Source: Pseudozobellia sp. WGM2 (GTDB lineage Bacteria > Bacteroidota > Bacteroidia > Flavobacteriales > Flavobacteriaceae). Taken from it: a stretch of 64,000 bases of DNA. The notes beneath the pieces are model-generated. The model was not told the DNA's origin. It did no database searches and saw nothing but the letters and a program-made list of their open reading frames with translations. The translations under genes and the position numbers were made by a program. Below are positions 1-64,000 of this stretch, piece after piece (within the stretch, counting starts at the first letter, position 1; each line of letters opens with the position of its first letter). The stretch covers positions 310,001 to 374,000 of the forward strand of contig NZ_JADNYK010000001.1 in the NCBI RefSeq assembly GCF_017810075.1, written 5' to 3'.

Positions 1-309
1 GAGTCATGTTTATTAGATGATTTTAAGATTACAGGCAAAACGGCATTTCTTTTCGGAACCGAGCGTGAGGGTTTAAGCGAAGAAGCTTTTGCACAATGTG
101 ATGGTTCGTTAAAAATACCCATGTTGGGTTTTACCGAAAGTTTAAATATATCGGTATCGGCGGCCATAATTTTACAACACCTTGCCAACGAATTAAGAAA
201 AACCGATTTTAAATGGCAGCTTACGGAATCTGAAAAATTGGATAAGCGACTTGACTGGACAAAAAAATCAATTAAGAGCATAGACGAGATTCTTCAAAGA
301 TTTAGATAG
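1..309 (+). CDS. trmH: TrmH/SpoU-family RNA 2'-O-methyltransferase, C-terminal part
   Basis: The reading frame is open from base 1, so the N-terminus lies outside the window; 102 codons remain. The fragment carries the two C-terminal SPOUT motifs of the SpoU family: LFGTEREGLS (motif 2) and IPMLGFTESLNISVSAA (motif 3), which form the knotted S-adenosylmethionine site. The following helical tail (LDKRLDWTKKSIKSI) resembles TrmH, which methylates the 2'-O of G18 in tRNA. An rRNA-directed paralogue cannot be excluded without the N-terminus. No clear terminator follows before the next gene at 392. Confidence 0.75.
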   Translation, partial: ESCLLDDFKITGKTAFLFGTEREGLSEEAFAQCDGSLKIPMLGFTESLNISVSAAIILQHLANELRKTDFKWQLTESEKLDKRLDWTKKSIKSIDEILQRFR

Positions 310-391
310 ATTGCTATTTAAGTATGGGCTAAATTTCAATAAGCGATTCTAATTTTTTTGTACATTTAAAATCCAACCAATTGAAAAACAA

Positions 392-919
392 ATGTATATC
401 GCACTCTACATCATTGTAGGGCTCATTGCCCTAGTTATATTTCTTGCACTTATTGCTCCAAAAACGTATAAGGTTTCGAGGTCTATTGAAATATCGAGGT
501 CTAAACCCGAAGTGTTCAATTATCTTAAATCTTTGAAGAATATGGATGATTGGTCTCCATGGGCCAAGAAAGACCCGAATATGGATAAGAAGTTCACTGG
601 AGTTGATGGAGAAGTCGGATCGGTAAGTTATTGGAACGGAAACAAAGATGTCGGCGAAGGCGAGCAAGAAATAACGAGAATAGTTGAAAATGAACGTATT
701 GAATCTGAACTTCGTTTTTTGAAACCTTGGAAATCTACTTCTGATTGTTTTCTGCAAATAGACGAGGTTCAAGCCGACAAATCAAAAGTGACTTGGGGTT
801 TCACGGGCGATCATAAATTTCCTATGACTATAATGATGCTGTTTATGAGTATGGATAAGGCCGTCGGAAAAGATTTTGAACTGGGGTTGGCCAATTTAAA
901 ATTGAACCTTGAAAAGTGA
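392..919 (+). CDS. SRPBCC-family (polyketide cyclase-like) protein with N-terminal membrane anchor
   Basis: This 175-residue protein begins with one hydrophobic segment (about residues 3-24), followed by a single START/SRPBCC-like domain. Its opening strand and helix (SRSIEISRSKPEVFNYL) and the MDDWSPW segment are typical of the polyketide cyclase/dehydrase Pfam groups. The fold binds hydrophobic ligands in a deep pocket, but the ligand here is unknown. It stands alone: it is convergent with the amylase gene, whose stop is 3 bases away. Confidence 0.75.
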   Translation: MYIALYIIVGLIALVIFLALIAPKTYKVSRSIEISRSKPEVFNYLKSLKNMDDWSPWAKKDPNMDKKFTGVDGEVGSVSYWNGNKDVGEGEQEITRIVENERIESELRFLKPWKSTSDCFLQIDEVQADKSKVTWGFTGDHKFPMTIMMLFMSMDKAVGKDFELGLANLKLNLEK

Positions 920-922
920 CTT

Positions 923-2638
923 TTACTGGGCAAGTTCAAGCAGGGCAATGTCGTAATCATTATCAAGTGCCACATGTCCGTTTTCGACGGTTACACTTGT
1001 TCCGGAGTAAGTGTCGTAGAGTTTGGTGCCATCTCCAAAGAAACCTTTGACTAATAATGATTTTTTTCCTTTAGGAAGATTCAATCCCACAACTACTTTA
1101 TCTTTATAATCGTCTTTAACATATGTTCTACTGAATACATACGGACTTTTAGATAATTGCTTGTGTCGACCTGCACCGATGGCTAAGTGGTTGATTCTAA
1201 AACTTCCCAGTTTTTGCCAGTGTTTAAGAATATTTTGTTTTTCCGGTAGGCTATCCAATTCCTCCCAATTCATAAACGAACGAAGTGTAGCATCCCCTTG
1301 AACGGGGTTGTCAACCGTACCTTCAATAATCAAATCTCGAGCAGTTTCGTCTCCGTAATAAATTTGCGACGCCCCTGGAGTGAGCAATAAAGCATTGGCG
1401 GCTTTGTAAGGGTCATTGCGATTTTGGTCATAAGGGTTGCCATCATCGTGAGAGGTAAGATAGTTGACCACACCTTTTCCCGATAGTTCAGAATGTAATT
1501 TCTTATGGTATTTTTTAAAAATATACTCATAATCTTTTTGTGTATCGGTCTTCAATTCAAAATTGATCAGGCTCTGAAATCCATGGGAAAAATAGTCAAC
1601 GGACGTATCTCCGAAATTGTATTCCCTTCCCCCGGAAATACCATAATTATAAACTTCGCCCACCATAAAGAACGGTGTATCGTCCAACACCTTTTCAGGA
1701 TGCATTTTTTTCCAGTTTTCGAAGGCATAGGAAGCTTCCTCATACAGCTCGCCCCAAGCATTTTCGTTCACGTGCTTTACCGTATCTACGCGAAAACCAT
1801 CGATACCTAAGCTGTGCACATAGTCGGTAAGCCATTTAATAATATAAAAGCGTGGTGCTCTAGGGTGACCGGTACGCTCAAAAAATAATTGAAGTTCATC
1901 AAGTTCTTGACTCAACCTACCTTCCTTTTTCCATTTGGCCAATAGAGCATCGGGTAGTTCAACGGCTTCATTCGATTCGGTAATAATATCAGGTAGGTTC
2001 TCTACCAATGTGCATTTCGTGGTATTATCGTAATTGGTAAAATCACATATAGGTGCTGTTCTGACCCATTCTTCTGGCCAAACAGGATCCATATCGGTAA
2101 CCGGACCGGTGTGATTAAGTACGACATCCATCAAAACACGAATGCCCTCTTTGTGGGCTGTTTTGACCATGTTTTCGAGTTCTTTTTTAGTTCCGAAATT
2201 GGGGTCGATGGCAGTCCAGTCTTTTGCCCAATAACCATGATACCCGTAGGTATTGCCAGTATTTTCGTCGGTAGCACCGTGAATTTGTTCGACAACAGGG
2301 GTAAACCAAATGGCATTTACTCCTAAATCAGAGAAATACCCTTCTTCAATTTTTTGGGTTATACCAACTATATCACCGCCCATAAAACCTCTTAATGGAC
2401 CAGTAGGCTCAGTTCTATCAAAGTTAATGTCATTTTCGGTTTTACCGTTGTTAAAGCGATCAGTAAGTAAAAAATAGATATTGGCACCTTCCCAAGCGAA
2501 TGGTTTGACCATTGTGGAATCATCTTGCGACTCTATTACGGTCGTCGCTGTGTCTTTAACCGGTTCTTTATTTTGTTCGACACATGCAGCGACCAAAAAT
2601 AAAAAACATACCGCGGTGAGCAGTTTCTTCATAGACAT
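923..2638 (-). CDS. GH13 alpha-amylase family lipoprotein
   Basis: A 571-residue glycoside hydrolase family 13 enzyme. It begins with a lipoprotein signal peptide (lipobox VAAC, Cys19), so it is probably anchored in the outer or inner membrane. The GH13 signature regions are all present: DVVLNHTG (171-178), GFRVDTVKH with nucleophile Asp285, GEVYN with acid/base Glu328, and SHDD around 396-399 with the third acidic residue. It should cleave alpha-1,4-glucans or maltodextrins. The start could be ATG 2638 or the second ATG at 2632 (MKKLL), which gives a more usual signal peptide. No SusCD pair or other starch genes lie nearby, so it is not in a classical polysaccharide utilisation locus. Confidence 0.9.
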   Translation of the reverse strand: MSMKKLLTAVCFLFLVAACVEQNKEPVKDTATTVIESQDDSTMVKPFAWEGANIYFLLTDRFNNGKTENDINFDRTEPTGPLRGFMGGDIVGITQKIEEGYFSDLGVNAIWFTPVVEQIHGATDENTGNTYGYHGYWAKDWTAIDPNFGTKKELENMVKTAHKEGIRVLMDVVLNHTGPVTDMDPVWPEEWVRTAPICDFTNYDNTTKCTLVENLPDIITESNEAVELPDALLAKWKKEGRLSQELDELQLFFERTGHPRAPRFYIIKWLTDYVHSLGIDGFRVDTVKHVNENAWGELYEEASYAFENWKKMHPEKVLDDTPFFMVGEVYNYGISGGREYNFGDTSVDYFSHGFQSLINFELKTDTQKDYEYIFKKYHKKLHSELSGKGVVNYLTSHDDGNPYDQNRNDPYKAANALLLTPGASQIYYGDETARDLIIEGTVDNPVQGDATLRSFMNWEELDSLPEKQNILKHWQKLGSFRINHLAIGAGRHKQLSKSPYVFSRTYVKDDYKDKVVVGLNLPKGKKSLLVKGFFGDGTKLYDTYSGTSVTVENGHVALDNDYDIALLELAQ

Positions 2639-2682
2639 CTATTTTGTCTAAAGCTATAAAATGCCGTGGGGAAATCAAAGAA

Positions 2683-3456
2683 TTATTTTTTGCGGTTGAG
2701 CACCTTAAATTCTTCGTAGCAACTGCTTATGGCATCAAGAATTTGAAGGTCATTGGCAGTTCTAATAAATGATTTTGAGTAATTGCAATTATTTAAAATA
2801 TCTTCAATATCAACTTTTTCTATCTGAAGAAGTTCGGTAAGCGTCTCTCTGTCAAATTTCGAAGCCAATAAATCACGTATTTGGTCATCTTCTTTCATTT
2901 TTCGTAGCTTTCGCATCTGATTGGGTCGTTTGCCAAAGAGGTTTCGCAATAAATCTGCCGGGTTAAGAATGGCTCCAAGTACTTTCGTGACTGCACTAGG
3001 GTTTTTATTGCCCCCTTCGTAACTTACTGAAAGTCCAGAAATACTGTATTGATATGAATTGTTGATAGGAAAATTTTTCACATCGATTTCAAGATAACCA
3101 GTCAACTGGTATGGGCGTACAATTACTTCTTCTAAAGCATATGCGAGTTCGGTAAGCGCAATTTTAGTATCTTCAAACTTGAACATATCATTGGTAACCC
3201 TAATTTTTTGAGATTTAAAACCCAAAAAGGAGAAATAAAGTGTATCGTTGACGGCCGCGGTTATAGAAAACTCACCATTGTCATTGGTAATGGTACCTAC
3301 GACCTGATTTAAGTTTACCACATGCACGCTGCCCATAGGTTTTTCGGTTTGGGCGTTGATGACTACCGCGCTTAGTTTTTCTTCAGTAAGATTTTCCTCT
3401 TGAGCAAATAGGGTTATGCTAAAACAGAGAAATAGAAAAGATAGGAGTGCTCTCAT
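2683..3456 (-). CDS. Secreted protein with CarboxypepD-reg-like domain
   Basis: 257 residues with a cleavable signal peptide (ending near LFAQ). Residues about 28-110 form a carboxypeptidase regulatory-like beta-sandwich (AVVINAQTEKPMGSVHV, then a NGEFSI turn), the same module that precedes TonB receptor plugs in Bacteroidetes. No plug or barrel follows. The C-terminal half is a charged, mostly helical region of unknown function. The protein is probably periplasmic or surface exposed. The gene sits between the DEAD-box helicase terminator and the amylase gene, on the same strand. Confidence 0.75.
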   Translation of the reverse strand: MRALLSFLFLCFSITLFAQEENLTEEKLSAVVINAQTEKPMGSVHVVNLNQVVGTITNDNGEFSITAAVNDTLYFSFLGFKSQKIRVTNDMFKFEDTKIALTELAYALEEVIVRPYQLTGYLEIDVKNFPINNSYQYSISGLSVSYEGGNKNPSAVTKVLGAILNPADLLRNLFGKRPNQMRKLRKMKEDDQIRDLLASKFDRETLTELLQIEKVDIEDILNNCNYSKSFIRTANDLQILDAISSCYEEFKVLNRKK

Positions 3457-3495
3457 TAAAAATTAAATGCAAGGCTAAAATTACTAAACAAAACG

Positions 3496-3521
3496 AAAAA
3501 ATACGCCGAAGCGTATTTTTT
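3496..3521 (-). terminator. Rho-independent terminator of the DEAD-box helicase gene
   Basis: A perfect 11-bp hairpin. Read on the minus strand it is A6-TACGC, a UUCG tetraloop, then GCGTA-T6. It lies 13 bases past the helicase stop codon. The symmetric A and T tracts mean it could work in both directions. Confidence 0.85.
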
Positions 3522-3534
3522 AATATATGATTAA

Positions 3535-5301
3535 CTAAAAGAAGTCGCTTCTGTTCTTCTTGCTTCTTCTCTTACCTGAATGGCTCGAAGTGCTCTTCGA
3601 AGAGCTTCTATCTCTTCTTTTACCTCGACCTCCTCGGTCGTTATCTCGACCTCGTCTTTTTGACTTGTTTTTTCTCCCACGGCCACCATCACCCCCTGGG
3701 CTCTTAGATACTTCTACATTTATAAACCTGCCTTCAAGTTTAAAGTCTGTGAAAAATTGAAGAATTTGGTCTTGATGTTTCTCATCGGTATTAAAGAATG
3801 AGAAAGTATCTTTTGTATCGACTTTATAAACATCTTCTTTACCAAGGCTAAGAGTATCTCGCAAGAAATCTTTTAGCGACATCCAATCATAACCGTCTTT
3901 TTCGCCTACATTAATGAAATAACGAACAGAGCCATCGGAAGGCATATGATTGTTTCTGTCAGAACGTTCGTTTCCTGCAGAACTATTCAGGTCTTTGGTT
4001 TTATTGTAGTAGTTAGAGAATCGTGTAAACTCGACCGATACGATTTTTTTGATCAGTTCATCCCTATCAATGCCTTCAAGTACTTCGTTGATGGCGGGTA
4101 AATAGTTCTCGACATCTTTGTTGATTTTAGTATCCTTGATTTTATTGGCAAGATGATAGAGCTGAATTTCGCAAATTTCAATTCCTGTAGGTATTTTTTT
4201 GCTAATAAAACTCTGCTGAATTTTTCGCTCTATGGAATGAATTTTTCGCATTTCACTTTTGGTAACGATTACCATTGAAATACCTGATTTACCTGCTCTA
4301 CCGGTACGCCCACTACGGTGGGTGTAAGTTTCTATTTCGTCGGGAAGCTGATAGTTGATAACGTGGGTAATATCATCGACATCGATACCTCGCGCGGCAA
4401 CATCGGTGGCCACCAACATTTGAATCTGCTTTTTACGAAAGGCGTTCATGACCAAATCACGCTGATTTTGGCTAAGGTCACCGTGTAATGCCCCGGCGTT
4501 GTAACCGTCTTCGATAAGCTTTTCAGCTACTCTTTGGGTGTCTCTTTTTGTTCTACAGAAAACAACGGAGAAAATATCAGGGTTGGCATCTGCCAATCTT
4601 TTCAGGGCAGGGTATCTATCTCTTCCTCCGACTACATAATATTCATGTTGTACATTGGATGTACCCGCATTTTTAGCTCCTACCGTTATTTCGACGGGGC
4701 TGTGCATGAACTTTTTGGCAATGGTTGCCACTTCTTTTGGCATAGTAGCCGAAAACAACCATGTAGACTTTTCTTTTGGAGTGTTGGAAAGAATTTCTTT
4801 AATGTCTTCATAGAAGCCCATATTCAACATCTCGTCAGCTTCGTCAAGAATACAGTAGTCGATTTTTGAGATGTCGACCAGTCCGCGACCGATCATATCT
4901 TTCATACGGCCGGGTGTGGCAACAACTATTTGTGCACCACGTTTGATTTGTCTGGCTTGTTCCGTAATGCTTGCTCCGCCATAAATAGCCACGGTACTAA
5001 GACCTTTCTCGTATTTCGAGTATGCTTGCATTTCACTTGTAATCTGCAAACAAAGTTCTCTGGTGGGGGAGAGAATCAAACCTTGAGTGGTTCGACTCTT
5101 ACTGTCTAGTTTTTGAATAAGAGGAAAACCGAATGCGGCAGTTTTACCGGTGCCGGTCTGAGCGAGGGCCACCAAATCGGTCTCGCTTTCCAATAAGATT
5201 GGGATTGCTTTTTCCTGTACTTCCGAAGGGCTTTCAAATCCCATATCGGCAACAGCATCTAATAAGGCTTTGTTTAGCCCTAGTGCTTCAAATTTTGTCA
5301 T
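3535..5301 (-). CDS. DEAD-box ATP-dependent RNA helicase with DbpA-type RNA-binding domain
   Basis: 588 residues. RecA domain 1 has the Q motif near residue 29, AQTGTGKT (47-54), PTREL, ATPGR, DEAD (153-156) and SAT (184-186). RecA domain 2 has LVATDVAARGID and HRSGRTGRAG. A DbpA/CsdA-type C-terminal RNA-binding domain follows at about 460-535, and then a basic tail rich in Arg, Gly, Lys and Ser. The closest functional types are DeaD/CsdA and DbpA helicases, which act in ribosome assembly and mRNA decay, often during cold. The leader is about 100 nt and can form structure (see 5302-5411), so expression may be controlled after transcription starts. Confidence 0.93.
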   Translation of the reverse strand: MTKFEALGLNKALLDAVADMGFESPSEVQEKAIPILLESETDLVALAQTGTGKTAAFGFPLIQKLDSKSRTTQGLILSPTRELCLQITSEMQAYSKYEKGLSTVAIYGGASITEQARQIKRGAQIVVATPGRMKDMIGRGLVDISKIDYCILDEADEMLNMGFYEDIKEILSNTPKEKSTWLFSATMPKEVATIAKKFMHSPVEITVGAKNAGTSNVQHEYYVVGGRDRYPALKRLADANPDIFSVVFCRTKRDTQRVAEKLIEDGYNAGALHGDLSQNQRDLVMNAFRKKQIQMLVATDVAARGIDVDDITHVINYQLPDEIETYTHRSGRTGRAGKSGISMVIVTKSEMRKIHSIERKIQQSFISKKIPTGIEICEIQLYHLANKIKDTKINKDVENYLPAINEVLEGIDRDELIKKIVSVEFTRFSNYYNKTKDLNSSAGNERSDRNNHMPSDGSVRYFINVGEKDGYDWMSLKDFLRDTLSLGKEDVYKVDTKDTFSFFNTDEKHQDQILQFFTDFKLEGRFINVEVSKSPGGDGGRGRKNKSKRRGRDNDRGGRGKRRDRSSSKSTSSHSGKRRSKKNRSDFF

Positions 5302-5405
5302 AATAATAAGGTATACTTAATCGCTAATAGGTGTGTTGCGTAGAGCGATTATCGTATAACCCTTAGACTCAAAGCAACACCTGCCATACCGGCGGCGTTA
5401 AAAAT
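5302..5405 (-). promoter_or_regulatory. Structured 5' leader of the DEAD-box helicase mRNA
   Basis: This is the inferred untranslated leader between the -7 box at 5412-5419 and the start codon. Two perfect complementary pairs are present: TAATCGCT at 5318-5325 with AGCGATTA at 5344-5351, and GTGTTGC at 5333-5339 with GCAACAC at 5374-5380. The second pair starts inside the loop of the first, so together they form an H-type pseudoknot or two alternative stems. That structure is an inference from complementarity; no known riboswitch was recognised. Confidence 0.4.
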
Positions 5406-5411
5406 AAGCGG

Positions 5412-5419
5412 CAAAGGTA
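5412..5419 (-). promoter_or_regulatory. -7 promoter box for the DEAD-box helicase
   Basis: On the minus strand this reads TACCTTTG, a perfect match to the Bacteroidetes -7 consensus TAnnTTTG. No convincing -33 TTG was found at the usual distance. The predicted transcript would carry a leader of roughly 105 nt. Confidence 0.55.
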
Positions 5420-5462
5420 AGCTTATTTATTTATAAAACGTTACCTTTTGAAATATAGGTGA

Positions 5463-6068
5463 TTATAACGATAGTGCGTAGCCGTATAGCGAGAGTAGTA
5501 TACCTATCGTACCTGATCCGATCATCAGCCACGTAAAGGTCTGTTGAAGTTTCTGATTTTCTTGTATAATAAGGCAGATAACGCCGAATACTACGCTTAT
5601 CTGTAGAAAGAGAATGCCTAAATCTATTTTGGCTACAGTTTCGGTTAATTGCTTCGAAGTTTCTCGCCACTCTCTTAGACCTATGATTTTGCCCATTTCA
5701 CCATCTAAATCTTGTACCCAAGCACTTGGTGGAATATTCGCCGAACCCATGAGAATTTCAGTTTTTTCTGCTTCATACTTGAAAATAAGGGCTTTGGTAT
5801 CTTCTACTTTCATTCTTAAATCAGATGATTTCTCTTGACTTAATAGCGACGTGCTCAGTAATGCACTTAGGTAGTCACGTTCACTTTCTTTCATAATCTG
5901 CTTGATACTTTTCGCATTGTACCAGTCGGAATAACTGACTTCGTTATTGCTTGCATCGATTATTTGTTTCTCAAAAGAGCTGTTGATTACCTTCATTATG
6001 GCTAATAAGGCAACGAAGAAAATAATCAGTACGCCTCCTCTTTCTTCTATTTTTCTATTGTTTGGCAT
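5463..6068 (-). CDS. Three-helix membrane protein, possibly DUF4337-like
   Basis: 201 residues. One transmembrane helix lies near the N-terminus (about 13-28). A long helical soluble middle contains YSDWYNAKSIKQIM, and two more transmembrane helices sit at the C-terminus (about 150-168 and 175-196). This layout and the WYNAKSIKQ segment recall DUF4337 membrane proteins, but I am not sure of the assignment. Its start overlaps the end of rdgB by 14 bases, so the two are probably co-transcribed. No function is known. Confidence 0.7.
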   Translation of the reverse strand: MPNNRKIEERGGVLIIFFVALLAIMKVINSSFEKQIIDASNNEVSYSDWYNAKSIKQIMKESERDYLSALLSTSLLSQEKSSDLRMKVEDTKALIFKYEAEKTEILMGSANIPPSAWVQDLDGEMGKIIGLREWRETSKQLTETVAKIDLGILFLQISVVFGVICLIIQENQKLQQTFTWLMIGSGTIGILLSLYGYALSL

Positions 6069-6645
6069 GTGGGTCGGTTTGTAAATAAGTTATTAGTTGG
6101 TTGATGGCCTTACCTCGGTGGCCGATTTTGTTTTTTAGGTCTACCGATAATTGGGCAAAGGTTGTTGAATATCCTTTAGGTTTAAATATGGGGTCATATC
6201 CAAAACCTTGTACTCCTTGTTTTTCTAGGGTTATTTCGCCTTCTACCTTTCCTTTGAAAATTACTTGCTCACCATTTAGATTAAGTACGATTACGGTCTT
6301 GAAATGTGCATTTCGTTCTTGTTTTTCCTTTAGTTCAAATAACAACTTGTTCATATTGTCATCTGCCTTTTTTTGAGGTCCGGCGTATCTTGCTGAATAC
6401 ACCCCGGGTTGCCCGTTTAGAGCATCAACAAGTAAGCCTGTATCATCGGCAAAACAAGGTAGATTATATTTTTTCGTGACGTAATCAGCCTTTATTTTGG
6501 CATTCTCTTCTAAGGTGTCGCCTGTCTCAGGAATATCATCAAGACATGAGATGTCGTCAAGTGATAATAGGGTTATATGCTCGGGCATTAGTCGTTTTAC
6601 CTCTGAGAATTTGTTCTTGTTATGGGTAGCGAAGACAAGTTTCAT
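6055..6645 (-). CDS. rdgB: Non-canonical purine NTP pyrophosphatase (RdgB/HAM1)
   Basis: 196 residues, normal for the family. It hydrolyses ITP, dITP and XTP to monophosphates and so keeps deaminated purines out of DNA and RNA. Visible family motifs are ATHNKNKFSEV at the N-terminus, FADDTGLLVDAL with the catalytic acidic residues, GQPGVYSARYAG, GFGYDPIF and KIGHRGKA near the end. It is cytosolic. Its 3' end overlaps the downstream membrane-protein gene by 14 bases. Confidence 0.95.
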   Translation of the reverse strand: MKLVFATHNKNKFSEVKRLMPEHITLLSLDDISCLDDIPETGDTLEENAKIKADYVTKKYNLPCFADDTGLLVDALNGQPGVYSARYAGPQKKADDNMNKLLFELKEKQERNAHFKTVIVLNLNGEQVIFKGKVEGEITLEKQGVQGFGYDPIFKPKGYSTTFAQLSVDLKNKIGHRGKAINQLITYLQTDPHAKQ

Positions 6646-6680
6646 CGTGGGGGCTTATGAGATATACGTTCGTAAGGGCG

Positions 6681-6708
6681 TTGTCGGATTCAAAATACAT
6701 TAATTTTG
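6681..6708 (+). promoter_or_regulatory. Promoter for the isoprenylcysteine methyltransferase-like gene
   Basis: A -7 box TAATTTTG lies at 6701-6708. A -33 TTG lies at 6681-6683, with 17 bp between them. The start codon follows at 6731. Confidence 0.55.
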
Positions 6709-6730
6709 TATAATCTCTGAATATTGTTTT

Positions 6731-7183
6731 ATGAAATTGAAGATACCGCCAGTGGTCATTGTTTTAATTTTTGCTTTGATAATGTTTTTATTGTCAGAGT
6801 TTTTACCATTTGGATATTTTGACTTTTTCGGAAGAAATTACTTGATTCTTGCACTTCTGGGTAGTGCATTTCTGTTGAGTGTTTTGGCTTTGATTCATTT
6901 CTTCAGAAGCAAGACATCAATAGATCCCAGGAACCCGACGAAAACGACTAAGTTAGTGACTAACGGACTTTTTGCATATTCTCGAAACCCCATGTATCTG
7001 GCCATGTTAATGGTTCTTTTGGCTTGGGGTATTTGGTTGGGCAATGCTTTCAATACTTTACTCGCGGCGGCTTTTGTAGCTTATATGAACCGTTTTCAGA
7101 TTATTCCTGAAGAAGAGGTGTTATTATCGATTTTCGGAAAGGAGTATAAACAATATTGTGTCAAAACTCGTAGATGGTTTTAA
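6731..7183 (+). CDS. Isoprenylcysteine carboxyl methyltransferase (ICMT)/PEMT-like membrane protein
   Basis: 150 residues with about four transmembrane helices. The C-terminal half has the NGLFAYSRNPMYL motif and the EEVLLSIFGKEYKQYC...RRW segment that bind S-adenosylmethionine in the ICMT/phospholipid methyltransferase superfamily. Bacteria do not make prenylated CaaX proteins of the eukaryotic kind, so the real substrate (a lipid or small thiol, perhaps) is unknown. It has its own promoter and is followed by the SatD operon. Confidence 0.85.
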   Translation: MKLKIPPVVIVLIFALIMFLLSEFLPFGYFDFFGRNYLILALLGSAFLLSVLALIHFFRSKTSIDPRNPTKTTKLVTNGLFAYSRNPMYLAMLMVLLAWGIWLGNAFNTLLAAAFVAYMNRFQIIPEEEVLLSIFGKEYKQYCVKTRRWF

Positions 7184-7201
7184 TGTTATATTAGGTATTT
7201 G

Positions 7202-7223
7202 GCTTATATGTTAAAATATAAGC
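7202..7223. promoter_or_regulatory. Upstream operator-like inverted repeat of the SatD operon
   Basis: A perfect inverted repeat: GCTTATAT at 7202-7209, a 6-bp spacer, and ATATAAGC at 7216-7223. The same architecture recurs 56 bp downstream. It is a likely binding site for a dimeric DNA-binding protein; the helix-turn-helix of SatD itself is the obvious candidate. Confidence 0.6.
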
Positions 7224-7257
7224 ATTTTGAATTATAATTTTAATTATTAGTTTTTTT

Positions 7258-7279
7258 GCTTATATTTTTATATATTAGC
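7258..7279. promoter_or_regulatory. Downstream operator-like inverted repeat of the SatD operon
   Basis: GCTTATAT at 7258-7265, a 6-bp spacer, and ATATTAGC at 7272-7279 (one mismatch to the perfect arm). It ends 17 bp before the GTG start at 7297, so bound protein would block transcription or translation initiation. Confidence 0.6.
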
Positions 7280-7296
7280 GCTTTAACTAATAATAG

Positions 7297-7905
7297 GTGA
7301 TAGCAATCATAACAGGAGACATTATAGGGTCGGGCAACCACAGCTCAGACGCTTGGCTTAGCGTTCTCAAGCAATATTTTGTAAGATTTGGTGAATCTCC
7401 CACCGACTGGGAAATTTATCGAGGAGATGAATTTCAGCTAAAAATACCTCAAGATAAAGCATTGAGCACCGCTATTTATATTAAGGCTTTACTGAAGTCT
7501 ACGAAGGGCCTCGATGCTCGCATGGGCATAGGTTTGGGTAGTGAAACTTTTGTAGGTGTTGGAGTGAGCGAGTCAAATGGCCCGGCGTACCAGCGTTCTG
7601 GCAGAACATTTGAAAGTTTGAAAGAAGACAAATTAAATCTTACTATTGCAACGGGCCATGGCTTTTTCGATGAGACTTTGAATTTAATGCTCAAGTTGGC
7701 CCTAGATTTCATGGATGACTGGAGCCCCGTGTCAGCAGAGATCGTAGTACTGGCCCTCGATAACCCCGACGCATCACAAACAGAAATTGCAAAACGCCTT
7801 AATATTCAGCAATCGGCGGTTAGTCAACGTCAAAAACGGGCTCGGTTAGATTTAGTGCATCAATTATTGGCATACTACTCTAAAACTTTAAAAGAATTGA
7901 AATAG
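7297..7905 (+). CDS. SatD-family protein with C-terminal helix-turn-helix
   Basis: 202 residues starting at GTG. The N-terminal domain (about 1-135) matches the SatD family, named from an acid-tolerance locus of Streptococcus mutans; its biochemical activity is not established. Conserved segments are ITGDIIGSG (5-13), RGDEFQ (42-47) and RMGIGLG (75-81). These resemble the metal-binding and substrate motifs of class III cyclase and GGDEF domains. A winged or sigma-like helix-turn-helix follows (QTEIAKRLNIQQSAVSQRQ, 161-179). The stop codon abuts the ATG of the DUF3307 gene, so the two are translated from one mRNA. Two matching inverted repeats lie upstream, suggesting autoregulation. Confidence 0.8.
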   Translation: MIAIITGDIIGSGNHSSDAWLSVLKQYFVRFGESPTDWEIYRGDEFQLKIPQDKALSTAIYIKALLKSTKGLDARMGIGLGSETFVGVGVSESNGPAYQRSGRTFESLKEDKLNLTIATGHGFFDETLNLMLKLALDFMDDWSPVSAEIVVLALDNPDASQTEIAKRLNIQQSAVSQRQKRARLDLVHQLLAYYSKTLKELK

Positions 7906-8604
7906 ATGATATTGTTTACAAAGTTATTGCTGGCCCATCTTATTGGTGATTTTCTGTTGCAGCCTAACCGATGGGTAATTCATAAAGAAGTACATAAGGC
8001 AGGATCTAGATATTTATATTTTCATGTTTTGCTTCATTTTTTGGTAACTCTTTTATTGTTATGGGATTTAAAGTACTGGAAGCTTGCGCTCATAATAATG
8101 GTTTCACATTGCTTGATCGATTTGGCCAAATTGCATGTTACACCTTTATTTAAATTAAAAAGTATTCCGTTTTTTATCGATCAGGTCTTACATATTACCA
8201 TAATATATATATGCGCATTTTATGGTAATTTATGGGGGCATACGGCCCAACTTTTCAATGATTTAGATTGGGCACTTATAACAGCTATTGTTTTTGTTAG
8301 TTTCCCATCGGCAATAATTATGGGTAAGTTATTGGAGGCTATGTCAGATAAGATTGAATTAGACCATAAGTCTTTGCCAAATGCAGGCAAATATATTGGT
8401 ATTATCGAAAGGCTTTTTGTTCTTATGTTTATAATTATGGGGCGTTGGGAAGCAATAGGTCTTCTAATTGGTGCCAAGTCGGTTTTTCGCTTTAACGACC
8501 TCAAGGAGAGTAATAACCGTAAATTGACGGAATACATTTTAATAGGTACTTTACTTAGTTTCGGGCTTGCAATTTTAGCGGGTATAATCTATGTTGGTAA
8601 TTAA
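7906..8604 (+). CDS. DUF3307 integral membrane protein
   Basis: 232 residues, strongly hydrophobic, with about six transmembrane helices. The N-terminal HLIGDFLLQPNRW and the later HCLIDLAK segments are the conserved polar signatures of DUF3307; the spaced His and Asp residues inside helices could bind metal. The function is unknown. The ATG directly follows the TAG of the satD-like gene. SatD and DUF3307 genes are often adjacent in my recollection, which fits a regulator or nucleotide-binding partner with a membrane effector. Confidence 0.82.
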   Translation: MILFTKLLLAHLIGDFLLQPNRWVIHKEVHKAGSRYLYFHVLLHFLVTLLLLWDLKYWKLALIIMVSHCLIDLAKLHVTPLFKLKSIPFFIDQVLHITIIYICAFYGNLWGHTAQLFNDLDWALITAIVFVSFPSAIIMGKLLEAMSDKIELDHKSLPNAGKYIGIIERLFVLMFIIMGRWEAIGLLIGAKSVFRFNDLKESNNRKLTEYILIGTLLSFGLAILAGIIYVGN

Positions 8605-8739
8605 TTGAAGTGTTCTTCAAACCTCATAAAGTACAGCTTCTTAGATTGCTCTGGTTTTAAATTAAACTTCAAAACCATACCGATTAGTTACAGAAGTAAC
8701 TTTTAATAACAATCACCCAAAATACACCGAATTAATCTT

Positions 8740-8747
8740 TATTTTTG
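8740..8747 (+). promoter_or_regulatory. -7 promoter box for the serB-serA fusion gene
   Basis: TATTTTTG matches TAnnTTTG. It lies 23 bp before the ATG at 8771. No -33 TTG was seen at the expected distance. Confidence 0.5.
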
Positions 8748-8770
8748 TGCCTTAATTTTTCATCGAGAAC

Positions 8771-10663
8771 ATGGTAGCAACAAATAGGAAATACGTATTC
8801 GATTTTGATAGTACTTTAACTAGGGTAGAGGCATTGGATGTTTTGGCTGAAATGACCTTGAAAGATAAGTCGAATAGAGAAGAAATAGTTAATCAAATAC
8901 AGGAGATAACCAATTTGGGAATTGATGGTGATATTTCTTTTACAGAGTCTTTGGAGCGTCGTATAAAATTACTGAATGCCCATCAAGATGATTTGGGGCC
9001 CTTGGTAGAAGAACTGCGCCATAAAATTTCTAGATCCATAGAAGCAAATAAAGAATTTTTTGAAAAATTTTCAGATGATATTTATGTTATTTCATGTGGA
9101 TTCAAAGAATTTATTGTACCTATCGTAGAAGAATATAATATTCCATCAGATCGGGTTTACGCCAACACTTTTGCTTTTGATGAGCAAGGAAATATTGTGG
9201 GCTTCGATGAAAAAAATGTACTTTCCCAACACAATGGAAAAATAGCATGTCTGCGTGAAATGAATCTTGATGGTGAGGTTCAGGTTATCGGTGATGGCTA
9301 TAGTGATTATGTAATGAAAGAAGCAGGTATTGCAGACAAATTCTTTGCTTATACCGAAAATGTACACCGTGAAAAAGCAGCGAGCAAAGCAGATTTTATA
9401 ACCCCTAACCTTGATGAATTTCTTTTTGTGAACGATCTACCTAGAAATATTTCTTATCCGAAGAACAGAATTAAAATTTTACTATTGGAAAACGTGCACC
9501 CAGCAGCTTTAGAAAACCTGTCAAGAGATGGTTTTTCTGTAGAGTTGGTAAAGCACAGTTTACCGGAAGAAGAATTAATTGAAAAAATAAAAGGCGTACA
9601 TGTTTTGGGTATACGCTCTAAGACGCAAGTAACCCGAAGGGTGCTTGATGCTGCTGATAAATTATTGGTCGTTGGTGCATTCTGTATAGGTACGACCCAA
9701 ATCGATTTGGAGTATGCAAGCAAGAAGGGTGTTGCCGTATTCAATGCGCCTTACAGCAATACCCGTTCGGTGGTCGAATTGGCCATTGGTGAAATTATTA
9801 TGCTGATGAGAAGCGTATTCGCCCGTAGTAGTGAAATTCATAAAGGGCAATGGCAAAAAACGGCACAAGGGTCTCGAGAAGTTCGTGGTAAAAATTTAGG
9901 TATCGTCGGTTATGGTAATATAGGCAAACAATTGTCGATTTTGGCCGAAGCGATAGGTATGCGTGTTTATTATTATGATGTAGAGGATAAACTTTCTTTA
10001 GGTAACGCCAAAAAATGCAACAGCCTTGAAGATTTATTGAATGTATCTGATGTGGTAACTCTTCACATTGACGACAACAAGGCGAATAGAAACTTTCTTG
10101 GCGCAAGGGAAATCAATCAAATGCGCGATGGCGCTATGTTAATTAATCTTTCTAGAGGATTCGTGGTTGATATCGATGCTTTGGCAAATGCTTTGAAAAG
10201 TGGTAAACTTGCCGGTGCAGCTATCGATGTTTACCCTGAAGAACCGAGAAGTAACGGTGAATTTTATACCGCACTGCAGGGCATACCAAACGTGATTTTA
10301 ACTCCGCATGTGGGTGGTAGTACAGAAGAAGCTCAACGTGATATCGCTGATTTTGTGCCTAATAAAATTATGGAGTATATCAATAGCGGAAATTCCGTAG
10401 ATGCGGTCAACTTTCCTAACATAAGATTGCCCAAACAGCAAAAAGCGCATCGTTTTTTACATATTCATAAAAACGTACCTGGTATTATGGCTAAAATCAA
10501 TGAGGTGTTGGCCAAATATGAGTTGAATATTGTTGGGCAATATCTTTCAACGAACAGTGATGTAGGGTACGTGATTACAGATGTCAACAAAGAATACAAC
10601 AAAGACGTTATCAAAGCCCTTAAAAAGGTAGAGAACACTATTAAATTTAGGGTGTTGTATTAA
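8771..10663 (+). CDS. Fused phosphoserine phosphatase and D-3-phosphoglycerate dehydrogenase
   Basis: 630 residues combining two steps of serine synthesis. Residues 1 to about 220 are a SerB-type HAD phosphatase: DFDST (11-15), Ser108 in VISCG, Lys157, and GDGYSD (174-179). From about 233 comes a SerA-type dehydrogenase: Rossmann motif GIVGYGNIGKQ (377-387), catalytic Arg462 in NLSRG, Glu near 490 in YPEEP, and His513 in TPHVGGS. An ACT regulatory domain closes the protein (about 560-630), suggesting serine feedback control. The middle enzyme of the pathway, SerC, is not in the window. No frameshift or internal start divides the two parts, so this is a real fusion. Confidence 0.93.
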   Translation: MVATNRKYVFDFDSTLTRVEALDVLAEMTLKDKSNREEIVNQIQEITNLGIDGDISFTESLERRIKLLNAHQDDLGPLVEELRHKISRSIEANKEFFEKFSDDIYVISCGFKEFIVPIVEEYNIPSDRVYANTFAFDEQGNIVGFDEKNVLSQHNGKIACLREMNLDGEVQVIGDGYSDYVMKEAGIADKFFAYTENVHREKAASKADFITPNLDEFLFVNDLPRNISYPKNRIKILLLENVHPAALENLSRDGFSVELVKHSLPEEELIEKIKGVHVLGIRSKTQVTRRVLDAADKLLVVGAFCIGTTQIDLEYASKKGVAVFNAPYSNTRSVVELAIGEIIMLMRSVFARSSEIHKGQWQKTAQGSREVRGKNLGIVGYGNIGKQLSILAEAIGMRVYYYDVEDKLSLGNAKKCNSLEDLLNVSDVVTLHIDDNKANRNFLGAREINQMRDGAMLINLSRGFVVDIDALANALKSGKLAGAAIDVYPEEPRSNGEFYTALQGIPNVILTPHVGGSTEEAQRDIADFVPNKIMEYINSGNSVDAVNFPNIRLPKQQKAHRFLHIHKNVPGIMAKINEVLAKYELNIVGQYLSTNSDVGYVITDVNKEYNKDVIKALKKVENTIKFRVLY

Positions 10664-10687
10664 TGGCACTTAATTTATAAAATGGAG

Positions 10688-10713
10688 AAAGCCCTTTTGA
10701 AAGGGCTTTTTTT
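10688..10713 (+). terminator. Terminator of the serB-serA fusion gene
   Basis: Hairpin of AAAGCCCTTT and AAAGGGCTTT followed by a T run. It lies 24 bases after the stop and ahead of the convergent bestrophin gene. Confidence 0.85.
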
Positions 10714-10735
10714 ATTGTGTTTGTCATCAATAAAT

Positions 10736-11770
10736 TTACATAAGTACTCCTTTTTGTGCCTTTACAGGGGGAGGAAGTTCTGTTTCGCCCAACATTTCCC
10801 TGAGGTCTATTTCGATAGTTCTGCAAAGGGAGAGCATAGGAATATCATTCGCCATTCGCTGGAAGGGGTTTTCTGAATAATCCCCAATTAATTCCATCAT
10901 AATATAAACCCAGCCTAACAACACACAGATCGGTACTGCAAGCCAAAAATTGACACTTCCGGAATCTAATACTTCGGGCATCATACTAAAGGGCAACAAA
11001 AAAATGAATATTCCCACAAAATAATAGCTCATATTAGCATATTGACGGGGAAAGGGAAATTTCTTGATTCTTTCGTTCTTACCTTGTAATTCGTAGAAAG
11101 TGCGTAGAACATCTTGCATTTTGATATGTCTAAAATCATCTATTAAGCCATTTTTGCGCAATTCTCGCAAATCTCTTGATTGTTCATTTATAATTTGTGT
11201 GGCTGTATTGGCTTTAGGTGCCAGTCGGTTATATTCTTCTTCAGAAAGAAAATTTCTCAGTTGACGATATTCTAGACTATCATTAATAATACCCACCCCA
11301 AATTTCTCTTCAAGTCGTTCGGCATGTTTAGTCGTGAGTCCGCCCTGTGTTACATGTTCCCACGAAGTAGATACCAATAGCTGTTCTCTATGAGTATAAA
11401 GCCATCCAATTTGCCTGTAAATCAATCTTTTTTTGATAGTGTGCAGCTCTTCATCACTTCGTTTTTCTGTAGTGTTCAAATTAGTAATGTAGCCATCTAC
11501 CAGCATGCCCCATGCACGGCTATCATTGACTATTCCGCCCCATATTTTTCTGGCTTCCCACATTCTGTCGTAAGATTGATTGTTTTTAAAACCAACATAA
11601 AATGCAACCGCGGTACCAATGACCGATACGGGTAACCAGGGTATTTCGTAAGAAATAATATTAAATCGGTATAGAACTGCAATACCACCCATATAGGCAA
11701 AGAGCCAAATAACATGATGAAAAGACAGATTAAATAGCTTCTTGAACGGAATTCCCTTGGTAACAATCAT
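10736..11770 (-). CDS. Bestrophin-family ion channel
   Basis: 344 residues of the RFP-TM/UPF0187 type. The N-terminal FKKLFNLSFHHVIWLF segment, the GFKNNQSYDRMWEARKIWGGIVNDSRAW region and the C-terminal YSENPFQRMANDIPM motif are hallmarks of bacterial bestrophins. These form pentameric channels in the inner membrane; characterised bacterial members conduct cations, animal ones chloride. Four transmembrane helices are visible, in two pairs. The gene is monocistronic and convergent with the serine gene. Confidence 0.92.
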   Translation of the reverse strand: MIVTKGIPFKKLFNLSFHHVIWLFAYMGGIAVLYRFNIISYEIPWLPVSVIGTAVAFYVGFKNNQSYDRMWEARKIWGGIVNDSRAWGMLVDGYITNLNTTEKRSDEELHTIKKRLIYRQIGWLYTHREQLLVSTSWEHVTQGGLTTKHAERLEEKFGVGIINDSLEYRQLRNFLSEEEYNRLAPKANTATQIINEQSRDLRELRKNGLIDDFRHIKMQDVLRTFYELQGKNERIKKFPFPRQYANMSYYFVGIFIFLLPFSMMPEVLDSGSVNFWLAVPICVLLGWVYIMMELIGDYSENPFQRMANDIPMLSLCRTIEIDLREMLGETELPPPVKAQKGVLM

Positions 11771-11924
11771 AGTTGTAACTTTTGTTAGTCCGCTAATGTA
11801 GAAAAGTTGATTTGGTAATGTAGATTATTGAAAAGCTTTTTTTTAAGATAACTTGTAGAAAATCATCATCTATAACTAAAAGAATTACCGCTAACTCTTA
11901 GGGAAAACTGAAAATCAGTTCATG

Positions 11925-12398
11925 TTACCTGTGATGATAAGGTTCATTTCTTAAAATGGTAAAAGCTCTATAAACTTGTTCGATGATAAAAAGGCGTACC
12001 ATTTGATGGGAAAAGGTCATTTTTGATAAACTGATCTTACCCTCTGCTTTTTGATATACATTTTCACTAAACCCATAGGGGCCGCCAATCACCAGTACTA
12101 ACTGTTTGACACCCGCATTCATTTTCTTTTGAAGGTAACTTGAAAAGTTTATTGATGAAAACTGTTTGCCGTTTTCATCTAAAAGTACTAGGATATCGGT
12201 TGGTGAAAGCCTTTTTAAAATTAGTTCTCCCTCTTTTTCTTTTTGTTGGGCTTCCGATAGGTTTTTAGAATTTTTGATATCAGCAATTACATCAATTTCA
12301 AATTTCACATAATGTTTTAACCGTTTTTCATATTCTGAAATTAGTTGCTGCAACGGTTTGCTATCCGTTTTTCCTATGGCAAGTAGCTTAATGGTCAT
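11925..12398 (-). CDS. rlmH: 23S rRNA pseudouridine-1915 N3-methyltransferase RlmH
   Basis: 157 residues from ATG 12398, the typical length. The frame extends two codons further to a TTG, but MTIKLLAIGK is the conserved family start. RlmH methylates pseudouridine 1915 in helix 69 of 23S rRNA in assembled ribosomes. The SPOUT knot region is clear: LVLVIGGPYGFSENV and the C-terminal MTFSHQMVRLFIIEQVYRA followed by PYHH. A -7 promoter box ends only 3 bases before the ATG, suggesting a leaderless mRNA. Confidence 0.95.
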   Translation of the reverse strand: MTIKLLAIGKTDSKPLQQLISEYEKRLKHYVKFEIDVIADIKNSKNLSEAQQKEKEGELILKRLSPTDILVLLDENGKQFSSINFSSYLQKKMNAGVKQLVLVIGGPYGFSENVYQKAEGKISLSKMTFSHQMVRLFIIEQVYRAFTILRNEPYHHR

Positions 12399-12401
12399 GC
12401 G

Positions 12402-12409
12402 CAAATATA
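12402..12409 (-). promoter_or_regulatory. -7 box abutting the rlmH start codon
   Basis: The minus strand reads TATATTTG, then CGC, then the ATG. A transcript starting at the usual distance would begin at or within the start codon. No -33 TTG was found. Confidence 0.4.
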
Positions 12410-12524
12410 AAGTGAAATTTGAATTATTTTTATGTGCTTTCAGAGGTCATCATCAAATAACCATTTCCGTAGTAATTTAAAACCCTTAACATTTCTTAAT
12501 TTAGCCTAAAGCTAAATACCGTTT

Positions 12525-13382
12525 ATGATTTCCGCAGAACAATTTCAAAATGAAATAGATAATATTATTAAAAACGCCATACGCGAAGATGTTGGAGATG
12601 GTGACCATAGTTCTTTGGCCTGTATACCTGAAAATGCTCACGGTAAAGCTAAATTGCTGGTTAAAGATGATGGAATAATCGCGGGTATAGATTTTGCGAA
12701 GCAAGTGTTTGCTTATGTAGATAAAGACTTGGTCGTTGAGAGTATCTTAGAAGATGGAACCCCTGTTAAATATGGTGATATCGCTTTTTATGTTTCAGGC
12801 AGTTCTCAAAGCATACTAAAATCTGAACGCTTGGTACTCAACGCAATGCAACGCATGAGTGCAATCGCTAGTAAAACCGACACTTTTGTGAAATTATTAG
12901 AAGGTACTGGCACCAAAATTCTAGACACACGAAAGACAACCCCTGGCATCAGGGCGCTCGAAAAATGGGCTGTTAAAATCGGAGGAGGCGAAAACCATCG
13001 TTTTGCATTATATGATATGATAATGCTTAAAGATAACCATATCGATTTTGCTGGCGGATTGAGCAAAGCCATCGAGAAAACCAAAAATTATTTGAAGGAA
13101 ACGGGCAGAGACTTAAAAATAATAGTCGAGGCGAGAGACCTCGATGAAATTCGTGAGATATTAAAATCGAGAGGAGTTTATAGAATTCTAATTGATAATT
13201 TCAATTACGAAGATACCAGAACGGCGGTTGCACTAATCGGTGATCAATGTCTAACGGAATCTTCAGGGGGCATTAATGAGAAAACGATTAGAAAGTATGC
13301 CGAATGTGGGGTTGACTATATTTCTTCAGGTGCCTTGACCCATTCGGTATATAATATGGACCTGAGCTTAAAGGCAGTTTAG
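12525..13382 (+). CDS. nadC: Nicotinate-nucleotide pyrophosphorylase (carboxylating)
   Basis: 285 residues. It converts quinolinate and PRPP to nicotinate mononucleotide in de novo NAD synthesis. Family signatures are DTRKTTPGIRALEKWAVKIGG (with the substrate-binding Arg and Lys), ENHRFALYDMIMLKDNH, and EARDLDEIREI in the barrel. It is first in an apparent plus-strand run nadC-yihY-DUF2147-priA; the next ATG follows the stop codon directly. nadA and nadB are not in the window. Confidence 0.96.
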   Translation: MISAEQFQNEIDNIIKNAIREDVGDGDHSSLACIPENAHGKAKLLVKDDGIIAGIDFAKQVFAYVDKDLVVESILEDGTPVKYGDIAFYVSGSSQSILKSERLVLNAMQRMSAIASKTDTFVKLLEGTGTKILDTRKTTPGIRALEKWAVKIGGGENHRFALYDMIMLKDNHIDFAGGLSKAIEKTKNYLKETGRDLKIIVEARDLDEIREILKSRGVYRILIDNFNYEDTRTAVALIGDQCLTESSGGINEKTIRKYAECGVDYISSGALTHSVYNMDLSLKAV

Positions 13383-14351
13383 ATGTCCAAAGATATAGAG
13401 GAAAAGATTGATAAGATTCCCATACTGAACTGGTTGGCCAAATTTTTGAAAGAGATTAAGCTACCGGCTTTTGAAGGTCTTTCCCTCTATGATTTGATGG
13501 AGATGTATATTTTTGGCATTTTCAAAGGAGCCATTTCGACTAGGGCAAGTTCTATTGCCTTCAGTCTATTTTTGGCGCTATTCCCCTTATTGATTTTTTT
13601 GATAACCTTGGTACCCTTTATCATACCTTATGTTAGTATAGGTAATGAAAATTTCGATTCACAGTTCCTTATATTCTTAGAGTCGTTTCTACCCTCTGCT
13701 ACCAGTGATTATTTTGGTGATATCTATCAACAGATTAAAGATCAAAAGCGAGGCGGATTACTTTCTTCGGCATTTTTGTTTTCTATCTTTTTAATGGCCA
13801 ATGGCGTAAACGCGATTTTTGGAGGGTTTGAGAATTCGTATCATGTTGAACTTACTAGAAATTTCTTCAGGCAATACATGTATGCGCTTATGGTCGGTTT
13901 GATATTATCCATATTATTAATTGTAGGTGCTGTGGCCTATGTTTATGTAGAGTTCTATATTTTAGATTATCTCAGTGTTTGGGCCGCAAAGACCAGGGGC
14001 TACGACCTTACTGAAAATGATATCGTTGGCGCTCAGTTGGGCAAGGTGATATTCTTCATACTATTATCTTATTTTACCACGGCCATACTTTATTATTTTG
14101 GCACAACAGAAGGTAGGCAGGCCAAGTTCTTTTCTATTGGAGCATTGATGACCACCTTATTATTCATGTTGACTTCGTATCTTTTTGGGGTCTATGTTGA
14201 GAAATTCGCTAGATATAACGAGTTATACGGTGCTCTGGGCGGTTTATTAATATTAATGGTCTATATCTGGTTAAATTCCAATATATTGCTGTTAGGGTTC
14301 GAATTGAACGCCTCTTTGAACTCATTACGCAAAACTTTTAAAAAGGAATGA
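13383..14351 (+). CDS. YihY/BrkB-family inner membrane protein
   Basis: 322 residues with about six transmembrane helices and a cytoplasmic N-terminus. The conserved ASSIAFSLFLALFPLLIFL segment near residue 58 and the C-terminal YGALGGLLILMVYIWLNSNILLLG stretch identify the YihY/virulence factor BrkB family. Older names link it to ribonuclease BN, which was a misassignment. The cellular role is unclear. Its ATG immediately follows the nadC stop codon and its end overlaps the DUF2147 gene by 4 bases, so translation is probably coupled. Confidence 0.9.
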   Translation: MSKDIEEKIDKIPILNWLAKFLKEIKLPAFEGLSLYDLMEMYIFGIFKGAISTRASSIAFSLFLALFPLLIFLITLVPFIIPYVSIGNENFDSQFLIFLESFLPSATSDYFGDIYQQIKDQKRGGLLSSAFLFSIFLMANGVNAIFGGFENSYHVELTRNFFRQYMYALMVGLILSILLIVGAVAYVYVEFYILDYLSVWAAKTRGYDLTENDIVGAQLGKVIFFILLSYFTTAILYYFGTTEGRQAKFFSIGALMTTLLFMLTSYLFGVYVEKFARYNELYGALGGLLILMVYIWLNSNILLLGFELNASLNSLRKTFKKE

Positions 14352-14788
14352 TAAAACCACATAGAATTGTTTTAATGGGCTTGTTTTTCTGCTTCGTGCA
14401 GCTGGTACAATCTCAAAGTGTATTTGGAAAATGGAAAACGATAGATGACCGTACCGGCAAACCGAAAGCTATTATTGATATTTATGAAGAAGAAGGGCAG
14501 ATGTACGGCAAGGTGGTTGAAATTGTAGAAGAGGGTAAGGAAAACTTTATCTGTGAAAAATGTGAGGGTGAGCGCAAAGACAAACCTGTTTTGGGCATGA
14601 CCATTATTGAAGGGGCCATACATGTGGGTGAAGGGGTTTACAAAGGCGATACTCTTTTTGACCCACAACAGGCCATGACCTTTCGTTGTAAAATATGGCT
14701 GAATCCCGAAAATTCAGATGAACTTAAAGTTAGGGGGTATCTTGCATTTATATATCGTACCCAAACTTGGCAACGTGTAGATAGATAG
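14348..14788 (+). CDS. Secreted DUF2147 protein
   Basis: 146 residues with an N-terminal signal peptide ending near VQSQS. The mature part matches DUF2147: GKWKTIDDRTGKPKAIIDI, then YGKVVEI, a CEKC pair, and a C-terminal LKVRGYLAFIYRTQTW strand. It is a periplasmic lipocalin-like beta barrel by family prediction; the ligand is unknown. Its ATGA start overlaps the stop of the upstream YihY gene, and priA follows after 15 bases. Confidence 0.88.
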   Translation: MIKPHRIVLMGLFFCFVQLVQSQSVFGKWKTIDDRTGKPKAIIDIYEEEGQMYGKVVEIVEEGKENFICEKCEGERKDKPVLGMTIIEGAIHVGEGVYKGDTLFDPQQAMTFRCKIWLNPENSDELKVRGYLAFIYRTQTWQRVDR

Positions 14789-14803
14789 AATGTAACTACA
14801 TTT

Positions 14804-17260
14804 ATGGAGTATTTTATTGATGTAATCTTACCGATTCCTTTAGAAAAACTTTTTACGTACAAAATTTCCCAAGCTGAAGCGGAATTACTTTCGCCGGGCG
14901 TTCGTGTGGGTGTTCCCTTCGGAAAATCGAAAGTCTATACGGCACTGGTTTATAGAATTCATAACAACCCACCTGACGTTTACGAGGCCAAAGAAATTCA
15001 TAAAATCTTAGATGATGAGCCCATTGTAAACAGGTTTCAGTTAAAACATTGGAAGTGGATCGCAGATTACTATATGTGCTCGATAGGTGAAGTTTTTCGC
15101 AGTGCGGTTCCTGGGGCATTTTTATTGGAAAGTGAAACCCTGATTCTCAGAAATACAGAAGTAGAGATTGAAGAATCTCAGTTAGAAGATGATGAATTTT
15201 TGGTCTTTGAAGCTTTACACCACCAAAGTTCGTTAAAAGTTCATGAGGTGAGTGCCATAGTTGACCGTAAGAATGTTTTACCTATTTTAAATAGATTGCT
15301 GGAAAAGAATGTAATACTATTAAAAGAGGAAATTTATGAGCAATACAAACCCAAGCTTATCAAATATGTAAAGCTCGGTCAATCGTATCTATCCGAAGAA
15401 AACTTGGAAGCTTTGCTGAAGACATTGACAAGGGCACCCAAACAAAGCCAAGTGGTGCTATCATTATTTCAGTTACAGGCGGTTCATAAAAAGCCCATAA
15501 AGGTTTCAGAATTGGAAGAGGCCAGCGGTGCTTCTAAAGCGGTGATTAAATCTTTGGTCGATAAAGAGATTTTAGAAGAATATTTTTTCAGAACGGATAG
15601 AGTGAATTATGAAGGTGAAGAAGAGAACAGTGAATTAAAGGCGTTAAATGAATATCAGCAAAAAGCCTTTGAAGATATTCATGAAAATTTTGGAAAAGAA
15701 TTGGTTACTCTGCTTCATGGTGTTACCTCTTCGGGCAAAACAGAGGTTTATGTCAAGCTAATTGATGAATGTATTCAAAAAGGTAGGCAAGCATTATATC
15801 TCTTACCCGAAATAGCTTTGACAACCCAGTTGATTACGCGCTTGCAGCAGTATTTTGGCGAAAAGGTATCGGTTTATCACTCGAAGTACAATGTTCAGGA
15901 AAGAGTAGAGGTTTGGAACAATGTTTTGGCACAGAAATCGAAGGCACAAATTGTAATTGGTGCGCGATCCGCTCTGTTCTTGCCTTTTTCAAATCTAGGA
16001 CTCGTGATTGTTGATGAAGAACACGAAAGTTCGTTCAAACAATTTGATCCGGCCCCGAGGTATCATGCCCGTGATGCAGCGATTGTTCTGGGTAATTTGC
16101 ACGGTAGCAATATTTTGTTGGGATCGGCAACCCCAAGTATTGAAAGTTACCTTAACGGCCAAAGGGGCAAGTATGGCTTTGCAGAAATACAAAGACGCTT
16201 TGGCAATGTTTTGATGCCTGACATGGAATTGGTCGACCTAAAAGAACAGACACGAAAAAAGCGGATGAAAGGTCATTTTTCAGAACGGCTTTTTCTAGAA
16301 ATTGAAGAAGCTTTAAATGAAGGTGGTCAGGTCATTCTTTTTCAAAACCGAAGGGGTTATGCACCAATAGTCGAGTGTACCACATGTGGCCATTCACCTC
16401 AATGCCCAAATTGTGATGTTAGCCTCACTTTTCATCAATACAAGAAGCAACTTCGGTGTCATTACTGTGGGTACCATATGGCACTTCCTGAAATATGTCA
16501 GGCTTGCGGTAGTCATACTCTAGATACCAAAGGCTTTGGTACCGAACAAGTTGAAAAAGAGCTCGAAACACTATTTCCCGAAGCAAAAACTTGGCGAATG
16601 GATTTAGATACCACCCGGGGCAAGCATGGTTACGAGAAAATAATAACGGCTTTCGAGCAGCAAGAGATAGATATTCTCGTCGGTACGCAAATGCTCACCA
16701 AAGGTCTTGATTTTAGAAATGTAAGTTTGGTGGGCATAATGAATGCAGACTCTTTATTGAACTTTCCTGATTACAGGGCCCATGAAAGATGCTTTCAGTT
16801 ATTGACACAAGTAGCGGGTAGGGCAGGGCGCACCCAAAAAAGAGGAAAGGTCATTATTCAGAGCTATAACCCATATCATCAAATTTTAAAACAGGTTTCG
16901 ACGAACGATTTTGAGGGTATGTTTAAAGAACAGTTATATGAGCGTGAGCAATACAAGTATCCGCCTAAGAATAGAATTATAAAAATTACTTTTAAGCATA
17001 AGGAGTATAATCGTTTAAATGAGGCTGCCGAATGGTTCGCTAAAGCCTTGAGGAATAGTTTAGGAGGTAATGTTCTCGGTCCGGAGTATCCGCCTGTGGC
17101 ACGAATTCGAAATCAGTTCTTGAAAAATCTATTGGTGAAGATTCCGAATGGCACTTCGGTGAGTGGTGTGAAATCCGGCATAAGAAGAACGGAAAGATCT
17201 TTTAATGCTGTTGCCCAGTTTAGAAGCGTAAGGGTTATTTATAATGTAGATCATATTTAA
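14804..17260 (+). CDS. priA: Primosomal replication restart helicase PriA
   Basis: 818 residues. PriA recognises stalled forks and D-loops and reloads the replicative helicase. Visible parts are the N-terminal DNA-binding region (YFIDVILPIPLEKLFTY), Walker A GVTSSGKTEVY, Walker B DEEH, GSATPS, and an eight-cysteine double zinc module (CTTC, CPNC, CHYC, CQAC) inserted before helicase lobe 2 with VGTQMLTKGLDF and QVAGRAGR. All key motifs are intact. It is last in the nadC-led gene run. Confidence 0.97.
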   Translation: MEYFIDVILPIPLEKLFTYKISQAEAELLSPGVRVGVPFGKSKVYTALVYRIHNNPPDVYEAKEIHKILDDEPIVNRFQLKHWKWIADYYMCSIGEVFRSAVPGAFLLESETLILRNTEVEIEESQLEDDEFLVFEALHHQSSLKVHEVSAIVDRKNVLPILNRLLEKNVILLKEEIYEQYKPKLIKYVKLGQSYLSEENLEALLKTLTRAPKQSQVVLSLFQLQAVHKKPIKVSELEEASGASKAVIKSLVDKEILEEYFFRTDRVNYEGEEENSELKALNEYQQKAFEDIHENFGKELVTLLHGVTSSGKTEVYVKLIDECIQKGRQALYLLPEIALTTQLITRLQQYFGEKVSVYHSKYNVQERVEVWNNVLAQKSKAQIVIGARSALFLPFSNLGLVIVDEEHESSFKQFDPAPRYHARDAAIVLGNLHGSNILLGSATPSIESYLNGQRGKYGFAEIQRRFGNVLMPDMELVDLKEQTRKKRMKGHFSERLFLEIEEALNEGGQVILFQNRRGYAPIVECTTCGHSPQCPNCDVSLTFHQYKKQLRCHYCGYHMALPEICQACGSHTLDTKGFGTEQVEKELETLFPEAKTWRMDLDTTRGKHGYEKIITAFEQQEIDILVGTQMLTKGLDFRNVSLVGIMNADSLLNFPDYRAHERCFQLLTQVAGRAGRTQKRGKVIIQSYNPYHQILKQVSTNDFEGMFKEQLYEREQYKYPPKNRIIKITFKHKEYNRLNEAAEWFAKALRNSLGGNVLGPEYPPVARIRNQFLKNLLVKIPNGTSVSGVKSGIRRTERSFNAVAQFRSVRVIYNVDHI

Positions 17261-17291
17261 TCAGGTTTAGAGTTCAAAGGTTAAAATAATT

Positions 17292-17325
17292 CAAAAAAAA
17301 AGGTCCTGATTTTAATCGGGACCTT
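17292..17325. terminator. Shared terminator between priA and the LytTR regulator
   Basis: AAGGTCCTGAT (17300-17310), TTTA loop and ATCGGGACCTT (17315-17325), with one T-G wobble. The A run to its left becomes a T run on the minus strand, so it best serves the regulator gene and may also stop priA transcripts. Confidence 0.75.
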
Positions 17326-17347
17326 ATAATAATTTGAAAGTAGAAGT

Positions 17348-18040
17348 TTAGACGTTGCTCAGCGCTTCGGCCAATTCGGTCTTTTTGTTCCTACTTAAAG
17401 GAATAGACCTGCCACTAACTTCAACATTCTTGCTGTTGAATTTCTCTATTTTCTCTAGATTCACGATATACGATTTGTGAATACGTAGAAATTTATCTTC
17501 TGGTAATTGCTTTTCAAAAGATTTCATAGTAGATAAGATAACTATGTTGGCTTCATCGGTTACCAATTTGATATAATCACCGAGAGCCTCTATCCATTTG
17601 ATATCGTTCAAGATTACCTTTCGCTTTTTAAGGTTACTCTTTACGAAAATATGCTCTTCGTCTTCTTGTACCTTGTGTAATTGCTCAAATTTAGAAACGG
17701 CTCTTTTCACAGAGGCGTCAAAGCGCGCCATGGTAATCGGCTTGTGCAAGTAATCTGTTACATCATAATCGAAAGCCTTTAAGGCGTAGTCGGGTTTACC
17801 TGTAATCAAGATGACTTGAGGTCTGTTTTCAAGTGATTCGAGTAGGTCGAAACCACTGATAATAGGCATTTCTACATCAAGAAAAATGAGATCGATTTCA
17901 TTGTTCTTAATTCCATTTTTAGCCTCGATCGCGTTGCTGTATTCCGCCACCATAGCTAAATTTGGGTGACTATTGACCAGCTTTGCAACTGCCATTCGTT
18001 GCATTGACGAGTCGTCGACGATAATACTTCTTAATTTCAT
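17348..18040 (-). CDS. LytTR-type response regulator
   Basis: 230 residues. Residues 1 to about 120 are a receiver domain with the phospho-acceptor Asp in IDLIFLDVEMP and the conserved Lys in LITGKPDYA. Residues about 130-228 are a LytTR DNA-binding domain (FVKSNLKKRKVILNDIKWIEALGDY, then FLRIHKSYIVNL). Such proteins bind paired 9-bp direct repeats. No sensor kinase is adjacent, so the partner lies elsewhere. A tandem 9-bp repeat sits about 110 bp upstream of its start (18152-18171). Confidence 0.9.
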   Translation of the reverse strand: MKLRSIIVDDSSMQRMAVAKLVNSHPNLAMVAEYSNAIEAKNGIKNNEIDLIFLDVEMPIISGFDLLESLENRPQVILITGKPDYALKAFDYDVTDYLHKPITMARFDASVKRAVSKFEQLHKVQEDEEHIFVKSNLKKRKVILNDIKWIEALGDYIKLVTDEANIVILSTMKSFEKQLPEDKFLRIHKSYIVNLEKIEKFNSKNVEVSGRSIPLSRNKKTELAEALSNV

Positions 18041-18151
18041 AAACGGGTCGATTTGTGGGGTTAAATCATCGACAAAATACTAAAAAATGACGTTAAACAG
18101 CAACTAAATGTGTAAAGATCGTCATGTTTTGTGTGTATCTTGTAATGAACA

Positions 18152-18171
18152 TTGGTTAAGATTTGGTTAAG
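18152..18171. repeat. Tandem 9-bp direct repeat upstream of the LytTR regulator
   Basis: TTGGTTAAG occurs at 18152-18160 and again at 18163-18171, an 11-bp period (one helical turn). It lies in the divergent region between the regulator gene and rpsF. It could be a LytTR binding site, although known LytTR sites usually have a wider spacing. Confidence 0.4.
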
Positions 18172-18220
18172 TTCGATTTTTTCTGGGTTACCAATCTATA
18201 ACGAAGAAATTTCCGTTTTC

Positions 18221-18251
18221 TTGTAAAGTGTCATAAATATTCTTACTTTTG
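18221..18251 (+). promoter_or_regulatory. Promoter of the rpsF-rpsR-rplI operon
   Basis: A -33 TTG at 18221-18223, a 20-bp spacer and a perfect -7 box TACTTTTG at 18244-18251. The start codon is at 18274, so the leader is only about 15-18 nt. Confidence 0.75.
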
Positions 18252-18273
18252 CGCTCCTAAAAAATATACATTT

Positions 18274-18612
18274 ATGAACCATTACGAAACTGTTTTCATT
18301 TTGAATCCCGTGCTTTCTGATGATCAGATAGCGGAAACAGTTAAGAAATTTGAAGATTTCTTAATTAACAATGGCGCCAAAATGGTCTCCAAAGAAAACT
18401 GGGGGCTTAAAAAATTGGCCTATGCCATACAGCACAAAAAAAGTGGTTTTTACCACTTGTTCGAGTTTACCGCAACTGGTGAAGTTGTTGCTCCTTACGA
18501 GCAAGAGTTCAAAAGAGACGAGCGCATTATGCGGTTTTTGACCGTAAAATTAGACAAGCACGCTATCGAGTGGGCAGAAAAAAGAAGAACTAGGTTAAAA
18601 GCTAAAGCGTAA
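18274..18612 (+). CDS. rpsF: 30S ribosomal protein S6
   Basis: 112 residues. S6 binds 16S rRNA together with S18 on the platform of the small subunit. The N-terminal [18 protein letters not shown], the [23 protein letters not shown] core and the [16 protein letters not shown] strand are typical. It leads the conserved rpsF-rpsR-rplI operon, with 5 bases to rpsR. The short leader leaves little room for an S6:S18 autoregulatory element. Confidence 0.98.
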
Positions 18613-18617
18613 GTATT

Positions 18618-18914
18618 ATGGCAACATTACAACAGCAAGCAAAAGGTAAAAAGGATGGGGAAATCCGTTATTTGACCCCATTGAACATTGAAACTAATAC
18701 TAAAAAGAAGTATTGTCGTTTCAAGAAGTCAGGTATCAAGTATATCGATTATAAAGATCCAGATTTCTTGATGAAATTGGTTAACGAACAAGGTAAATTG
18801 TTACCAAGAAGACTTACCGGAACTTCTTTGAAGTACCAACGCAAAGTAGCTCAAGCGGTAAAAAGAGCACGTCACTTGGCTTTAATGCCATATGTAGGCG
18901 ATCTACTAAAATAA
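18618..18914 (+). CDS. rpsR: 30S ribosomal protein S18
   Basis: 98 residues, slightly longer than the usual 75-80 because of an N-terminal extension ([18 protein letters not shown]). The core [21 protein letters not shown] and [29 protein letters not shown] matches S18. It forms a heterodimer with S6 in the 30S platform. It sits between rpsF and rplI, 12 bases before the latter. Confidence 0.98.
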
Positions 18915-18926
18915 ATTTAAAGCGAG

Positions 18927-19379
18927 ATGGAACTTATATTAAGACAAGACGTAGAGCATTTGGGCTTTAAAGATGATGTTGTGACCGTGAAAAACGGTTA
19001 TGGTAGAAATTTCCTTATTCCAAGAGGTATGGCAACAATGGCTACACCTTCTGCGAAAAAGGTTCTTGAAGAGAACTTAAGACAAAGAGCTCATAAAGAG
19101 AAGAAAGTAGTTGATGCAGCTAATAAAACAGCTGAAGGTTTGGCTAAGCTAGATGTTAAGATACCAGCTAAAGTTGGTGCCGGCGATAAGCTTTTCGGAT
19201 CTGTGACAGCTTCTGATTTAGTTGATGTATTGGCTAAAGAAGGTCATGAAATCGACAAGAAATTCATTAGCATTAAAGGTGGTGCCATTAAAAGGGCAGG
19301 GCCATATACTGCTGACATTCGTTTACATCGTGAAGTGAATGTGCAATTTGATTTTGAAGTTGTCGCCGAGCAGAAATAA
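18927..19379 (+). CDS. rplI: 50S ribosomal protein L9
   Basis: 150 residues. The N-terminal 23S rRNA-binding domain is clear (MELILRQDVEHLGFKDDVVTVKNGYGRNFLIPRGMA). A long connecting helix and the C-terminal domain (GSVTASDLVDVL, then GPYTADIRLHREV) follow. L9 sits at the base of the L1 stalk and helps reading-frame maintenance. It is the last gene of the operon and is followed by a strong terminator. Confidence 0.98.
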   Translation: MELILRQDVEHLGFKDDVVTVKNGYGRNFLIPRGMATMATPSAKKVLEENLRQRAHKEKKVVDAANKTAEGLAKLDVKIPAKVGAGDKLFGSVTASDLVDVLAKEGHEIDKKFISIKGGAIKRAGPYTADIRLHREVNVQFDFEVVAEQK

Positions 19380-19405
19380 TCGGTTGATAATCAATAATAA
19401 CTTTT

Positions 19406-19437
19406 GAGAGCTATGCGTGCATAGCTCTTTTTTTTTG
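19406..19437 (+). terminator. Terminator of the rpsF-rpsR-rplI operon
   Basis: AGAGCTATGC at 19407-19416 and GCATAGCTCT at 19419-19428 form a long stem, followed directly by a run of Ts to 19436. Confidence 0.93.
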
Positions 19438-19474
19438 AATTAGTTTTACAAAAAATTAACTCAAAACCGTTATT

Positions 19475-22400
19475 ATGAAAAAAATTTACCTATTTGCATT
19501 TTTGATGCTCGTAGGCCTCGCAACCTCGGCGCAGGTTACCACATCAAACATGTCAGGTACGGTCGTTGACGACCAAAGCCTGCCCTTGCTTGGGGCCAAT
19601 GCAGTGGCCGTACATTTGCCGACCGGAACCAAATATGGTTCTATTACCAATGAAGACGGGCTTTTCAAAATTCTGAACATGAGAGTTGGCGGCCCGTATC
19701 AAGTTACCATATCTTATGTTGGCTTTAAAGAACAGGTACTCAATGATATTTACCTTTCTTTAGGTAAAACGTTCACAGTAGATATTGCCTTACAGACCGA
19801 AAGTCAAGCTCTTGATGAAGTGGTTGTAATTTCAGATAGGGGTGGCACCTTTGGAAGTGACCGCACGGGAGCGGAAACTAGTGTGGGTAGAAGAGAACTA
19901 ACTAAACTACCAACAATATCGAGATCTGCTGAAGACTTTACACGATTAGAACCAAGTGCCTCTGGTACAACGGGTGGTGGCGGACTATCTTTTGGAGGTC
20001 GGAACGATCAATACAATAACTTTTCTTTAGATGGGTCTTTCTTCGGTAATCCATTTGGATTAGATGCTCCTGGCCCCGGTGGCCAAACAAGTTCACAACC
20101 TATTTCATTGGATGCTATTGACCAAATTCAAGTATCGTTGGCTCCATACGACGTAACACAATCCGGGTTTACAGGTGCAACCGTCAATGCAGTTACCAAA
20201 AGTGGAACCAATGAGTTTCATGGTAGTGTTTATGGTTTTTTCAGAAACGAAAGTCTTACAGGAGGTAAGATTAGAGGGGAAGATGTGGTAAAACCAGACC
20301 TGAAACAAAATCAATACGGGGTCAGTGTTGGAGGACCAATTGTAAAAAATAAACTTTTTTTCTTTGCCAATTTTGAGAGAGATCGGAGAGATGATTTAGG
20401 AACTAGTGGTTGGGTACCCAATACTGGTTCGGGTGCCATTAATGAGTCTAGGGTGCTAGAAAGCGATTTGATAGCTGTACAGTCTGCTCTAGCCGGGCTA
20501 GGCTATGATACCGGTAGATATGAGGGGTTTACATATGGAGCTGAGTCTACTAAAGGTATATTGAAGCTCGATTGGAATATCAATGATGACCACCGCTTGG
20601 CCGTAATCTATAACTTTTTGGATTCCTCTAAAGAAAAGCCTGCTCACCCTACGGCAATTGGTGTTCGAGGGCCAAGTGCTCAAATATTACAGTTCGAGAA
20701 CTCGGGTTATGAAATCAATAACAACCTTCAATCGTTTCAGGTTGAACTGAACTCTACCTTTGGCACAAATGCTACCAACAAACTGCAAGTAGGTTATTCA
20801 CACTTCGATGATTTTAGAACTCCTTTTTCATCTCCAGCACCGAGTATTATTATTCAAGGAGGAGATTTGAGTAACTATATTGTCGCGGGTCATGAGCCTT
20901 TTTCGATTAATAATAAACTGGACCAAAAAGTTTTTCAGGTAACGAATAACTTTAACTATTTCATAGGCAATCACACCTTAACGGCAGGTGTCGCTTTCGA
21001 AAAATTTCAGTTCGACAACTCTTTTAATCTTGGTGTTTATGGAGGTACTTTTGGTTTTCCTTTGGGAGGCGATTTCGATAGAAACTTTGCTGACGTCGAC
21101 GAATTTTTGGCCAATGCTCAACCCGGGGGGCTTATCGATAATCTAATTCAGGGTGCTGAAGCAACTTTCGCCAATAACAACCAATCTGCCGATGGTACTC
21201 CAGGGGGGTGGGCTCTGGCCGAAACCAATGTAGGTCAATTAGGACTTTATATTCAAGATGACTGGAATATTAATGAAGAATTTAAAATCACTTATGGCAT
21301 TCGTTTCGACAAACCACTTTATTTTGACACAGAAGATAAGATAAGAGAAAATATTGAACGTAAGGGAGGGGCTTTTCCTGATGGTACGTATCAGCCAGGT
21401 ATTGAATACTTTGATCCTGAAACAGGAGAATCGACTAATCTTGACTCTACTACCTTGCCGAATAATGATTTTCTTATATCCCCTCGACTCGGCTTCAATT
21501 GGGACGTAAAAGGTGAGAACACTACTCAAGTACGTGGCGGTACCGGAATCTTTACGGGCCGATTTCCATTTGTATGGTTAGGTAATCAAGTGCAGGCAGT
21601 AGACTTTTTCTTCTATCAGATTGTTGATCCAGATTTTAAATGGCCGCAAGTATGGCGTACCAATATAGGTGCAGATCATAGATTTGAAAACGGAATTATT
21701 TTAACGGCAGATGTATCGTACACTAAAGATTTCAATGGTGCACATGTTCAAAACTGGGGCTTAAATAGTCCTTCAGGTTCTTTACAAGGTGTAGATAACA
21801 GACCTGTATACCAACCAGGTGATAGGTCATTGAACGAGTTTGGAGGAGCAACCAACGCTTATGTATTTACAAATTCCGATAAGGGAAGAATCTGGAACGC
21901 ATCTTTAAAAGCCCAGAAGACTTTTGATAATGGTCTTTATGCCAGTGTGGCCTATAACTACTTGAACGCGCAAGATGTGAACTCTATTGAGGCTGAGATT
22001 ACCGGTGATGCGTTTGATTTCAACCCTAATTTAGGCGATGCCAACCAAGATATTTTATCGTATTCAAAATATGGCGATACCCATAGGGTAATCGGTGCTG
22101 CAGCGAAGCAGTTTAATTATGGTGGAAACAATGAATGGTCTACTACGATTTCGACTTTCTTTGAGTATGCCCAAGGTGGCAGGTTCAATTATACATATGC
22201 AGGTAACATCAATAATGATAGTTCGTTTCAAAACAATGACCTACTGTACATTCCTACAGCTGCTGAAGTTTCACAGATGCAGTTTTCTGGTGCTGGTCAA
22301 GCAGAAGCTTTCGAGCAGTTTATTCAGCAAGATGATTATATGAGTGATAACAGAGGGCAATACTTTGATAGATATGGTGCGCTTGCACCATGGAGAGGAA

Positions 22401-22681
22401 AGTGGGATGTCAAATTCTTGCAAGATTACCGTTTTAATGTGTCTGCTGATAAAACACATACTGTTCAATTCAGTATTGACATTCTTAATTTTGGAAACTT
22501 GTTAAATAGCGATTGGGGTGTAATTCAGCAACCGAACAGTCTGAACCCCTTATCCGTTACGGTAGATGACAACAACGTACCTACTTACACCTTTAATGAT
22601 CAACTGACCGAGACCTTTGTATACGACTCAAGTTTATTTTCTAGATGGCAAATGCAATTTGGTCTTAGATATATTTTCTAA
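19475..22681 (+). CDS. Oar-like TonB-dependent outer membrane receptor
   Basis: 1068 residues. It has a signal peptide (ending LATSAQ), a CarboxypepD-reg domain (about 25-110), a plug domain (including LSFGGRNDQYNNFSLDGSFF) and a large beta barrel ending in the aromatic sequence RYIF. The plug-to-barrel segment INAVTKSGTNEFHGSVYGF-type text resembles the Oar (OmpA-related) group of receptors, named from Myxococcus. No SusD partner is adjacent, so the substrate cannot be guessed from context; peptides or proteins are possible. It lies alone between two strong terminators. Confidence 0.9.
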   Translation: MKKIYLFAFLMLVGLATSAQVTTSNMSGTVVDDQSLPLLGANAVAVHLPTGTKYGSITNEDGLFKILNMRVGGPYQVTISYVGFKEQVLNDIYLSLGKTFTVDIALQTESQALDEVVVISDRGGTFGSDRTGAETSVGRRELTKLPTISRSAEDFTRLEPSASGTTGGGGLSFGGRNDQYNNFSLDGSFFGNPFGLDAPGPGGQTSSQPISLDAIDQIQVSLAPYDVTQSGFTGATVNAVTKSGTNEFHGSVYGFFRNESLTGGKIRGEDVVKPDLKQNQYGVSVGGPIVKNKLFFFANFERDRRDDLGTSGWVPNTGSGAINESRVLESDLIAVQSALAGLGYDTGRYEGFTYGAESTKGILKLDWNINDDHRLAVIYNFLDSSKEKPAHPTAIGVRGPSAQILQFENSGYEINNNLQSFQVELNSTFGTNATNKLQVGYSHFDDFRTPFSSPAPSIIIQGGDLSNYIVAGHEPFSINNKLDQKVFQVTNNFNYFIGNHTLTAGVAFEKFQFDNSFNLGVYGGTFGFPLGGDFDRNFADVDEFLANAQPGGLIDNLIQGAEATFANNNQSADGTPGGWALAETNVGQLGLYIQDDWNINEEFKITYGIRFDKPLYFDTEDKIRENIERKGGAFPDGTYQPGIEYFDPETGESTNLDSTTLPNNDFLISPRLGFNWDVKGENTTQVRGGTGIFTGRFPFVWLGNQVQAVDFFFYQIVDPDFKWPQVWRTNIGADHRFENGIILTADVSYTKDFNGAHVQNWGLNSPSGSLQGVDNRPVYQPGDRSLNEFGGATNAYVFTNSDKGRIWNASLKAQKTFDNGLYASVAYNYLNAQDVNSIEAEITGDAFDFNPNLGDANQDILSYSKYGDTHRVIGAAAKQFNYGGNNEWSTTISTFFEYAQGGRFNYTYAGNINNDSSFQNNDLLYIPTAAEVSQMQFSGAGQAEAFEQFIQQDDYMSDNRGQYFDRYGALAPWRGKWDVKFLQDYRFNVSADKTHTVQFSIDILNFGNLLNSDWGVIQQPNSLNPLSVTVDDNNVPTYTFNDQLTETFVYDSSLFSRWQMQFGLRYIF

Positions 22682-22700
22682 TAACCGATAAAATTCTTAG

Positions 22701-22731
22701 AAAAGGGCATACGTTTCGTATGCCCTTTTTA
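22701..22731 (+). terminator. Terminator of the Oar-like receptor gene
   Basis: AAAAGGGCATACG (22701-22713), loop TTT, CGTATGCCCTTTT (22717-22729): a perfect 13-bp stem followed by Ts. The T tract overlaps the candidate -7 box of the next gene. Confidence 0.92.
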
Positions 22732-22737
22732 TTTTTG
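22730..22737 (+). promoter_or_regulatory. -7 box abutting the start of the DUF6495-like gene
   Basis: TATTTTTG followed by CAAA and then the ATG at 22742. This would give a leaderless mRNA. It shares the string TTTTGCAAAATG with the bamD start region. The T tract also belongs to the upstream terminator, so the match could be incidental. Confidence 0.35.
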
Positions 22738-22741
22738 CAAA

Positions 22742-23212
22742 ATGAAATATTCAAGGCTTACAAAACAGCAACTTGAAGAGTTGCATCCAGAGTTTATCAA
22801 CTTTTTGGCAACCCAGTCAATTACAGCTGATGAATGGCAAGATATAAAGACCAACAAACCCGAGGTTGCCGAAGATGAAATCGATGTATTCAGCGATTTG
22901 GTCTGGGAGGGCGTTCTGGGAAAAGTCTCTTATTTAGAGAACATTTCTGAAAAGCAAATGCACCTTTTCCATTTGACCGATAAAGAAATGAAGTTGGTGT
23001 CGGTAAAGGTAATGAACCCAGAAATCGATTTAAAAACCGAGATAGGTTTCTCTTGGTTCAAAAAAAATTGGCAATCTGATTTTGTCGAATATCTTACGGC
23101 ATCAAAAGCATATTCAGAAGATAAAAATCTCGACAAGTTTCAATTGATACAACAAGGGGCTGTCATTACCAAAGGTGAATTGTTCCAATGGTTTGACAAA
23201 ATCATTAATTAA
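22742..23212 (+). CDS. Conserved hypothetical protein, DUF6495-like
   Basis: 156 residues, acidic, with no signal peptide or membrane segment, so probably cytosolic. The opening KYSRLTKQQLEELHPEFINFLATQSI and the WEGVLGKVSYLENIS segment recall a flavobacterial family catalogued as DUF6495; I am fairly but not fully sure. No function is known. It lies just upstream of hisS on the same strand with an 86-bp gap, so it may or may not share its transcript. Confidence 0.75.
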   Translation: MKYSRLTKQQLEELHPEFINFLATQSITADEWQDIKTNKPEVAEDEIDVFSDLVWEGVLGKVSYLENISEKQMHLFHLTDKEMKLVSVKVMNPEIDLKTEIGFSWFKKNWQSDFVEYLTASKAYSEDKNLDKFQLIQQGAVITKGELFQWFDKIIN

Positions 23213-23298
23213 ATCGATATTTGCCCGATTATTTACTTCACGTACCGGTATTGATCTTCGAATCGATTTAAAGGTATTTCCATTCAACTAACTTTTTC

Positions 23299-24675
23299 AT
23301 GGCCCAAAAACCAAGTATACCTAAAGGAACCCGAGATTTTACCCCTTCTGAAGTTACCAAGCGTAATTATATTTTTAATGTAGTAAAAAAGCACTTCGAA
23401 ACATTTGGTTTCCAGCCTATCGAGACGCCGTCCTTTGAAAATTCCGAGACCCTTATGGGTAAGTATGGGGATGAAGGTGATCGCTTAATTTTCAAAATTT
23501 TAAATTCTGGTGATTATTTGAAAAAGGTAGATGAGGCTACTTACTCTGCTAAAGACTCAGGAAGTATTACTCCTAAAATCTCAGAAAAAGCCCTACGCTA
23601 CGATTTAACGGTGCCCTTTGCGCGCTATGTCGTCATGCATCAAAATGAAATCGACTTCCCTTTTAAACGCTATCAGATTCAACCCGTATGGCGTGCCGAT
23701 AGGCCTCAGAAAGGGCGTTTTCGTGAGTTTTACCAGTGTGATGCCGATGTAGTCGGCTCTAACTCTTTACTTCAAGAAATAGAACTGGTACAGTTATATG
23801 ATGCCGTTTTTACCGAGTTGAAGTTGGAGAGTGTCACCATTAAAATGAACAACCGCAAGATTCTTTCAGGTATAGCGGAAGTTATCGGGGCTCAAGACCT
23901 CTTGATCGATTTTACGGTAGCCTTGGATAAATTGGATAAAATTGGTGAGGACGGAGTCAAAAAAGAGATGTCGGAAAGAGGCCTTACCGCTGAAGCGATT
24001 GCTAAGGTAGAGCCATTATTTTCGCTCTCAGGAAGCAATTTAGAACAGCTGGAAGCACTCCAAACTCTTTTGGCAGATTCCGAAATAGGCACTAAAGGTG
24101 TAGAAGAATTAAAATTTATCGTTGAGAATATTGAAAACTTAGGGCTTCAATCGGCACAACTAGCAATAGATGTTACCCTAGCTCGTGGACTCAACTATTA
24201 TACAGGTGCTATTTTTGAGGTTGCTGCACCTAGCGGTGTGAAAATGGGATCTATCGGCGGAGGCGGTCGCTATGATGACCTTACCGGAATTTTCGGTTTA
24301 AAAGATGTTAGCGGTGTCGGTATTTCATTTGGGCTGGATCGTATTTATTTGGTATTAAAAGAGCTTGAACTTTTCCCGGAAGCTATCGATAGGTCTTTAG
24401 AGGTTTTGTGTCTCAATTTTGGTGAACGGGAAGCCTTGGCTGCATTGAAGTTGGTGGGCCAACTTAGAAAGTCTGGCGTAAAGGCCGATATTTACCCTTC
24501 GAGTGCCAAAATTCAAAAGCAATTCAGATACGCCAATAATCGCAACGTGCCTTATGTAATTTCCATGGGATCTAAAGAGCTTGAAGAAAATCAATTTTTG
24601 GTCAAAAATATGGAGAGTGGGGAACAGGCTACCTATTCGCTAGCCAATCCCGAAAAGTTCATCATAACCTTATAA
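23299..24675 (+). CDS. hisS: Histidyl-tRNA synthetase
   Basis: 458 residues, a class II synthetase. Motif 1 is in [15 protein letters not shown] and following; motif 2 is [22 protein letters not shown]; the histidine-specific [14 protein letters not shown] follows; motif 3 is [13 protein letters not shown]. The anticodon-binding domain is C-terminal ([21 protein letters not shown]). All catalytic elements are present. The last six bases overlap the end of the convergent NUDIX gene. Confidence 0.98.
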
Positions 24676-25218
24676 TCGTTTTTTAATTTCTGTAGTAACG
24701 GTCTTGTAGTATGCCATATCATGTGGAACGTATTTTTGCGGATGGGCCATTCCCCAGGTCTCTTGCGCAAAAGTGATCAACGGAATCATTTTTAAATCGT
24801 GTACCTCGCTTTCCTGTTTTTCCAATTCGCTTATCGGAGAAGTTAGTTCGCATAGATAAACATGATTGAATTCTCGGTCGATTAAAATTTCCGAATGCTG
24901 ATGAAAAGACTTAAAAAACCCGATTTTTTCAAGGTTCTGTTCTGAAATTTTCAATCCGATTTCTTCTTGTACTTCCCGCACCGCAGAAATCTCGATACGT
25001 TCTCCAGCACCAATATGACCGGCCACTGAAACATCCCAAAGTAGGGGGTGGGTGTCTTTGTTTTTAGCACGTTGCTGAATAAGAATTTGACCACTTTTCG
25101 TATAAAACCAAATATGAACCGATTCGTGGTACCATCCATTTTTATGGGCTTCAGACTTCATTGCAGTTTTTCCGGTCTTGTTTCCCGAAGCATCCAAAAT
25201 ATCAATTAATTCATCCAT
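24670..25218 (-). CDS. NUDIX hydrolase, isopentenyl-diphosphate isomerase-like
   Basis: 182 residues. A complete NUDIX box is visible: GHIGAGE, seven residues, then REVQEEIGL. The N-terminal [15 protein letters not shown] and [11 protein letters not shown] segments are those of the YfcD/IDI-like NUDIX subgroup. The substrate (a diphosphate compound) is not determined by sequence; true isopentenyl isomerase activity is unlikely to be inferred safely. It is downstream of the M42 peptidase gene but separated by a terminator, and it overlaps the hisS end by 6 bp. Confidence 0.88.
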
Positions 25219-25228
25219 AGAATAAAAT

Positions 25229-25258
25229 AAAAAAATCCTCCCGGTGATGGAAGGATTT
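25229..25258 (-). terminator. Terminator between the M42 peptidase and NUDIX genes
   Basis: On the minus strand AAATCCTTCC, a 6-nt loop and GGGAGGATTT form a stem (one wobble) followed by T7. It lies 7 bases after the peptidase stop. Confidence 0.75.
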
Positions 25259-25265
25259 GTAAGTT

Positions 25266-26354
25266 CTAGTCAAAATAGCTGAAGGTTTCCCCTTCTTTAA
25301 TGTTCAACAAGGTCTCATAAATCAACCGAATTACATTTTCCACATCATCACGGTGAACGGTTTCAACCGTGGTATGCATGTACCTGAGAGGTAATGAAAT
25401 CAATGCCGAAGCTACACCGCCATTACTATAGGCAAAAGCATCTGTATCGGTACCGGTAGCCCTAGAGGCCGCCATACGCTGAAAAGGTATTTTTTTACCT
25501 TCTGCTGTTTCAATTATTCGTTCACGCAATTTATTCTGTACCGCAGGCGCATAAGAAATAACGGGGCCAGAACCAATTTCGGTATGACCTTGGGTTTTCT
25601 TATCGATCATCGGCGTGGTCGTATCATGGCAGACATCGGTTATGATGGCGACATTGGGCTTGATCGTCTGGGTAATCATCTCAGCACCGCGAAGACCGAT
25701 TTCTTCTTGTACGGCATTGGTGATATATAGCCCAAACGGAAGTTTTTTCTTGTTTTCATGTAAAAGTCGCGCAACCTCCGCAACCATGAAACCACCTGCA
25801 CGGTTGTCGATTGCCCTGCAGACATATTTATCTTCGTTCAGTACTTGAAATTCATCAGGGTAAGTGATTACACAACCTACGTGAACCCCCATTTTTTCAA
25901 CTTCCTCTTTATCTTTAGCCCCTATATCGATGAAAATATTATCTAATTTCGGTGCTTCTTCTTTCGATTTATCTCGAGTGTGAATAGCCGGCCAGCCGAA
26001 TATGCCTTTGACCATTCCGTTTTTGGTGTGTATGTTCACCCATTTAGAAGGGGCAATCTGGTGGTCGCTACCTCCGTTGCGAATCACATAGAGCAAGCCG
26101 TTATCGGTAATGTAGTTCACATACCAAGAAATTTCATCGGAATGCCCTTCAATGACCACTTTATACTTGGCATCAGGATTTATTACCCCGACCGCAGATC
26201 CGTAAGTGTCGGTAATAAAGGTATCAACGTACGGTTTTAGATAGTCCATCCATATTTTCTGACCTTCCCATTCATAACCAGTTGGGGAGGCGTTATTCAA
26301 GTATTTTTCAAAAAACTCAAGAGATTTTTTTGTGATAATTTTCTTGTTAGCCAT
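25266..26354 (-). CDS. M42-family metallo-aminopeptidase
   Basis: 362 residues. M42 enzymes (glutamyl aminopeptidase, tetrahedral TET peptidase) are cytosolic dodecamers with two metal ions that trim peptides. The metal ligands are in VIEGHSDEISW, the bridging Asp in CRAIDNRAGG, the catalytic Glu pair in NAVQEEIGLRGA and another ligand in TDVCHDTT; the last His is in RYMHTTVETV. All are intact. It is preceded by a 104-bp divergent region shared with the DUF4294 gene. Confidence 0.94.
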   Translation of the reverse strand: MANKKIITKKSLEFFEKYLNNASPTGYEWEGQKIWMDYLKPYVDTFITDTYGSAVGVINPDAKYKVVIEGHSDEISWYVNYITDNGLLYVIRNGGSDHQIAPSKWVNIHTKNGMVKGIFGWPAIHTRDKSKEEAPKLDNIFIDIGAKDKEEVEKMGVHVGCVITYPDEFQVLNEDKYVCRAIDNRAGGFMVAEVARLLHENKKKLPFGLYITNAVQEEIGLRGAEMITQTIKPNVAIITDVCHDTTTPMIDKKTQGHTEIGSGPVISYAPAVQNKLRERIIETAEGKKIPFQRMAASRATGTDTDAFAYSNGGVASALISLPLRYMHTTVETVHRDDVENVIRLIYETLLNIKEGETFSYFD

Positions 26355-26424
26355 TTAAAATTGATTTAGCTACAAACTTAGCGATATTCACTTTTAATTA
26401 ATAATAACCCGCCGTAATTATCGT

Positions 26425-26432
26425 TAATTTTG
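26425..26432 (+). promoter_or_regulatory. -7 promoter box for the DUF4294 gene
   Basis: TAATTTTG matches TAnnTTTG and lies 26 bp before the ATG at 26459. Confidence 0.5.
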
Positions 26433-26458
26433 GCAAGGCTTTTGCATTTAAATCCGCC

Positions 26459-27142
26459 ATGAAAAAAACCGTTAATTTCTTCTTATTCTTTATTTTTTGT
26501 GCTTTGGGCTTCTCTCAAGTAGAAGAACAGCCTTTGGATTCGGTTGCTGAAAAGATGATTATAGTTGAAGGTGATTCTATATTCAAAAGTTCGATAGACC
26601 TTGATGAAGTCTATCTATTCGGAAAACTTAAGTTTGGCTCGTACAAAGAAAAATTACGTTATTATATTCTCAGAAGAAAGACCATAAAGGTCTACCCATA
26701 TGCCAAATTGGCTGCGGAACGGTTGGTAGAGCTAAACGATAGTATTGCTACGATAAAGAAGAAAAGGCACCAAAAGAAGTATACAAAAAAGGTACAGAAG
26801 TTTATTGAAGAAGAATTTTCGGAAGAACTGAAGAAACTTACCCGAACCGAGGGACAGATTCTTGTAAAGCTTATTTATAGACAGACCGGTGAAACCAGTT
26901 TTGACCTGGTCAAAGAGCTTCGCAGTGGTTGGCGGGCCTTTTGGTACAATACAACGGCAAGTATGTTCAGTATTAGCTTAAAAGAGGAATTTCACCCTGA
27001 CCAAGTTCATGAAGATTATTTGATAGAGGATATTCTTCAACGAGCTTTTGCTTCATATCGCTTAGAAAGACAAGAATCGGTATTGGATTACGATTACGCT
27101 CAACTCAGCAATAAATGGACGTTACAGGGCAAGCGGGATTGA
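26459..27142 (+). CDS. Secreted DUF4294 protein
   Basis: 227 residues with a signal peptide (KKTVNFFLFFIFCALGFSQ). The conserved core of DUF4294 is clear: YYILRRKTIKVYPYAKLAAERLVELND, then LTRTEGQILVKLIYRQTG, and SGWRAFWYNTTASMF. It is a Bacteroidetes-specific periplasmic family with no known function. The central region is very rich in Lys and Glu. It is convergent with the DUF6095-type gene, 6 bases away. Confidence 0.9.
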   Translation: MKKTVNFFLFFIFCALGFSQVEEQPLDSVAEKMIIVEGDSIFKSSIDLDEVYLFGKLKFGSYKEKLRYYILRRKTIKVYPYAKLAAERLVELNDSIATIKKKRHQKKYTKKVQKFIEEEFSEELKKLTRTEGQILVKLIYRQTGETSFDLVKELRSGWRAFWYNTTASMFSISLKEEFHPDQVHEDYLIEDILQRAFASYRLERQESVLDYDYAQLSNKWTLQGKRD

Positions 27143-27148
27143 CTAGTA

Positions 27149-27382
27149 TTATTTTCCCTTTTTTGAACCGAACAAAGAGTCTAGAATAACTTTAATACTA
27201 TAGAAGCCCATGGCAATGGCGCCGACTCCTAAAATCAAGCCAAGTACCAAGACCGGCCAATATAGTACGTTTTCTTGATTTTTGAATGCTTGATAAATTA
27301 CGAAAGGTGCCATAAACATTAAGGCTATGGTATAGGCCAAAAATTTTATTCCCTTTACAAGTAAGTCTTTATCGGTTCTCAT
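27149..27382 (-). CDS. Small membrane protein, DUF6095-like
   Basis: 77 residues with two transmembrane helices (about 12-31 and 41-66) and short basic ends (MRTDKDLL and SKKGK). The KGIKFLAYTIALMFMAPFVIYQAFKNQEN segment matches a flavobacterial family I recall as DUF6095. The function is unknown. It lies 27 bases downstream of the DUF4249 gene on the same strand and may share that transcript. Confidence 0.8.
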   Translation of the reverse strand: MRTDKDLLVKGIKFLAYTIALMFMAPFVIYQAFKNQENVLYWPVLVLGLILGVGAIAMGFYSIKVILDSLFGSKKGK

Positions 27383-27409
27383 CGGTTCTTAATGTACTTT
27401 ATGTTTTCG

Positions 27410-28249
27410 CTATTCAATAACAATCGATTTGTTAAAGGTTTGGCATACGGCAAAATATCCAAGGGCAAAATCGTTTCTAGCATCTGTATTTTCCCCGTTC
27501 GTAACATTTATAATGTTCCCTCTAACCGTAGCCGAAGGCGTTTGAAACGGACCTTGATCACCGCCGGCTTGTACAATGGTTTGATTCATATAATTAAAAA
27601 AAGTCTCGTCGACCCCAATTAGACTTATTCTGATTTCCCGACCAGCTTGCACACCCTCATCGTAGAAATAAGAGAATTCAAAAGTTTGTCCTTGATAGAA
27701 CTCATCTTCAGTGACGAGATACTCGTTAAAGTCAAAATCAAAAAGATAAAAGTCATCACGATTTCCATCATCGGTAAAGGCAACCAAAATTTCTGTCTCA
27801 TCTCCCGAAAAAAGACTGCCTTCGCCTTGTTCTAACTTGTCAATTTCGACCGCCGGTACGTAGGTTGTTGTTGCCAAATACACTTGATCTTCATGGTTGA
27901 TCAGTAATTGTAATTCACCACTCGTAAAGAAATCGGTATTTTTTGTTGCCTCATAAATGCCCGGAAAAGTTTCATTTAAAACAATGAAGTTTTCGTCAGA
28001 AGAGTCGGTACCTACATAAGATTCATTTCGTATTACCACTTCACTACCCGAAGCAGCATCGGTCGACTCGAAAAAAGCGTTCGTCAACCCCAGTTCTATA
28101 GATATGTTAGTGGTTGTCATATTTTCGTCTACACGAATCAATCCATCTACAAATAACCTTGGTTCTTCCGATGGTGTGTCAATATCAATAACATCTTCAC
28201 AGCCTACAAAAAGAACAAATATGATGAAGTATAGAAAGTACTTTTTCAT
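27410..28249 (-). CDS. DUF4249 lipoprotein
   Basis: 279 residues. A lipoprotein signal peptide with lipobox FVGC (Cys17) is followed by the DUF4249 pattern EDVIDIDTPSEEPRLFVDGLI. DUF4249 lipoproteins usually sit next to a TonB-dependent receptor, as here, only 4 bases downstream of one. By position it resembles a surface-exposed partner to the receptor, comparable to SusD with SusC, but its fold is different and the cargo is unknown. Confidence 0.9.
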   Translation of the reverse strand: MKKYFLYFIIFVLFVGCEDVIDIDTPSEEPRLFVDGLIRVDENMTTTNISIELGLTNAFFESTDAASGSEVVIRNESYVGTDSSDENFIVLNETFPGIYEATKNTDFFTSGELQLLINHEDQVYLATTTYVPAVEIDKLEQGEGSLFSGDETEILVAFTDDGNRDDFYLFDFDFNEYLVTEDEFYQGQTFEFSYFYDEGVQAGREIRISLIGVDETFFNYMNQTIVQAGGDQGPFQTPSATVRGNIINVTNGENTDARNDFALGYFAVCQTFNKSIVIE

Positions 28250-28253
28250 AGTC

Positions 28254-30650
28254 TTAGAATTTAAAATTATAGGTTACAGCGGGTACAATGCCGAAAATAG
28301 AAGTGCGAACGGCTTCATTTTCACGCGTATCTGTATTTCGCCTAAAATTGATAGATGCTGCATTTCTGCGGTTATAAGCATTGTAAATACTGAACACCCA
28401 TTCCCCTTGCCATTTTTTCTCTGTATTTTTCTTAGGTGTTAGGGTTGCTGAAAGGTCTAAACGGTGATAGGTCGGTAGACGTTCCGAGTTTCTCAAACCG
28501 TAATAAGGTACCGATAGGTCTTGAAAATTAAATCGCCCTACAGGGTAATTGGTGGGCTGCCCTGTCTGAAATATAAAATTGGAATTGAAAGTCCATTTTG
28601 AATTCAATTCGTAACTGCCGTAGAGGGAGACATCATGGGTTTTGTCGTAAGGTGTATTGTACCATTCGCCAAAATTTATTCCTATTTCATTGGCCGATAT
28701 TCCGTTGCTGGCCGTTGAAGTTCTTCCCGGGGTTCGCTGTTCAGATTTTGATAGGGTATAGGCCAACCACCCTTGAAATCTTCCTTCATTTTTTCTAAGT
28801 AATAATTCAAGACCATAAGCTCGCGCTTCACCATTTAAAATTACTGATTCTATGGCATTGTTGGCAATAAGATTGGCCCCATCGATATAGTCGATCCGGT
28901 TCTGAATATCCTTATAAAAAATTTCAGTTTCTACTGAATATTCACCGCTGCCGATATTTTTAAAGTAGCCCATAGCGTATTGGTCCAATAGCTGTGGTTT
29001 TGTAAATGGTCCGCTAGGTGTCCACACATCCAGTGGTGTGGGAGAGCTAGTATTTGATAAAAGATGTAGATACTGGGCCAAACGGGTATAACTAGCTTTA
29101 AAAGAGCTTTGGTCGTTTATCGTATAGGCCAAGGAGATTCTTGGCTCAAAATTATTGAAAGTCGATAGGCTAGAACTCTTTTTTATACTGGTTACGTCAA
29201 TAGGATCAGCCGCTTTATATATCAACAAATCTGGGTCAAAATCTACAGGGTTGTCGTTTTCATAGACATTTAACTCACTCTGACCAAGGCGTATGAAATT
29301 ACTGAACCTTAGCCCGTAATTAAGACTAAGCTTTTCGGTAATATCATGTTCGATGTCAACATAAGCGGCAAATTCATTCGCATATTTTTGGGTCAGGCGT
29401 TCTTCGATAATTCCTGAGTTTGAGTTGCTAGGTTCTATTTCGCCGGGGTTAAATCGATAATAAATATCATTAATGCCATAATTGACCTGTAGTTTATCGC
29501 TAACATAATGTTTTAAATCGTACTTAACGTTGAAGTTCTGTATGCCTGAATTCCAGTTAAAGCCGACAAAATCAAGCTTTAGTCCGTAGTAGTAATCGGA
29601 ATAGATCAGAGACAAATTGGAGAATAACTTATCGGAAAAAAGATGATTCCATCTAAAATTTCCGACAGCATTACCATAAGTGTTGACAAAGCTTTCACTG
29701 ATGCCGAAGACATCACGGCCAAAATACCCTGACAAGTAGATGCTGTTTTTATCGTTGATATTATAGTTGAGCTTGGTATTTAAATCATAAAAGTAAGCTG
29801 TATTATCGATATCGAACAATGGCAAGAAGAGGTGGGCATATGATGCTCGACCGCCTATTAAAAAAGCGGCTTTATTTTTTTTTATAGGGCCTTCTACCAA
29901 CAAACGGCTAGCAACGGCACCTATGCCACCGTTCACCTTAAATTCTTTACTATTACCTTCTTTTTGAAAAATATCGAGAACAGATGAAACCCGACCGCCA
30001 TAGCGAGCAGGTATACCGCCTTTGTATAATTTTAAATCTTTTATGGCATCAGGATTAAAAACCGAGAAAAAACCGAAGAGGTGGGAAGAATTGAAAATGG
30101 TAGCTTCGTCCAATAAGATAAGATTTTGGTCGACAGCGCCGCCTCGAACATTAAATCCTGAAGCACCTTCCCCAGCATTGGTAACACCTGGAAGAAGTAA
30201 GATGGACTTTATTACATCTGCTTCCCCCAGTATTACGGGAATTTTCTTGATCGTTTCAGCAGACATTGCATTTACACTCATCTGTGGTTTTCGAATATCC
30301 ATTTTCTCCACATCTTCGGTGACTATAACCTCTTGTAAAAGTTCTGCGGATTCCTCCATTTGAAAGTTCATTTTCATGCTTTCACTAAGAGAAACATCTT
30401 GAACGACATCTTGAAACCCTAAATAGCTGACCTGAAGACGGTATTCACCTTCGGGAAGGGTTATGGAGTAAAACCCATATTCGTTTGTAGTGACGCCTGT
30501 TTTTAACTCGGGAAAGGCAATGGTAACACCTATCAAGGTCTCGTTACTTGAGGCTTCCGTTACTGTGCCGCTTAAGGTAAAACGCTGTTGTGCAAAGCTA
30601 ATTTGAGAAATAAATAAAAAGGCAAGAAAAACCTTTAAAAATCGGGCCAT
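28254..30650 (-). CDS. TonB-dependent outer membrane receptor paired with DUF4249
   Basis: 798 residues. Signal peptide (ending ISFAQ), CarboxypepD-reg domain (about 25-105), plug domain (IKKIPVILGEADVIKSILLLPGV and GFNVRGGAVDQNLILLDEA) and a 22-strand-type barrel ending in NFKF. The plug motif VRGGAVDQN is typical of this receptor group. It is immediately upstream of the DUF4249 lipoprotein gene. It probably imports a specific ligand with TonB-ExbB-ExbD energy; none of those genes is in the window. Confidence 0.92.
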   Translation of the reverse strand: MARFLKVFLAFLFISQISFAQQRFTLSGTVTEASSNETLIGVTIAFPELKTGVTTNEYGFYSITLPEGEYRLQVSYLGFQDVVQDVSLSESMKMNFQMEESAELLQEVIVTEDVEKMDIRKPQMSVNAMSAETIKKIPVILGEADVIKSILLLPGVTNAGEGASGFNVRGGAVDQNLILLDEATIFNSSHLFGFFSVFNPDAIKDLKLYKGGIPARYGGRVSSVLDIFQKEGNSKEFKVNGGIGAVASRLLVEGPIKKNKAAFLIGGRASYAHLFLPLFDIDNTAYFYDLNTKLNYNINDKNSIYLSGYFGRDVFGISESFVNTYGNAVGNFRWNHLFSDKLFSNLSLIYSDYYYGLKLDFVGFNWNSGIQNFNVKYDLKHYVSDKLQVNYGINDIYYRFNPGEIEPSNSNSGIIEERLTQKYANEFAAYVDIEHDITEKLSLNYGLRFSNFIRLGQSELNVYENDNPVDFDPDLLIYKAADPIDVTSIKKSSSLSTFNNFEPRISLAYTINDQSSFKASYTRLAQYLHLLSNTSSPTPLDVWTPSGPFTKPQLLDQYAMGYFKNIGSGEYSVETEIFYKDIQNRIDYIDGANLIANNAIESVILNGEARAYGLELLLRKNEGRFQGWLAYTLSKSEQRTPGRTSTASNGISANEIGINFGEWYNTPYDKTHDVSLYGSYELNSKWTFNSNFIFQTGQPTNYPVGRFNFQDLSVPYYGLRNSERLPTYHRLDLSATLTPKKNTEKKWQGEWVFSIYNAYNRRNAASINFRRNTDTRENEAVRTSIFGIVPAVTYNFKF

Positions 30651-30710
30651 TGAGATAATTTTTATAAAAGTAGCTAGAATTGATCAACAGGAAAACACTT
30701 AACAATAATT

Positions 30711-30746
30711 TAAAAAAATAGCCCTCTATTTTATACAATAGAGGGC
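30711..30746 (-). terminator. Terminator of icd
   Basis: GCCCTCTATT (30721-30730) and AATAGAGGGC (30737-30746) form a perfect 10-bp stem with a 6-nt loop. On the minus strand it is followed by TATTTTTTT. It lies 26 bases after the icd stop. Confidence 0.9.
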
Positions 30747-30771
30747 CATTTATATGTATTATCTAGCTATT

Positions 30772-33009
<2,238 letters not shown>

Positions 33010-33020
33010 TTAAAGCGGAG

Positions 33021-33028
33021 CAAATATA
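33021..33028 (-). promoter_or_regulatory. -7 promoter box for icd
   Basis: The minus strand reads TATATTTG, a perfect -7 box, 29 bp before the icd ATG. A possible -33 TTTG lies at 33052-33055 on the same strand, with a long 23-bp spacer. Confidence 0.55.
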
Positions 33029-33182
33029 CAATTTTATGTTTTGTTTAAGCTCAAAACATCAACGCCTTTAAGTATAAGGTTTGAACAGCAATATATGGTA
33101 ATTTTATGCTAGGTTCGAAAGGGTAGTTCGATTCTAAGAAGTCTGAACAAAAATTCGCTGATTCGCTGTTCAAAGCGATACT

Positions 33183-33230
33183 AAAAAACAAAATCCATAT
33201 CATTGTATAAATACATTGATATGGATTTTT
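33183..33230 (-). terminator. Orphan rho-independent terminator
   Basis: AAAATCCATATCA (33190-33202) and TGATATGGATTTT (33217-33229) form a perfect 13-bp stem. On the minus strand it is followed by GTTTTTTAG. The nearest upstream gene, rplS, already has its own terminator 460 bp away, so this one should serve another transcript. Confidence 0.7.
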
Positions 33231-33341
33231 AGAAATAGTTGTCAAACTTTCGCACCTATCTTCGTAGGTCGGCAACCATTGATTGCGTTCGCATCACTAT
33301 TTCCACGTTTGAAAAAAACTCTGTTCTTCAGCATTCCACCA
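33187..33341 (-). ncRNA. Candidate small RNA of about 155 nt
   Basis: No gene explains this stretch, yet it is framed by a strong promoter (TTG-N19-TACTTTTG, 33347-33376) and a 13-bp hairpin with a T run (33190-33229) on the same strand. Between them are several complementary blocks: GAAATAGT (33232-33239) with ACTATTTC (33296-33303), TCAAAC (33242-33247) with GTTTGA (33307-33312), a 5-bp ACCTA/TAGGT hairpin and a 6-bp GCAATC/GGTTGC hairpin. The start is placed about 6 bases past the -7 box. It matches no RNA family I can recognise; 6S-like RNA was considered but not shown. Confidence 0.45.
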
Positions 33342-33346
33342 AGCAA

Positions 33347-33376
33347 CAAAAGTATTTTTCTTTCTTATTATTTCAA
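33347..33376 (-). promoter_or_regulatory. Promoter of the candidate small RNA
   Basis: On the minus strand a TTG (33374-33376), a 19-bp spacer and a perfect -7 box TACTTTTG (33347-33354). The spacing equals that of the rplS promoter. Two palindromes, CTTATATAAG (33389-33398) and AAGTACAGTACTT (33396-33408), lie just upstream and could be operator sites. Confidence 0.5.
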
Positions 33377-33408
33377 TGATCTTGTACGCTTATATAAGTA
33401 CAGTACTT

Positions 33409-33687
33409 TTATAAACCGTAGATGCATTCACATAAATTTTCCCAAAGGACGACAGTCATGGTTTTATGCTCGTCAATATGTTATTAATTTGAATTACTTC
33501 AAACTAAAAACCTGACTAAAACAATAATACAAAGAACGTTGACTTCATAACGGTTTCCATATCCACCATCGACAGGTTTTTACTTTAACCGTGATACTAA
33601 TTTAAAAAATAAATTGTTATAAAATCAATTTTTAACATATTTAAAATCAACAGGTTATAAACATTCGATATTAACAATTGTTTATAA
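33409..33687. other. AT-rich non-coding stretch with a long inverted repeat
   Basis: No credible gene was seen on either strand; the open frames crossing it have no family resemblance and run through the regulatory signals. The right part (33596-33690) is very AT-rich. GGTTATAAAC at 33653-33662 and GTTTATAACC at 33680-33689 form a perfect 10-bp inverted repeat with a 17-nt loop. Its arms contain TTATAAACA, one base away from the DnaA box TTATnCACA. An origin or protein-binding region is possible but unproven. Confidence 0.3.
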
Positions 33688-33725
33688 CCAAAAATCCCGT
33701 ATTGAAGTTCATCAATACAGGATTT
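33688..33725 (-). terminator. Terminator of rplS
   Basis: AAATCCCGTATTGA (33692-33705) pairs with TCAATACAGGATTT (33712-33725), with one mismatch, and is followed by Ts on the minus strand. It lies 21 bases past the rplS stop. Confidence 0.8.
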
Positions 33726-33746
33726 ATATTTTTAGCTAGGTAAACC

Positions 33747-34097
33747 TTAAGAACGCACCTCTTTGATACGTGCTTTTTTACCTGTAAGGCCTCTAAAGTA
33801 GAAGATACGAGCTCTACGTACTTTACCTTTTTTATTGATTTCAATTTTTTGTAGTGCCGGCATATTAATGGGGAAGATACGCTCTACACCAACCGTACCT
33901 GACATTTTACGAATGGTAAAGGTTTCGGTTGCTCCAGAACCTCTTCTCTGAATAACTACGCCTCTAAAAAACTGAGTACGTGTTTTTTCACCTTCCTTAA
34001 TTTCGTAGTAAACGGTAATAGTATCGCCTGAAGAAAATTCAGGAAATTCTTTTTTTGCAACAAATTCGTCTTGTACGAATTTTAATAATGCTTCCAT
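33747..34097 (-). CDS. rplS: 50S ribosomal protein L19
   Basis: 116 residues. L19 lies at the 30S-50S interface. The core EFSSGDTITVYYEIKEGEKTRTQ, FRGVVIQRRGSG, FTIRKMSGTVGVERIFPINMP and the C-terminal RRARIFYFRGLTGKKARIKE are textbook. It is transcribed separately from trmD by its own strong promoter at 34166-34195, and it has its own terminator. The bacterial order rpsP-rimM-trmD-rplS is reduced here to trmD-rplS. Confidence 0.98.
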   Translation of the reverse strand: MEALLKFVQDEFVAKKEFPEFSSGDTITVYYEIKEGEKTRTQFFRGVVIQRRGSGATETFTIRKMSGTVGVERIFPINMPALQKIEINKKGKVRRARIFYFRGLTGKKARIKEVRS

Positions 34098-34165
34098 GTT
34101 ATATATTTATAGATAATCTTAAAACAACATTCACGATTTTCGTCAGAGGTTGATTTAACAGGATG

Positions 34166-34195
34166 CAAAATTAGTTTATAATATGTAAACTGCAA
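34166..34195 (-). promoter_or_regulatory. Promoter of rplS
   Basis: On the minus strand TTG (34193-34195), a 19-bp spacer and -7 box TAATTTTG (34166-34173). The leader is about 65 nt; no known L19 leader structure was recognised. Confidence 0.7.
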
Positions 34196-34220
34196 GTAAT
34201 TTCCGTAGTTTTTTGAGCAA

Positions 34221-34895
34221 TCATTCCAATAAATCAGGCCGTAATTTTTCAGTTCTTGCCTGGGCCTGATCTTCACGCCATTTTTCAATTTTAGGAAAGT
34301 CTCCTTTTAATAGAACGTCTGGCACTTTCATTCCCTTATAATCGGCAGGTCTTGTATATACCGGCGGGGCCAAAAGATTATCTTGAAAGGTGTCGGTAAG
34401 TGCACTGGTTTCATTGTTCAACACCCCTGGTATTAACCTGATGATAGAGTCGCAAAGTACGGCGGCACCAAGCTCACCACCAGATAATACGTAATCACCT
34501 ATTGAAATCTCTTTGGTGATAAAACGGTCACGTACCCTTTGGTCGACTCCCTTATAATGTCCGCACAGTACCATTACATTTTTCATTAGCGATAGGCTAT
34601 TGGCCATTCTTTGGTCAAGCGTTTTGCCATCGGGTGTCATGTAAATGATTTCATCATAATCACGCTCATTTTTCAGCGCCGAAATACATCTGTCGATGGG
34701 TTCTATCATAAGTACCATACCTGCGCCGCCGCCATATTGGTAGTCATCTACTTGGTTGTAAGACTTGTCGGTATAGTCACGAAGGTTATGCATATGAACC
34801 TCTACAAGGCCCTTGTCAATGGCTCTTTTTAAGATAGAGGCGTTGAACGGACTCTCTAACAACTCGGGCAAGACAGTTATGATATCAATTCGCAT
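34221..34895 (-). CDS. trmD: tRNA (guanine-37 N1)-methyltransferase
   Basis: 224 residues from ATG 34895. The frame opens 13 codons earlier, but [13 protein letters not shown] is the conserved start and it avoids overlap with the GNAT gene. TrmD methylates G37 next to the anticodon and prevents frameshifting. The knot is seen in [29 protein letters not shown] and [17 protein letters not shown]. It lies between a GNAT gene and rplS. Confidence 0.97.
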
Positions 34896-34918
34896 GGCAG
34901 TACACTTTTGTTTAGAAG

Positions 34919-35362
34919 CTAAACTGACTTCCAAAAGTAATGAAAGTAGTCCGAATCTTTTTCCCAGCCTAGTTTTTCATAAAGGCTTTGGGCTGGGTTG
35001 TCTTTTGCGGTCTCTAGAGCCAAGCCCTTAAAACCATTTTCATGGCAAAGTTCTTTGGCTTTCTCCAAAAGAGCTTCTCCAACACCCCTCTTTCTGTGAT
35101 TTTTACTTACATATAAATCGTTCAGAATATATGAAGATTGCATCGAAACTGAAGAAAATGTGGTATACAACTGAACAAAGCCTACCGCCTGTTTTTCAAT
35201 GTAAGCCATGAGTATAATAGATTCATCGTTCAAGAAACGATCGGTAATAAACTCTAAGGCTGCTTCTTCATTTGATTTTTGACCATAGAAAACACGGTAA
35301 GAATCGAAAAGTGGAACAACATCCTTAAGATGTTCCCTTTCTGCCCTGATAATATCTAACAT
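34919..35362 (-). CDS. GNAT-family N-acetyltransferase
   Basis: 147 residues from ATG 35362 ([15 protein letters not shown]). An upstream in-frame ATG at 35386 is rejected because that extension runs through the terminator of the preceding gene. The acetyl-CoA loop is in [19 protein letters not shown], followed by [20 protein letters not shown], the typical end of a GNAT fold. The substrate is unknown; it may be a small amine or protein N-terminus. The next gene downstream is trmD, 23 bases away. Confidence 0.88.
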
Positions 35363-35385
35363 TTGTCGGTGTAGTGTAAATAGCA

Positions 35386-35410
35386 AAAAAGCTCCTTAGA
35401 GGAGCTTTTT
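35386..35410 (-). terminator. Terminator of the coiled-coil membrane protein gene
   Basis: AAAAGCTCCT and AGGAGCTTTT form a stem with a 3-4 nt loop, followed on the minus strand by Ts. It begins 2 bases after the stop at 35412. Confidence 0.85.
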
Positions 35411-35411
35411 C

Positions 35412-36026
35412 TTATTTTTGCTTCTTATATCTATTTATCTCGTCTTGTAGTTGCCTACTGATTTTCTGCTCTCTTTCTAGAGCACGCCGCCTATGATCTT
35501 CATATTCTGTCTCTAACTCCGAAAGATTGGTCTTGGCCTCTTGCGTAAGTATGTTGCTGTTTCTAAACTTGTAAATAAAGAAAAGTAAAAAGGCCAAAAG
35601 ACATCCGATTACCGTCCACAGTATACCATTATATGTGCTTTTTGAGACCATAATGCCCAAAAACGACATACTATCTTTTTCTTCGGTCACTGAAACAAGG
35701 TTATTGGTCGTTTCCTCTAGTTTTTTGTTCAAAGAAGAGATGGTAGACTCATGGCCCGATATAGTGGCCTTCAATTCTGACGCTCTTATATTATATCCGC
35801 TAAGCGTATCTAAGACATTCTGTCTGAGTTTGTCAAGAGATATGGTTCGAACTACCTCATATCTCTTACCGTCAGCACGATAATTACCTGATTTCTTGTA
35901 GATAAAATCGAATTGACTGGTAATAGGTCCTTCGTCCAACGACAGTTCTTCTTCCTCTTCTTGGGCAAATTGTAGGTTGAAAGTAAATAAGGCCGTTAAA
36001 AGTAACAGTAGTTTAATACCTTTCAT
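35412..36026 (-). CDS. Secreted or membrane-anchored coiled-coil protein of unknown function
   Basis: 204 residues from ATG 36026. A signal peptide (ending LQFAQ) is followed by an acidic stretch, a conserved-looking segment FDFIYKKSGNYRADGKRYEVVRT, a coiled coil (about 85-120), one transmembrane helix (about 138-158) and a second, cytoplasmic coiled coil rich in Glu, Arg and Lys. Similar flavobacterial proteins are sometimes labelled tRNA methyltransferase because of their position near trmD; nothing in the sequence supports that. The topology suggests an envelope-spanning structural or assembly protein. Confidence 0.8.
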   Translation of the reverse strand: MKGIKLLLLLTALFTFNLQFAQEEEEELSLDEGPITSQFDFIYKKSGNYRADGKRYEVVRTISLDKLRQNVLDTLSGYNIRASELKATISGHESTISSLNKKLEETTNNLVSVTEEKDSMSFLGIMVSKSTYNGILWTVIGCLLAFLLFFIYKFRNSNILTQEAKTNLSELETEYEDHRRRALEREQKISRQLQDEINRYKKQK

Positions 36027-36238
36027 ATTTTCAAGTAATTCTTTGGAGTTAATCAATTAGAGGGAGCTAAAGTAATTGAATATTATCAATTAAGAAAAAT
36101 TTTTGCTGATTAGCTGCTTTTCAAACCACTGGTTCAATCACAATATTTATTTACATACGGTGAAAACGAGGTGTCTAGATTTCATAATTAGAAAAAAATG
36201 AAACAATTACTATTCGGTAATTTGCCAGATTTCAATGT

Positions 36239-36263
36239 AAAAAAAATGCCCAGAACAGGGGCA
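36239..36263 (-). terminator. Terminator of the HtrA protease gene
   Basis: On the minus strand TGCCC, a short loop and GGGCA are followed by T8. It lies 10 bases past the stop at 36273. Confidence 0.65.
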
Positions 36264-36272
36264 CTATTCTCT

Positions 36273-37667
36273 CTATTGAAATATAAGTCGTTCACGTTCT
36301 CCTTTATCATTGATCATGGTGATAATCGTTCGGCCTCTTCTAGATATTTGACCGAATAAAACTTTAGCCTCTTCAATATCATTGATTTCTTCATCATCTA
36401 ATGACAGAAGTACTTTTCCGTCAAGTCCATAGCCTCGGTACATTTCTGGTACGCCTACAATCTTGACCCCTTTTTTCGTCCTGAATTTTTTCATATCCTC
36501 CTTAGAGAGGTTTTTGATATCCAAGCCCATATGGGGTACGGTAATCACTTGTCGCTTTTTAAGTACGACAGGTACGGTGAAAGTTTCGTCGTTTCTATTT
36601 ATGGTCACTTGAACCGTGTCTTCAGGCCTTTTTGACGACAGATATCCGGTTAGGTCAGCATGCCTTCTGATTTTTATATCATCAATTTCTTTGATAATGT
36701 CCCCCTCTCTTAAATCGGCTTCCTCTGCACCGGTATCTTCTTCAATGCCTGAAATATATACTCCCTCAATCTCATTGATACCTTTTTGAACGGCATAAGG
36801 GGTATTGGCCATAGCGATGTCTATTCCTAAAATTCCTTTTTGAACGTTACCATACTCCAATATGTCATCGACCACTTTTTTTGCGATATTGCTTGGCACT
36901 GCAAATGAATAGCCTACATAAGATCCGGTTTGAGAAGTAATCGCGGTATTGATACCTATTAAATCTCCGTTGGTGTTTACCAAGGCACCGCCACTATTGC
37001 CTGGGTTTACGGCGGCATCCGTTTGAATAAAAGACTGGTCGACCTTACCTAGATTTCTAGCTTTAGCACTCACGATACCAGCGGTAACCGTGGAAGTTAA
37101 GCTAAACGGATTTCCGACAGCCAATACCCATTCGCCTATTTTTGTGTTATCGGAGTCACCAAAAGCTAAGTAAGGTAGTTTACTATCCGCATTAATTTTT
37201 ATTAAGGCAATATCTGAATTGGGATCGGCACCTATAAGCTCGGCATCATAAACCTTATTATTGTTGAGCATTACCTGAAGATGGCTTGCATTGTCGATCA
37301 CATGGTTATTGGTCACAATATAGCCATCTTGTGAAATAATGACTCCCGACCCGGTACCCACTTGTGGTTTAGCACTGCTACCGTGCCCATAAAAAAAATC
37401 TAAGTAGCTGCCTCGATTACGATTGATGGTGACATTTTTTACGTGAACTACCGCATTCACGGTCATTTCTGCCGCTACTGTAAAATCTACTTCATTAATA
37501 CCTGCGCCCTTGGCAGATGCAGGGGTGTAACTTGTATTGAAAACAGATTGCCCCTCGTTTTCTGAGACTATGGTGTAATTCGGTTTTTCGAAGAATATTT
37601 TATATGCCCCTAAGGTTAATGCTCCCGCCAGAAGGGCCGTACAAAAAGTGCCTGCGATTCTTTTCAT
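36273..37667 (-). CDS. Periplasmic serine endopeptidase DegP/HtrA
   Basis: 464 residues. An N-terminal signal or anchor helix (about 5-24) is followed by a trypsin-like domain with the catalytic triad His122 (TNNHVID), Asp152 (SDIALIK) and Ser225 (NPGNSGGAL). Two PDZ domains follow (about 275-370 and 375-460). HtrA proteases degrade or refold misfolded envelope proteins under stress. It is the only gene on this strand between the divergent dapF promoter and the 36.1 kb gap, so it is probably monocistronic. Confidence 0.94.
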   Translation of the reverse strand: MKRIAGTFCTALLAGALTLGAYKIFFEKPNYTIVSENEGQSVFNTSYTPASAKGAGINEVDFTVAAEMTVNAVVHVKNVTINRNRGSYLDFFYGHGSSAKPQVGTGSGVIISQDGYIVTNNHVIDNASHLQVMLNNNKVYDAELIGADPNSDIALIKINADSKLPYLAFGDSDNTKIGEWVLAVGNPFSLTSTVTAGIVSAKARNLGKVDQSFIQTDAAVNPGNSGGALVNTNGDLIGINTAITSQTGSYVGYSFAVPSNIAKKVVDDILEYGNVQKGILGIDIAMANTPYAVQKGINEIEGVYISGIEEDTGAEEADLREGDIIKEIDDIKIRRHADLTGYLSSKRPEDTVQVTINRNDETFTVPVVLKKRQVITVPHMGLDIKNLSKEDMKKFRTKKGVKIVGVPEMYRGYGLDGKVLLSLDDEEINDIEEAKVLFGQISRRGRTIITMINDKGERERLIFQ

Positions 37668-37832
37668 AGTTACTTAAAAAATTGGTTTGATTTAATATGT
37701 TAAAATTAGTCCATTTGAAACTCTGATCAAACGTCTTTAACGTGTTTTTAACTGCTAAAATAATCTTAATCAGAACCTTGTCAGGTTAGCTTTACAAGCT
37801 TTTTGTTCAATTAGAGGATAGGTTTAAAACCT

Positions 37833-37840
37833 TATATTTG
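37833..37840 (+). promoter_or_regulatory. -7 promoter box for dapF
   Basis: TATATTTG is a perfect -7 box, 18 bp before the ATG at 37859. It includes the in-frame TTG at 37838, so that codon cannot be the start. Confidence 0.6.
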
Positions 37841-37858
37841 TCGCTCGATAATATAACT

Positions 37859-38647
37859 ATGGGGCTTTCATTTTATAAATACCAAGGTACAGGAAACGAT
37901 TTTGTGATGATCGATAATCGATTATTACATTTTCCAAAAGAAGACGTCGGTTTAGTGGCTCGCCTGTGCGACCGTAAATTTGGTATAGGTGCAGACGGCT
38001 TAATTCTACTAGAAAACGACGAGTCTGTAGATTTTCGAATGGTGTATTATAATGCCGATGGTAACGAGGGCAGCCTCTGCGGTAATGGTGGTCGGTGTAC
38101 GGTGGCATTTGCCCAATATTTGGGCATTATTCAAAAAGATACCACTTTTAATGCCGTAGATGGTCTGCACAAGGCATCTATTAATGAAGATGTTGTTAGT
38201 CTTCAGATGCAGGATCTTACTGAGATAAAAGACAAACCGAATTACACATTTTTAGATACAGGGTCACCACATCACGTGCAAATGGTGAATAATATTAAGA
38301 ATTTCGATGTTTATAATGAAGGACGAAAAATGCGCTATGGGCTTTATGGGCAAAGGGGGAGCAACATCAATTTCGTTGAGACCATAGAAGATGATTATTT
38401 TGCGGTTAGAACCTATGAAAGAGGAGTTGAAAATGAAACTTTATCTTGTGGCACTGGTGTAACAGCGGTAGCTTTAGCCATGCACAATCAAGGAAGAACT
38501 AAATCTGAAATGGTTAAAATTAAAGTTCAAGGCGGAGAATTAGCAGTTCAGTTCGAGAAAAACAACGGAGTTTACCAGAACATTTATTTGATTGGGCCTG
38601 CAAAGCAGGTTTTCAAAGGAGAAATATATGCTGAGTTTGCAAGGTGA
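37859..38647 (+). CDS. dapF: Diaminopimelate epimerase
   Basis: 262 residues from ATG 37859; a TTG seven codons upstream lies within the promoter and is rejected. It converts LL- to meso-diaminopimelate for lysine and peptidoglycan. The two catalytic cysteines are present in EGSLCGNGGRC and LSCGTGVTA, with KYQGTGNDFVMIDN at the N-terminus. It starts a plus-strand group with a GNAT gene, mltG and a lysozyme-like gene; the GNAT gene overlaps it by 20 bases. Confidence 0.96.
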   Translation: MGLSFYKYQGTGNDFVMIDNRLLHFPKEDVGLVARLCDRKFGIGADGLILLENDESVDFRMVYYNADGNEGSLCGNGGRCTVAFAQYLGIIQKDTTFNAVDGLHKASINEDVVSLQMQDLTEIKDKPNYTFLDTGSPHHVQMVNNIKNFDVYNEGRKMRYGLYGQRGSNINFVETIEDDYFAVRTYERGVENETLSCGTGVTAVALAMHNQGRTKSEMVKIKVQGGELAVQFEKNNGVYQNIYLIGPAKQVFKGEIYAEFAR

Positions 38648-39152
38648 AAATATAAAGTTGAGAGCTTTGGAACCTGATGATCTCGAGTTTTTGTATAAAC
38701 TAGAGAACAATACTGAAATCTGGGAAATTAGTGGTACGACTGCTCCATATTCAAAACATGTTCTGAAGCAATATCTCGATAATGCCCACAGAGATATTTA
38801 TGAAGTGAAGCAATTAAGGTTGTGTATTTGCGATACGACGGATAAATGCCTTGGCCTAATCGATTTGTTCGATTTTGATCCTCAAAACCGTAGAGCGGGG
38901 GTGGGCATCATTGTATCAGATGAAGAGCAGCGAAACAAAGGGGTTGGGGCCGAGTCTATAAAATTGTTGCAAGACTATGTTTTTAAAATATTACAGCTAA
39001 GACAGCTTTATGCCAATGTATTGGAAGAAAACGCTAGAAGTATTCACCTGTTCAAAAAAATGGGTTTCATAGAAGCCGGCGTGAAGAAAGATTGGATACT
39101 ATCAGACAGAAAGTTTAAGAACGAAATTTTGTTTCAAAAGATTTATAAATAA
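38628..39152 (+). CDS. GNAT-family N-acetyltransferase (RimJ/RimL-like)
   Basis: 174 residues from ATG 38628, preceded by AAAGGAG at about 38616, one of the few clear ribosome binding sites in the window. The N-terminal NIKLRALEPDDLEFLYKLENN and the acetyl-CoA motif EEQRNKGVGAESIKLLQDYVF, then LEENARSIHLFKKMGF, match the RimJ/RimL type. It starts inside the 3' end of dapF and its TAA overlaps the ATG of mltG by one base, so the three genes are translationally linked. The substrate is unknown. Confidence 0.9.
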   Translation: MLSLQGENIKLRALEPDDLEFLYKLENNTEIWEISGTTAPYSKHVLKQYLDNAHRDIYEVKQLRLCICDTTDKCLGLIDLFDFDPQNRRAGVGIIVSDEEQRNKGVGAESIKLLQDYVFKILQLRQLYANVLEENARSIHLFKKMGFIEAGVKKDWILSDRKFKNEILFQKIYK

Positions 39153-40195
39153 TGTATATCAAACGTATTTTACTGTTTATCGTTTTGGCGGGTCTTGTCG
39201 TTGGCGGTATTTTTTCTTATATAGTTTACAACGCCGTATTGTCACCGAATACCTCCTTCAATAATGAAGAAGCATTTGTTTTTATTTCTTCGGATGCTGA
39301 TTTTGTCGAAGTCAAGAAACAGGTAGAACCTTTGCTTGAGAATGTTGAAACATTTGAACAAATCGCTAAGCGAAAAGGGTATGTAGCGAATGTAAAGGCC
39401 GGAAAATACGCGATTAAGAAAGGCATGAACAATAATGAAATTATTAATTCCCTTAGAGCTAATAATATTCCAGTAAACGTTTCCTTTAACAACCAAGAAA
39501 CTATTGCAGATTTAGCCGGAAGAATCGCCGCGCAAATTGAACCCGATAGTGCCACTTTATTAGCGGCATTTAATGATGGAAGTTTTATTAAGGATAAAGG
39601 TTTTACGGAAGAAACCAAGCTGGCGATGTATATTCCGAATAGCTACGAGTTCTTTTGGAATACCGATAGCGAAGAGTTTCGTGAGCGAATGGCCAAGGAG
39701 TATTCTCGTTTTTGGAACGATGAACGGCTGAAAAAAGCAGAGGCCCAAGGTTTAAATCCTGAAGAAGTCGTGACGCTTGCCTCATTAGTACATAAAGAAA
39801 CTGCCAAAGTCGATGAACGACCTAAGGTCGCAGGGCTGTATTTGAATAGATTGAAAAGAGGTATGCTCTTACAAGCAGATCCTACGGTTATTTACGCATT
39901 GAAGAAAAATTCAAACGATTTTAATTTGGTGATCAAAAGGGTGCTGTATAAAGATTTAGAACTTGATTCCCCTTACAATACCTATAAGTATGCGGGTTTG
40001 CCCCCAGGGCCGATAGCTATGCCCGATATATCGGCAATAGATGCGGTGCTCAACCCTGAAAAGCATGATTATCTTTATTTCGTAGCTAATGTCGAAAATT
40101 TTGGTTATCACAAATTTGCCAAGACGTTGGCGCAGCATAACAGAAATAAAGTACAGTACATCCAATGGATAAATGCCCAGAAAATTAACCGATAG
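39152..40195 (+). CDS. mltG: Endolytic murein transglycosylase MltG
   Basis: 347 residues. A single N-terminal transmembrane helix (about 5-27) anchors the periplasmic YceG-like domain. The catalytic Glu is at 216 in LASLVHKETAKVDERP; VAGLYLNRL and MLLQADPTVIYAL follow, all characteristic. MltG cuts nascent glycan strands and sets their length. Its ATG overlaps the upstream GNAT stop by one base. It is followed by a gene for a second possible glycan-cleaving enzyme. Confidence 0.94.
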   Translation: MYIKRILLFIVLAGLVVGGIFSYIVYNAVLSPNTSFNNEEAFVFISSDADFVEVKKQVEPLLENVETFEQIAKRKGYVANVKAGKYAIKKGMNNNEIINSLRANNIPVNVSFNNQETIADLAGRIAAQIEPDSATLLAAFNDGSFIKDKGFTEETKLAMYIPNSYEFFWNTDSEEFRERMAKEYSRFWNDERLKKAEAQGLNPEEVVTLASLVHKETAKVDERPKVAGLYLNRLKRGMLLQADPTVIYALKKNSNDFNLVIKRVLYKDLELDSPYNTYKYAGLPPGPIAMPDISAIDAVLNPEKHDYLYFVANVENFGYHKFAKTLAQHNRNKVQYIQWINAQKINR

Positions 40196-40278
40196 GTAGT
40201 TTATCCAAACTTTAAGACTTCTTAACTGAATCAGGGGCGTTTTAACAAATCTTTTTAAAAGTCACCTTAAAACGAACG

Positions 40279-40286
40279 TATCTTTG
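40279..40286 (+). promoter_or_regulatory. -7 promoter box for the lysozyme-like gene
   Basis: TATCTTTG matches TAnnTTTG, 55 bp before the ATG at 40342. It lies 83 bp past the mltG stop, so this gene may be transcribed on its own. Confidence 0.5.
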
Positions 40287-40341
40287 CCCCTTGTGAAATC
40301 TATGCAGGTGTTTTTTACGTAAGTCATAGGAAATACAAATT

Positions 40342-40986
40342 ATGAGAAAGTGGCTAATATGTTTGAGCCCCCTTATCATTACCGGCGTTTTATTGAGTTT
40401 TGCATTTAAGCCAATTGAGGTCAAAGTACCTAAAACTCTAAAAGTCGACAAACCTACTTTGGTTTTGTTTCCCAAAAACAAAACCGTTTCGAAAACAATT
40501 TTAATGGCTCCGCCTTTTTTAGGAAGCTCTTATATTGGTTTCAAAGAAGCCTTGGCATTCAAAGAGTCTCAGGGCAATTATTTTACCACAAATACCTTAG
40601 GGTATTTAGGTAAATATCAGTTCGGTATAGGCACTCTGCAATTGATGGGTGTATACAATGCTACCCGTTTTTTGAATGATCCCATTTTGCAAGAAAGGGT
40701 ATTTCATACCAATATTGCGCGCAACAAATGGATTCTTAGAAGAGACATTCCGCGTTTTGCAGGTAAGGAAATAAACGGTACCGTTATTACAGAATCGGGT
40801 ATTTTGGCTGCTGCGCATTTGGCCGGCGCCGGAAATGTTAAAAAATATTTGCGCTCATGGGGTGCAATCGATGTGGCTGATAGCTACGGTACCAGCATCG
40901 CTATTTACATGCATAAGTTTTCGGGCTACGATGTTTCGCATGTTTTGCCGAAGAGAAACCCCAAAATTAAAGCGATTTCAGGTTAA
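40342..40986 (+). CDS. Lysozyme-like (lytic transglycosylase-type) exported protein
   Basis: 214 residues. An N-terminal hydrophobic segment (about 5-22) could be a signal anchor. The segment FKEALAFKESQGNYFTTN followed by GYLGKYQFG (87-95) resembles the active site of lysozyme-superfamily transglycosylases, with Glu75 as the candidate catalytic acid. The later ESGILAAAHLAGAGNVKKYL is also typical. Close relatives are often labelled peptidoglycan-binding. The adjacency to mltG supports a cell-wall role. Confidence 0.78.
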   Translation: MRKWLICLSPLIITGVLLSFAFKPIEVKVPKTLKVDKPTLVLFPKNKTVSKTILMAPPFLGSSYIGFKEALAFKESQGNYFTTNTLGYLGKYQFGIGTLQLMGVYNATRFLNDPILQERVFHTNIARNKWILRRDIPRFAGKEINGTVITESGILAAAHLAGAGNVKKYLRSWGAIDVADSYGTSIAIYMHKFSGYDVSHVLPKRNPKIKAISG

Positions 40987-41011
40987 AATATTATGTACAT
41001 ATGAAAATGGA

Positions 41012-41043
41012 CAGGCCCTAGCAATATGCTGGGGCTTGTTTTT
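41012..41043. terminator. Terminator between the lysozyme-like and methylase genes
   Basis: AGGCCCTAGC, loop AATAT and GCTGGGGCTT form a stem with two wobble pairs, followed by TGTTTTTT on the plus strand. Confidence 0.7.
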
Positions 41044-41058
41044 TGGTAGTTTTGGCTG

Positions 41059-41784
41059 CTATGCCTGAAGTATAAAAATAGCAGGTCTTTTATGCAGTGA
41101 TTCCACTTTGGTGCGTTTCCAGTCCGCTATGGTTTTGGTGAGAATATATTCTGAGGGAAGGGTTATATCGCAAGCCACACAAAGTCGGGTAGTGGGGTTT
41201 AAGGTTTTAATGAGTTCTGTAAAGAGCTTATCGTTTCTATAAGGCGTTTCAATAAAGAGTTGAGATTGGTTTTGGTCGCGTGATGTCTTCTCTAATCTTT
41301 TGATAGCTCCTTTGCGTTCCGGGCCGTCAATTGGTAGGTATCCGTTAAAAGCAAAGCTCTGTCCGTTCATGCCACTGGCCATGAGTGCCAGCACTATAGA
41401 TGAAGGGCCTACAAGTGGTACGACTTGAATATTCTTATCATGCGCGATTCTCACAACATCTGCACCCGGGTCTGCAATACCGGGGCAACCCGCTTCCGAC
41501 AATACGGCTACGTTCTTACCTTGAATGCAAGGTTGTAGCATATCCGGAATTTCTTCTGCCTCTGTATATTTGTTCAATATAGAAATGTTAAGACTGGGCT
41601 GTGATTTTCTGGGGCTTATTTTTTTTATAAAATGGCGAGCAGATTTTTCATTCTCTACAATGTAATGATCTATTTGCTCTATGGCTTGTTTTATTGAAAT
41701 GGGCAGAACCTCTAGAGGTTCGTTATCACCCAGCGTTGTGGGTATCAGATATAACTTTCCGGTTTGGGTGTTGCTGTAATCCAT
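41059..41784 (-). CDS. Tetrapyrrole methylase-family SAM-dependent methyltransferase, RsmI-like
   Basis: 241 residues. It has the fold of RsmI, which 2'-O-methylates C1402 of 16S rRNA, with GKLYLIPTTLGDN at the N-terminus, LSEAGCPGIADPGA, VVPLVGPSSIVLALMASG and FIETPYRND. The N-terminal motif differs from canonical RsmI (usually GTLYVVATPIGN), so it may be the divergent paralogue common in Bacteroidetes, with an untested target. It is 20 bases downstream of the tyrosine phosphatase gene in the dnaA group. Confidence 0.85.
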   Translation of the reverse strand: MDYSNTQTGKLYLIPTTLGDNEPLEVLPISIKQAIEQIDHYIVENEKSARHFIKKISPRKSQPSLNISILNKYTEAEEIPDMLQPCIQGKNVAVLSEAGCPGIADPGADVVRIAHDKNIQVVPLVGPSSIVLALMASGMNGQSFAFNGYLPIDGPERKGAIKRLEKTSRDQNQSQLFIETPYRNDKLFTELIKTLNPTTRLCVACDITLPSEYILTKTIADWKRTKVESLHKRPAIFILQA

Positions 41785-41804
41785 ATTTTATGAGTAGTAG
41801 CTGT

Positions 41805-42251
41805 TTAAAGCTTTTTTGCAATGGCGTCGCAAGCCGTATCTATAAGCTGATATACTTTCTCAAAACCATCGTCATCCCAATAAGGGTCCGGAACTTCTTT
41901 GGTAGAAAGTTCTACCTCTTCGAGAAGTAGTTTTACCTTTTCCTTTTCAGTGGGTGAACTGGCTAAAGCTATAATATTGGCGTAGTTGCTACGGTCCATA
42001 GCATAAATTACATCGAAATTTTCAAAATCAGCGCTACTAAACTGCCTGCAACGTTGTTTTGCAATATCTAGCCCATGATTTCGTGCAATTGCAATAGACC
42101 TTGGGTCGGGCGGGTTTCCAATGTGGTATCCTCCAGTTCCTGCCGAATCTATGTATACAGTGTCAGGGTCTACTTTGCTTTTAAGAATACCTTCGGCTAA
42201 CGGTGACCTGCAAATATTACCAAGGCATACCATTAAAACGTTGGTCTTCAT
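41805..42251 (-). CDS. Low-molecular-weight protein tyrosine phosphatase
   Basis: 148 residues. The P-loop CLGNICRS (C-x5-R-S) near the N-terminus and the general-acid motif DPYWDDD near residue 120 are both intact. Such enzymes remove phosphate from protein tyrosines or arginines, often in exopolysaccharide control. The gene lies 6 bases downstream of dnaA, with no kinase nearby, so its position next to dnaA may be historical or co-expression only. Confidence 0.94.
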   Translation of the reverse strand: MKTNVLMVCLGNICRSPLAEGILKSKVDPDTVYIDSAGTGGYHIGNPPDPRSIAIARNHGLDIAKQRCRQFSSADFENFDVIYAMDRSNYANIIALASSPTEKEKVKLLLEEVELSTKEVPDPYWDDDGFEKVYQLIDTACDAIAKKL

Positions 42252-42257
42252 ATCAAA

Positions 42258-43682
42258 TCAAGTAAATTTTTTGGTAAGGTCTTCGATATACTTTCTGAAC
42301 TGCTTATCGGTTTCAGCGAGGTTGTCTACCGTTTTACAGGCATGCAATACCGTGGCATGATCTCTTTTGCCTATTTGTGAACCAATACTTGCCAATGAAG
42401 CTTTGGTGAATTTTTTAGCAAAAAACATGGCCAGTTGCCTTGCTTGTACAATGTGTCTTTTTCGGGTCTTCGATTGTAGCGTAGCGACATCCATTTCAAA
42501 ATAATCGGACACTACTTTTTGGATGTAATCGATTGAAACTTCGCGTTTAGTATTTTTTACGAACTTTTCCACGACCTGTTGGGCAAGCTCGATGGTAACC
42601 TCTTTTTTGTTAAAAGAAGACTGGGCGATCAACGAAATAATAGCGCCTTCTAATTCGCGTATATTCGTTTTAATATGCTTTGCCACATAATCGATAATAT
42701 CATCGGGCATCTCGACCCCATCGCGATATAATTTGTTTTTGACAATGGAAACGCGTGTTTCATAATCTGGACTTTGCAGCTCGGCAGAGAGTCCCCATTT
42801 GAACCTGGATAATAAACGTTGCTCAATGTCTTGCATGTCTACCGGAGCCTTGTCAGAGGTCAATATAACTTGTTTGCCATTCTGGTGCAAGTGGTTGAAA
42901 ATATGAAAGAAAACATCTTGCGTTCCTGACTTGCCCGATAAAAATTGAACGTCATCAATAATCAACACGTCTATCAATTGATAGAAATGAATAAAATCGT
43001 TTCTTGTATTCTTTTTAACGGATTCAATATACTGCTGGGTAAATTTTTCGGCAGAAATATAAAGCACCGTGCGTTCTGGGTATTTATCTTTGATTTCAAC
43101 ACCAATGGCATGGGCCAAATGTGTTTTGCCTAAACCAACGCCACCAAAAACCAACAGTGGGTTGAAAGAGGTGCCGCCAGGCTTATTGGCCACTGCCATG
43201 CCTGCAGAACGTGCCAATCGATTACTATCGCCTTCTAAAAAGTTGTCAAAATTGTAGTTCGGATTTAACTGAGATTCAATTTTGATATTTCTGATCCCAG
43301 GAATTACAAACGGATTCTTTAATTCAGGATTCTTTGATTTGATAGGCACATCCATTTCTTGAGGCCCCATATTGCCGCGATTAGAACTGGGTATTTTTTC
43401 AGTAAATGGTTCTTTGTTTCCGTAAGTGTTTTCCATACGGATAATGTAGACCAATTTTGCAGTTTCACCCAACTCTTTTGTGAGGGCGACCTTAAGCAAT
43501 TTGACATAGTGTTCTTCTAGCCACTCGTAAAAAAATTTGCTCGGTACTTGAATGCTAAGTGCATTCTCTGAAAGCTTAATTGGTTTTATGGGTTCAAACC
43601 AAGTCTTGAATGCCTGCGGTTGGATATTATCTTTTATAAAAGCCAGACAATTTTTCCATACGGAATTAGCAGTAACACCCAT
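42258..43682 (-). CDS. dnaA: Chromosomal replication initiator DnaA
   Basis: 474 residues with all four domains. Domain I is at 1-80 (WKNCLAFIKDNIQPQAFKTW), domain III has Walker A GGVGLGKTHLAHA and Walker B LIIDDVQFLSGK with the sensor region, and domain IV has the DnaA signature KTRKRHIVQARQLAMFFAKK and the DHATVLHA motif. No cluster of DnaA boxes was seen in the 200 bp upstream, so the origin is probably not directly at dnaA. Confidence 0.98.
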   Translation of the reverse strand: MGVTANSVWKNCLAFIKDNIQPQAFKTWFEPIKPIKLSENALSIQVPSKFFYEWLEEHYVKLLKVALTKELGETAKLVYIIRMENTYGNKEPFTEKIPSSNRGNMGPQEMDVPIKSKNPELKNPFVIPGIRNIKIESQLNPNYNFDNFLEGDSNRLARSAGMAVANKPGGTSFNPLLVFGGVGLGKTHLAHAIGVEIKDKYPERTVLYISAEKFTQQYIESVKKNTRNDFIHFYQLIDVLIIDDVQFLSGKSGTQDVFFHIFNHLHQNGKQVILTSDKAPVDMQDIEQRLLSRFKWGLSAELQSPDYETRVSIVKNKLYRDGVEMPDDIIDYVAKHIKTNIRELEGAIISLIAQSSFNKKEVTIELAQQVVEKFVKNTKREVSIDYIQKVVSDYFEMDVATLQSKTRKRHIVQARQLAMFFAKKFTKASLASIGSQIGKRDHATVLHACKTVDNLAETDKQFRKYIEDLTKKFT

Positions 43683-43886
43683 TTTAAAGTTTATCTTATT
43701 TTGTCGGTTAGTGATTTCGTAAGTTGGACGAAAGTATGAGGGAAAACGTACTTTCTTAGTGGGGCAAATATGTGAACAAAAAAGCTAAAAAAAAAATCAA
43801 AGGTCTATTGAATTTGCCCTTTTTTTTTCGCATGTTCATTGCCTAAATCGAAATCTTTTAAATATATAGTTTTTACCCGAAGATAT

Positions 43887-44285
43887 ATGAACTTTAACAA
43901 AATTTCTTTCCGAGTGAGATATGGTGAAACTGATCAAATGGGAGTGGTTTATCACGGCAATTATGCGCAATACCTAGAGATTGGAAGGGTAGAGTGGTTG
44001 AGGGAGATGGGTATTTCTTACAAAACTATGGAGAAAAACGGTATTATGTTACCAGTAATTTCTTTGTCTCTTCATTTTAAGAAATCTGCTGTTTACGATG
44101 ACCTAATTACGGTGGAAACCAGACTTGTGAGAACACCCTTGGTCAAAATCGAATTCGATTACAAAATCTATAATGAAAAAAAGGAAATTTTGGTAGAGGC
44201 CAACACGGTTTTAGCTTTTTTGGACACAACTACAAAGCGTCCTATAAAATGCCCTGATTACATTTTAGAGAAGTTATCGTACTGA
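43887..44285 (+). CDS. Acyl-CoA thioesterase, YbgC/FadM type
   Basis: 132 residues from ATG 43887; a TTG at 43839 would add 16 odd residues and is rejected. It is a hot-dog fold protein with the catalytic pattern YGETDQMGVVYHGNYAQYLEIGRVEWLRE, where the Asp after the Thr is the usual active-site residue. It should hydrolyse acyl-CoAs in the cytosol; the preferred chain is unknown. It is divergent from dnaA across a 204-bp region. Confidence 0.93.
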   Translation: MNFNKISFRVRYGETDQMGVVYHGNYAQYLEIGRVEWLREMGISYKTMEKNGIMLPVISLSLHFKKSAVYDDLITVETRLVRTPLVKIEFDYKIYNEKKEILVEANTVLAFLDTTTKRPIKCPDYILEKLSY

Positions 44286-44293
44286 AGATTTTT

Positions 44294-44911
44294 TTAGTCT
44301 TCTTTTCTTATTGCAACTCCCTGAATTGATTTGAAAGTTTTTTCCACTTCATGTGCATCTTTCTCCCTGACCAAAATAACGATTTCGCATTCCATCTCCA
44401 TTTTTTGAGAAACAATCTGCAACTCTTTTTGCTTTATGGTTCGCATCACGACATCTATTTGAGGATAAGTAAAATGCAAATGAAAAGATTGTTTGATGGT
44501 TCGGGTAACAATTTTAGAATTTTCCAATGCCAATTGAGCAGTTGAACGGTAAGCAGAAATCAAACCACCGACACCAAGTTTTGTGCCACCAAATATTCGT
44601 ACAACAGCAACTAGAGCATTAGTAACCTCGAAAGATTGCAATTGACCATAAATCGGCATTCCTGCTGAATTATTAGGTTCTCCATCATCGTTGGCACGAT
44701 ATAATACCGGTGATTTTACACCAATTTGCCAGGCGTAACATACGTGGTTTGCTGATGGATGCTTCTTTTTCAAGGTTTCGATAATTTCCTTGACTTCACC
44801 TTCTTTCACAATTGGGTAGGCGTACCCATAAAATTTGCTCTTTTTGTCTTTGTAAAGAACCTCTTCGGAAGCAGTGGCAATAGTTTTATATGTGTCGTTA
44901 ACTTCATCCAT
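44294..44911 (-). CDS. YigZ/IMPACT-family protein
   Basis: 205 residues from ATG 44911, whose A is the last base of the upstream TAA (overlap TAATG). The N-terminal UPF0029 domain has YKDKKSKFYGYAYPI, HPSANHVCYAWQIG and DDGEPNNSAGMPIYGQL; a small DUF1949-type domain ends the protein. The bacterial role is unclear; eukaryotic IMPACT regulates Gcn2. The gene is last in the ribD-HAD-EamA-YigZ operon. Confidence 0.93.
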   Translation of the reverse strand: MDEVNDTYKTIATASEEVLYKDKKSKFYGYAYPIVKEGEVKEIIETLKKKHPSANHVCYAWQIGVKSPVLYRANDDGEPNNSAGMPIYGQLQSFEVTNALVAVVRIFGGTKLGVGGLISAYRSTAQLALENSKIVTRTIKQSFHLHFTYPQIDVVMRTIKQKELQIVSQKMEMECEIVILVREKDAHEVEKTFKSIQGVAIRKED

Positions 44912-45774
44912 TAAAAGAAAGCAACTAATAAAATACTTATTACGGCCAAGGCTATACCCAGCCAATTTTTACCACTGATTTTTTCTTTAAAAAGTAAAAT
45001 TCCTAATAATGTGGTGAGCATAACGATAGCTACATTGTTTATGGTGAATACCGAAGCGCTATTGAGCGTGTCATTTTTCAACGCCTTTAATAAAAAGTAT
45101 ATCGAAAAATAGTTGGGCACCCCCAATGCGATACCACCTAATATGTTTTTCAAATTAAACCTCAATGGTTTTTTGTAGGCATTAATACTGATGAAAACTA
45201 TGCCGGTTACTGCCGCAATTGCAAAAACAGTTGCCGAAAAAATCGGATATTCATTTTCTTGAATATAAGTCTCTTGAATATATTTAATGCTGGTATCGAT
45301 TATACCTGAACCCAGAAATACTCCGAGAGGCAATAAAAACGTGGATTTCTTTATAACCAAAGAATCTCCCTTAATTGAAGCGAAATATACTGCGCCCAGT
45401 GCCAGTATTACACCAAAAATCTTTATTGGGCCAAGTATTTCATTATACATAATTACACCAAAGAGAACGGGTATGGCCAAAGACATTTTGGTGGCAACAG
45501 ATGCAACACTAACACCTACACGCTGGGCAGTAGCCGCCATTAAGTTGAATACCACAATGAAAAGAACCCCCAATAACAATGTGCCCAAAAACCAAGGTTC
45601 TCTAGGTATTTTGGTAAGGGCTATGTCTCCATTATAAAAAATTAGTCCAACGGAGCACGCTACAAAATAGTTGGCGATAATCGCATAAAACGTTTGAACT
45701 TTGAATCGATCAAACAATTTGAACACCACAAAGATTAGACTTGCAGCAAGTACACTCAGACAGAGATACACCAT
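44911..45774 (-). CDS. EamA/DMT-superfamily membrane transporter
   Basis: 287 residues with ten predicted transmembrane helices in two EamA repeats, for example around LGVILALGAVYFA and near the C-terminal LLGILLFKEKISGKNWLGIALAVISILL. Members export metabolites such as amino acids or sugars; the substrate is not readable. It starts next to the stop of the HAD gene and its TAA overlaps the YigZ start. Confidence 0.88.
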   Translation of the reverse strand: MVYLCLSVLAASLIFVVFKLFDRFKVQTFYAIIANYFVACSVGLIFYNGDIALTKIPREPWFLGTLLLGVLFIVVFNLMAATAQRVGVSVASVATKMSLAIPVLFGVIMYNEILGPIKIFGVILALGAVYFASIKGDSLVIKKSTFLLPLGVFLGSGIIDTSIKYIQETYIQENEYPIFSATVFAIAAVTGIVFISINAYKKPLRFNLKNILGGIALGVPNYFSIYFLLKALKNDTLNSASVFTINNVAIVMLTTLLGILLFKEKISGKNWLGIALAVISILLVAFF

Positions 45775-46380
45775 TTAAAATTTAGATTTTAATTGGGTGA
45801 TATCTTCTTTGCCCACTTGAAGATTCCAGCATTTGATGCCTAACTTCTTAGCTGCATCGGTATTTTCTTTAGTATCGTCAATGAAGAATGTTTCTTCAGC
45901 CGTTAAATTATTCTGATCTAGCACAAATTGATAAATTTCGATATTGGGTTTACGTAAATTTATTTCGTGAGAGAGGTAGAATTGTTCAAATGCATTTTTG
46001 AACCGCAGGTATTTATCGGTACCCAATTTATTTTCTACATGTTCGATATGCAAGGCATTGGTATTGCTCAAGAGAAACATGCGATATTTTTTGTCGCTTG
46101 CCAGTTCTTCGATAAAACGTAATCTAGTGTCGGGAAAGTCTAATAACATTCCATTCCAAACATCGGTGATTTCAGCAGAAGATGCTGCAGGGTAGACTAC
46201 CGATAGTCTTGAAATAAACTCTTCAGAAGAGATTTCGCCAACCTCATACTGGTTGTTCAGTTCAATCAATTCAGGTGTGAGATTTGGTGTTCCACCGAAC
46301 TTAAGCATTTCCCTAAAGACAATTTGCTTGTCTAGATTGATGAAAATGTCGCCAAAGTCGAAGATGATATTTTTAATCAT
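45775..46380 (-). CDS. HAD-family phosphatase, YihX-like
   Basis: 201 residues. Motif I reads FDFGDIFINLD: the nucleophile Asp is present but the residue two positions on is Gly, as in the YihX-type phosphatase subgroup. Motif II is FLLSNTNALH, and motif IV is FIDDTKENTDAA. It should dephosphorylate a small sugar phosphate or nucleotide. Its start overlaps the end of ribD by 8 bases, so it could supply the missing dephosphorylation step of riboflavin synthesis, which is an inference from position only. Confidence 0.88.
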   Translation of the reverse strand: MIKNIIFDFGDIFINLDKQIVFREMLKFGGTPNLTPELIELNNQYEVGEISSEEFISRLSVVYPAASSAEITDVWNGMLLDFPDTRLRFIEELASDKKYRMFLLSNTNALHIEHVENKLGTDKYLRFKNAFEQFYLSHEINLRKPNIEIYQFVLDQNNLTAEETFFIDDTKENTDAAKKLGIKCWNLQVGKEDITQLKSKF

Positions 46381-47431
46381 TGTGGAATATATTTAAGATA
46401 TCGGTTTCTATTTTTTGTGTGCCTGTGATTCGACCTGAAAATTTGGGTGCTTCTACTCCCTTGGAAAATGTCGTTTGCCCAGTGAATACCCTCGCTTCAT
46501 CCCAAAGGTTGGCGTCTATAAAACTTTGTATGGTTTTTGCACCTCCCTCGATAAATATGCTGTTTATATTTTCGTTGTATAGCGCTTCGGTTAATTGGGT
46601 TGCTATTTCATGTGAGAAATCGATATAAATATGGCTGATGGCATCTTCTTCTCGTTTTTTGTCTTTTAGTTTTTTGTCAGTAACAATTATTGTAGGTATG
46701 CTACCATCTAGAACATTTGCGTTACTATCAATTTTCAGTTCTCTATCTATAACAACGCGAATAGGATTTGTGCCTGACCACTGTCTTACGTCTAACTTAG
46801 GGTTATCTTCAATAATGGTATTGGTTCCAACGAGAATTGCTTGTTCTTGGCTTCGCCATTGGTGTACCAATTGTCTAGAATGTGCATTGGTTATCCAATA
46901 CGGTTCGGGCCTTTCTGATCGTAATTTCTTACTAGGTGCTATATAACCGTTGGTAGTCTGGGCCCATTTTAAAATGATATATGGCCTTTTCTCTTCTTGA
47001 AAAGACAAAAAACGTTTATGTCGTTCACGACATTCTTTTTCTAGAAAACCATATTCGACCGATACTCCTGCCGCTTTCAGCTTAGCTATACCTTTGCCGG
47101 CAACCTTATCATGAGGGTCAACAAGTCCTATGATAACTTGCGGAATTTCGTTGGCTACAATCAAATCGGCACAGGGTGGTGTTTTACCAAAATGCGAACA
47201 GGGCTCAAGGCTCACATACAGCGTGGCTTCTTTCAGAAGCGATTTGTCTTCTACCGAGTTTATCGCATTCACCTCGGCATGCGCCCCCCCGTAAGGGCTG
47301 GTAAAGCCTTCACCTATGATTTTAGAATCATGCACGATTACACAGCCGACCATGGGGTTCGGAGCAGTTGTTCCTAATCCGTTTTTGGCAATTTGCAAAC
47401 AGCGCAGCATGTAATTTCTGTGTATCTTCAC
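46373..47431 (-). CDS. ribD: Bifunctional riboflavin-synthesis deaminase/reductase RibD
   Basis: 352 residues. The N-terminal deaminase has the zinc motif GGAHAEVNAI and SLEPCSHFGKTPPCADLI. The C-terminal reductase starts at about residue 150 with RPYIILKWAQTTNGYIAPSKK and includes ILVGTNTIIEDNPKLDVR and SIFIEGGAKTIQSFI. It carries out the second and third steps from GTP to riboflavin. It leads the operon with the HAD phosphatase, EamA transporter and YigZ genes. ribB, ribE and ribH are not in the window. Confidence 0.96.
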   Translation of the reverse strand: MKIHRNYMLRCLQIAKNGLGTTAPNPMVGCVIVHDSKIIGEGFTSPYGGAHAEVNAINSVEDKSLLKEATLYVSLEPCSHFGKTPPCADLIVANEIPQVIIGLVDPHDKVAGKGIAKLKAAGVSVEYGFLEKECRERHKRFLSFQEEKRPYIILKWAQTTNGYIAPSKKLRSERPEPYWITNAHSRQLVHQWRSQEQAILVGTNTIIEDNPKLDVRQWSGTNPIRVVIDRELKIDSNANVLDGSIPTIIVTDKKLKDKKREEDAISHIYIDFSHEIATQLTEALYNENINSIFIEGGAKTIQSFIDANLWDEARVFTGQTTFSKGVEAPKFSGRITGTQKIETDILNIFHND

Positions 47432-47495
47432 ACCGTAAAAATAGGATAATATTCCTAGTGAACCAGTCTTCGAATTTTCAATCGTTCGCTCTATA

Positions 47496-48359
47496 ATGCA
47501 ACTAAAAGAAATCAGGAATATTTTTCATAAAGAACTTGGTGGTCTCTATGCTCTTGAAGAGATAAATAGTTTTTTCTACCTTTTAATCGAGCATCATCTT
47601 GGGCTGGAGCGCTTTATACTCGCACTGAAACCTGATGTCACGATTACCAAAACCGAAGAACAACCCTTATTCGAGGCTTTGTCGGAATTGAAAAAATTCA
47701 AGCCGATTCAATATATCATAGGGGAGACCAGTTTTATGGAGCTTGATTTCGCTGTTAACCCCGATGTTTTGATACCAAGACCGGAAACTGAAGAATTAGT
47801 TCGGTGGATTATTGACGATGTAAAAGCTTTCTCAGGCAGCAAAACCGCTGGGGAAATTAAAATTCTCGATATTGGAACGGGTAGTGGGTGTATCGCCATC
47901 GCATTGGCCAAAAATTTGCCGCAAGCAGAAGTATATGCCTTAGACGTTTCGGAATCGGCTTTAAAAATGGCCCGTACTAATGCGATTAAGAATAAGGTCT
48001 CGATTCAATTTTCACATTTGAGTATTTTGAATCGCCCGGAACTGAGCGATAAGTTCGATATTATAGTTTCAAATCCGCCCTACGTGCGGGAACAGGAGAA
48101 AGTAGGAATGCATTCAAATGTATTGGATAATGAACCTAGTTTGGCCCTTTTTGTTGAGGATGATAACCCTTTGATATTTTATAAGGAAATCGCCTTGTTT
48201 GCGAAAAAGCATTTGAATGAATCAGGGGCTTTATATTTAGAAATCAATCAATATTTGGCAAAAGAGACCGAACAACTTCTAAAAGAACATAATTTTTCAG
48301 AAATTGAACTGCGAAAAGATATGTTCGATAATGACAGAATGATAAAGGCTGTTATTTGA
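47496..48359 (+). CDS. prmC: Release factor glutamine methyltransferase PrmC
   Basis: 287 residues. It methylates the GGQ glutamine of release factors RF1 and RF2. The SAM site ILDIGTGSGCIAIALAK and the catalytic NPPY in IIVSNPPYVRE are intact. The N-terminal helical domain and the PRPETEELVRWI segment fit the family. It is divergent from ribD across 64 bp and is followed by ligA after 57 bp. Confidence 0.96.
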   Translation: MQLKEIRNIFHKELGGLYALEEINSFFYLLIEHHLGLERFILALKPDVTITKTEEQPLFEALSELKKFKPIQYIIGETSFMELDFAVNPDVLIPRPETEELVRWIIDDVKAFSGSKTAGEIKILDIGTGSGCIAIALAKNLPQAEVYALDVSESALKMARTNAIKNKVSIQFSHLSILNRPELSDKFDIIVSNPPYVREQEKVGMHSNVLDNEPSLALFVEDDNPLIFYKEIALFAKKHLNESGALYLEINQYLAKETEQLLKEHNFSEIELRKDMFDNDRMIKAVI

Positions 48360-48416
48360 GATACGTACTTCTGAAAATTCAATTATTACATCTGAACGGA
48401 ATATACATTGATCTAA

Positions 48417-50411
<1,995 letters not shown>

Positions 50412-50426
50412 TATGCAAATGGTAAT

Positions 50427-50457
50427 AAAAAAGTCGAGCTCTGTGCTCGACTTTTTT
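50427..50457. terminator. Bidirectional terminator after ligA
   Basis: AAAAAAGTCGAGC, loop TCTGT, GCTCGACTTTTTT. The symmetric A and T runs serve both ligA and the convergent small membrane-protein gene. Confidence 0.9.
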
Positions 50458-50480
50458 ATTACTTGGGTTTGTTCTCCATT

Positions 50481-50690
<210 letters not shown>

Positions 50691-50737
50691 AAGAATATTT
50701 GAAATGGTTGTTATTGGGTTAAATTATAGCGCAATAA

Positions 50738-51994
50738 CTATGTGATAGCCAAGTCGCGGCCCTGTTTTGATTTTATGGTTGTTATATAAATGTGGAGCAA
50801 TAACAGCAGATTAATAATGAATATATACTCTTTGAAAAAAGTATTGTCTCCAAGCCCTAAACCGGCATAAAAGTGATAACAAAAGAAGTAGTTGCCTAAG
50901 CTTAAAATTATAAAACTGAGTAAAAAATACCATCTTTTAGAAAATACTTCTAAAGATCTCAATGAAAATACTTCACGTAAATTCTCACCGAATAATTGAG
51001 CACAAACGGGCCAAAGAAATACAAGGGGGAGCGAAAAAAGACGAGATTCTCTGGCAAAAGCCGTTAGAATCACAATGGGTGTGTTAATCAAAACGGTAAT
51101 CCAGAATGCAAGAAGAAATTTTTTTCTATAAATAAATGCGCTTATTTTGCTGTAGATAAGTACGCTTAAATATACAAATGGTACTAGAACTATGTATAAC
51201 GAAGTGGCCGATTCCACGGTATTTCTTAGACTTTCAAAATTTTCTAGAAAACAGGAATATCTGCTTCCCATTTCAGCCTGTGCAGCACCTATCATGTCGT
51301 TACTCCACATAAACAGTAATAGATAGATACAATAGAAAACTAAAGGAAGAAGCAAAGTAGAAATAAATCGTAGTTTCTCTCTTAAATGTGTCCGTTTCCA
51401 GCGTGAACTGTCAGAAAAATAAAATAGACCCATCGCCGGTACTAAAAGGGCACTGGTTTCTCTGGCAACTAGGGCTAATGTGAAAAAAACTATAAACCAA
51501 ATCCATTTTTTCTTAAAGAGCAGAATCAAAGATGAAAAAATCAAACAGTATTGCAGGGGTTCGTCGTAAGTGAAAACTGGAGGAAAAAAAGCAAAGAAAA
51601 TCGAGAAAGATACAAAATAGACGAGCATATTGGCCATAGCCATTTTTCTTGAAGCATTTAACTGAACGGATAGTCGAAAAAGTAAAATGCCACTTAAAAA
51701 TAAGAGGGTAAAATTGACAATTATGAAAGAATAGCCAGCCTTGAGTTTAAAAAGATCAGAAAGGCCATACATTAAAGCAGTCGTTAACGGGCGTCTGGCG
51801 AAGGGTGGAAGCTCATTGTGGTAGTCAATCTGTGATTTGAGAAAAACATGAGAGATTTTCGTATTGTTCTCATTCAGCATGCTATCCATTGAGGGTAACA
51901 TATGAATGCAAAGAATTACCAATACGGCTATTAGCCCGACCAAATATGATGGGCATATGGTATCAAGAAATCTGTTTTGTTCTTTAGAAATCAA
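50738..51994 (-). CDS. Polytopic membrane protein of GT-C-like appearance
   Basis: 418 residues with about ten to twelve transmembrane helices. Short polar loops carry ELPPFARRPL and TYDEPLQYC; the pattern resembles GT-C glycosyltransferases or DUF2029-type mannosyltransferases, but the acidic catalytic pair of those is not certain here. I did not recognise a specific family. It ends 89 bp before the small membrane-protein gene and is divergent from the 100-residue gene at 52061. Confidence 0.65.
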   Translation of the reverse strand: MISKEQNRFLDTICPSYLVGLIAVLVILCIHMLPSMDSMLNENNTKISHVFLKSQIDYHNELPPFARRPLTTALMYGLSDLFKLKAGYSFIIVNFTLLFLSGILLFRLSVQLNASRKMAMANMLVYFVSFSIFFAFFPPVFTYDEPLQYCLIFSSLILLFKKKWIWFIVFFTLALVARETSALLVPAMGLFYFSDSSRWKRTHLREKLRFISTLLLPLVFYCIYLLLFMWSNDMIGAAQAEMGSRYSCFLENFESLRNTVESATSLYIVLVPFVYLSVLIYSKISAFIYRKKFLLAFWITVLINTPIVILTAFARESRLFSLPLVFLWPVCAQLFGENLREVFSLRSLEVFSKRWYFLLSFIILSLGNYFFCYHFYAGLGLGDNTFFKEYIFIINLLLLLHIYITTIKSKQGRDLAIT

Positions 51995-52060
51995 TAGATG
52001 AGTAATTCTTAGTCAAATTAGGTATTTTTAAATGCTAAAAACAAAGAAAATTAGAATTAA

Positions 52061-52363
52061 ATGAGCAAACCTGCTAACTATCAAGAATTTGAATTGACAC
52101 TTGAAAACACGCGCCCTCCGGCGGAATGGCCAGAAGCTCTCAAGGCCCTTTGGTTTGCGGGCAATAATAAATGGGAAGAATCTCATAACATTGCCCAAGA
52201 TTTGCATTCTGATTTAGGTAGTTGGATCCATGCTTATTTGCACAGAGAAGAAGGTGACCGCTTTAATGCCGGGTATTGGTATAGAATGGCAGGTCGTTCT
52301 TTCTGTAACTTATCTTTGGATGAGGAACATCGTGAAATCACTGAATTTGCATTAAATTTGTGA
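52061..52363 (+). CDS. Conserved 100-residue cytosolic protein
   Basis: 100 residues without a signal or membrane segment. It has a tryptophan-rich, well conserved look: PPAEWPEALKALWFAGNNKWEESHNIAQD and HAYLHREEGDRFNAGYWYRMAGR. I recall similar proteins in many bacteria, always unnamed. It looks like a short helical repeat (TPR-like) protein. It is monocistronic. Confidence 0.75.
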   Translation: MSKPANYQEFELTLENTRPPAEWPEALKALWFAGNNKWEESHNIAQDLHSDLGSWIHAYLHREEGDRFNAGYWYRMAGRSFCNLSLDEEHREITEFALNL

Positions 52364-52408
52364 ATTGTTCTATGCTATACTAGGTCAAGTTTTCTGTAAA
52401 GCCAGAAG

Positions 52409-53320
52409 CTAAACGGAAATTGATATTCCCGTCGACTGACTATTTTTCGTGCTATCGAAATAAAAGTCGATACGGCCTAAATTGATACCGAAGCAGCCTA
52501 CTTGATTGACCAAAATATCTCTATTTACTTTGTTTTTTATCACTGTAGGCTTATCTAAAAAGGTATGGGTGTGGCCTCCAATAATTAAATCAGTGTATTG
52601 TGTTTGCGAAGCCAATAAAAGGTCGCTAGGCTTTGATTCTCTCTTGTATTCATATCCCAAATGAGATAGGCAGATGACCAAATCACAATTGTGGGTTTCT
52701 TTCAGCTCTCTTTCGGTGTCTTGAGCGATTTCCATGGGGTTCAAATACTTTGTTTCCATGTACAGTTTCTTGGTAACTAGCCCTGCTAATTCGATACCTA
52801 AACCATAAATGCCAACTTTAATTCCGTCAACATTAAATATTTTGTAGGGTTGAACACGTCCTTCCATAAGAGTATTTTTAAAATCGTAATTAGCCGATAA
52901 CAGGTCAAATTGAGCATGGGGCAATTGGGCCAAAAGCCCGTCTATACCATTGTCAAAATCATGATTGCCAATGGTTGCCGCATCATAATTGAGCATGCTC
53001 ATTAATTTGAACTCGAGTTCACCTCCGTAAAAATTAAAATAGGGGGTACCCTGAAAAATGTCGCCAGCATCTAAAAGTAAGGTGTTGGGGTTTTCATTTC
53101 TGATTTTTTCAACCAAAGTAGCCCGTTTGGCCACTCCACCTAAATTGGCATATTTTGAATGGGTGCTCGGAAAAGTGTCGATATGACTATGTACATCGTT
53201 GGTGTGAAGAATTGTAATATGTTTTTCCTTTACACCAAAACACGAGTTGAGAGAGAGTCCGCCAAGACCTACATAGGCTGTTGAAGCCATACTATTGCTG
53301 ATAAATTGTCTTCGTTTCAT
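52409..53320 (-). CDS. 5'-nucleotidase N-terminal (metallophosphatase) domain protein
   Basis: 303 residues. The N-terminus has a twin-arginine-like motif KRRQFIS and a lipobox-like LNSC, suggesting Tat export and lipidation. The metallophosphatase motifs are complete: HTNDVHSH, LDAGDIFQGTP, TIGNHDFDNG, GGHTHTFLD. It matches the catalytic half of UshA/CD73 nucleotidases; the substrate-binding half is a separate gene directly upstream. It probably dephosphorylates nucleotides or sugar nucleotides at the cell surface. Confidence 0.9.
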   Translation of the reverse strand: MKRRQFISNSMASTAYVGLGGLSLNSCFGVKEKHITILHTNDVHSHIDTFPSTHSKYANLGGVAKRATLVEKIRNENPNTLLLDAGDIFQGTPYFNFYGGELEFKLMSMLNYDAATIGNHDFDNGIDGLLAQLPHAQFDLLSANYDFKNTLMEGRVQPYKIFNVDGIKVGIYGLGIELAGLVTKKLYMETKYLNPMEIAQDTERELKETHNCDLVICLSHLGYEYKRESKPSDLLLASQTQYTDLIIGGHTHTFLDKPTVIKNKVNRDILVNQVGCFGINLGRIDFYFDSTKNSQSTGISISV

Positions 53321-53328
53321 GGTTTCAG

Positions 53329-54093
53329 CTATTGTAGTTTAATGAATCTGTCGTCAACCGTTGGGGCTATGGTATCTACCTTTTTAAAATAATCGATCAT
53401 CGCATTTCTAATAAGGTAGTCTGTATTCACCACTCTGGTCGCATCTTTAAAAAAGCCCATTTGATCACCCCCGGAAATTAAATAGTTGGAGGTGGCAACA
53501 TAGTAGGTTTTAGAGGGGTCTAAGGGGTGACCTTGAATTTTAAGAGTCTCTATTTGATTTTTTTTGTCTAGAATAATTTGCAGTCCTGAAATAGGGTGAG
53601 CCCGTCCTGAATCCCTTAAAAAGGATGCCATTTTAAGTACGGATGCTCCTGTTAATTCGGCAACTACTATAGAATTTTCGAAAGGCATAACCTCATAGGC
53701 TGTTCTAGGGGAAATATTACCCTTTGATATCATGGCTCGAATGCCGCCATGGTTCAAAAGTACAAAGTCTATTTCTTTACCGGTTCGTGCCTTAAATATG
53801 GGGTTGGCCTCAGAGAAAACTATATCTGCCATTAAATTTCCGGCAGATGAATTTAGGTCTCCGTCGGTTTTAGATATTATATAAGGAGAATAGGCCAGGG
53901 TACTGTCGAGAATTTCGTCGACACGTTGGCGATAGGGAGAAACGAAAGCCTCTATAGAATCGGACTTTTTCAGCGTGGCATCGATTAAAACTTCCTTTCC
54001 CGACACTTTAGAAAGCCCGATACTACCGTCTTTACAGGAAGTTGATATCAACATTGTTGAAAATATAACAAAATGTTGTATTTTTAAAACCAT
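53329..54093 (-). CDS. 5'-nucleotidase C-terminal domain lipoprotein
   Basis: 254 residues with a lipoprotein signal (TSC near residue 20). It corresponds to the C-terminal, substrate-binding domain of UshA/CD73: NLMADIVFSEA, FVLLNHGGIRAMI, AYEVMPFENSIV and the C-terminal YYVATSNYLISGGDQM with aromatic stacking residues. Alone it should lack catalysis. The catalytic domain gene follows 8 bases downstream, so together they form a split nucleotidase with the two halves in reverse order. Confidence 0.9.
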   Translation of the reverse strand: MVLKIQHFVIFSTMLISTSCKDGSIGLSKVSGKEVLIDATLKKSDSIEAFVSPYRQRVDEILDSTLAYSPYIISKTDGDLNSSAGNLMADIVFSEANPIFKARTGKEIDFVLLNHGGIRAMISKGNISPRTAYEVMPFENSIVVAELTGASVLKMASFLRDSGRAHPISGLQIILDKKNQIETLKIQGHPLDPSKTYYVATSNYLISGGDQMGFFKDATRVVNTDYLIRNAMIDYFKKVDTIAPTVDDRFIKLQ

Positions 54094-54135
54094 ATTTCAT
54101 TTTATCTTAGCACAATAATTTGAGAGGAGATTCTT

Positions 54136-54143
54136 TACATTTG
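54136..54143 (+). promoter_or_regulatory. -7 promoter box upstream of the DUF6913-like gene
   Basis: TACATTTG matches TAnnTTTG and would give a leader of about 48 nt before the ATG at 54196. Confidence 0.45.
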
Positions 54144-54195
54144 TAGGGCACATCTCGACTTTTAAGAGCCGTTGTGATCTAAAATGTAAAAGTAC

Positions 54196-54729
54196 ATGTT
54201 TAAGGGAATAAAAGATAAGCTCAAATACAATTCTGGCGTTAAATTTTTAAAGCAAGAATTAACAAAAGAATTACCTACTATTAACCGCAGTCAGGGTATT
54301 AGTTCGGTAGGTTGTATAGTGGATCTTGACCATTTTGAAGATGCCAATGTTTTTTTTGAGTTTGTTGAAGATTACAAGTTAAGACCAAATGCAGTTAAAA
54401 TTATTGGATACAAGAGTTTTTACGACAAGAACTCTCCCTATTCAACTCCCGTATTTTCTGATAAGGATTTAGGGTGGAATGGAAATATTGAAAATAGTTA
54501 TGCCTTAGAGTTTCTGAGTCGTGAGTACGATCTTTTAGTGAACTATTACACTGAAGAAAATCTATTGGTACAACTAATGAGCATTAAAACAAAAGCTCGT
54601 TTTAGAGCCGGGTTTAAAGATGTTGATATGGTGTATAACGATTTGATTCTTGATGCGCCGTTGAAAGATTTTAAGACCTTTAAGACAGAATTGAAAAAAT
54701 ACCTCGGTGTTTTAAACGAAATTGGATGA
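54196..54729 (+). CDS. Conserved hypothetical protein, DUF6913-like
   Basis: 177 residues, soluble, no signal. Segments [20 protein letters not shown] and [19 protein letters not shown] suggest an alpha/beta fold. I recall a flavobacterial family of this kind, DUF6913, next to dapA; the role is unknown. Its TGA overlaps the first ATG of dapA, so the two are translationally coupled. Confidence 0.75.
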
Positions 54730-55622
54730 TGAAAGAGCTAGTAGGAACAGGAGTTGCGTTAATAACTCCATTCAGAGAAGATTTATCAATAGATATCGAT
54801 GCCTTGCACAAGGTAGTAAATTATAGTATCGACGGGGGGGTCGACTATTTAGTGGTTTTAGGTACCACAGGTGAATCGGTTACCCTTACAAAAGATGAAA
54901 AACAATTGGTAATAGACACGGTTACCATCGCCAATGCAGGTCGACTACCTTTGGTAGTTGGTGTGGGTGGTAATAGTACCCATTCGGTAATCGAAGAGCT
55001 TCAAACCCTTGATTTAACCAATTTTGAGGCGATTCTCTCCGTTTCACCCTATTACAACAAACCGACCCAAGAAGGTGTATTCAGGCATTTTATGGCGATA
55101 GCCAATGCAGCTCCTAAGCCTATTATTTTATATAATGTACCCGGTCGAACGGGAAGTAATATGCTGCCCTCTACGGTTAAGAGATTGGCCGAAGAATCTC
55201 AAAACATTGTCGCTATAAAAGAAGCTTCGGGCAGTATGGTTCAAGTTCAAGAGTTGATAGAGACTTGCCCTAAAAATTTTCAAGTTATTTCTGGTGATGA
55301 TATAACCGCATTACCAACGGTTTTGGCCGGTGGAGTAGGCGTCATTTCTGTGTTGGGTCAGGGTCTACCTTCCGAATTCTCCCATATGATAAGGGCGGGT
55401 CTTAATCACGAGGTCGATGAGGCATATCGCTATCACTATGCCATGCAAGAAGGTATGGAGTTGATTTTTCAAGAAGGTAATCCTGCAGGTATTAAAGCCA
55501 TTTTTGAAGTTTTAGGTCTGTCTAGGGCTTCGGTACGTTTGCCCTTGGTTGAAGCTTCTGAACAACTTAAGAATAAAATATCTGACTTTGTGAGACCTTT
55601 TGTGAAAGTTGCTGCCAATTAG
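54726..55622 (+). CDS. dapA: 4-hydroxy-tetrahydrodipicolinate synthase
   Basis: 298 residues. It condenses pyruvate with aspartate semialdehyde, the first step of the lysine and diaminopimelate branch. The Schiff-base Lys is in VAIKEASGS, the Tyr in [13 protein letters not shown], and the GTTGES pyruvate site is intact. Two adjacent ATGs (54726, 54729) could start it. dapF is 17 kb away in the same window. Confidence 0.96.
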
Positions 55623-55807
55623 CACTGCATTGATTCTATTTTGTTTGCAAACTTCAGATTGAAGCAGTATTGGCTGCTTAAAGACGGGATGTAGGGCCCA
55701 ACATTCCCGATATGATGTTAAATCTTCCACAAAAGCATTGGCTTGGAGATTGGTTTCCTCTAATTTTAGAGTTTTATTTTTTGTTTTTTATATCCACAGG
55801 GAATCCG

Positions 55808-55815
55808 TAATTTTG
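55808..55815 (+). promoter_or_regulatory. -7 box abutting the bamD start
   Basis: TAATTTTG followed by CAAA and the ATG at 55820. It would give a leaderless mRNA, or a leader of about 10 nt if the second ATG at 55832 is used. A TTG lies at 55781, with a long 24-bp spacer. Confidence 0.45.
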
Positions 55816-55819
55816 CAAA

Positions 55820-56656
55820 ATGTTTTTTAGAATGAGACTGTTAGCCCCAATTTTGATTTTGGCTGTTTTGTTACAATCATGTAGCGAATATCAAAAAGTG
55901 CTTAAGAACGAGGAAGTTAAGCCGAAGTATGATTTGGCCCAAAAATTCTATGAGGAAGGTGATATGAAAAGGGCAAATCGCCTTTTTGAGCAGATCGCCC
56001 CTAAATATGTAGGAAAGCCACAAGGGGAGAGGGTAATGTTCTTTTTGGCGGATACTTATTTTAAAAGAAAAGATTTTAATACGGCCGGGTATCAGTATGA
56101 ACGTTTCGTAAAGTCTTATCCGAAGAGTGAAAAGGTTGCTGAAGCTTCTTTTTATGGAGCTAAAAGCTATTTTGAGTTGTCACCTCGTCATTCTCTCGAT
56201 CAGACTGATACCGATAAAGCTTTGGCCAAGTTGCAAAACTTTATCAATGCTTATCCAGATTCTGAATATTTTGATGAGGCTAACGCCATGGCGAAGGAGC
56301 TAACGACCAAAAAAGAGAGAAAGGCATACGAAATAGCCAAGCAGTTCAATAAAATAGGGGAGTTTGATTTTACATTTTTAACTCCGGCGGTATCGGCCTT
56401 CGATAATTTTATTTCAGATTTCCCAGGTTCTATTTACCGAGAAGATGCAATGTATTATCGATTCGAGTCTGCTTCTCAGTATGCATTGAATAGTTTTCAG
56501 GCGTTACAAAGGCCTAGATTGAAAGAAGCCAAAGAGTATTATGCAACGTTGAAAAAACAGTTTCCTGAAACGAAATATGCCGAGAAGGCAGATAAACTTT
56601 TAGAAAAAGTTAATGAAGAATTAGAGGGCTTCCAACAACTGACAGAAGCGAAATAA
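55820..56656 (+). CDS. bamD: Outer membrane assembly lipoprotein BamD
   Basis: 278 residues with a lipoprotein signal (LLQSC). Tetratricopeptide-like helices follow, including YEEGDMKRANRLFEQIA and YQYERFVKSYPKSEKVAEASFYGAKSYF, typical of BamD. It is an essential part of the Bam complex that inserts barrel proteins such as the TonB receptors. The start could be ATG 55820 or ATG 55832 (MRLLAP). It leads the run bamD-rpoZ-coaBC-DUF4835-recN. Confidence 0.94.
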   Translation: MFFRMRLLAPILILAVLLQSCSEYQKVLKNEEVKPKYDLAQKFYEEGDMKRANRLFEQIAPKYVGKPQGERVMFFLADTYFKRKDFNTAGYQYERFVKSYPKSEKVAEASFYGAKSYFELSPRHSLDQTDTDKALAKLQNFINAYPDSEYFDEANAMAKELTTKKERKAYEIAKQFNKIGEFDFTFLTPAVSAFDNFISDFPGSIYREDAMYYRFESASQYALNSFQALQRPRLKEAKEYYATLKKQFPETKYAEKADKLLEKVNEELEGFQQLTEAK

Positions 56657-56668
56657 ATCATTGTAATC

Positions 56669-57001
56669 ATGAATATGAACGATTTGAAAAATTCCAAAGC
56701 GCCCGTTTCGACTAAAACAGTCAATAGAAACGAGTTTGATGCAAAAACCGATAATATCTACGAAGCAATTTCGATAACGGCCAAGCGCGCCATTCAGATT
56801 AATTCTGAAATCAAGAAAGAGTTATTGGAGAAATTGGAGGAGTTTGCTACTTATAGCGATAGTTTAGAAGAAGTTTTTGAAAACAAAGAGCAGATCGAAG
56901 TTTCAAAATTCTACGAAAAATTACCTAAGCCACATGCTCTAGCTGTAGAGGAGTGGTTGCATGATAAGATTTACCACAGAAATACAGAGAAAGATAAGTA
57001 G
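56669..57001 (+). CDS. rpoZ: RNA polymerase omega subunit-like protein
   Basis: 110 residues. The segment DNIYEAISITAKRAIQINSEIK matches the omega core pattern (an N-terminal N-x-y-E...AKRA-q motif). Bacteroidetes omega is divergent and sits at this locus between bamD and coaBC, which supports the call. It would help assemble beta-prime. The rest of the protein is charged and helical. It is 12 bases after bamD and 6 before coaBC. Confidence 0.82.
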   Translation: MNMNDLKNSKAPVSTKTVNRNEFDAKTDNIYEAISITAKRAIQINSEIKKELLEKLEEFATYSDSLEEVFENKEQIEVSKFYEKLPKPHALAVEEWLHDKIYHRNTEKDK

Positions 57002-57007
57002 CGAAAT

Positions 57008-58213
57008 ATGTTAGGCGGTAAAAACATCCTTTTAGGCATTACCGGAGGGATTGCCGCTTACAAGACTACCTTTCTCGTTCGTTTATTGATAAAAGCTGGT
57101 GCTAACGTAAAAGTAATTTTAACGGATAGTGCCAGCTCTTTTGTTTCTCCACTTACGCTAGCGACACTTTCTAAAAACCCTGTACTTTCTACATTTATTA
57201 ATGAGGATGAAGGAGCAACGGATTGGAATAATCATGTCGAATTGGGGCTTTGGGCAGATATGATGTTGATAGCCCCGGCTACGGCCAATACATTGTCGAA
57301 AATGGCTAATGGTACCTGTGATAATTTACTGCTGGCGTCTTATTTATCGGCTAAATGCCCAGTTTTTTTTGCGCCGGCGATGGATTTAGATATGTACCAA
57401 CATCCTTCTTCTAAGTCATCTTTTGAAAAATTACGATCGTTTGGTAATATTATGATACCGGCAACTTCAGGTGAGCTCGCCAGTGGTCTTCATGGAGAAG
57501 GTCGTATGGCAGAACCGGAAGACATTGTCAGCTTTATAAAGAAATATCTATCAGAAGGGCTTCCCTTAAGTGGGAAAAAAGTTATGATTACCGCGGGCCC
57601 AACCTATGAAGCTATTGATCCAGTACGTTTTATAGGTAACCATGCTTCAGGCTTAATGGGGTATGAACTTGCCAAAACTGCGGCAAATTTGGGAGCGGAG
57701 GTCATTTTAGTTTCCGGGCCTACTCATATAGGGTTAAATCATGATCTGGTGGAAATTAAAAAAGTAGTTTCTGCTGAAGAAATGTATGATTGCGCGCATG
57801 CTTATTATAAACACATGAATATTGTTATCTGTGCTGCGGCGGTGGCAGATTATCGACCAAAAACGGTAGCGGATCAGAAGATAAAGAAAAAAGATTCAGA
57901 CCTTTCACTTGAGTTGGTGAAGACTAAAGATATTTTACTTTCCCTTGGGGAAGATAAGCAAAAGCAGTATTTGGTAGGTTTTGCCCTCGAGACCGAAAAT
58001 GAGATGGAAAATGCCAAAGCCAAACTGAAAAAGAAAAATCTAGATGCTATTGTGCTCAACTCTTTGAATGACAAGGGTGCCGGTTTTGGTCATTCAACGA
58101 ACAAAATTACGTTTATAGATAAGAATTACGCGATTAATTCGTTTGAACTTAAGAGCAAAGCGGCTGTGGCCGAAGATATATTTGCTGAAATTTTGAAACG
58201 ATATTATGCGTAG
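57008..58213 (+). CDS. coaBC: Phosphopantothenoylcysteine decarboxylase/synthetase
   Basis: 401 residues. The N-terminal CoaC flavoprotein has GITGGIAAYKT, the active-site His in NHVELG, the PATANT loop and PAMDLDMY. The C-terminal CoaB has VMITAGPTYEAIDPVRFIGN and the KIKKKDSDLSLELVKTKDI tail. Together they make 4'-phosphopantetheine, the precursor of coenzyme A. Compared with the E. coli enzyme as I recall it, the Asn of PAMNxxMW is Asp here (Asp126), and the Cys of the ACG clamp is Ser (Ser159 in LASG). Its end overlaps the DUF4835 gene by 8 bases. Confidence 0.96.
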   Translation: MLGGKNILLGITGGIAAYKTTFLVRLLIKAGANVKVILTDSASSFVSPLTLATLSKNPVLSTFINEDEGATDWNNHVELGLWADMMLIAPATANTLSKMANGTCDNLLLASYLSAKCPVFFAPAMDLDMYQHPSSKSSFEKLRSFGNIMIPATSGELASGLHGEGRMAEPEDIVSFIKKYLSEGLPLSGKKVMITAGPTYEAIDPVRFIGNHASGLMGYELAKTAANLGAEVILVSGPTHIGLNHDLVEIKKVVSAEEMYDCAHAYYKHMNIVICAAAVADYRPKTVADQKIKKKDSDLSLELVKTKDILLSLGEDKQKQYLVGFALETENEMENAKAKLKKKNLDAIVLNSLNDKGAGFGHSTNKITFIDKNYAINSFELKSKAAVAEDIFAEILKRYYA

Positions 58214-59093
58214 CTTATTTGTACTTTTTCTTTTTATTCTATTTGGCGGTTTTCTTCAGGCGCAAGAGTTGAACTGCTTGATAACTATAAACGCTGATCA
58301 AGTTTCCCAAACAAATCAACAGGTTTTCAAAACTTTAGAACGTTCCCTCAATGATTTTGTAAATAAAAACAAATGGACAAATCGCACCTACAAGGAAAAC
58401 GAAAGGATAAATGCCCAAATGTTTATTACTATAACAAATTACGAGTCTAATCGTTTTGAAGGTAACATTCAAATTCAATCCTCTCGACCTGTATTCAATA
58501 CTTCTTATGAAACACCAGTTTTTAATTATAAGGACGGTCAATTCAATTTTGAATATTTAGAATTTCAGCCCTTAGTTTTCAATGAAAATGTATTTGACTC
58601 CAATTTAGTAGGTGTTATTTCGTACTACGTTTATGTAATTCTAGGTTTAGATGCCGACACCTTCGCTTTAGAAGGGGGTACCGAACACTTTAGAAAGGCG
58701 CAACAAATTACTACGCAAGCACAGGGTACTAGTTATTCAGGTTGGGATCAGAATACCGATCGTAGCCGTTTTGAACTTATCGATAACTTATTGTCGAATA
58801 CATATCGTGAGTACCGTATTGCTATGTATAATTATCATAGAAAAGGGCTTGATATTTTAGGTGATAATAACAGTACGGGCAAACAAGTAATCGCAGGTAC
58901 AATGAAGCTTTTCGAAACCATGATTAAAAGACGACCTAATGCTTTTTTGATTCAAACATTTTTTGATGCTAAATCAGAAGAAATTCAAAATGTCTTTTCT
59001 GATGGCCCTAAGGTCGATATAATACAGCTTAAGGAGACACTGAATCGAGTGGCGCCCTTGTATTCCAGTACTTGGAATGATATTCAATACTAA
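58206..59093 (+). CDS. Secreted DUF4835 protein, possible type IX secretion component PorD
   Basis: 295 residues with a signal peptide (ending LQAQELNC). The conserved DUF4835 core is visible: CLITINADQVSQTNQQVF, FITITNYESNRFEGNIQIQSSRPV, and FEYLEFQPLVFNE, YYVYVILGLDADTF. Some databases name this family PorD of the type IX secretion system; I am not certain of that evidence. The position between coaBC and recN is typical in Bacteroidetes. It is probably periplasmic or outer-membrane associated. Confidence 0.88.
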   Translation: MRSLFVLFLFILFGGFLQAQELNCLITINADQVSQTNQQVFKTLERSLNDFVNKNKWTNRTYKENERINAQMFITITNYESNRFEGNIQIQSSRPVFNTSYETPVFNYKDGQFNFEYLEFQPLVFNENVFDSNLVGVISYYVYVILGLDADTFALEGGTEHFRKAQQITTQAQGTSYSGWDQNTDRSRFELIDNLLSNTYREYRIAMYNYHRKGLDILGDNNSTGKQVIAGTMKLFETMIKRRPNAFLIQTFFDAKSEEIQNVFSDGPKVDIIQLKETLNRVAPLYSSTWNDIQY

Positions 59094-59117
59094 TTCTTTC
59101 AGTATGCATTTATAAAT

Positions 59118-59125
59118 TATCTTTG
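59118..59125 (+). promoter_or_regulatory. -7 promoter box for recN
   Basis: TATCTTTG lies 23 bp before the GTG start at 59149, so recN may also be transcribed separately from coaBC-DUF4835. Confidence 0.5.
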
Positions 59126-59148
59126 CGTGACGCAATGAAAATTTATAC

Positions 59149-60801
59149 GTGCTAACAAATCTTTCTATAAAAAATTACGCTTTAATTGATAACCTGAACG
59201 TATCGTTTGAAAGCGGCTTTACATGTATCACAGGAGAGACCGGAGCGGGTAAATCTATCTTGCTGGGCGGTCTTGCCTTGGTGTTGGGTAAACGTGCTGA
59301 TTTAAGCGCTCTGCGTGACAAAGAGGCCAAATGTATTATCGAAGCCGAATTTCAAATCGATAAGTATGGTTTAAAGCCTTTCTTTAAGACGAATGATTTA
59401 GATTATGAAGATGTAACTATTGTAAGGCGAGAAATTCACCCAAGTGGAAAATCGAGGGCATTTATAAATGATTCACCGGTGACTTTGGGTATTCTGGCAA
59501 AATTGGGTGACAGTTTAATCGATGTGCATTCGCAACACCAGACCATGCGCTTGACCGAGAATGATTTTCAATTAAAGGTAATCGATGCATTGGCCGACAA
59601 TAGTGATATTCTAGTCGATTATAAATCTCAACTGAGTAAGTTCAAAAGGACATCCAAAGAACTGGAAGATCTTATCGAATTTCAAAAGGCGACGATAAAA
59701 GAACATGATTATAATAGTTTTTTACTTCAAGAGCTAGAAGCAGCGCCTCTCAAACCTGGAATTCAAGAAGAACTTGAAGAGCAGTACGAACAGTTGAACA
59801 ATGTCGAAAACATAATTGAGCTACTTTCTGGCGGTCATCAATTACTTAACGATGAACAAGCGGGGGCGGTTAACCTCTTGACCGAATTGAAGCAATTGAC
59901 AAATAAATTATCCGCTTACGGTAATCAATATGTAGAACTGAATAAACGAATTGAGTCTCTGTTTATCGAGGCCGACGACATTGCAAACGAGTTTCAAAAT
60001 CTGCAAGAGGTTACCGAAGCAGACCCGCAGGCTCTAGAGGAAATTAATGTCAAACTTCAACAATTGTACGATTTGCAGAAAAAGCATGGAGTGCAAGAAG
60101 TCTCAGAATTAATGGAAATAAAGACAGAACTTGCTGAGAAAGTAGATGCGGCGGAAAACATCGAATCAGAAATTTCGAATAAAGAAGCTGAAGTTGATAA
60201 AGTGAAAAAAGAGCTATTGTCCTTCGTGAAGCAGATAAGTGAAAGACGAAGCAAAGTGCTACCTAAATTAAAACAACAGCTAGAAAACAGCTTAAAAACC
60301 CTAGGTATGGCAAGCGCCAGCTTTGATATTGGTTTAAATACAGTTCAAGAGTTCAAGAGTAATGGTTCAGATGAATTGACCTTTCTTTTCTCGGCCAATA
60401 AAGGGGGTGCATATGGCGAATTGAAAAAGGTGGCCTCTGGCGGAGAGTTGTCGCGTATAATGTTGACTATTAAAGCGATACTTGCAAAATACGAAAACTT
60501 GCCAACCATGATGTTCGATGAAATTGATACTGGGGTTTCTGGTGAAATATCTAACCGCATGGGAGAAATTATGCAAGTAATGAGCGAGAATATGCAAGTT
60601 TTTTCGATTACTCATTTACCGCAGGTAGCGTCGAAGGGCGATTACCATTATAAGGTTTTCAAAGTGGAGGAAGCATTCGTTACACGCACCAAAATGAAAA
60701 AGCTGAATGCCGATGAAAGGGTAGTGGAGTTAGCCGAAATGTTGGGAGGTAAAGATATTTCTGATTCCGCAATGGCCCATGCCAGACAATTGTTGAACTA
60801 G
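59149..60801 (+). CDS. recN: DNA repair ATPase RecN
   Basis: 550 residues, starting at GTG. SMC-like architecture: N-terminal Walker A GETGAGKSILLGG, long central coiled coils (about 155-370), then the ABC signature VASGGELSRIMLTIK and Walker B MMFDEIDTGVSG. RecN acts early at double-strand breaks. All motifs are intact. Confidence 0.96.
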   Translation: MLTNLSIKNYALIDNLNVSFESGFTCITGETGAGKSILLGGLALVLGKRADLSALRDKEAKCIIEAEFQIDKYGLKPFFKTNDLDYEDVTIVRREIHPSGKSRAFINDSPVTLGILAKLGDSLIDVHSQHQTMRLTENDFQLKVIDALADNSDILVDYKSQLSKFKRTSKELEDLIEFQKATIKEHDYNSFLLQELEAAPLKPGIQEELEEQYEQLNNVENIIELLSGGHQLLNDEQAGAVNLLTELKQLTNKLSAYGNQYVELNKRIESLFIEADDIANEFQNLQEVTEADPQALEEINVKLQQLYDLQKKHGVQEVSELMEIKTELAEKVDAAENIESEISNKEAEVDKVKKELLSFVKQISERRSKVLPKLKQQLENSLKTLGMASASFDIGLNTVQEFKSNGSDELTFLFSANKGGAYGELKKVASGGELSRIMLTIKAILAKYENLPTMMFDEIDTGVSGEISNRMGEIMQVMSENMQVFSITHLPQVASKGDYHYKVFKVEEAFVTRTKMKKLNADERVVELAEMLGGKDISDSAMAHARQLLN

Positions 60802-60873
60802 TTGTTTTGCATCAATTTTTGAACTTCGTTTTTCAAGGCTATCCTATTTTTAAATTTGATGCCCTGATTTAAT

Positions 60874-60902
60874 TACCTTTGTTAACATTTTAAATATATT
60901 TG
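60874..60902 (+). promoter_or_regulatory. Two candidate -7 boxes for fabI
   Basis: TACCTTTG (60874-60881) and TATATTTG (60895-60902) both match TAnnTTTG and precede the ATG at 60933. A TTTG at 60855-60858 could be the -33 element of the first (15-bp spacer). Confidence 0.45.
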
Positions 60903-60932
60903 AACCTTTAACCCAGTCAAATCAAATTACAC

Positions 60933-61742
60933 ATGTCATATAACTTACTAAAAGGAAAAAAAGGAATAATTTTTGGAGCTTTGGACGAAAATTCCATAGC
61001 GTGGAAAACTGCTGAAAGAATTCATGAAGAAGGAGGAACTTTTGTTCTTACCAATGCCCCGGTGGCCATGCGTTTGGGTCAAATCAAGCAATTGGCAGAA
61101 AAGACGGGATCTGAGATAATTCCGGCCGATGCTACAAGCGAAGAAGATTTGGCAAATTTGGTTAGTCAGTCTATGGAAATTTTAGGTGGTAAAATCGATT
61201 TTGTACTTCACGCCATTGGTATGTCTATCAACGTTAGAAAAGGTCGTTCTTATACCGATGAGAAATATGATTTTACAACTAAAGGTTGGGATGTATCCGC
61301 ACTATCTTTTCATAAGGTTTTACAAAGCCTTTATAAGGCGGATGCCATGAACGATTGGGGTAGTATAGTTGCGCTAACTTATATGGCGGCGCAACGTGTA
61401 TTTCCAGATTACAACGACATGGCCGATAATAAGGCCTACTTAGAATCTGTTGCCCGAAGTTTTGGCTATTTCTTCGGTAAAGAGAAGAATGTTCGTGTAA
61501 ATACCATTTCACAATCTCCGACCCCTACCACTGCTGGTCAAGGGGTTAAAGGGTTTGATGGTTTTATTAACTATGCAGAAAAAATGTCGCCTTTGGGTAA
61601 TGCTACGGCATTGGAGTGTGCCGATTATACAGTAACTCTTTTCTCAGATTTGACCAAGAAAGTTACCATGCAGAACCTTTTTCATGATGGCGGTTTTTCG
61701 AACACCGGTGTAAGCAAAGAGGTCATCGAGCAATTCTCGTAG
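60933..61742 (+). CDS. fabI: Enoyl-[acyl-carrier-protein] reductase FabI
   Basis: 269 residues, a short-chain dehydrogenase fold. The nucleotide-binding start KGIIFGALDENSIAWKTAERI lacks the classical GxxxGxG, as FabI does. The active site Tyr-x6-Lys is in DYNDMADNKAY, with HAIGM as the NAD loop. It performs the last reduction in fatty acid elongation and is the triclosan target in other bacteria. It stands alone between recN and a glycosyltransferase. Confidence 0.95.
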   Translation: MSYNLLKGKKGIIFGALDENSIAWKTAERIHEEGGTFVLTNAPVAMRLGQIKQLAEKTGSEIIPADATSEEDLANLVSQSMEILGGKIDFVLHAIGMSINVRKGRSYTDEKYDFTTKGWDVSALSFHKVLQSLYKADAMNDWGSIVALTYMAAQRVFPDYNDMADNKAYLESVARSFGYFFGKEKNVRVNTISQSPTPTTAGQGVKGFDGFINYAEKMSPLGNATALECADYTVTLFSDLTKKVTMQNLFHDGGFSNTGVSKEVIEQFS

Positions 61743-61810
61743 AGATCAAAACTTTCGATATCTAACCTAACTTAGTTAAAGCAATTTACTTTGTGTAGGT
61801 CAAATGGGTA

Positions 61811-61830
61811 TTGAACTTTAAATAGTTCAA
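61811..61830 (+). promoter_or_regulatory. Hairpin reaching the glycosyltransferase start codon
   Basis: TTGAACT (61811-61817) and AGTTCAA (61824-61830) form a 7-bp stem. The last base is the A of the ATG at 61830. It could limit translation; this is an inference from complementarity. Confidence 0.3.
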
Positions 61831-62870
61831 TGAATTTATCTTTTTCATTTATCGTTCCGGTTTTTAATAGGCCAGATGAAATAGAAGAATTGTTAGCTAG
61901 TCTAATGGTTCAGACCTATGATAGACCATTTGAAGTCGTAATCGTTGAAGATGGGTCAACTATAAGTTCAAGAGATCGAGCTCAGGCCTTTAAGGATCAA
62001 GCTAATAGCTTGATTACCATTTCTTATTATGAGAAACCCAACTCTGGTCCTGGAAATTCCAGAAACTTTGGAATGAAAAAAGCGAAGGGCAATTATTTCA
62101 TAATACTTGATTCCGATTGCATCGTTCCAAAAGGGTATTTAGAGACCGTAAATGAATCGCTTCGGTCTGAATTCGTTCACTGCTATGGTGGGCCAGATGC
62201 TGCTCATGAGTCTTTTACTCTAGTACAGAAGGCTATTAATTACGCAATGACTTCTGTACTGACCACCGGAGGTATACGGGGGAACAAAAAAGCGGTGGGC
62301 AAATTTCAACCCCGAAGCTTTAATATGGGAATTTCGAAGGAAGCTTTTGAGGCGACGAATGGTTTTGGTCTCATACATCCGGGAGAAGACCCTGATCTCA
62401 CTTTTAGAATTTGGGCCCAGGGGTATGATTCAAAGCTGATTCAAGATGCCTTTGTATATCATAAAAGACGTATAGATTGGAAAAAATTCTATAATCAAGT
62501 GACCAAATTTGGTAAGGTTAGACCAATACTGAATAAATGGCATCCACATACGGCTAAAATTACCTACTGGTTTCCGTCGCTGTTTCTAATGGGTTTATTC
62601 TTTGCAGTGCTATTAATATTCGTGAATATTAAATTGCCATTTTATTTGTATGTCGTGTATTATGCTCTAATATTTATCGATTCATTGATAAAAAACAGAA
62701 ATTTGGCAATAGCTTTATTGTCTCTTTTTGCGGTAAGCACTCAGTTTCTCGGTTACGGACTCGGTTTTTTAAAATCAAGTATCTTGGTTAACTTTAACAA
62801 AAGCAGGGCCGAAGTATTGTTTCCTGAACTTTTTTTTAAACCCAACAATGTTGCTGATACAAAAGATTAA
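61830..62870 (+). CDS. Family 2 glycosyltransferase with C-terminal membrane helices
   Basis: 346 residues. GT2 motifs are FSFIVPVFNRPDEIEELL, EVVIVEDGS, the DSD metal motif in IILDSDC, and GEDPDLTFRIW. Two to three transmembrane helices lie near the C-terminus (about 245-315). It transfers a sugar in envelope glycan or glycolipid synthesis. It overlaps the following YbbR gene by 23 bases. Confidence 0.92.
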   Translation: MNLSFSFIVPVFNRPDEIEELLASLMVQTYDRPFEVVIVEDGSTISSRDRAQAFKDQANSLITISYYEKPNSGPGNSRNFGMKKAKGNYFIILDSDCIVPKGYLETVNESLRSEFVHCYGGPDAAHESFTLVQKAINYAMTSVLTTGGIRGNKKAVGKFQPRSFNMGISKEAFEATNGFGLIHPGEDPDLTFRIWAQGYDSKLIQDAFVYHKRRIDWKKFYNQVTKFGKVRPILNKWHPHTAKITYWFPSLFLMGLFFAVLLIFVNIKLPFYLYVVYYALIFIDSLIKNRNLAIALLSLFAVSTQFLGYGLGFLKSSILVNFNKSRAEVLFPELFFKPNNVADTKD

Positions 62871-63810
62871 AAACGGTCTTAAAAAACGCAAGGTCAAGAT
62901 ATTTCTTATATTCCTACTTTGCTCAGCCTTGATTTGGTTCATCAATAGCCTTTCGAGGTCATACGTTAACGATTCGGTTTTTGATTTAGAATATGTTAAT
63001 GTGCCCGAAGGGTTTTTGTTTGAAAGTGCCTCGAAGTCAGAAATTGATGTTAAGTTAAGGGCTGGGGGTTTTCAGTTTTTGCGTTTTAACTTTATTAATA
63101 AAAAGGTATTTATAGACCTTACCGAATTAGAGAAGAAGGCCTCTACCTTTTATGCTAGTCCGTTAGTGTATCGCAAACAAATTGAGAAGCAACTACCGGG
63201 AAATATGTCTCTTCTAGAAATAGATAATGATACGTTATTTTTTCAAATGTTAGCTGTCAAATCTAAAAAAGTACCTATAAAGCCAAGGGTAGAATTGAAT
63301 TTGGTGAAGAATTACCTTTTAGATGGTAAAATGACGGTTTCCCCTGATTCTGTTACTATTACAGGGCCTGCTGTAGAAATCGATACCATCGAATTCATAA
63401 ATAGTGAAAAAATACAGCTTCCTGATATGGCATCAAACTTTTCAAAAGATGTTGATTTACTGCAGTCTCCCGAATTAGAGAATACCACATATTCGAAGTA
63501 TCGGGTAACCCTAAGTGGTGAAATAGCGCGATTTTCAGAAAAGGTTTTTAAACTTCCTATTGAAAAGATTAATTTTCCCCAAGGGGCCCAGGTCAAAACT
63601 TTTCCTGAAGAGGTGCAGCTTTTATGTAAGGCTAAAATTTCTAGGCTTAAAGAGCTTGATGAAAGTGATTTTAAAATAATTGTGGATTATAGGTCACTTG
63701 AAAATTCAAACTCCAATGAAATTGAGCTTAAACTGACCAAAAGGCCGGAAGGTGTGCATAGTGCAAATCTTATGGAGAAAAAGGTCGAATTTTTACTGAA
63801 GCGCGAATGA
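62848..63810 (+). CDS. YbbR-domain membrane-anchored protein
   Basis: 320 residues. One N-terminal transmembrane helix (about 17-33) follows a basic start, and then come YbbR-type beta repeats ([33 protein letters not shown]). In Firmicutes, YbbR (CdaR) proteins regulate the diadenylate cyclase CdaA encoded next to them; no cyclase gene is seen here. It starts inside the glycosyltransferase gene and its TGA overlaps the coaE ATG. Confidence 0.88.
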
Positions 63811-64000
63811 TTACGGTAGGTTTGACTGGTGGTATAGGTAGTGGTAAGACAACTGTTGCCGGCATGTTTGAAGATTTAGGTGTTCCTGTATATAATTCTG
63901 ATAAGCAGGCCAAAGAGCTAATGAATACTTCTCAAGAGGTGGTTAGTGCTATTAAGAAATTATTAGGTGATGAGGCGTATTACCGAGATAAAATAGATAG
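63807..64000 (+). CDS. coaE: Dephospho-CoA kinase, N-terminal part
   Basis: The first 64 codons are in the window; the gene runs off the right end. The P-loop [12 protein letters not shown] and the following [12 protein letters not shown] (the Asp of the substrate site) are intact. It phosphorylates dephospho-CoA, the last step of coenzyme A synthesis; the earlier enzyme CoaBC is 5.6 kb upstream. Its ATGA start overlaps the YbbR stop. Confidence 0.95.

Follow-up and report, generated by a model that had tools for sequence, protein, structure and literature searches.

The window analysed here is a 64-kb stretch of DNA from Pseudozobellia sp. WGM2 (contig NZ_JADNYK010000001.1, assembly GCF_017810075.1), and positions are given in its coordinates. 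A two-gene operon lies on its forward strand. The first gene (7297-7905) starts with GTG and encodes a 202-residue SatD-like regulator with a cyclase/GGDEF-like domain at about residues 1-120 and a C-terminal helix-turn-helix (HTH). The second (7906-8604) encodes a DUF3307 membrane protein. Upstream of both, positions 7189-7292 hold a tandem array of four imperfect 20-bp palindromes of the form TAT-N14-ATA, which repeat at a pitch of 28 bp and are separated by AT-rich linkers of 8 bp. Read on the forward strand, the units are TATTAGG-TATTTG-GCTTATA (7189-7208), TATAAGC-ATTTTG-AATTATA (7217-7236), TATTAGT-TTTTTT-GCTTATA (7245-7264) and TATTAGC-GCTTTA-ACTAATA (7273-7292). The 3' end of the array is 4 bp from the GTG, and a direct-repeat search finds a 28-bp period with three copies at the same place.

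The preliminary description of this DNA had recognized two 22-bp inverted repeats. The first, GCTTATAT-GTTAAA-ATATAAGC at 7202-7223, has perfect arms, as described. The second, GCTTATAT-TTTTAT-ATATTAGC at 7258-7279, is also real, but its arms, said to be identical to those of the first, contain one mismatch. The 56 bp reported between the repeats is their start-to-start distance, the actual gap being 34 bp, and the second repeat is parted from the GTG at 7297, which it was said to adjoin, by 17 bp. These repeats are the junctions of units 1 and 2 and of units 3 and 4. The 22-bp motif is thus a register-shifted junction of two adjacent sites rather than a binding unit, and there are four sites, not two. 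Both possible registers employ identical half-sites. Two points favour TAT-N14-ATA: it fills the window array with whole units, and the 20-bp palindrome stays constant while the linker shifts from 8 to 9 bp between arrays of 28- and 29-bp pitch. Stand-alone 22-bp operators were rejected on both grounds.

Within the window by itself, the excess represented by the array is modest. A scan for four units at 28-bp pitch places it first in the 64 kb with 21 of 28 arm pairs, while the next separate place has 18 of 28 and 30 simulated windows reached 17-20. The 22-bp pattern occurs three times in the window at up to three mismatches, against 0.53 expected. Across the 4.7-Mb genome, the scan that had been proposed finds solely these two repeats as sites with at most one mismatch; at up to three mismatches there is no excess (33, versus 32 for a reversed-pattern control). 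A wider regulon was considered and rejected, as the lone two-mismatch site elsewhere in the genome is within coding sequence and a two-unit search matches this locus alone, revealing no second array; isolated single sites may nonetheless occur elsewhere. The absence of the motif upstream of orthologous operons had been named as a result that would count against an operator. The literal 22-bp sequence is indeed not conserved there, so this test would fail, but for the wrong reason. It is the cross-species evidence described below that is decisive.

The regulator matches the Pfam SatD family (PF16264) over residues 36-185 with 23.6 bits (E 4.5e-5), below the curated cut-off of 29 bits. For this reason it is called 'SatD-like' here rather than SatD, the name it was given at first. 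Its HTH matches Sigma70_r4 and HTH_24. The AlphaFold2 model (pLDDT 97) has a predicted N-terminal fold that resembles the palms of cyclases, GGDEF domains and Cas10. VIA Z scores are 9.6 to GTP cyclohydrolase III (2qv6; 108 residues, 2.9 A), 9.3 to 7yz9 and 8.4 to the DosC GGDEF domain (4zvg), and the best Foldseek E value is 2.2e-3; alignment against the sequences of solved structures gave nothing convincing. Across 60 sequences, residues D8, S12, G43, D44 and R75 never vary, and D8 and D44 are candidates for the two metal-binding Asp of the cyclase/GGDEF superfamily. Position 103, which is R or E, may match the transition-state Arg of cyclases. Since the modelled domain resembles cyclase/GGDEF palms, the protein may respond to a nucleotide.

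The partner protein matches PF11750 with 89.3 bits (cut-off 23) and in the window is encoded directly downstream of the regulator. The same holds for a DUF3307-like open reading frame in 233 of 243 distinct satD-like loci, with an overlap of 4 bases in 132. The protein is predicted to be helical (pLDDT 91). Eight residues, H11, D15, H40, H44, H68, D72, D92 and H96, are invariant in 41 sequences, and these His and Asp residues resemble a membrane metal site. Structure searches gave no convincing match (best Foldseek E 1.1, best VIA Z 6.4), nor did alignment against the sequences of solved structures. A possible relation of DUF3307 to YdjM-like metal hydrolases found no support in a Pfam scan.

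Of 149 genomes of the family, 86 have a homologue of the satD-like gene, as do 97 of 395 genomes sampled across the phylum. Autocorrelation of the sequences upstream of 70 family loci is 0.509 at a lag of 28 and 0.436 at 56, with other lags near 0.33. A free-period scan over 24-33 bp was applied to the 243 distinct loci (252 minus nine that repeat one protein together with its upstream stretch). Strong arrays (score at least 7) were found in 177, of which 139 have a period of 28 bp, 38 a period of 29 bp and none any other period in that range. The remaining 66 loci, which include most of the very divergent SatD-like proteins, have no clear array. In a control with 84 shuffled upstream regions, no score of 7 or more came up. 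Blind pattern searches are the cleaner evidence because the period scan rewards TAT/ATA ends. A blind three-unit pattern at 28 bp matches 47 of the 149 genomes, and in 46 of these every match is directly upstream of satD. At 29 bp, 15 of the 395 genomes match and in 14 the array adjoins satD. The exceptions are non-palindromic matches in G027, a genome without a satD match, and in G001. The array is therefore located almost exclusively at the start of the regulator's own gene. In one genome (G305:C17:70472-70781, locus L313), about eleven near-identical 29-bp units precede satD, an expanded array whose copy number is possibly variable.

The arms of the palindromes vary in an orderly way. Among 201 units from representatives with 28-bp arrays, the outer TAT/ATA positions are almost invariant (about 1.6-1.8 bits, in a scan that favours TAT/ATA). 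Left-arm positions 4-6 carry 0.3-0.4 bits, and left-right complementarity there is still 0.64-0.84. Half-site identity at these positions is 0.75 within arrays versus 0.34 between arrays. Coupling of the arms to the protein was examined in 84 representatives, cut at less than 70% N-terminal identity; 4 of the 177 strong arrays, which were without 20-bp palindromes or at least three TAT half-sites, were left out. The best correlate of arm bases 4-6 across the set is residue 177, a member of the predicted recognition helix (residues 172-181, encoded at 7810-7839 of the forward strand; in the window protein it is Gln, codon 7825-7827). It reaches z 11.7 in the pair test on distant pairs. On permutation within clades it has z 16.9 and is followed by residue 103 of the N-terminal domain at 10.3. 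Because residue 103 ranks second in the pair tests, some of the signal in those tests is phylogenetic.

Residue 103 falls outside the top 12 columns of a test on a tree that was built without the HTH, where residue 177 ranks first of 179. Along this tree residue 177 changes 27 times and the arm class 21 times, and the two change together on 13 branches versus 5.0 expected, with no equal among 1000 null draws. Second and fourth in this ranking come residues 174 and 171, which belong to the recognition helix or adjoin it. Counted as both, residue only, arm only and neither, Gln177 against AG at arm positions 5-6 gives 24/4/8/48, Glu or Asp177 against C at position 4 gives 19/1/7/57, and Lys or Arg177 against C at position 6 gives 17/3/4/60. 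Tests on independent pairs, which are underpowered at no more than five supported pairs per trait, lean the expected way with none significant.

Given that the arms co-change with residue 177 and that the array is nearly exclusive to satD, binding of the array by the SatD-like protein, and with it autoregulation, is the most likely reading. The autoregulatory operator for the adjacent HTH protein that was first suggested thus gains support, and comparative sequence points strongly to the product of the satD-like gene itself as the probable reader of these sites. The array might instead be bound by a different regulator or a nucleoid protein, with SatD merely the regulated gene, and some arrays do contain more than one arm type. 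This is very unlikely, since an unlinked protein is not expected to make residue 177 of SatD the top coupled column or to confine the arrays to satD genomes. The arrays of L035 (TATTCC/TATCAC) and L058 (TATCTG/TATTAG) each mix two arm types in one promoter, and are perhaps in mid-transition between specificities.

SatD-like/DUF3307 pairs are also carried by plasmids of Vibrio lentus, Salinivibrio, Sphingomonas, Pseudomonas fragi and Enterobacter kobei, by E. coli pEC34A (3,770 bp) and a Klebsiella plasmid (4,424 bp), and by a plasmid of Segatella copri, a member of the Bacteroidota. A satD-like gene is present on a Pseudoalteromonas replicon whose record annotates no genes there. Among 14 outlying loci, seven (L295, L301, L302, L303, L305, L307 and L308) yield a 28- or 29-bp array in the scan. 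Two further arrays, in L297 and L304, were recognized by visual inspection, and no clear array was seen in the other five (L296, L298, L299, L306 and L309). L295 has three copies of TTAGCCATAAACGGCTAA-like palindromes at 28 bp, and L302 has five GGCCGG-N6-CTGGCC-like palindromes at 29 bp. The pitch known from Bacteroidota recurs on Proteobacterial plasmids, and the arms of these outlying loci bear no relation to those usual in Bacteroidota.

These loci also bear on the recognition code. CC in the arm accompanies K177 in 10 of 13 Bacteroidota representatives versus 2 of 71 with other residues. This rule was noted before the outgroup loci were fetched, and all seven outlying loci with K177 and a discernible array agree with it, counting L305 and L307, which are close relatives, and L297, which has CC in its left arms only.

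Tandem units at fixed pitch, together with the occurrence of the pair on very small plasmids, could also fit an iteron or centromere-like assembly site that serves plasmid or chromosome upkeep rather than transcription. We regard this as highly improbable: in chromosomes the array is tied to satD and located at the promoter, and the identified neighbour proteins in the window include no replication or partition gene. On pEC34A (L305:1792-3481) and the Klebsiella plasmid (L307:362-1937), the pair is the chief annotated cargo beside maintenance or small genes. As the chief cargo of plasmids of 3.8-4.4 kb, it may have a selfish, defence or maintenance role. In Sphingomonas insulae (L299:2769-2958) the gene after the pair is annotated as a Pycsar system effector family protein. 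PADLOC models, a non-exhaustive library, matched neither the SatD-like nor the DUF3307 protein. Searched for at near identity in E. coli genomes, the pEC34A cassette gave no match, and 14 named control genomes have no match to PF16264. A phage origin was rejected, since 50,697 phage records contain nothing that matches satD. Four IMG/VR contigs, host or viral, hold relatives, and a DUF3307 open reading frame is mentioned for a jumbo phage in an excerpt of one report (PMC8504454).

The position of the array relative to promoter elements suggests how it might act. According to a passage of PMC9723704, the flavobacterial sigma-A -7 box is TAnnTTTG, at -12 to -5. This box occurs near the array in 36 of the 84 representatives, with 37 boxes at unit phase 16-18, whereas coding DNA has 0.55 per kb. 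Ten boxes lie at offset +18 and six at +16, where the last unit ends. For 14 of the 35 -7 boxes that are in phase, a TTTG stands 20 or 21 bp further upstream; TTTG is the usual -33 element, and this spacing is typical. Where -33 and -7 boxes flank a unit, the geometry is that of a repressor site. No consensus TAnnTTTG was seen in the window, which leaves the promoter of its satD-like gene unplaced.

Two other mechanisms must be weighed against this geometry. In the first, the palindromes would not be DNA sites but RNA hairpins in the satD mRNA leader that form an attenuator or thermosensor, as might be suspected from their location immediately 5' of the start codon and from arms that keep their complementarity at positions 4-6 as species change. 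Such hairpins are very improbable. The -7 box is often found where the last unit ends, which places the array upstream of transcription, and the arms follow the recognition helix of a protein. Moreover, in 22 of the 44 units scored within the clade of the window type, position 4 is T on the left and A in the right half-site, which a hairpin would bring together as a T-T mismatch. In the second, SatD would bind the array to activate transcription, or both to activate and to repress it, for instance by placing RNA polymerase at in-register elements. Elements resembling -33 and -7 boxes are in register at part of the loci and most of the upstream units are far from the start, but the last unit covers -33 to -7 or the start region, where a bound protein more often causes occlusion. 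Activation is accordingly unlikely, though less so than hairpins.

The preferred reading, which we hold to be very probable, is that 7189-7292 serves the satD-DUF3307 operon as its operator, with four tandem sites for SatD-like dimers. One dimer would occupy each palindrome by means of its C-terminal HTH. The constant pitch points to contacts between adjacent dimers, such that the array could fill cooperatively. With sites that overlie or border the promoter, bound SatD would most likely repress its own operon. This repression may be lifted or set off by a nucleotide, or a related ligand, of the cyclase/GGDEF-like domain.

A more far-reaching synthesis, which is rather unlikely as a whole, would have nucleotide-gated, HTH-bearing cyclase/GGDEF palms polymerise along a 28/29-bp operator to control a mobile DUF3307 membrane module for stress or anti-phage signalling, with a one-residue code that retargets the system. 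A pitch of 28 bp corresponds to about 2.67 helical turns and three units to 8 turns, making a superhelical filament possible. If this synthesis is true, every lineage retargets operator and regulator together, which insulates copies from one another.

On the preferred reading, a widespread and functionally blank operon gains a regulator whose DNA code can be read and tested, and SatD operators elsewhere become predictable from sequence. The loci form a natural series of many joint changes of operator and recognition helix on a fixed scaffold, and they suggest that a cyclase-like fold can be the sensing part of a transcription factor. The open full-text literature searched on SatD, DUF3307, the sat operon and tandem autoregulatory palindromes contains no description of this operator, of the array or of a DNA-binding role for the SatD family.

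Three groups of known systems invite comparison. The window protein shares with the SatD family (PF16264; sat operon of Streptococcus mutans) an alignment over residues 36-185 and a two-domain layout, but differs in scoring under the family's gathering threshold. In S. mutans, too, SatD is paired with a DUF3307-type protein. A section of PMC10326533, citing Kremer 2001, derives the name SatD from secretion and acid tolerance. Class III nucleotidyl cyclases, GGDEF domains and Cas10 palms resemble the regulator in predicted fold and in the invariant D8 and G43-D44, whereas the SatD-like palm is fused to an HTH and has R or E at position 103. Finally, autorepressors with multiple tandem operators include those of NrdR boxes, MraZ repeats and toxin-antitoxin operators, which likewise have several evenly spaced sites before their own operon. 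Unlike these systems, SatD-like loci keep a 28/29-bp pitch across phyla while the letters of the sites change along with a single recognition residue, as would befit an autoregulator whose tandem operator is invariant in pitch and evolving in specificity.

Follow-up and report, generated by a model that had tools for sequence, protein, structure and literature searches.

The window (the whole analysed stretch of 64,000 nt from Pseudozobellia sp. WGM2) carries rplS and icd, with an interval between them at positions 32992-33746. An RNA of about 155 nt had been predicted here, transcribed on the minus strand from near 33340 and equipped with its own promoter and terminator. We found that the interval contains an RNA gene on the minus strand whose end is the terminator hairpin named in that prediction, and the perfect 13-bp hairpin and its T run are present at 33229-33183. 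The claim of an independent minus-strand gene is thus upheld, while the proposed promoter and the size have to be corrected.

Searching 60 genomes with blastn identified 12 relatives in which the RNA adjoins rplS or icd. A covariance model of the terminator (R1, threshold E 0.001 or better) matched 283 of 397 Flavobacteriaceae genomes, although the true number may be lower because the weakest matches are partly unchecked and a non-syntenic match exists at E 3e-8. Diverged copies, such as that of locus L172, are missed by R1. Zobellia, Maribacter, Cellulophaga, Gelidibacter, Psychroserpens, Kordia, Muriicola and Mangrovimonas are genera among the matches listed. No match was verified outside the Flavobacteriaceae, where the R1 matches inspected showed neither synteny nor the motif of hairpin H1. 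In total, 171 related loci were compared; on the strand of the RNA, 140 of them have rplS upstream and 158 have icd downstream. The RNA occurs as subtype A (about 410 nt, including the window) and subtype B (about 510 nt), which differ in the middle domain and have only the promoter, H1, P1, P2, P3 and the terminator as a common frame. A third, diverged group consists of a few loci (L012, L045, L172). The elements of the locus in the window are:

33643-33687, no strand: upstream site array of palindrome TTATAAACAATTGTTAATAT, GTTTATAACC and TGTTGATTTT, blocks conserved in both subtypes
33597-33628, minus strand: predicted RNA promoter TTG-N21-TAAATTAG, -7 box at 33597-33604, conserved across loci
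33183-33592, minus strand: structured non-coding RNA of about 410 nt, with its start predicted near 33592 and its terminator ending near 33183
33550-33592, minus strand: P0, 5'-terminal hairpin closed by ACGGUU/AACCGU, covarying
33528-33549, minus strand: H1, hairpin UAUGAAG-UCAACGUU-CUUUGUA with ACGUU loop
33366-33529, minus strand: P1, long-range helix (5' strand within 33515-33529, 3' strand within 33366-33377)
33311-33360, minus strand: P2 (33354-33360 with 33311-33319) enclosing hairpin P2a (33323-33347)
33305-33311, minus strand: linker CAAACGU, which is complementary to the loop of H1 and hardly varies in subtype A
33232-33303, minus strand: 3' domain P3-P6, covariation in 47 subtype-A sequences
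33296-33303 with 33232-33239, minus strand: P3 (AAATAGT/ACTATTT)
33287-33292 with 33242-33247, minus strand: P4
33272-33286, minus strand: P5, GCAAUCAAUGGUUGC
33254-33269, minus strand: P6
33183-33230, minus strand: intrinsic terminator, consensus AAAGCCAURUCA..UGAUAUGGCUUU, stem sequence strongly conserved

When the intervals of the relatives are aligned, conservation reaches far upstream of the promoter originally proposed. At a fixed place before the RNA, the pattern TTG-N17..22-TANNTT is found in 94 of 115 distinct loci, compared to 6.6 expected from shuffles, and this comparison shows the predicted promoter to be of the sigma-A type. The 5' end of the RNA is predicted near 33592, about 245 nt upstream of the start proposed before, from the position of the conserved promoter and from the covarying helix P0, which begins exactly there. 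The same start is obtained when the -7 box (33597-33604) is placed at -12 to -5, the positions mapped for this box in Flavobacterium psychrophilum (PMC9723704). Promoter and P0 together put the length in the window at about 410 nt, of which the original prediction covered the last third.

The promoter proposed earlier, TTG-N19-TACTTTTG, is indeed present at 33376-33347 on the minus strand, was found in the window and in one close relative, and fits the flavobacterial sigma-A consensus TAnnTTTG (PMC9723704). It could drive a short RNA of 155 nt in this lineage only, either besides the long RNA or replacing it. However, 2 of 54 subtype-A relatives retain this internal promoter, the promoter pattern by itself occurs in the window at chance level (2 found, 1.87 expected), and its bases fall in the covarying helices P1 and P2: the presumed -33 element is part of the 3' strand of P1, and the presumed -7 element lies between P2 and P2a, overlapping the P2/P2a stretch. 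We consider such a short RNA unlikely. The palindromes at 33389-33408, which had been assigned to the region upstream of this promoter, are in fact inside the RNA.

The full 410 nt fold better than shuffles (z -4.5), and the last 170 nt, terminator included, fold far below theirs (z -5.5). The minimum-energy fold of the window sequence alone differs from the comparative consensus, and the structure therefore rests on the comparison of relatives. Covariation was seen in every domain tested. For P0, the own partner binds better than swapped partners in 47 of 48 sequences, a result that none of 1000 permutations equalled. H1 is 95% paired in subtype A, with two-sided changes in three pairs, and is also found in subtype B; its ACGUU loop is near-invariant in both subtypes. 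P1, which closes a variable domain, has two-sided changes in all nine pairs and 92% pairing in subtype A and is 94% paired in subtype B (column-based count). Two-sided changes affect six of seven pairs in P2 and seven of ten in P2a (subtype A). The AACG of the linker is invariant in 47 subtype-A sequences, and a tertiary contact between CAAACGU and the H1 loop is a conjecture that we offer here.

In the 3' domain, 91.2% of cells are paired in the 47 subtype-A sequences and two-sided changes occur in 18 of 27 pairs (96 two-sided cells); 500 shuffles reached none of these values, and pairing drops to 31-44% when the partners are shifted by one to three columns. Two long-range pairs had been proposed here that cannot nest. 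The first, AAATAGT/ACTATTT, is real and corresponds to P3. The second, TCAAAC/GTTTGA, has no clear covariation beyond its shuffles, its 75% of paired cells being close to the shuffled value, whereas the competing nested pairing CGAAC/GTTTG has 94% of cells paired and 27 two-sided cells. A pseudoknot was rejected here, as the partner of GUUUG is CGAAC, the helix that they form is nested, and so is the 3' domain. The terminator stem is 99% paired in both subtypes, and its sequence is conserved much beyond the needs of termination. Conservation in relatives, on which the original prediction had made itself depend, is found for both the terminator and P3.

Changes in loop length among relatives are not multiples of three, which speaks against coding. 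A conserved promoter, a terminator, a covarying structure and no coding occur together, as is characteristic for an independent, intrinsically terminated non-coding RNA gene. Judged from these comparisons, the locus is very probably a gene in its own right, with a large structured non-coding RNA as its product.

The position of the RNA could also suggest that it serves icd as a 5' leader, riboswitch or attenuator and stops transcription ahead of this gene: both are on the same strand, and the terminator precedes icd by a median of 151 nt. However, in 129 of 158 loci icd is preceded by a TAnnTTTG promoter box of its own, and some lineages retain icd adjoining rplS without the RNA. The RNA is not an icd leader, in our reading, because eight loci with rplS lack a nearby icd and in a further 17 the distance to icd exceeds 700 nt; in total, 25 of 171 loci have no icd directly downstream. 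We regard a cis-regulatory role for icd as very unlikely. At L010, L011, L080, L113 and other loci, the RNA and icd lie about 700 nt apart, a space that would hold one inserted gene; L010 and L011 have a pentapeptide-repeat-like reading frame in this gap.

In several genomes, rplS and icd are adjacent with nothing between them, a clean presence/absence pattern at one site. At loci L173-L179, icd is present and mostly adjoins rplS with no RNA between, which represents loss or absence at one site. One large genus lacking the RNA in its rplS-icd interval may be Flavobacterium. The RNA is missing from whole lineages and is therefore not indispensable in the Flavobacteriaceae.

Directly upstream of the RNA promoter are a palindrome, TTATnAACAATTGTTnATAA, and further TTATnAAC-like half-sites (33643-33687). 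The strict form of the palindrome occurs in 56 of 115 loci, and no second copy was found in the own genome with up to two mismatches allowed. These sites may be DnaA-like boxes or serve a dedicated regulator. A chromosomal replication origin, with repeats resembling DnaA boxes and A/T-rich DNA next to the promoter, was also considered; this reading is in line with the TTATnAACA-like repeats at 33643-33687 and with a distance of about 11 kb between the locus and dnaA in one complete genome. Gene-strand bias was initially suggestive as well. However, two complete genomes show no switch of third-position GC skew at this site, and published predictions for related genera place oriC at mnmG (PMC12843772; PMC11278836). 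The origin was rejected on the skew and the literature, and we consider it extremely improbable. Gene-strand bias and third-position GC skew indicate different origin places in the complete genome G178 (L120-L138) and in G001 (L020-L039).

The RNA had been said to belong to no known family, and the search agrees: Rfam release 15 gave no match at the gathering score for the RNA of the window or of eight diverse relatives, the best permissive matches in two relatives having E-values of 0.72 and 0.26. Across the whole window, Rfam recognizes only the L19 leader ahead of rplS. We rejected tmRNA (RF00023; 144.5 bits) and RNase P RNA (RF00010; 188 bits), each found on a contig other than that of the window, as well as 6S-Flavo RNA (RF01685; 104.4 bits), which is on the contig of the window at a distance of about 308 kb. 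Literature searches returned no earlier description of the RNA in the papers searched; an ‘icd’ motif is listed by Weinberg (2010), but it originates from Pseudomonas.

Regarding function, the RNA would be made in cells and act in trans. By comparison of the relatives, it starts at its own sigma-A-type promoter, folds into P0, H1, P1, P2/P2a and P3-P6, and ends at the intrinsic terminator. In the mechanism that we propose, the conserved hairpins H1 and P5 and the terminator stem may be recognized by one or more proteins, making it a protein-binding (RNP-type) RNA that would scaffold or sequester the bound protein(s). Protein binding is favored because the conserved sequence is located in hairpins and the terminator stem, without a long open seed. 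From sequence comparison, the RNA is thus most likely a trans-acting structured RNA and probably protein-bound; we hold the protein-binding mode itself only tentatively, and the same reserve applies to gene and mechanism taken jointly. The main rival to protein binding is an antisense role via ACGUU-type loops, in which exposed loops (ACGUU of H1 and the linker CAAACGU) would pair with mRNA start regions and thereby alter translation or decay of the targets. The near-invariance of the H1 loop in both subtypes and of the linker in subtype A would suit this role, and Rfp18, a conserved regulatory sRNA of F. psychrophilum (PMC9723704), provides a precedent. The RNA lacks a long unpaired conserved seed, however, and the two ACGU blocks might pair with each other within the molecule. 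We consider the antisense role possible but doubtful. With similar doubt, the RNA could represent a new class of large structured RNA, either a core RNP or a catalytic RNA, that is found in many marine Flavobacteriaceae and has a regulatory site specific to this locus before its promoter.

A structured RNA of 400-500 nt occupies the same site in a large proportion of genomes from a marine family of ecological importance. Having no Rfam family and no description in the papers searched, it is a new and concrete target. With the ends corrected and a structure backed by covariation, deletion, expression and pull-down work is within immediate reach, and the lineages lacking the RNA are natural comparisons.

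Two short elements share the neighborhood of the RNA but are separate from it and lie on the other side of rplS, namely the L19-Flavobacteria leader (RF03130), before rplS in the window, and Flavo-1 (RF01705) in one relative. This Flavo-1 RNA is located between trmD and rplS (L101:2341-2407). Rfp18 of F. psychrophilum is likewise a conserved, structured and independently transcribed flavobacterial RNA (PMC9723704) and may or may not be the same RNA. Rfp numbers follow genome order, with Rfp11 at 182,564 and Rfp36 at 840,245. 6S-Flavo RNA is another structured non-coding RNA of the same bacterial group, but it comprises about 108 positions and is located elsewhere in the genome. OLE, GOLLD and ROOL differ from the RNA described here, which has no Rfam match, in their place and their hosts, but we take them to be similar in kind: RNAs of several hundred nucleotides with many helices, each from a single gene and restricted to certain lineages.
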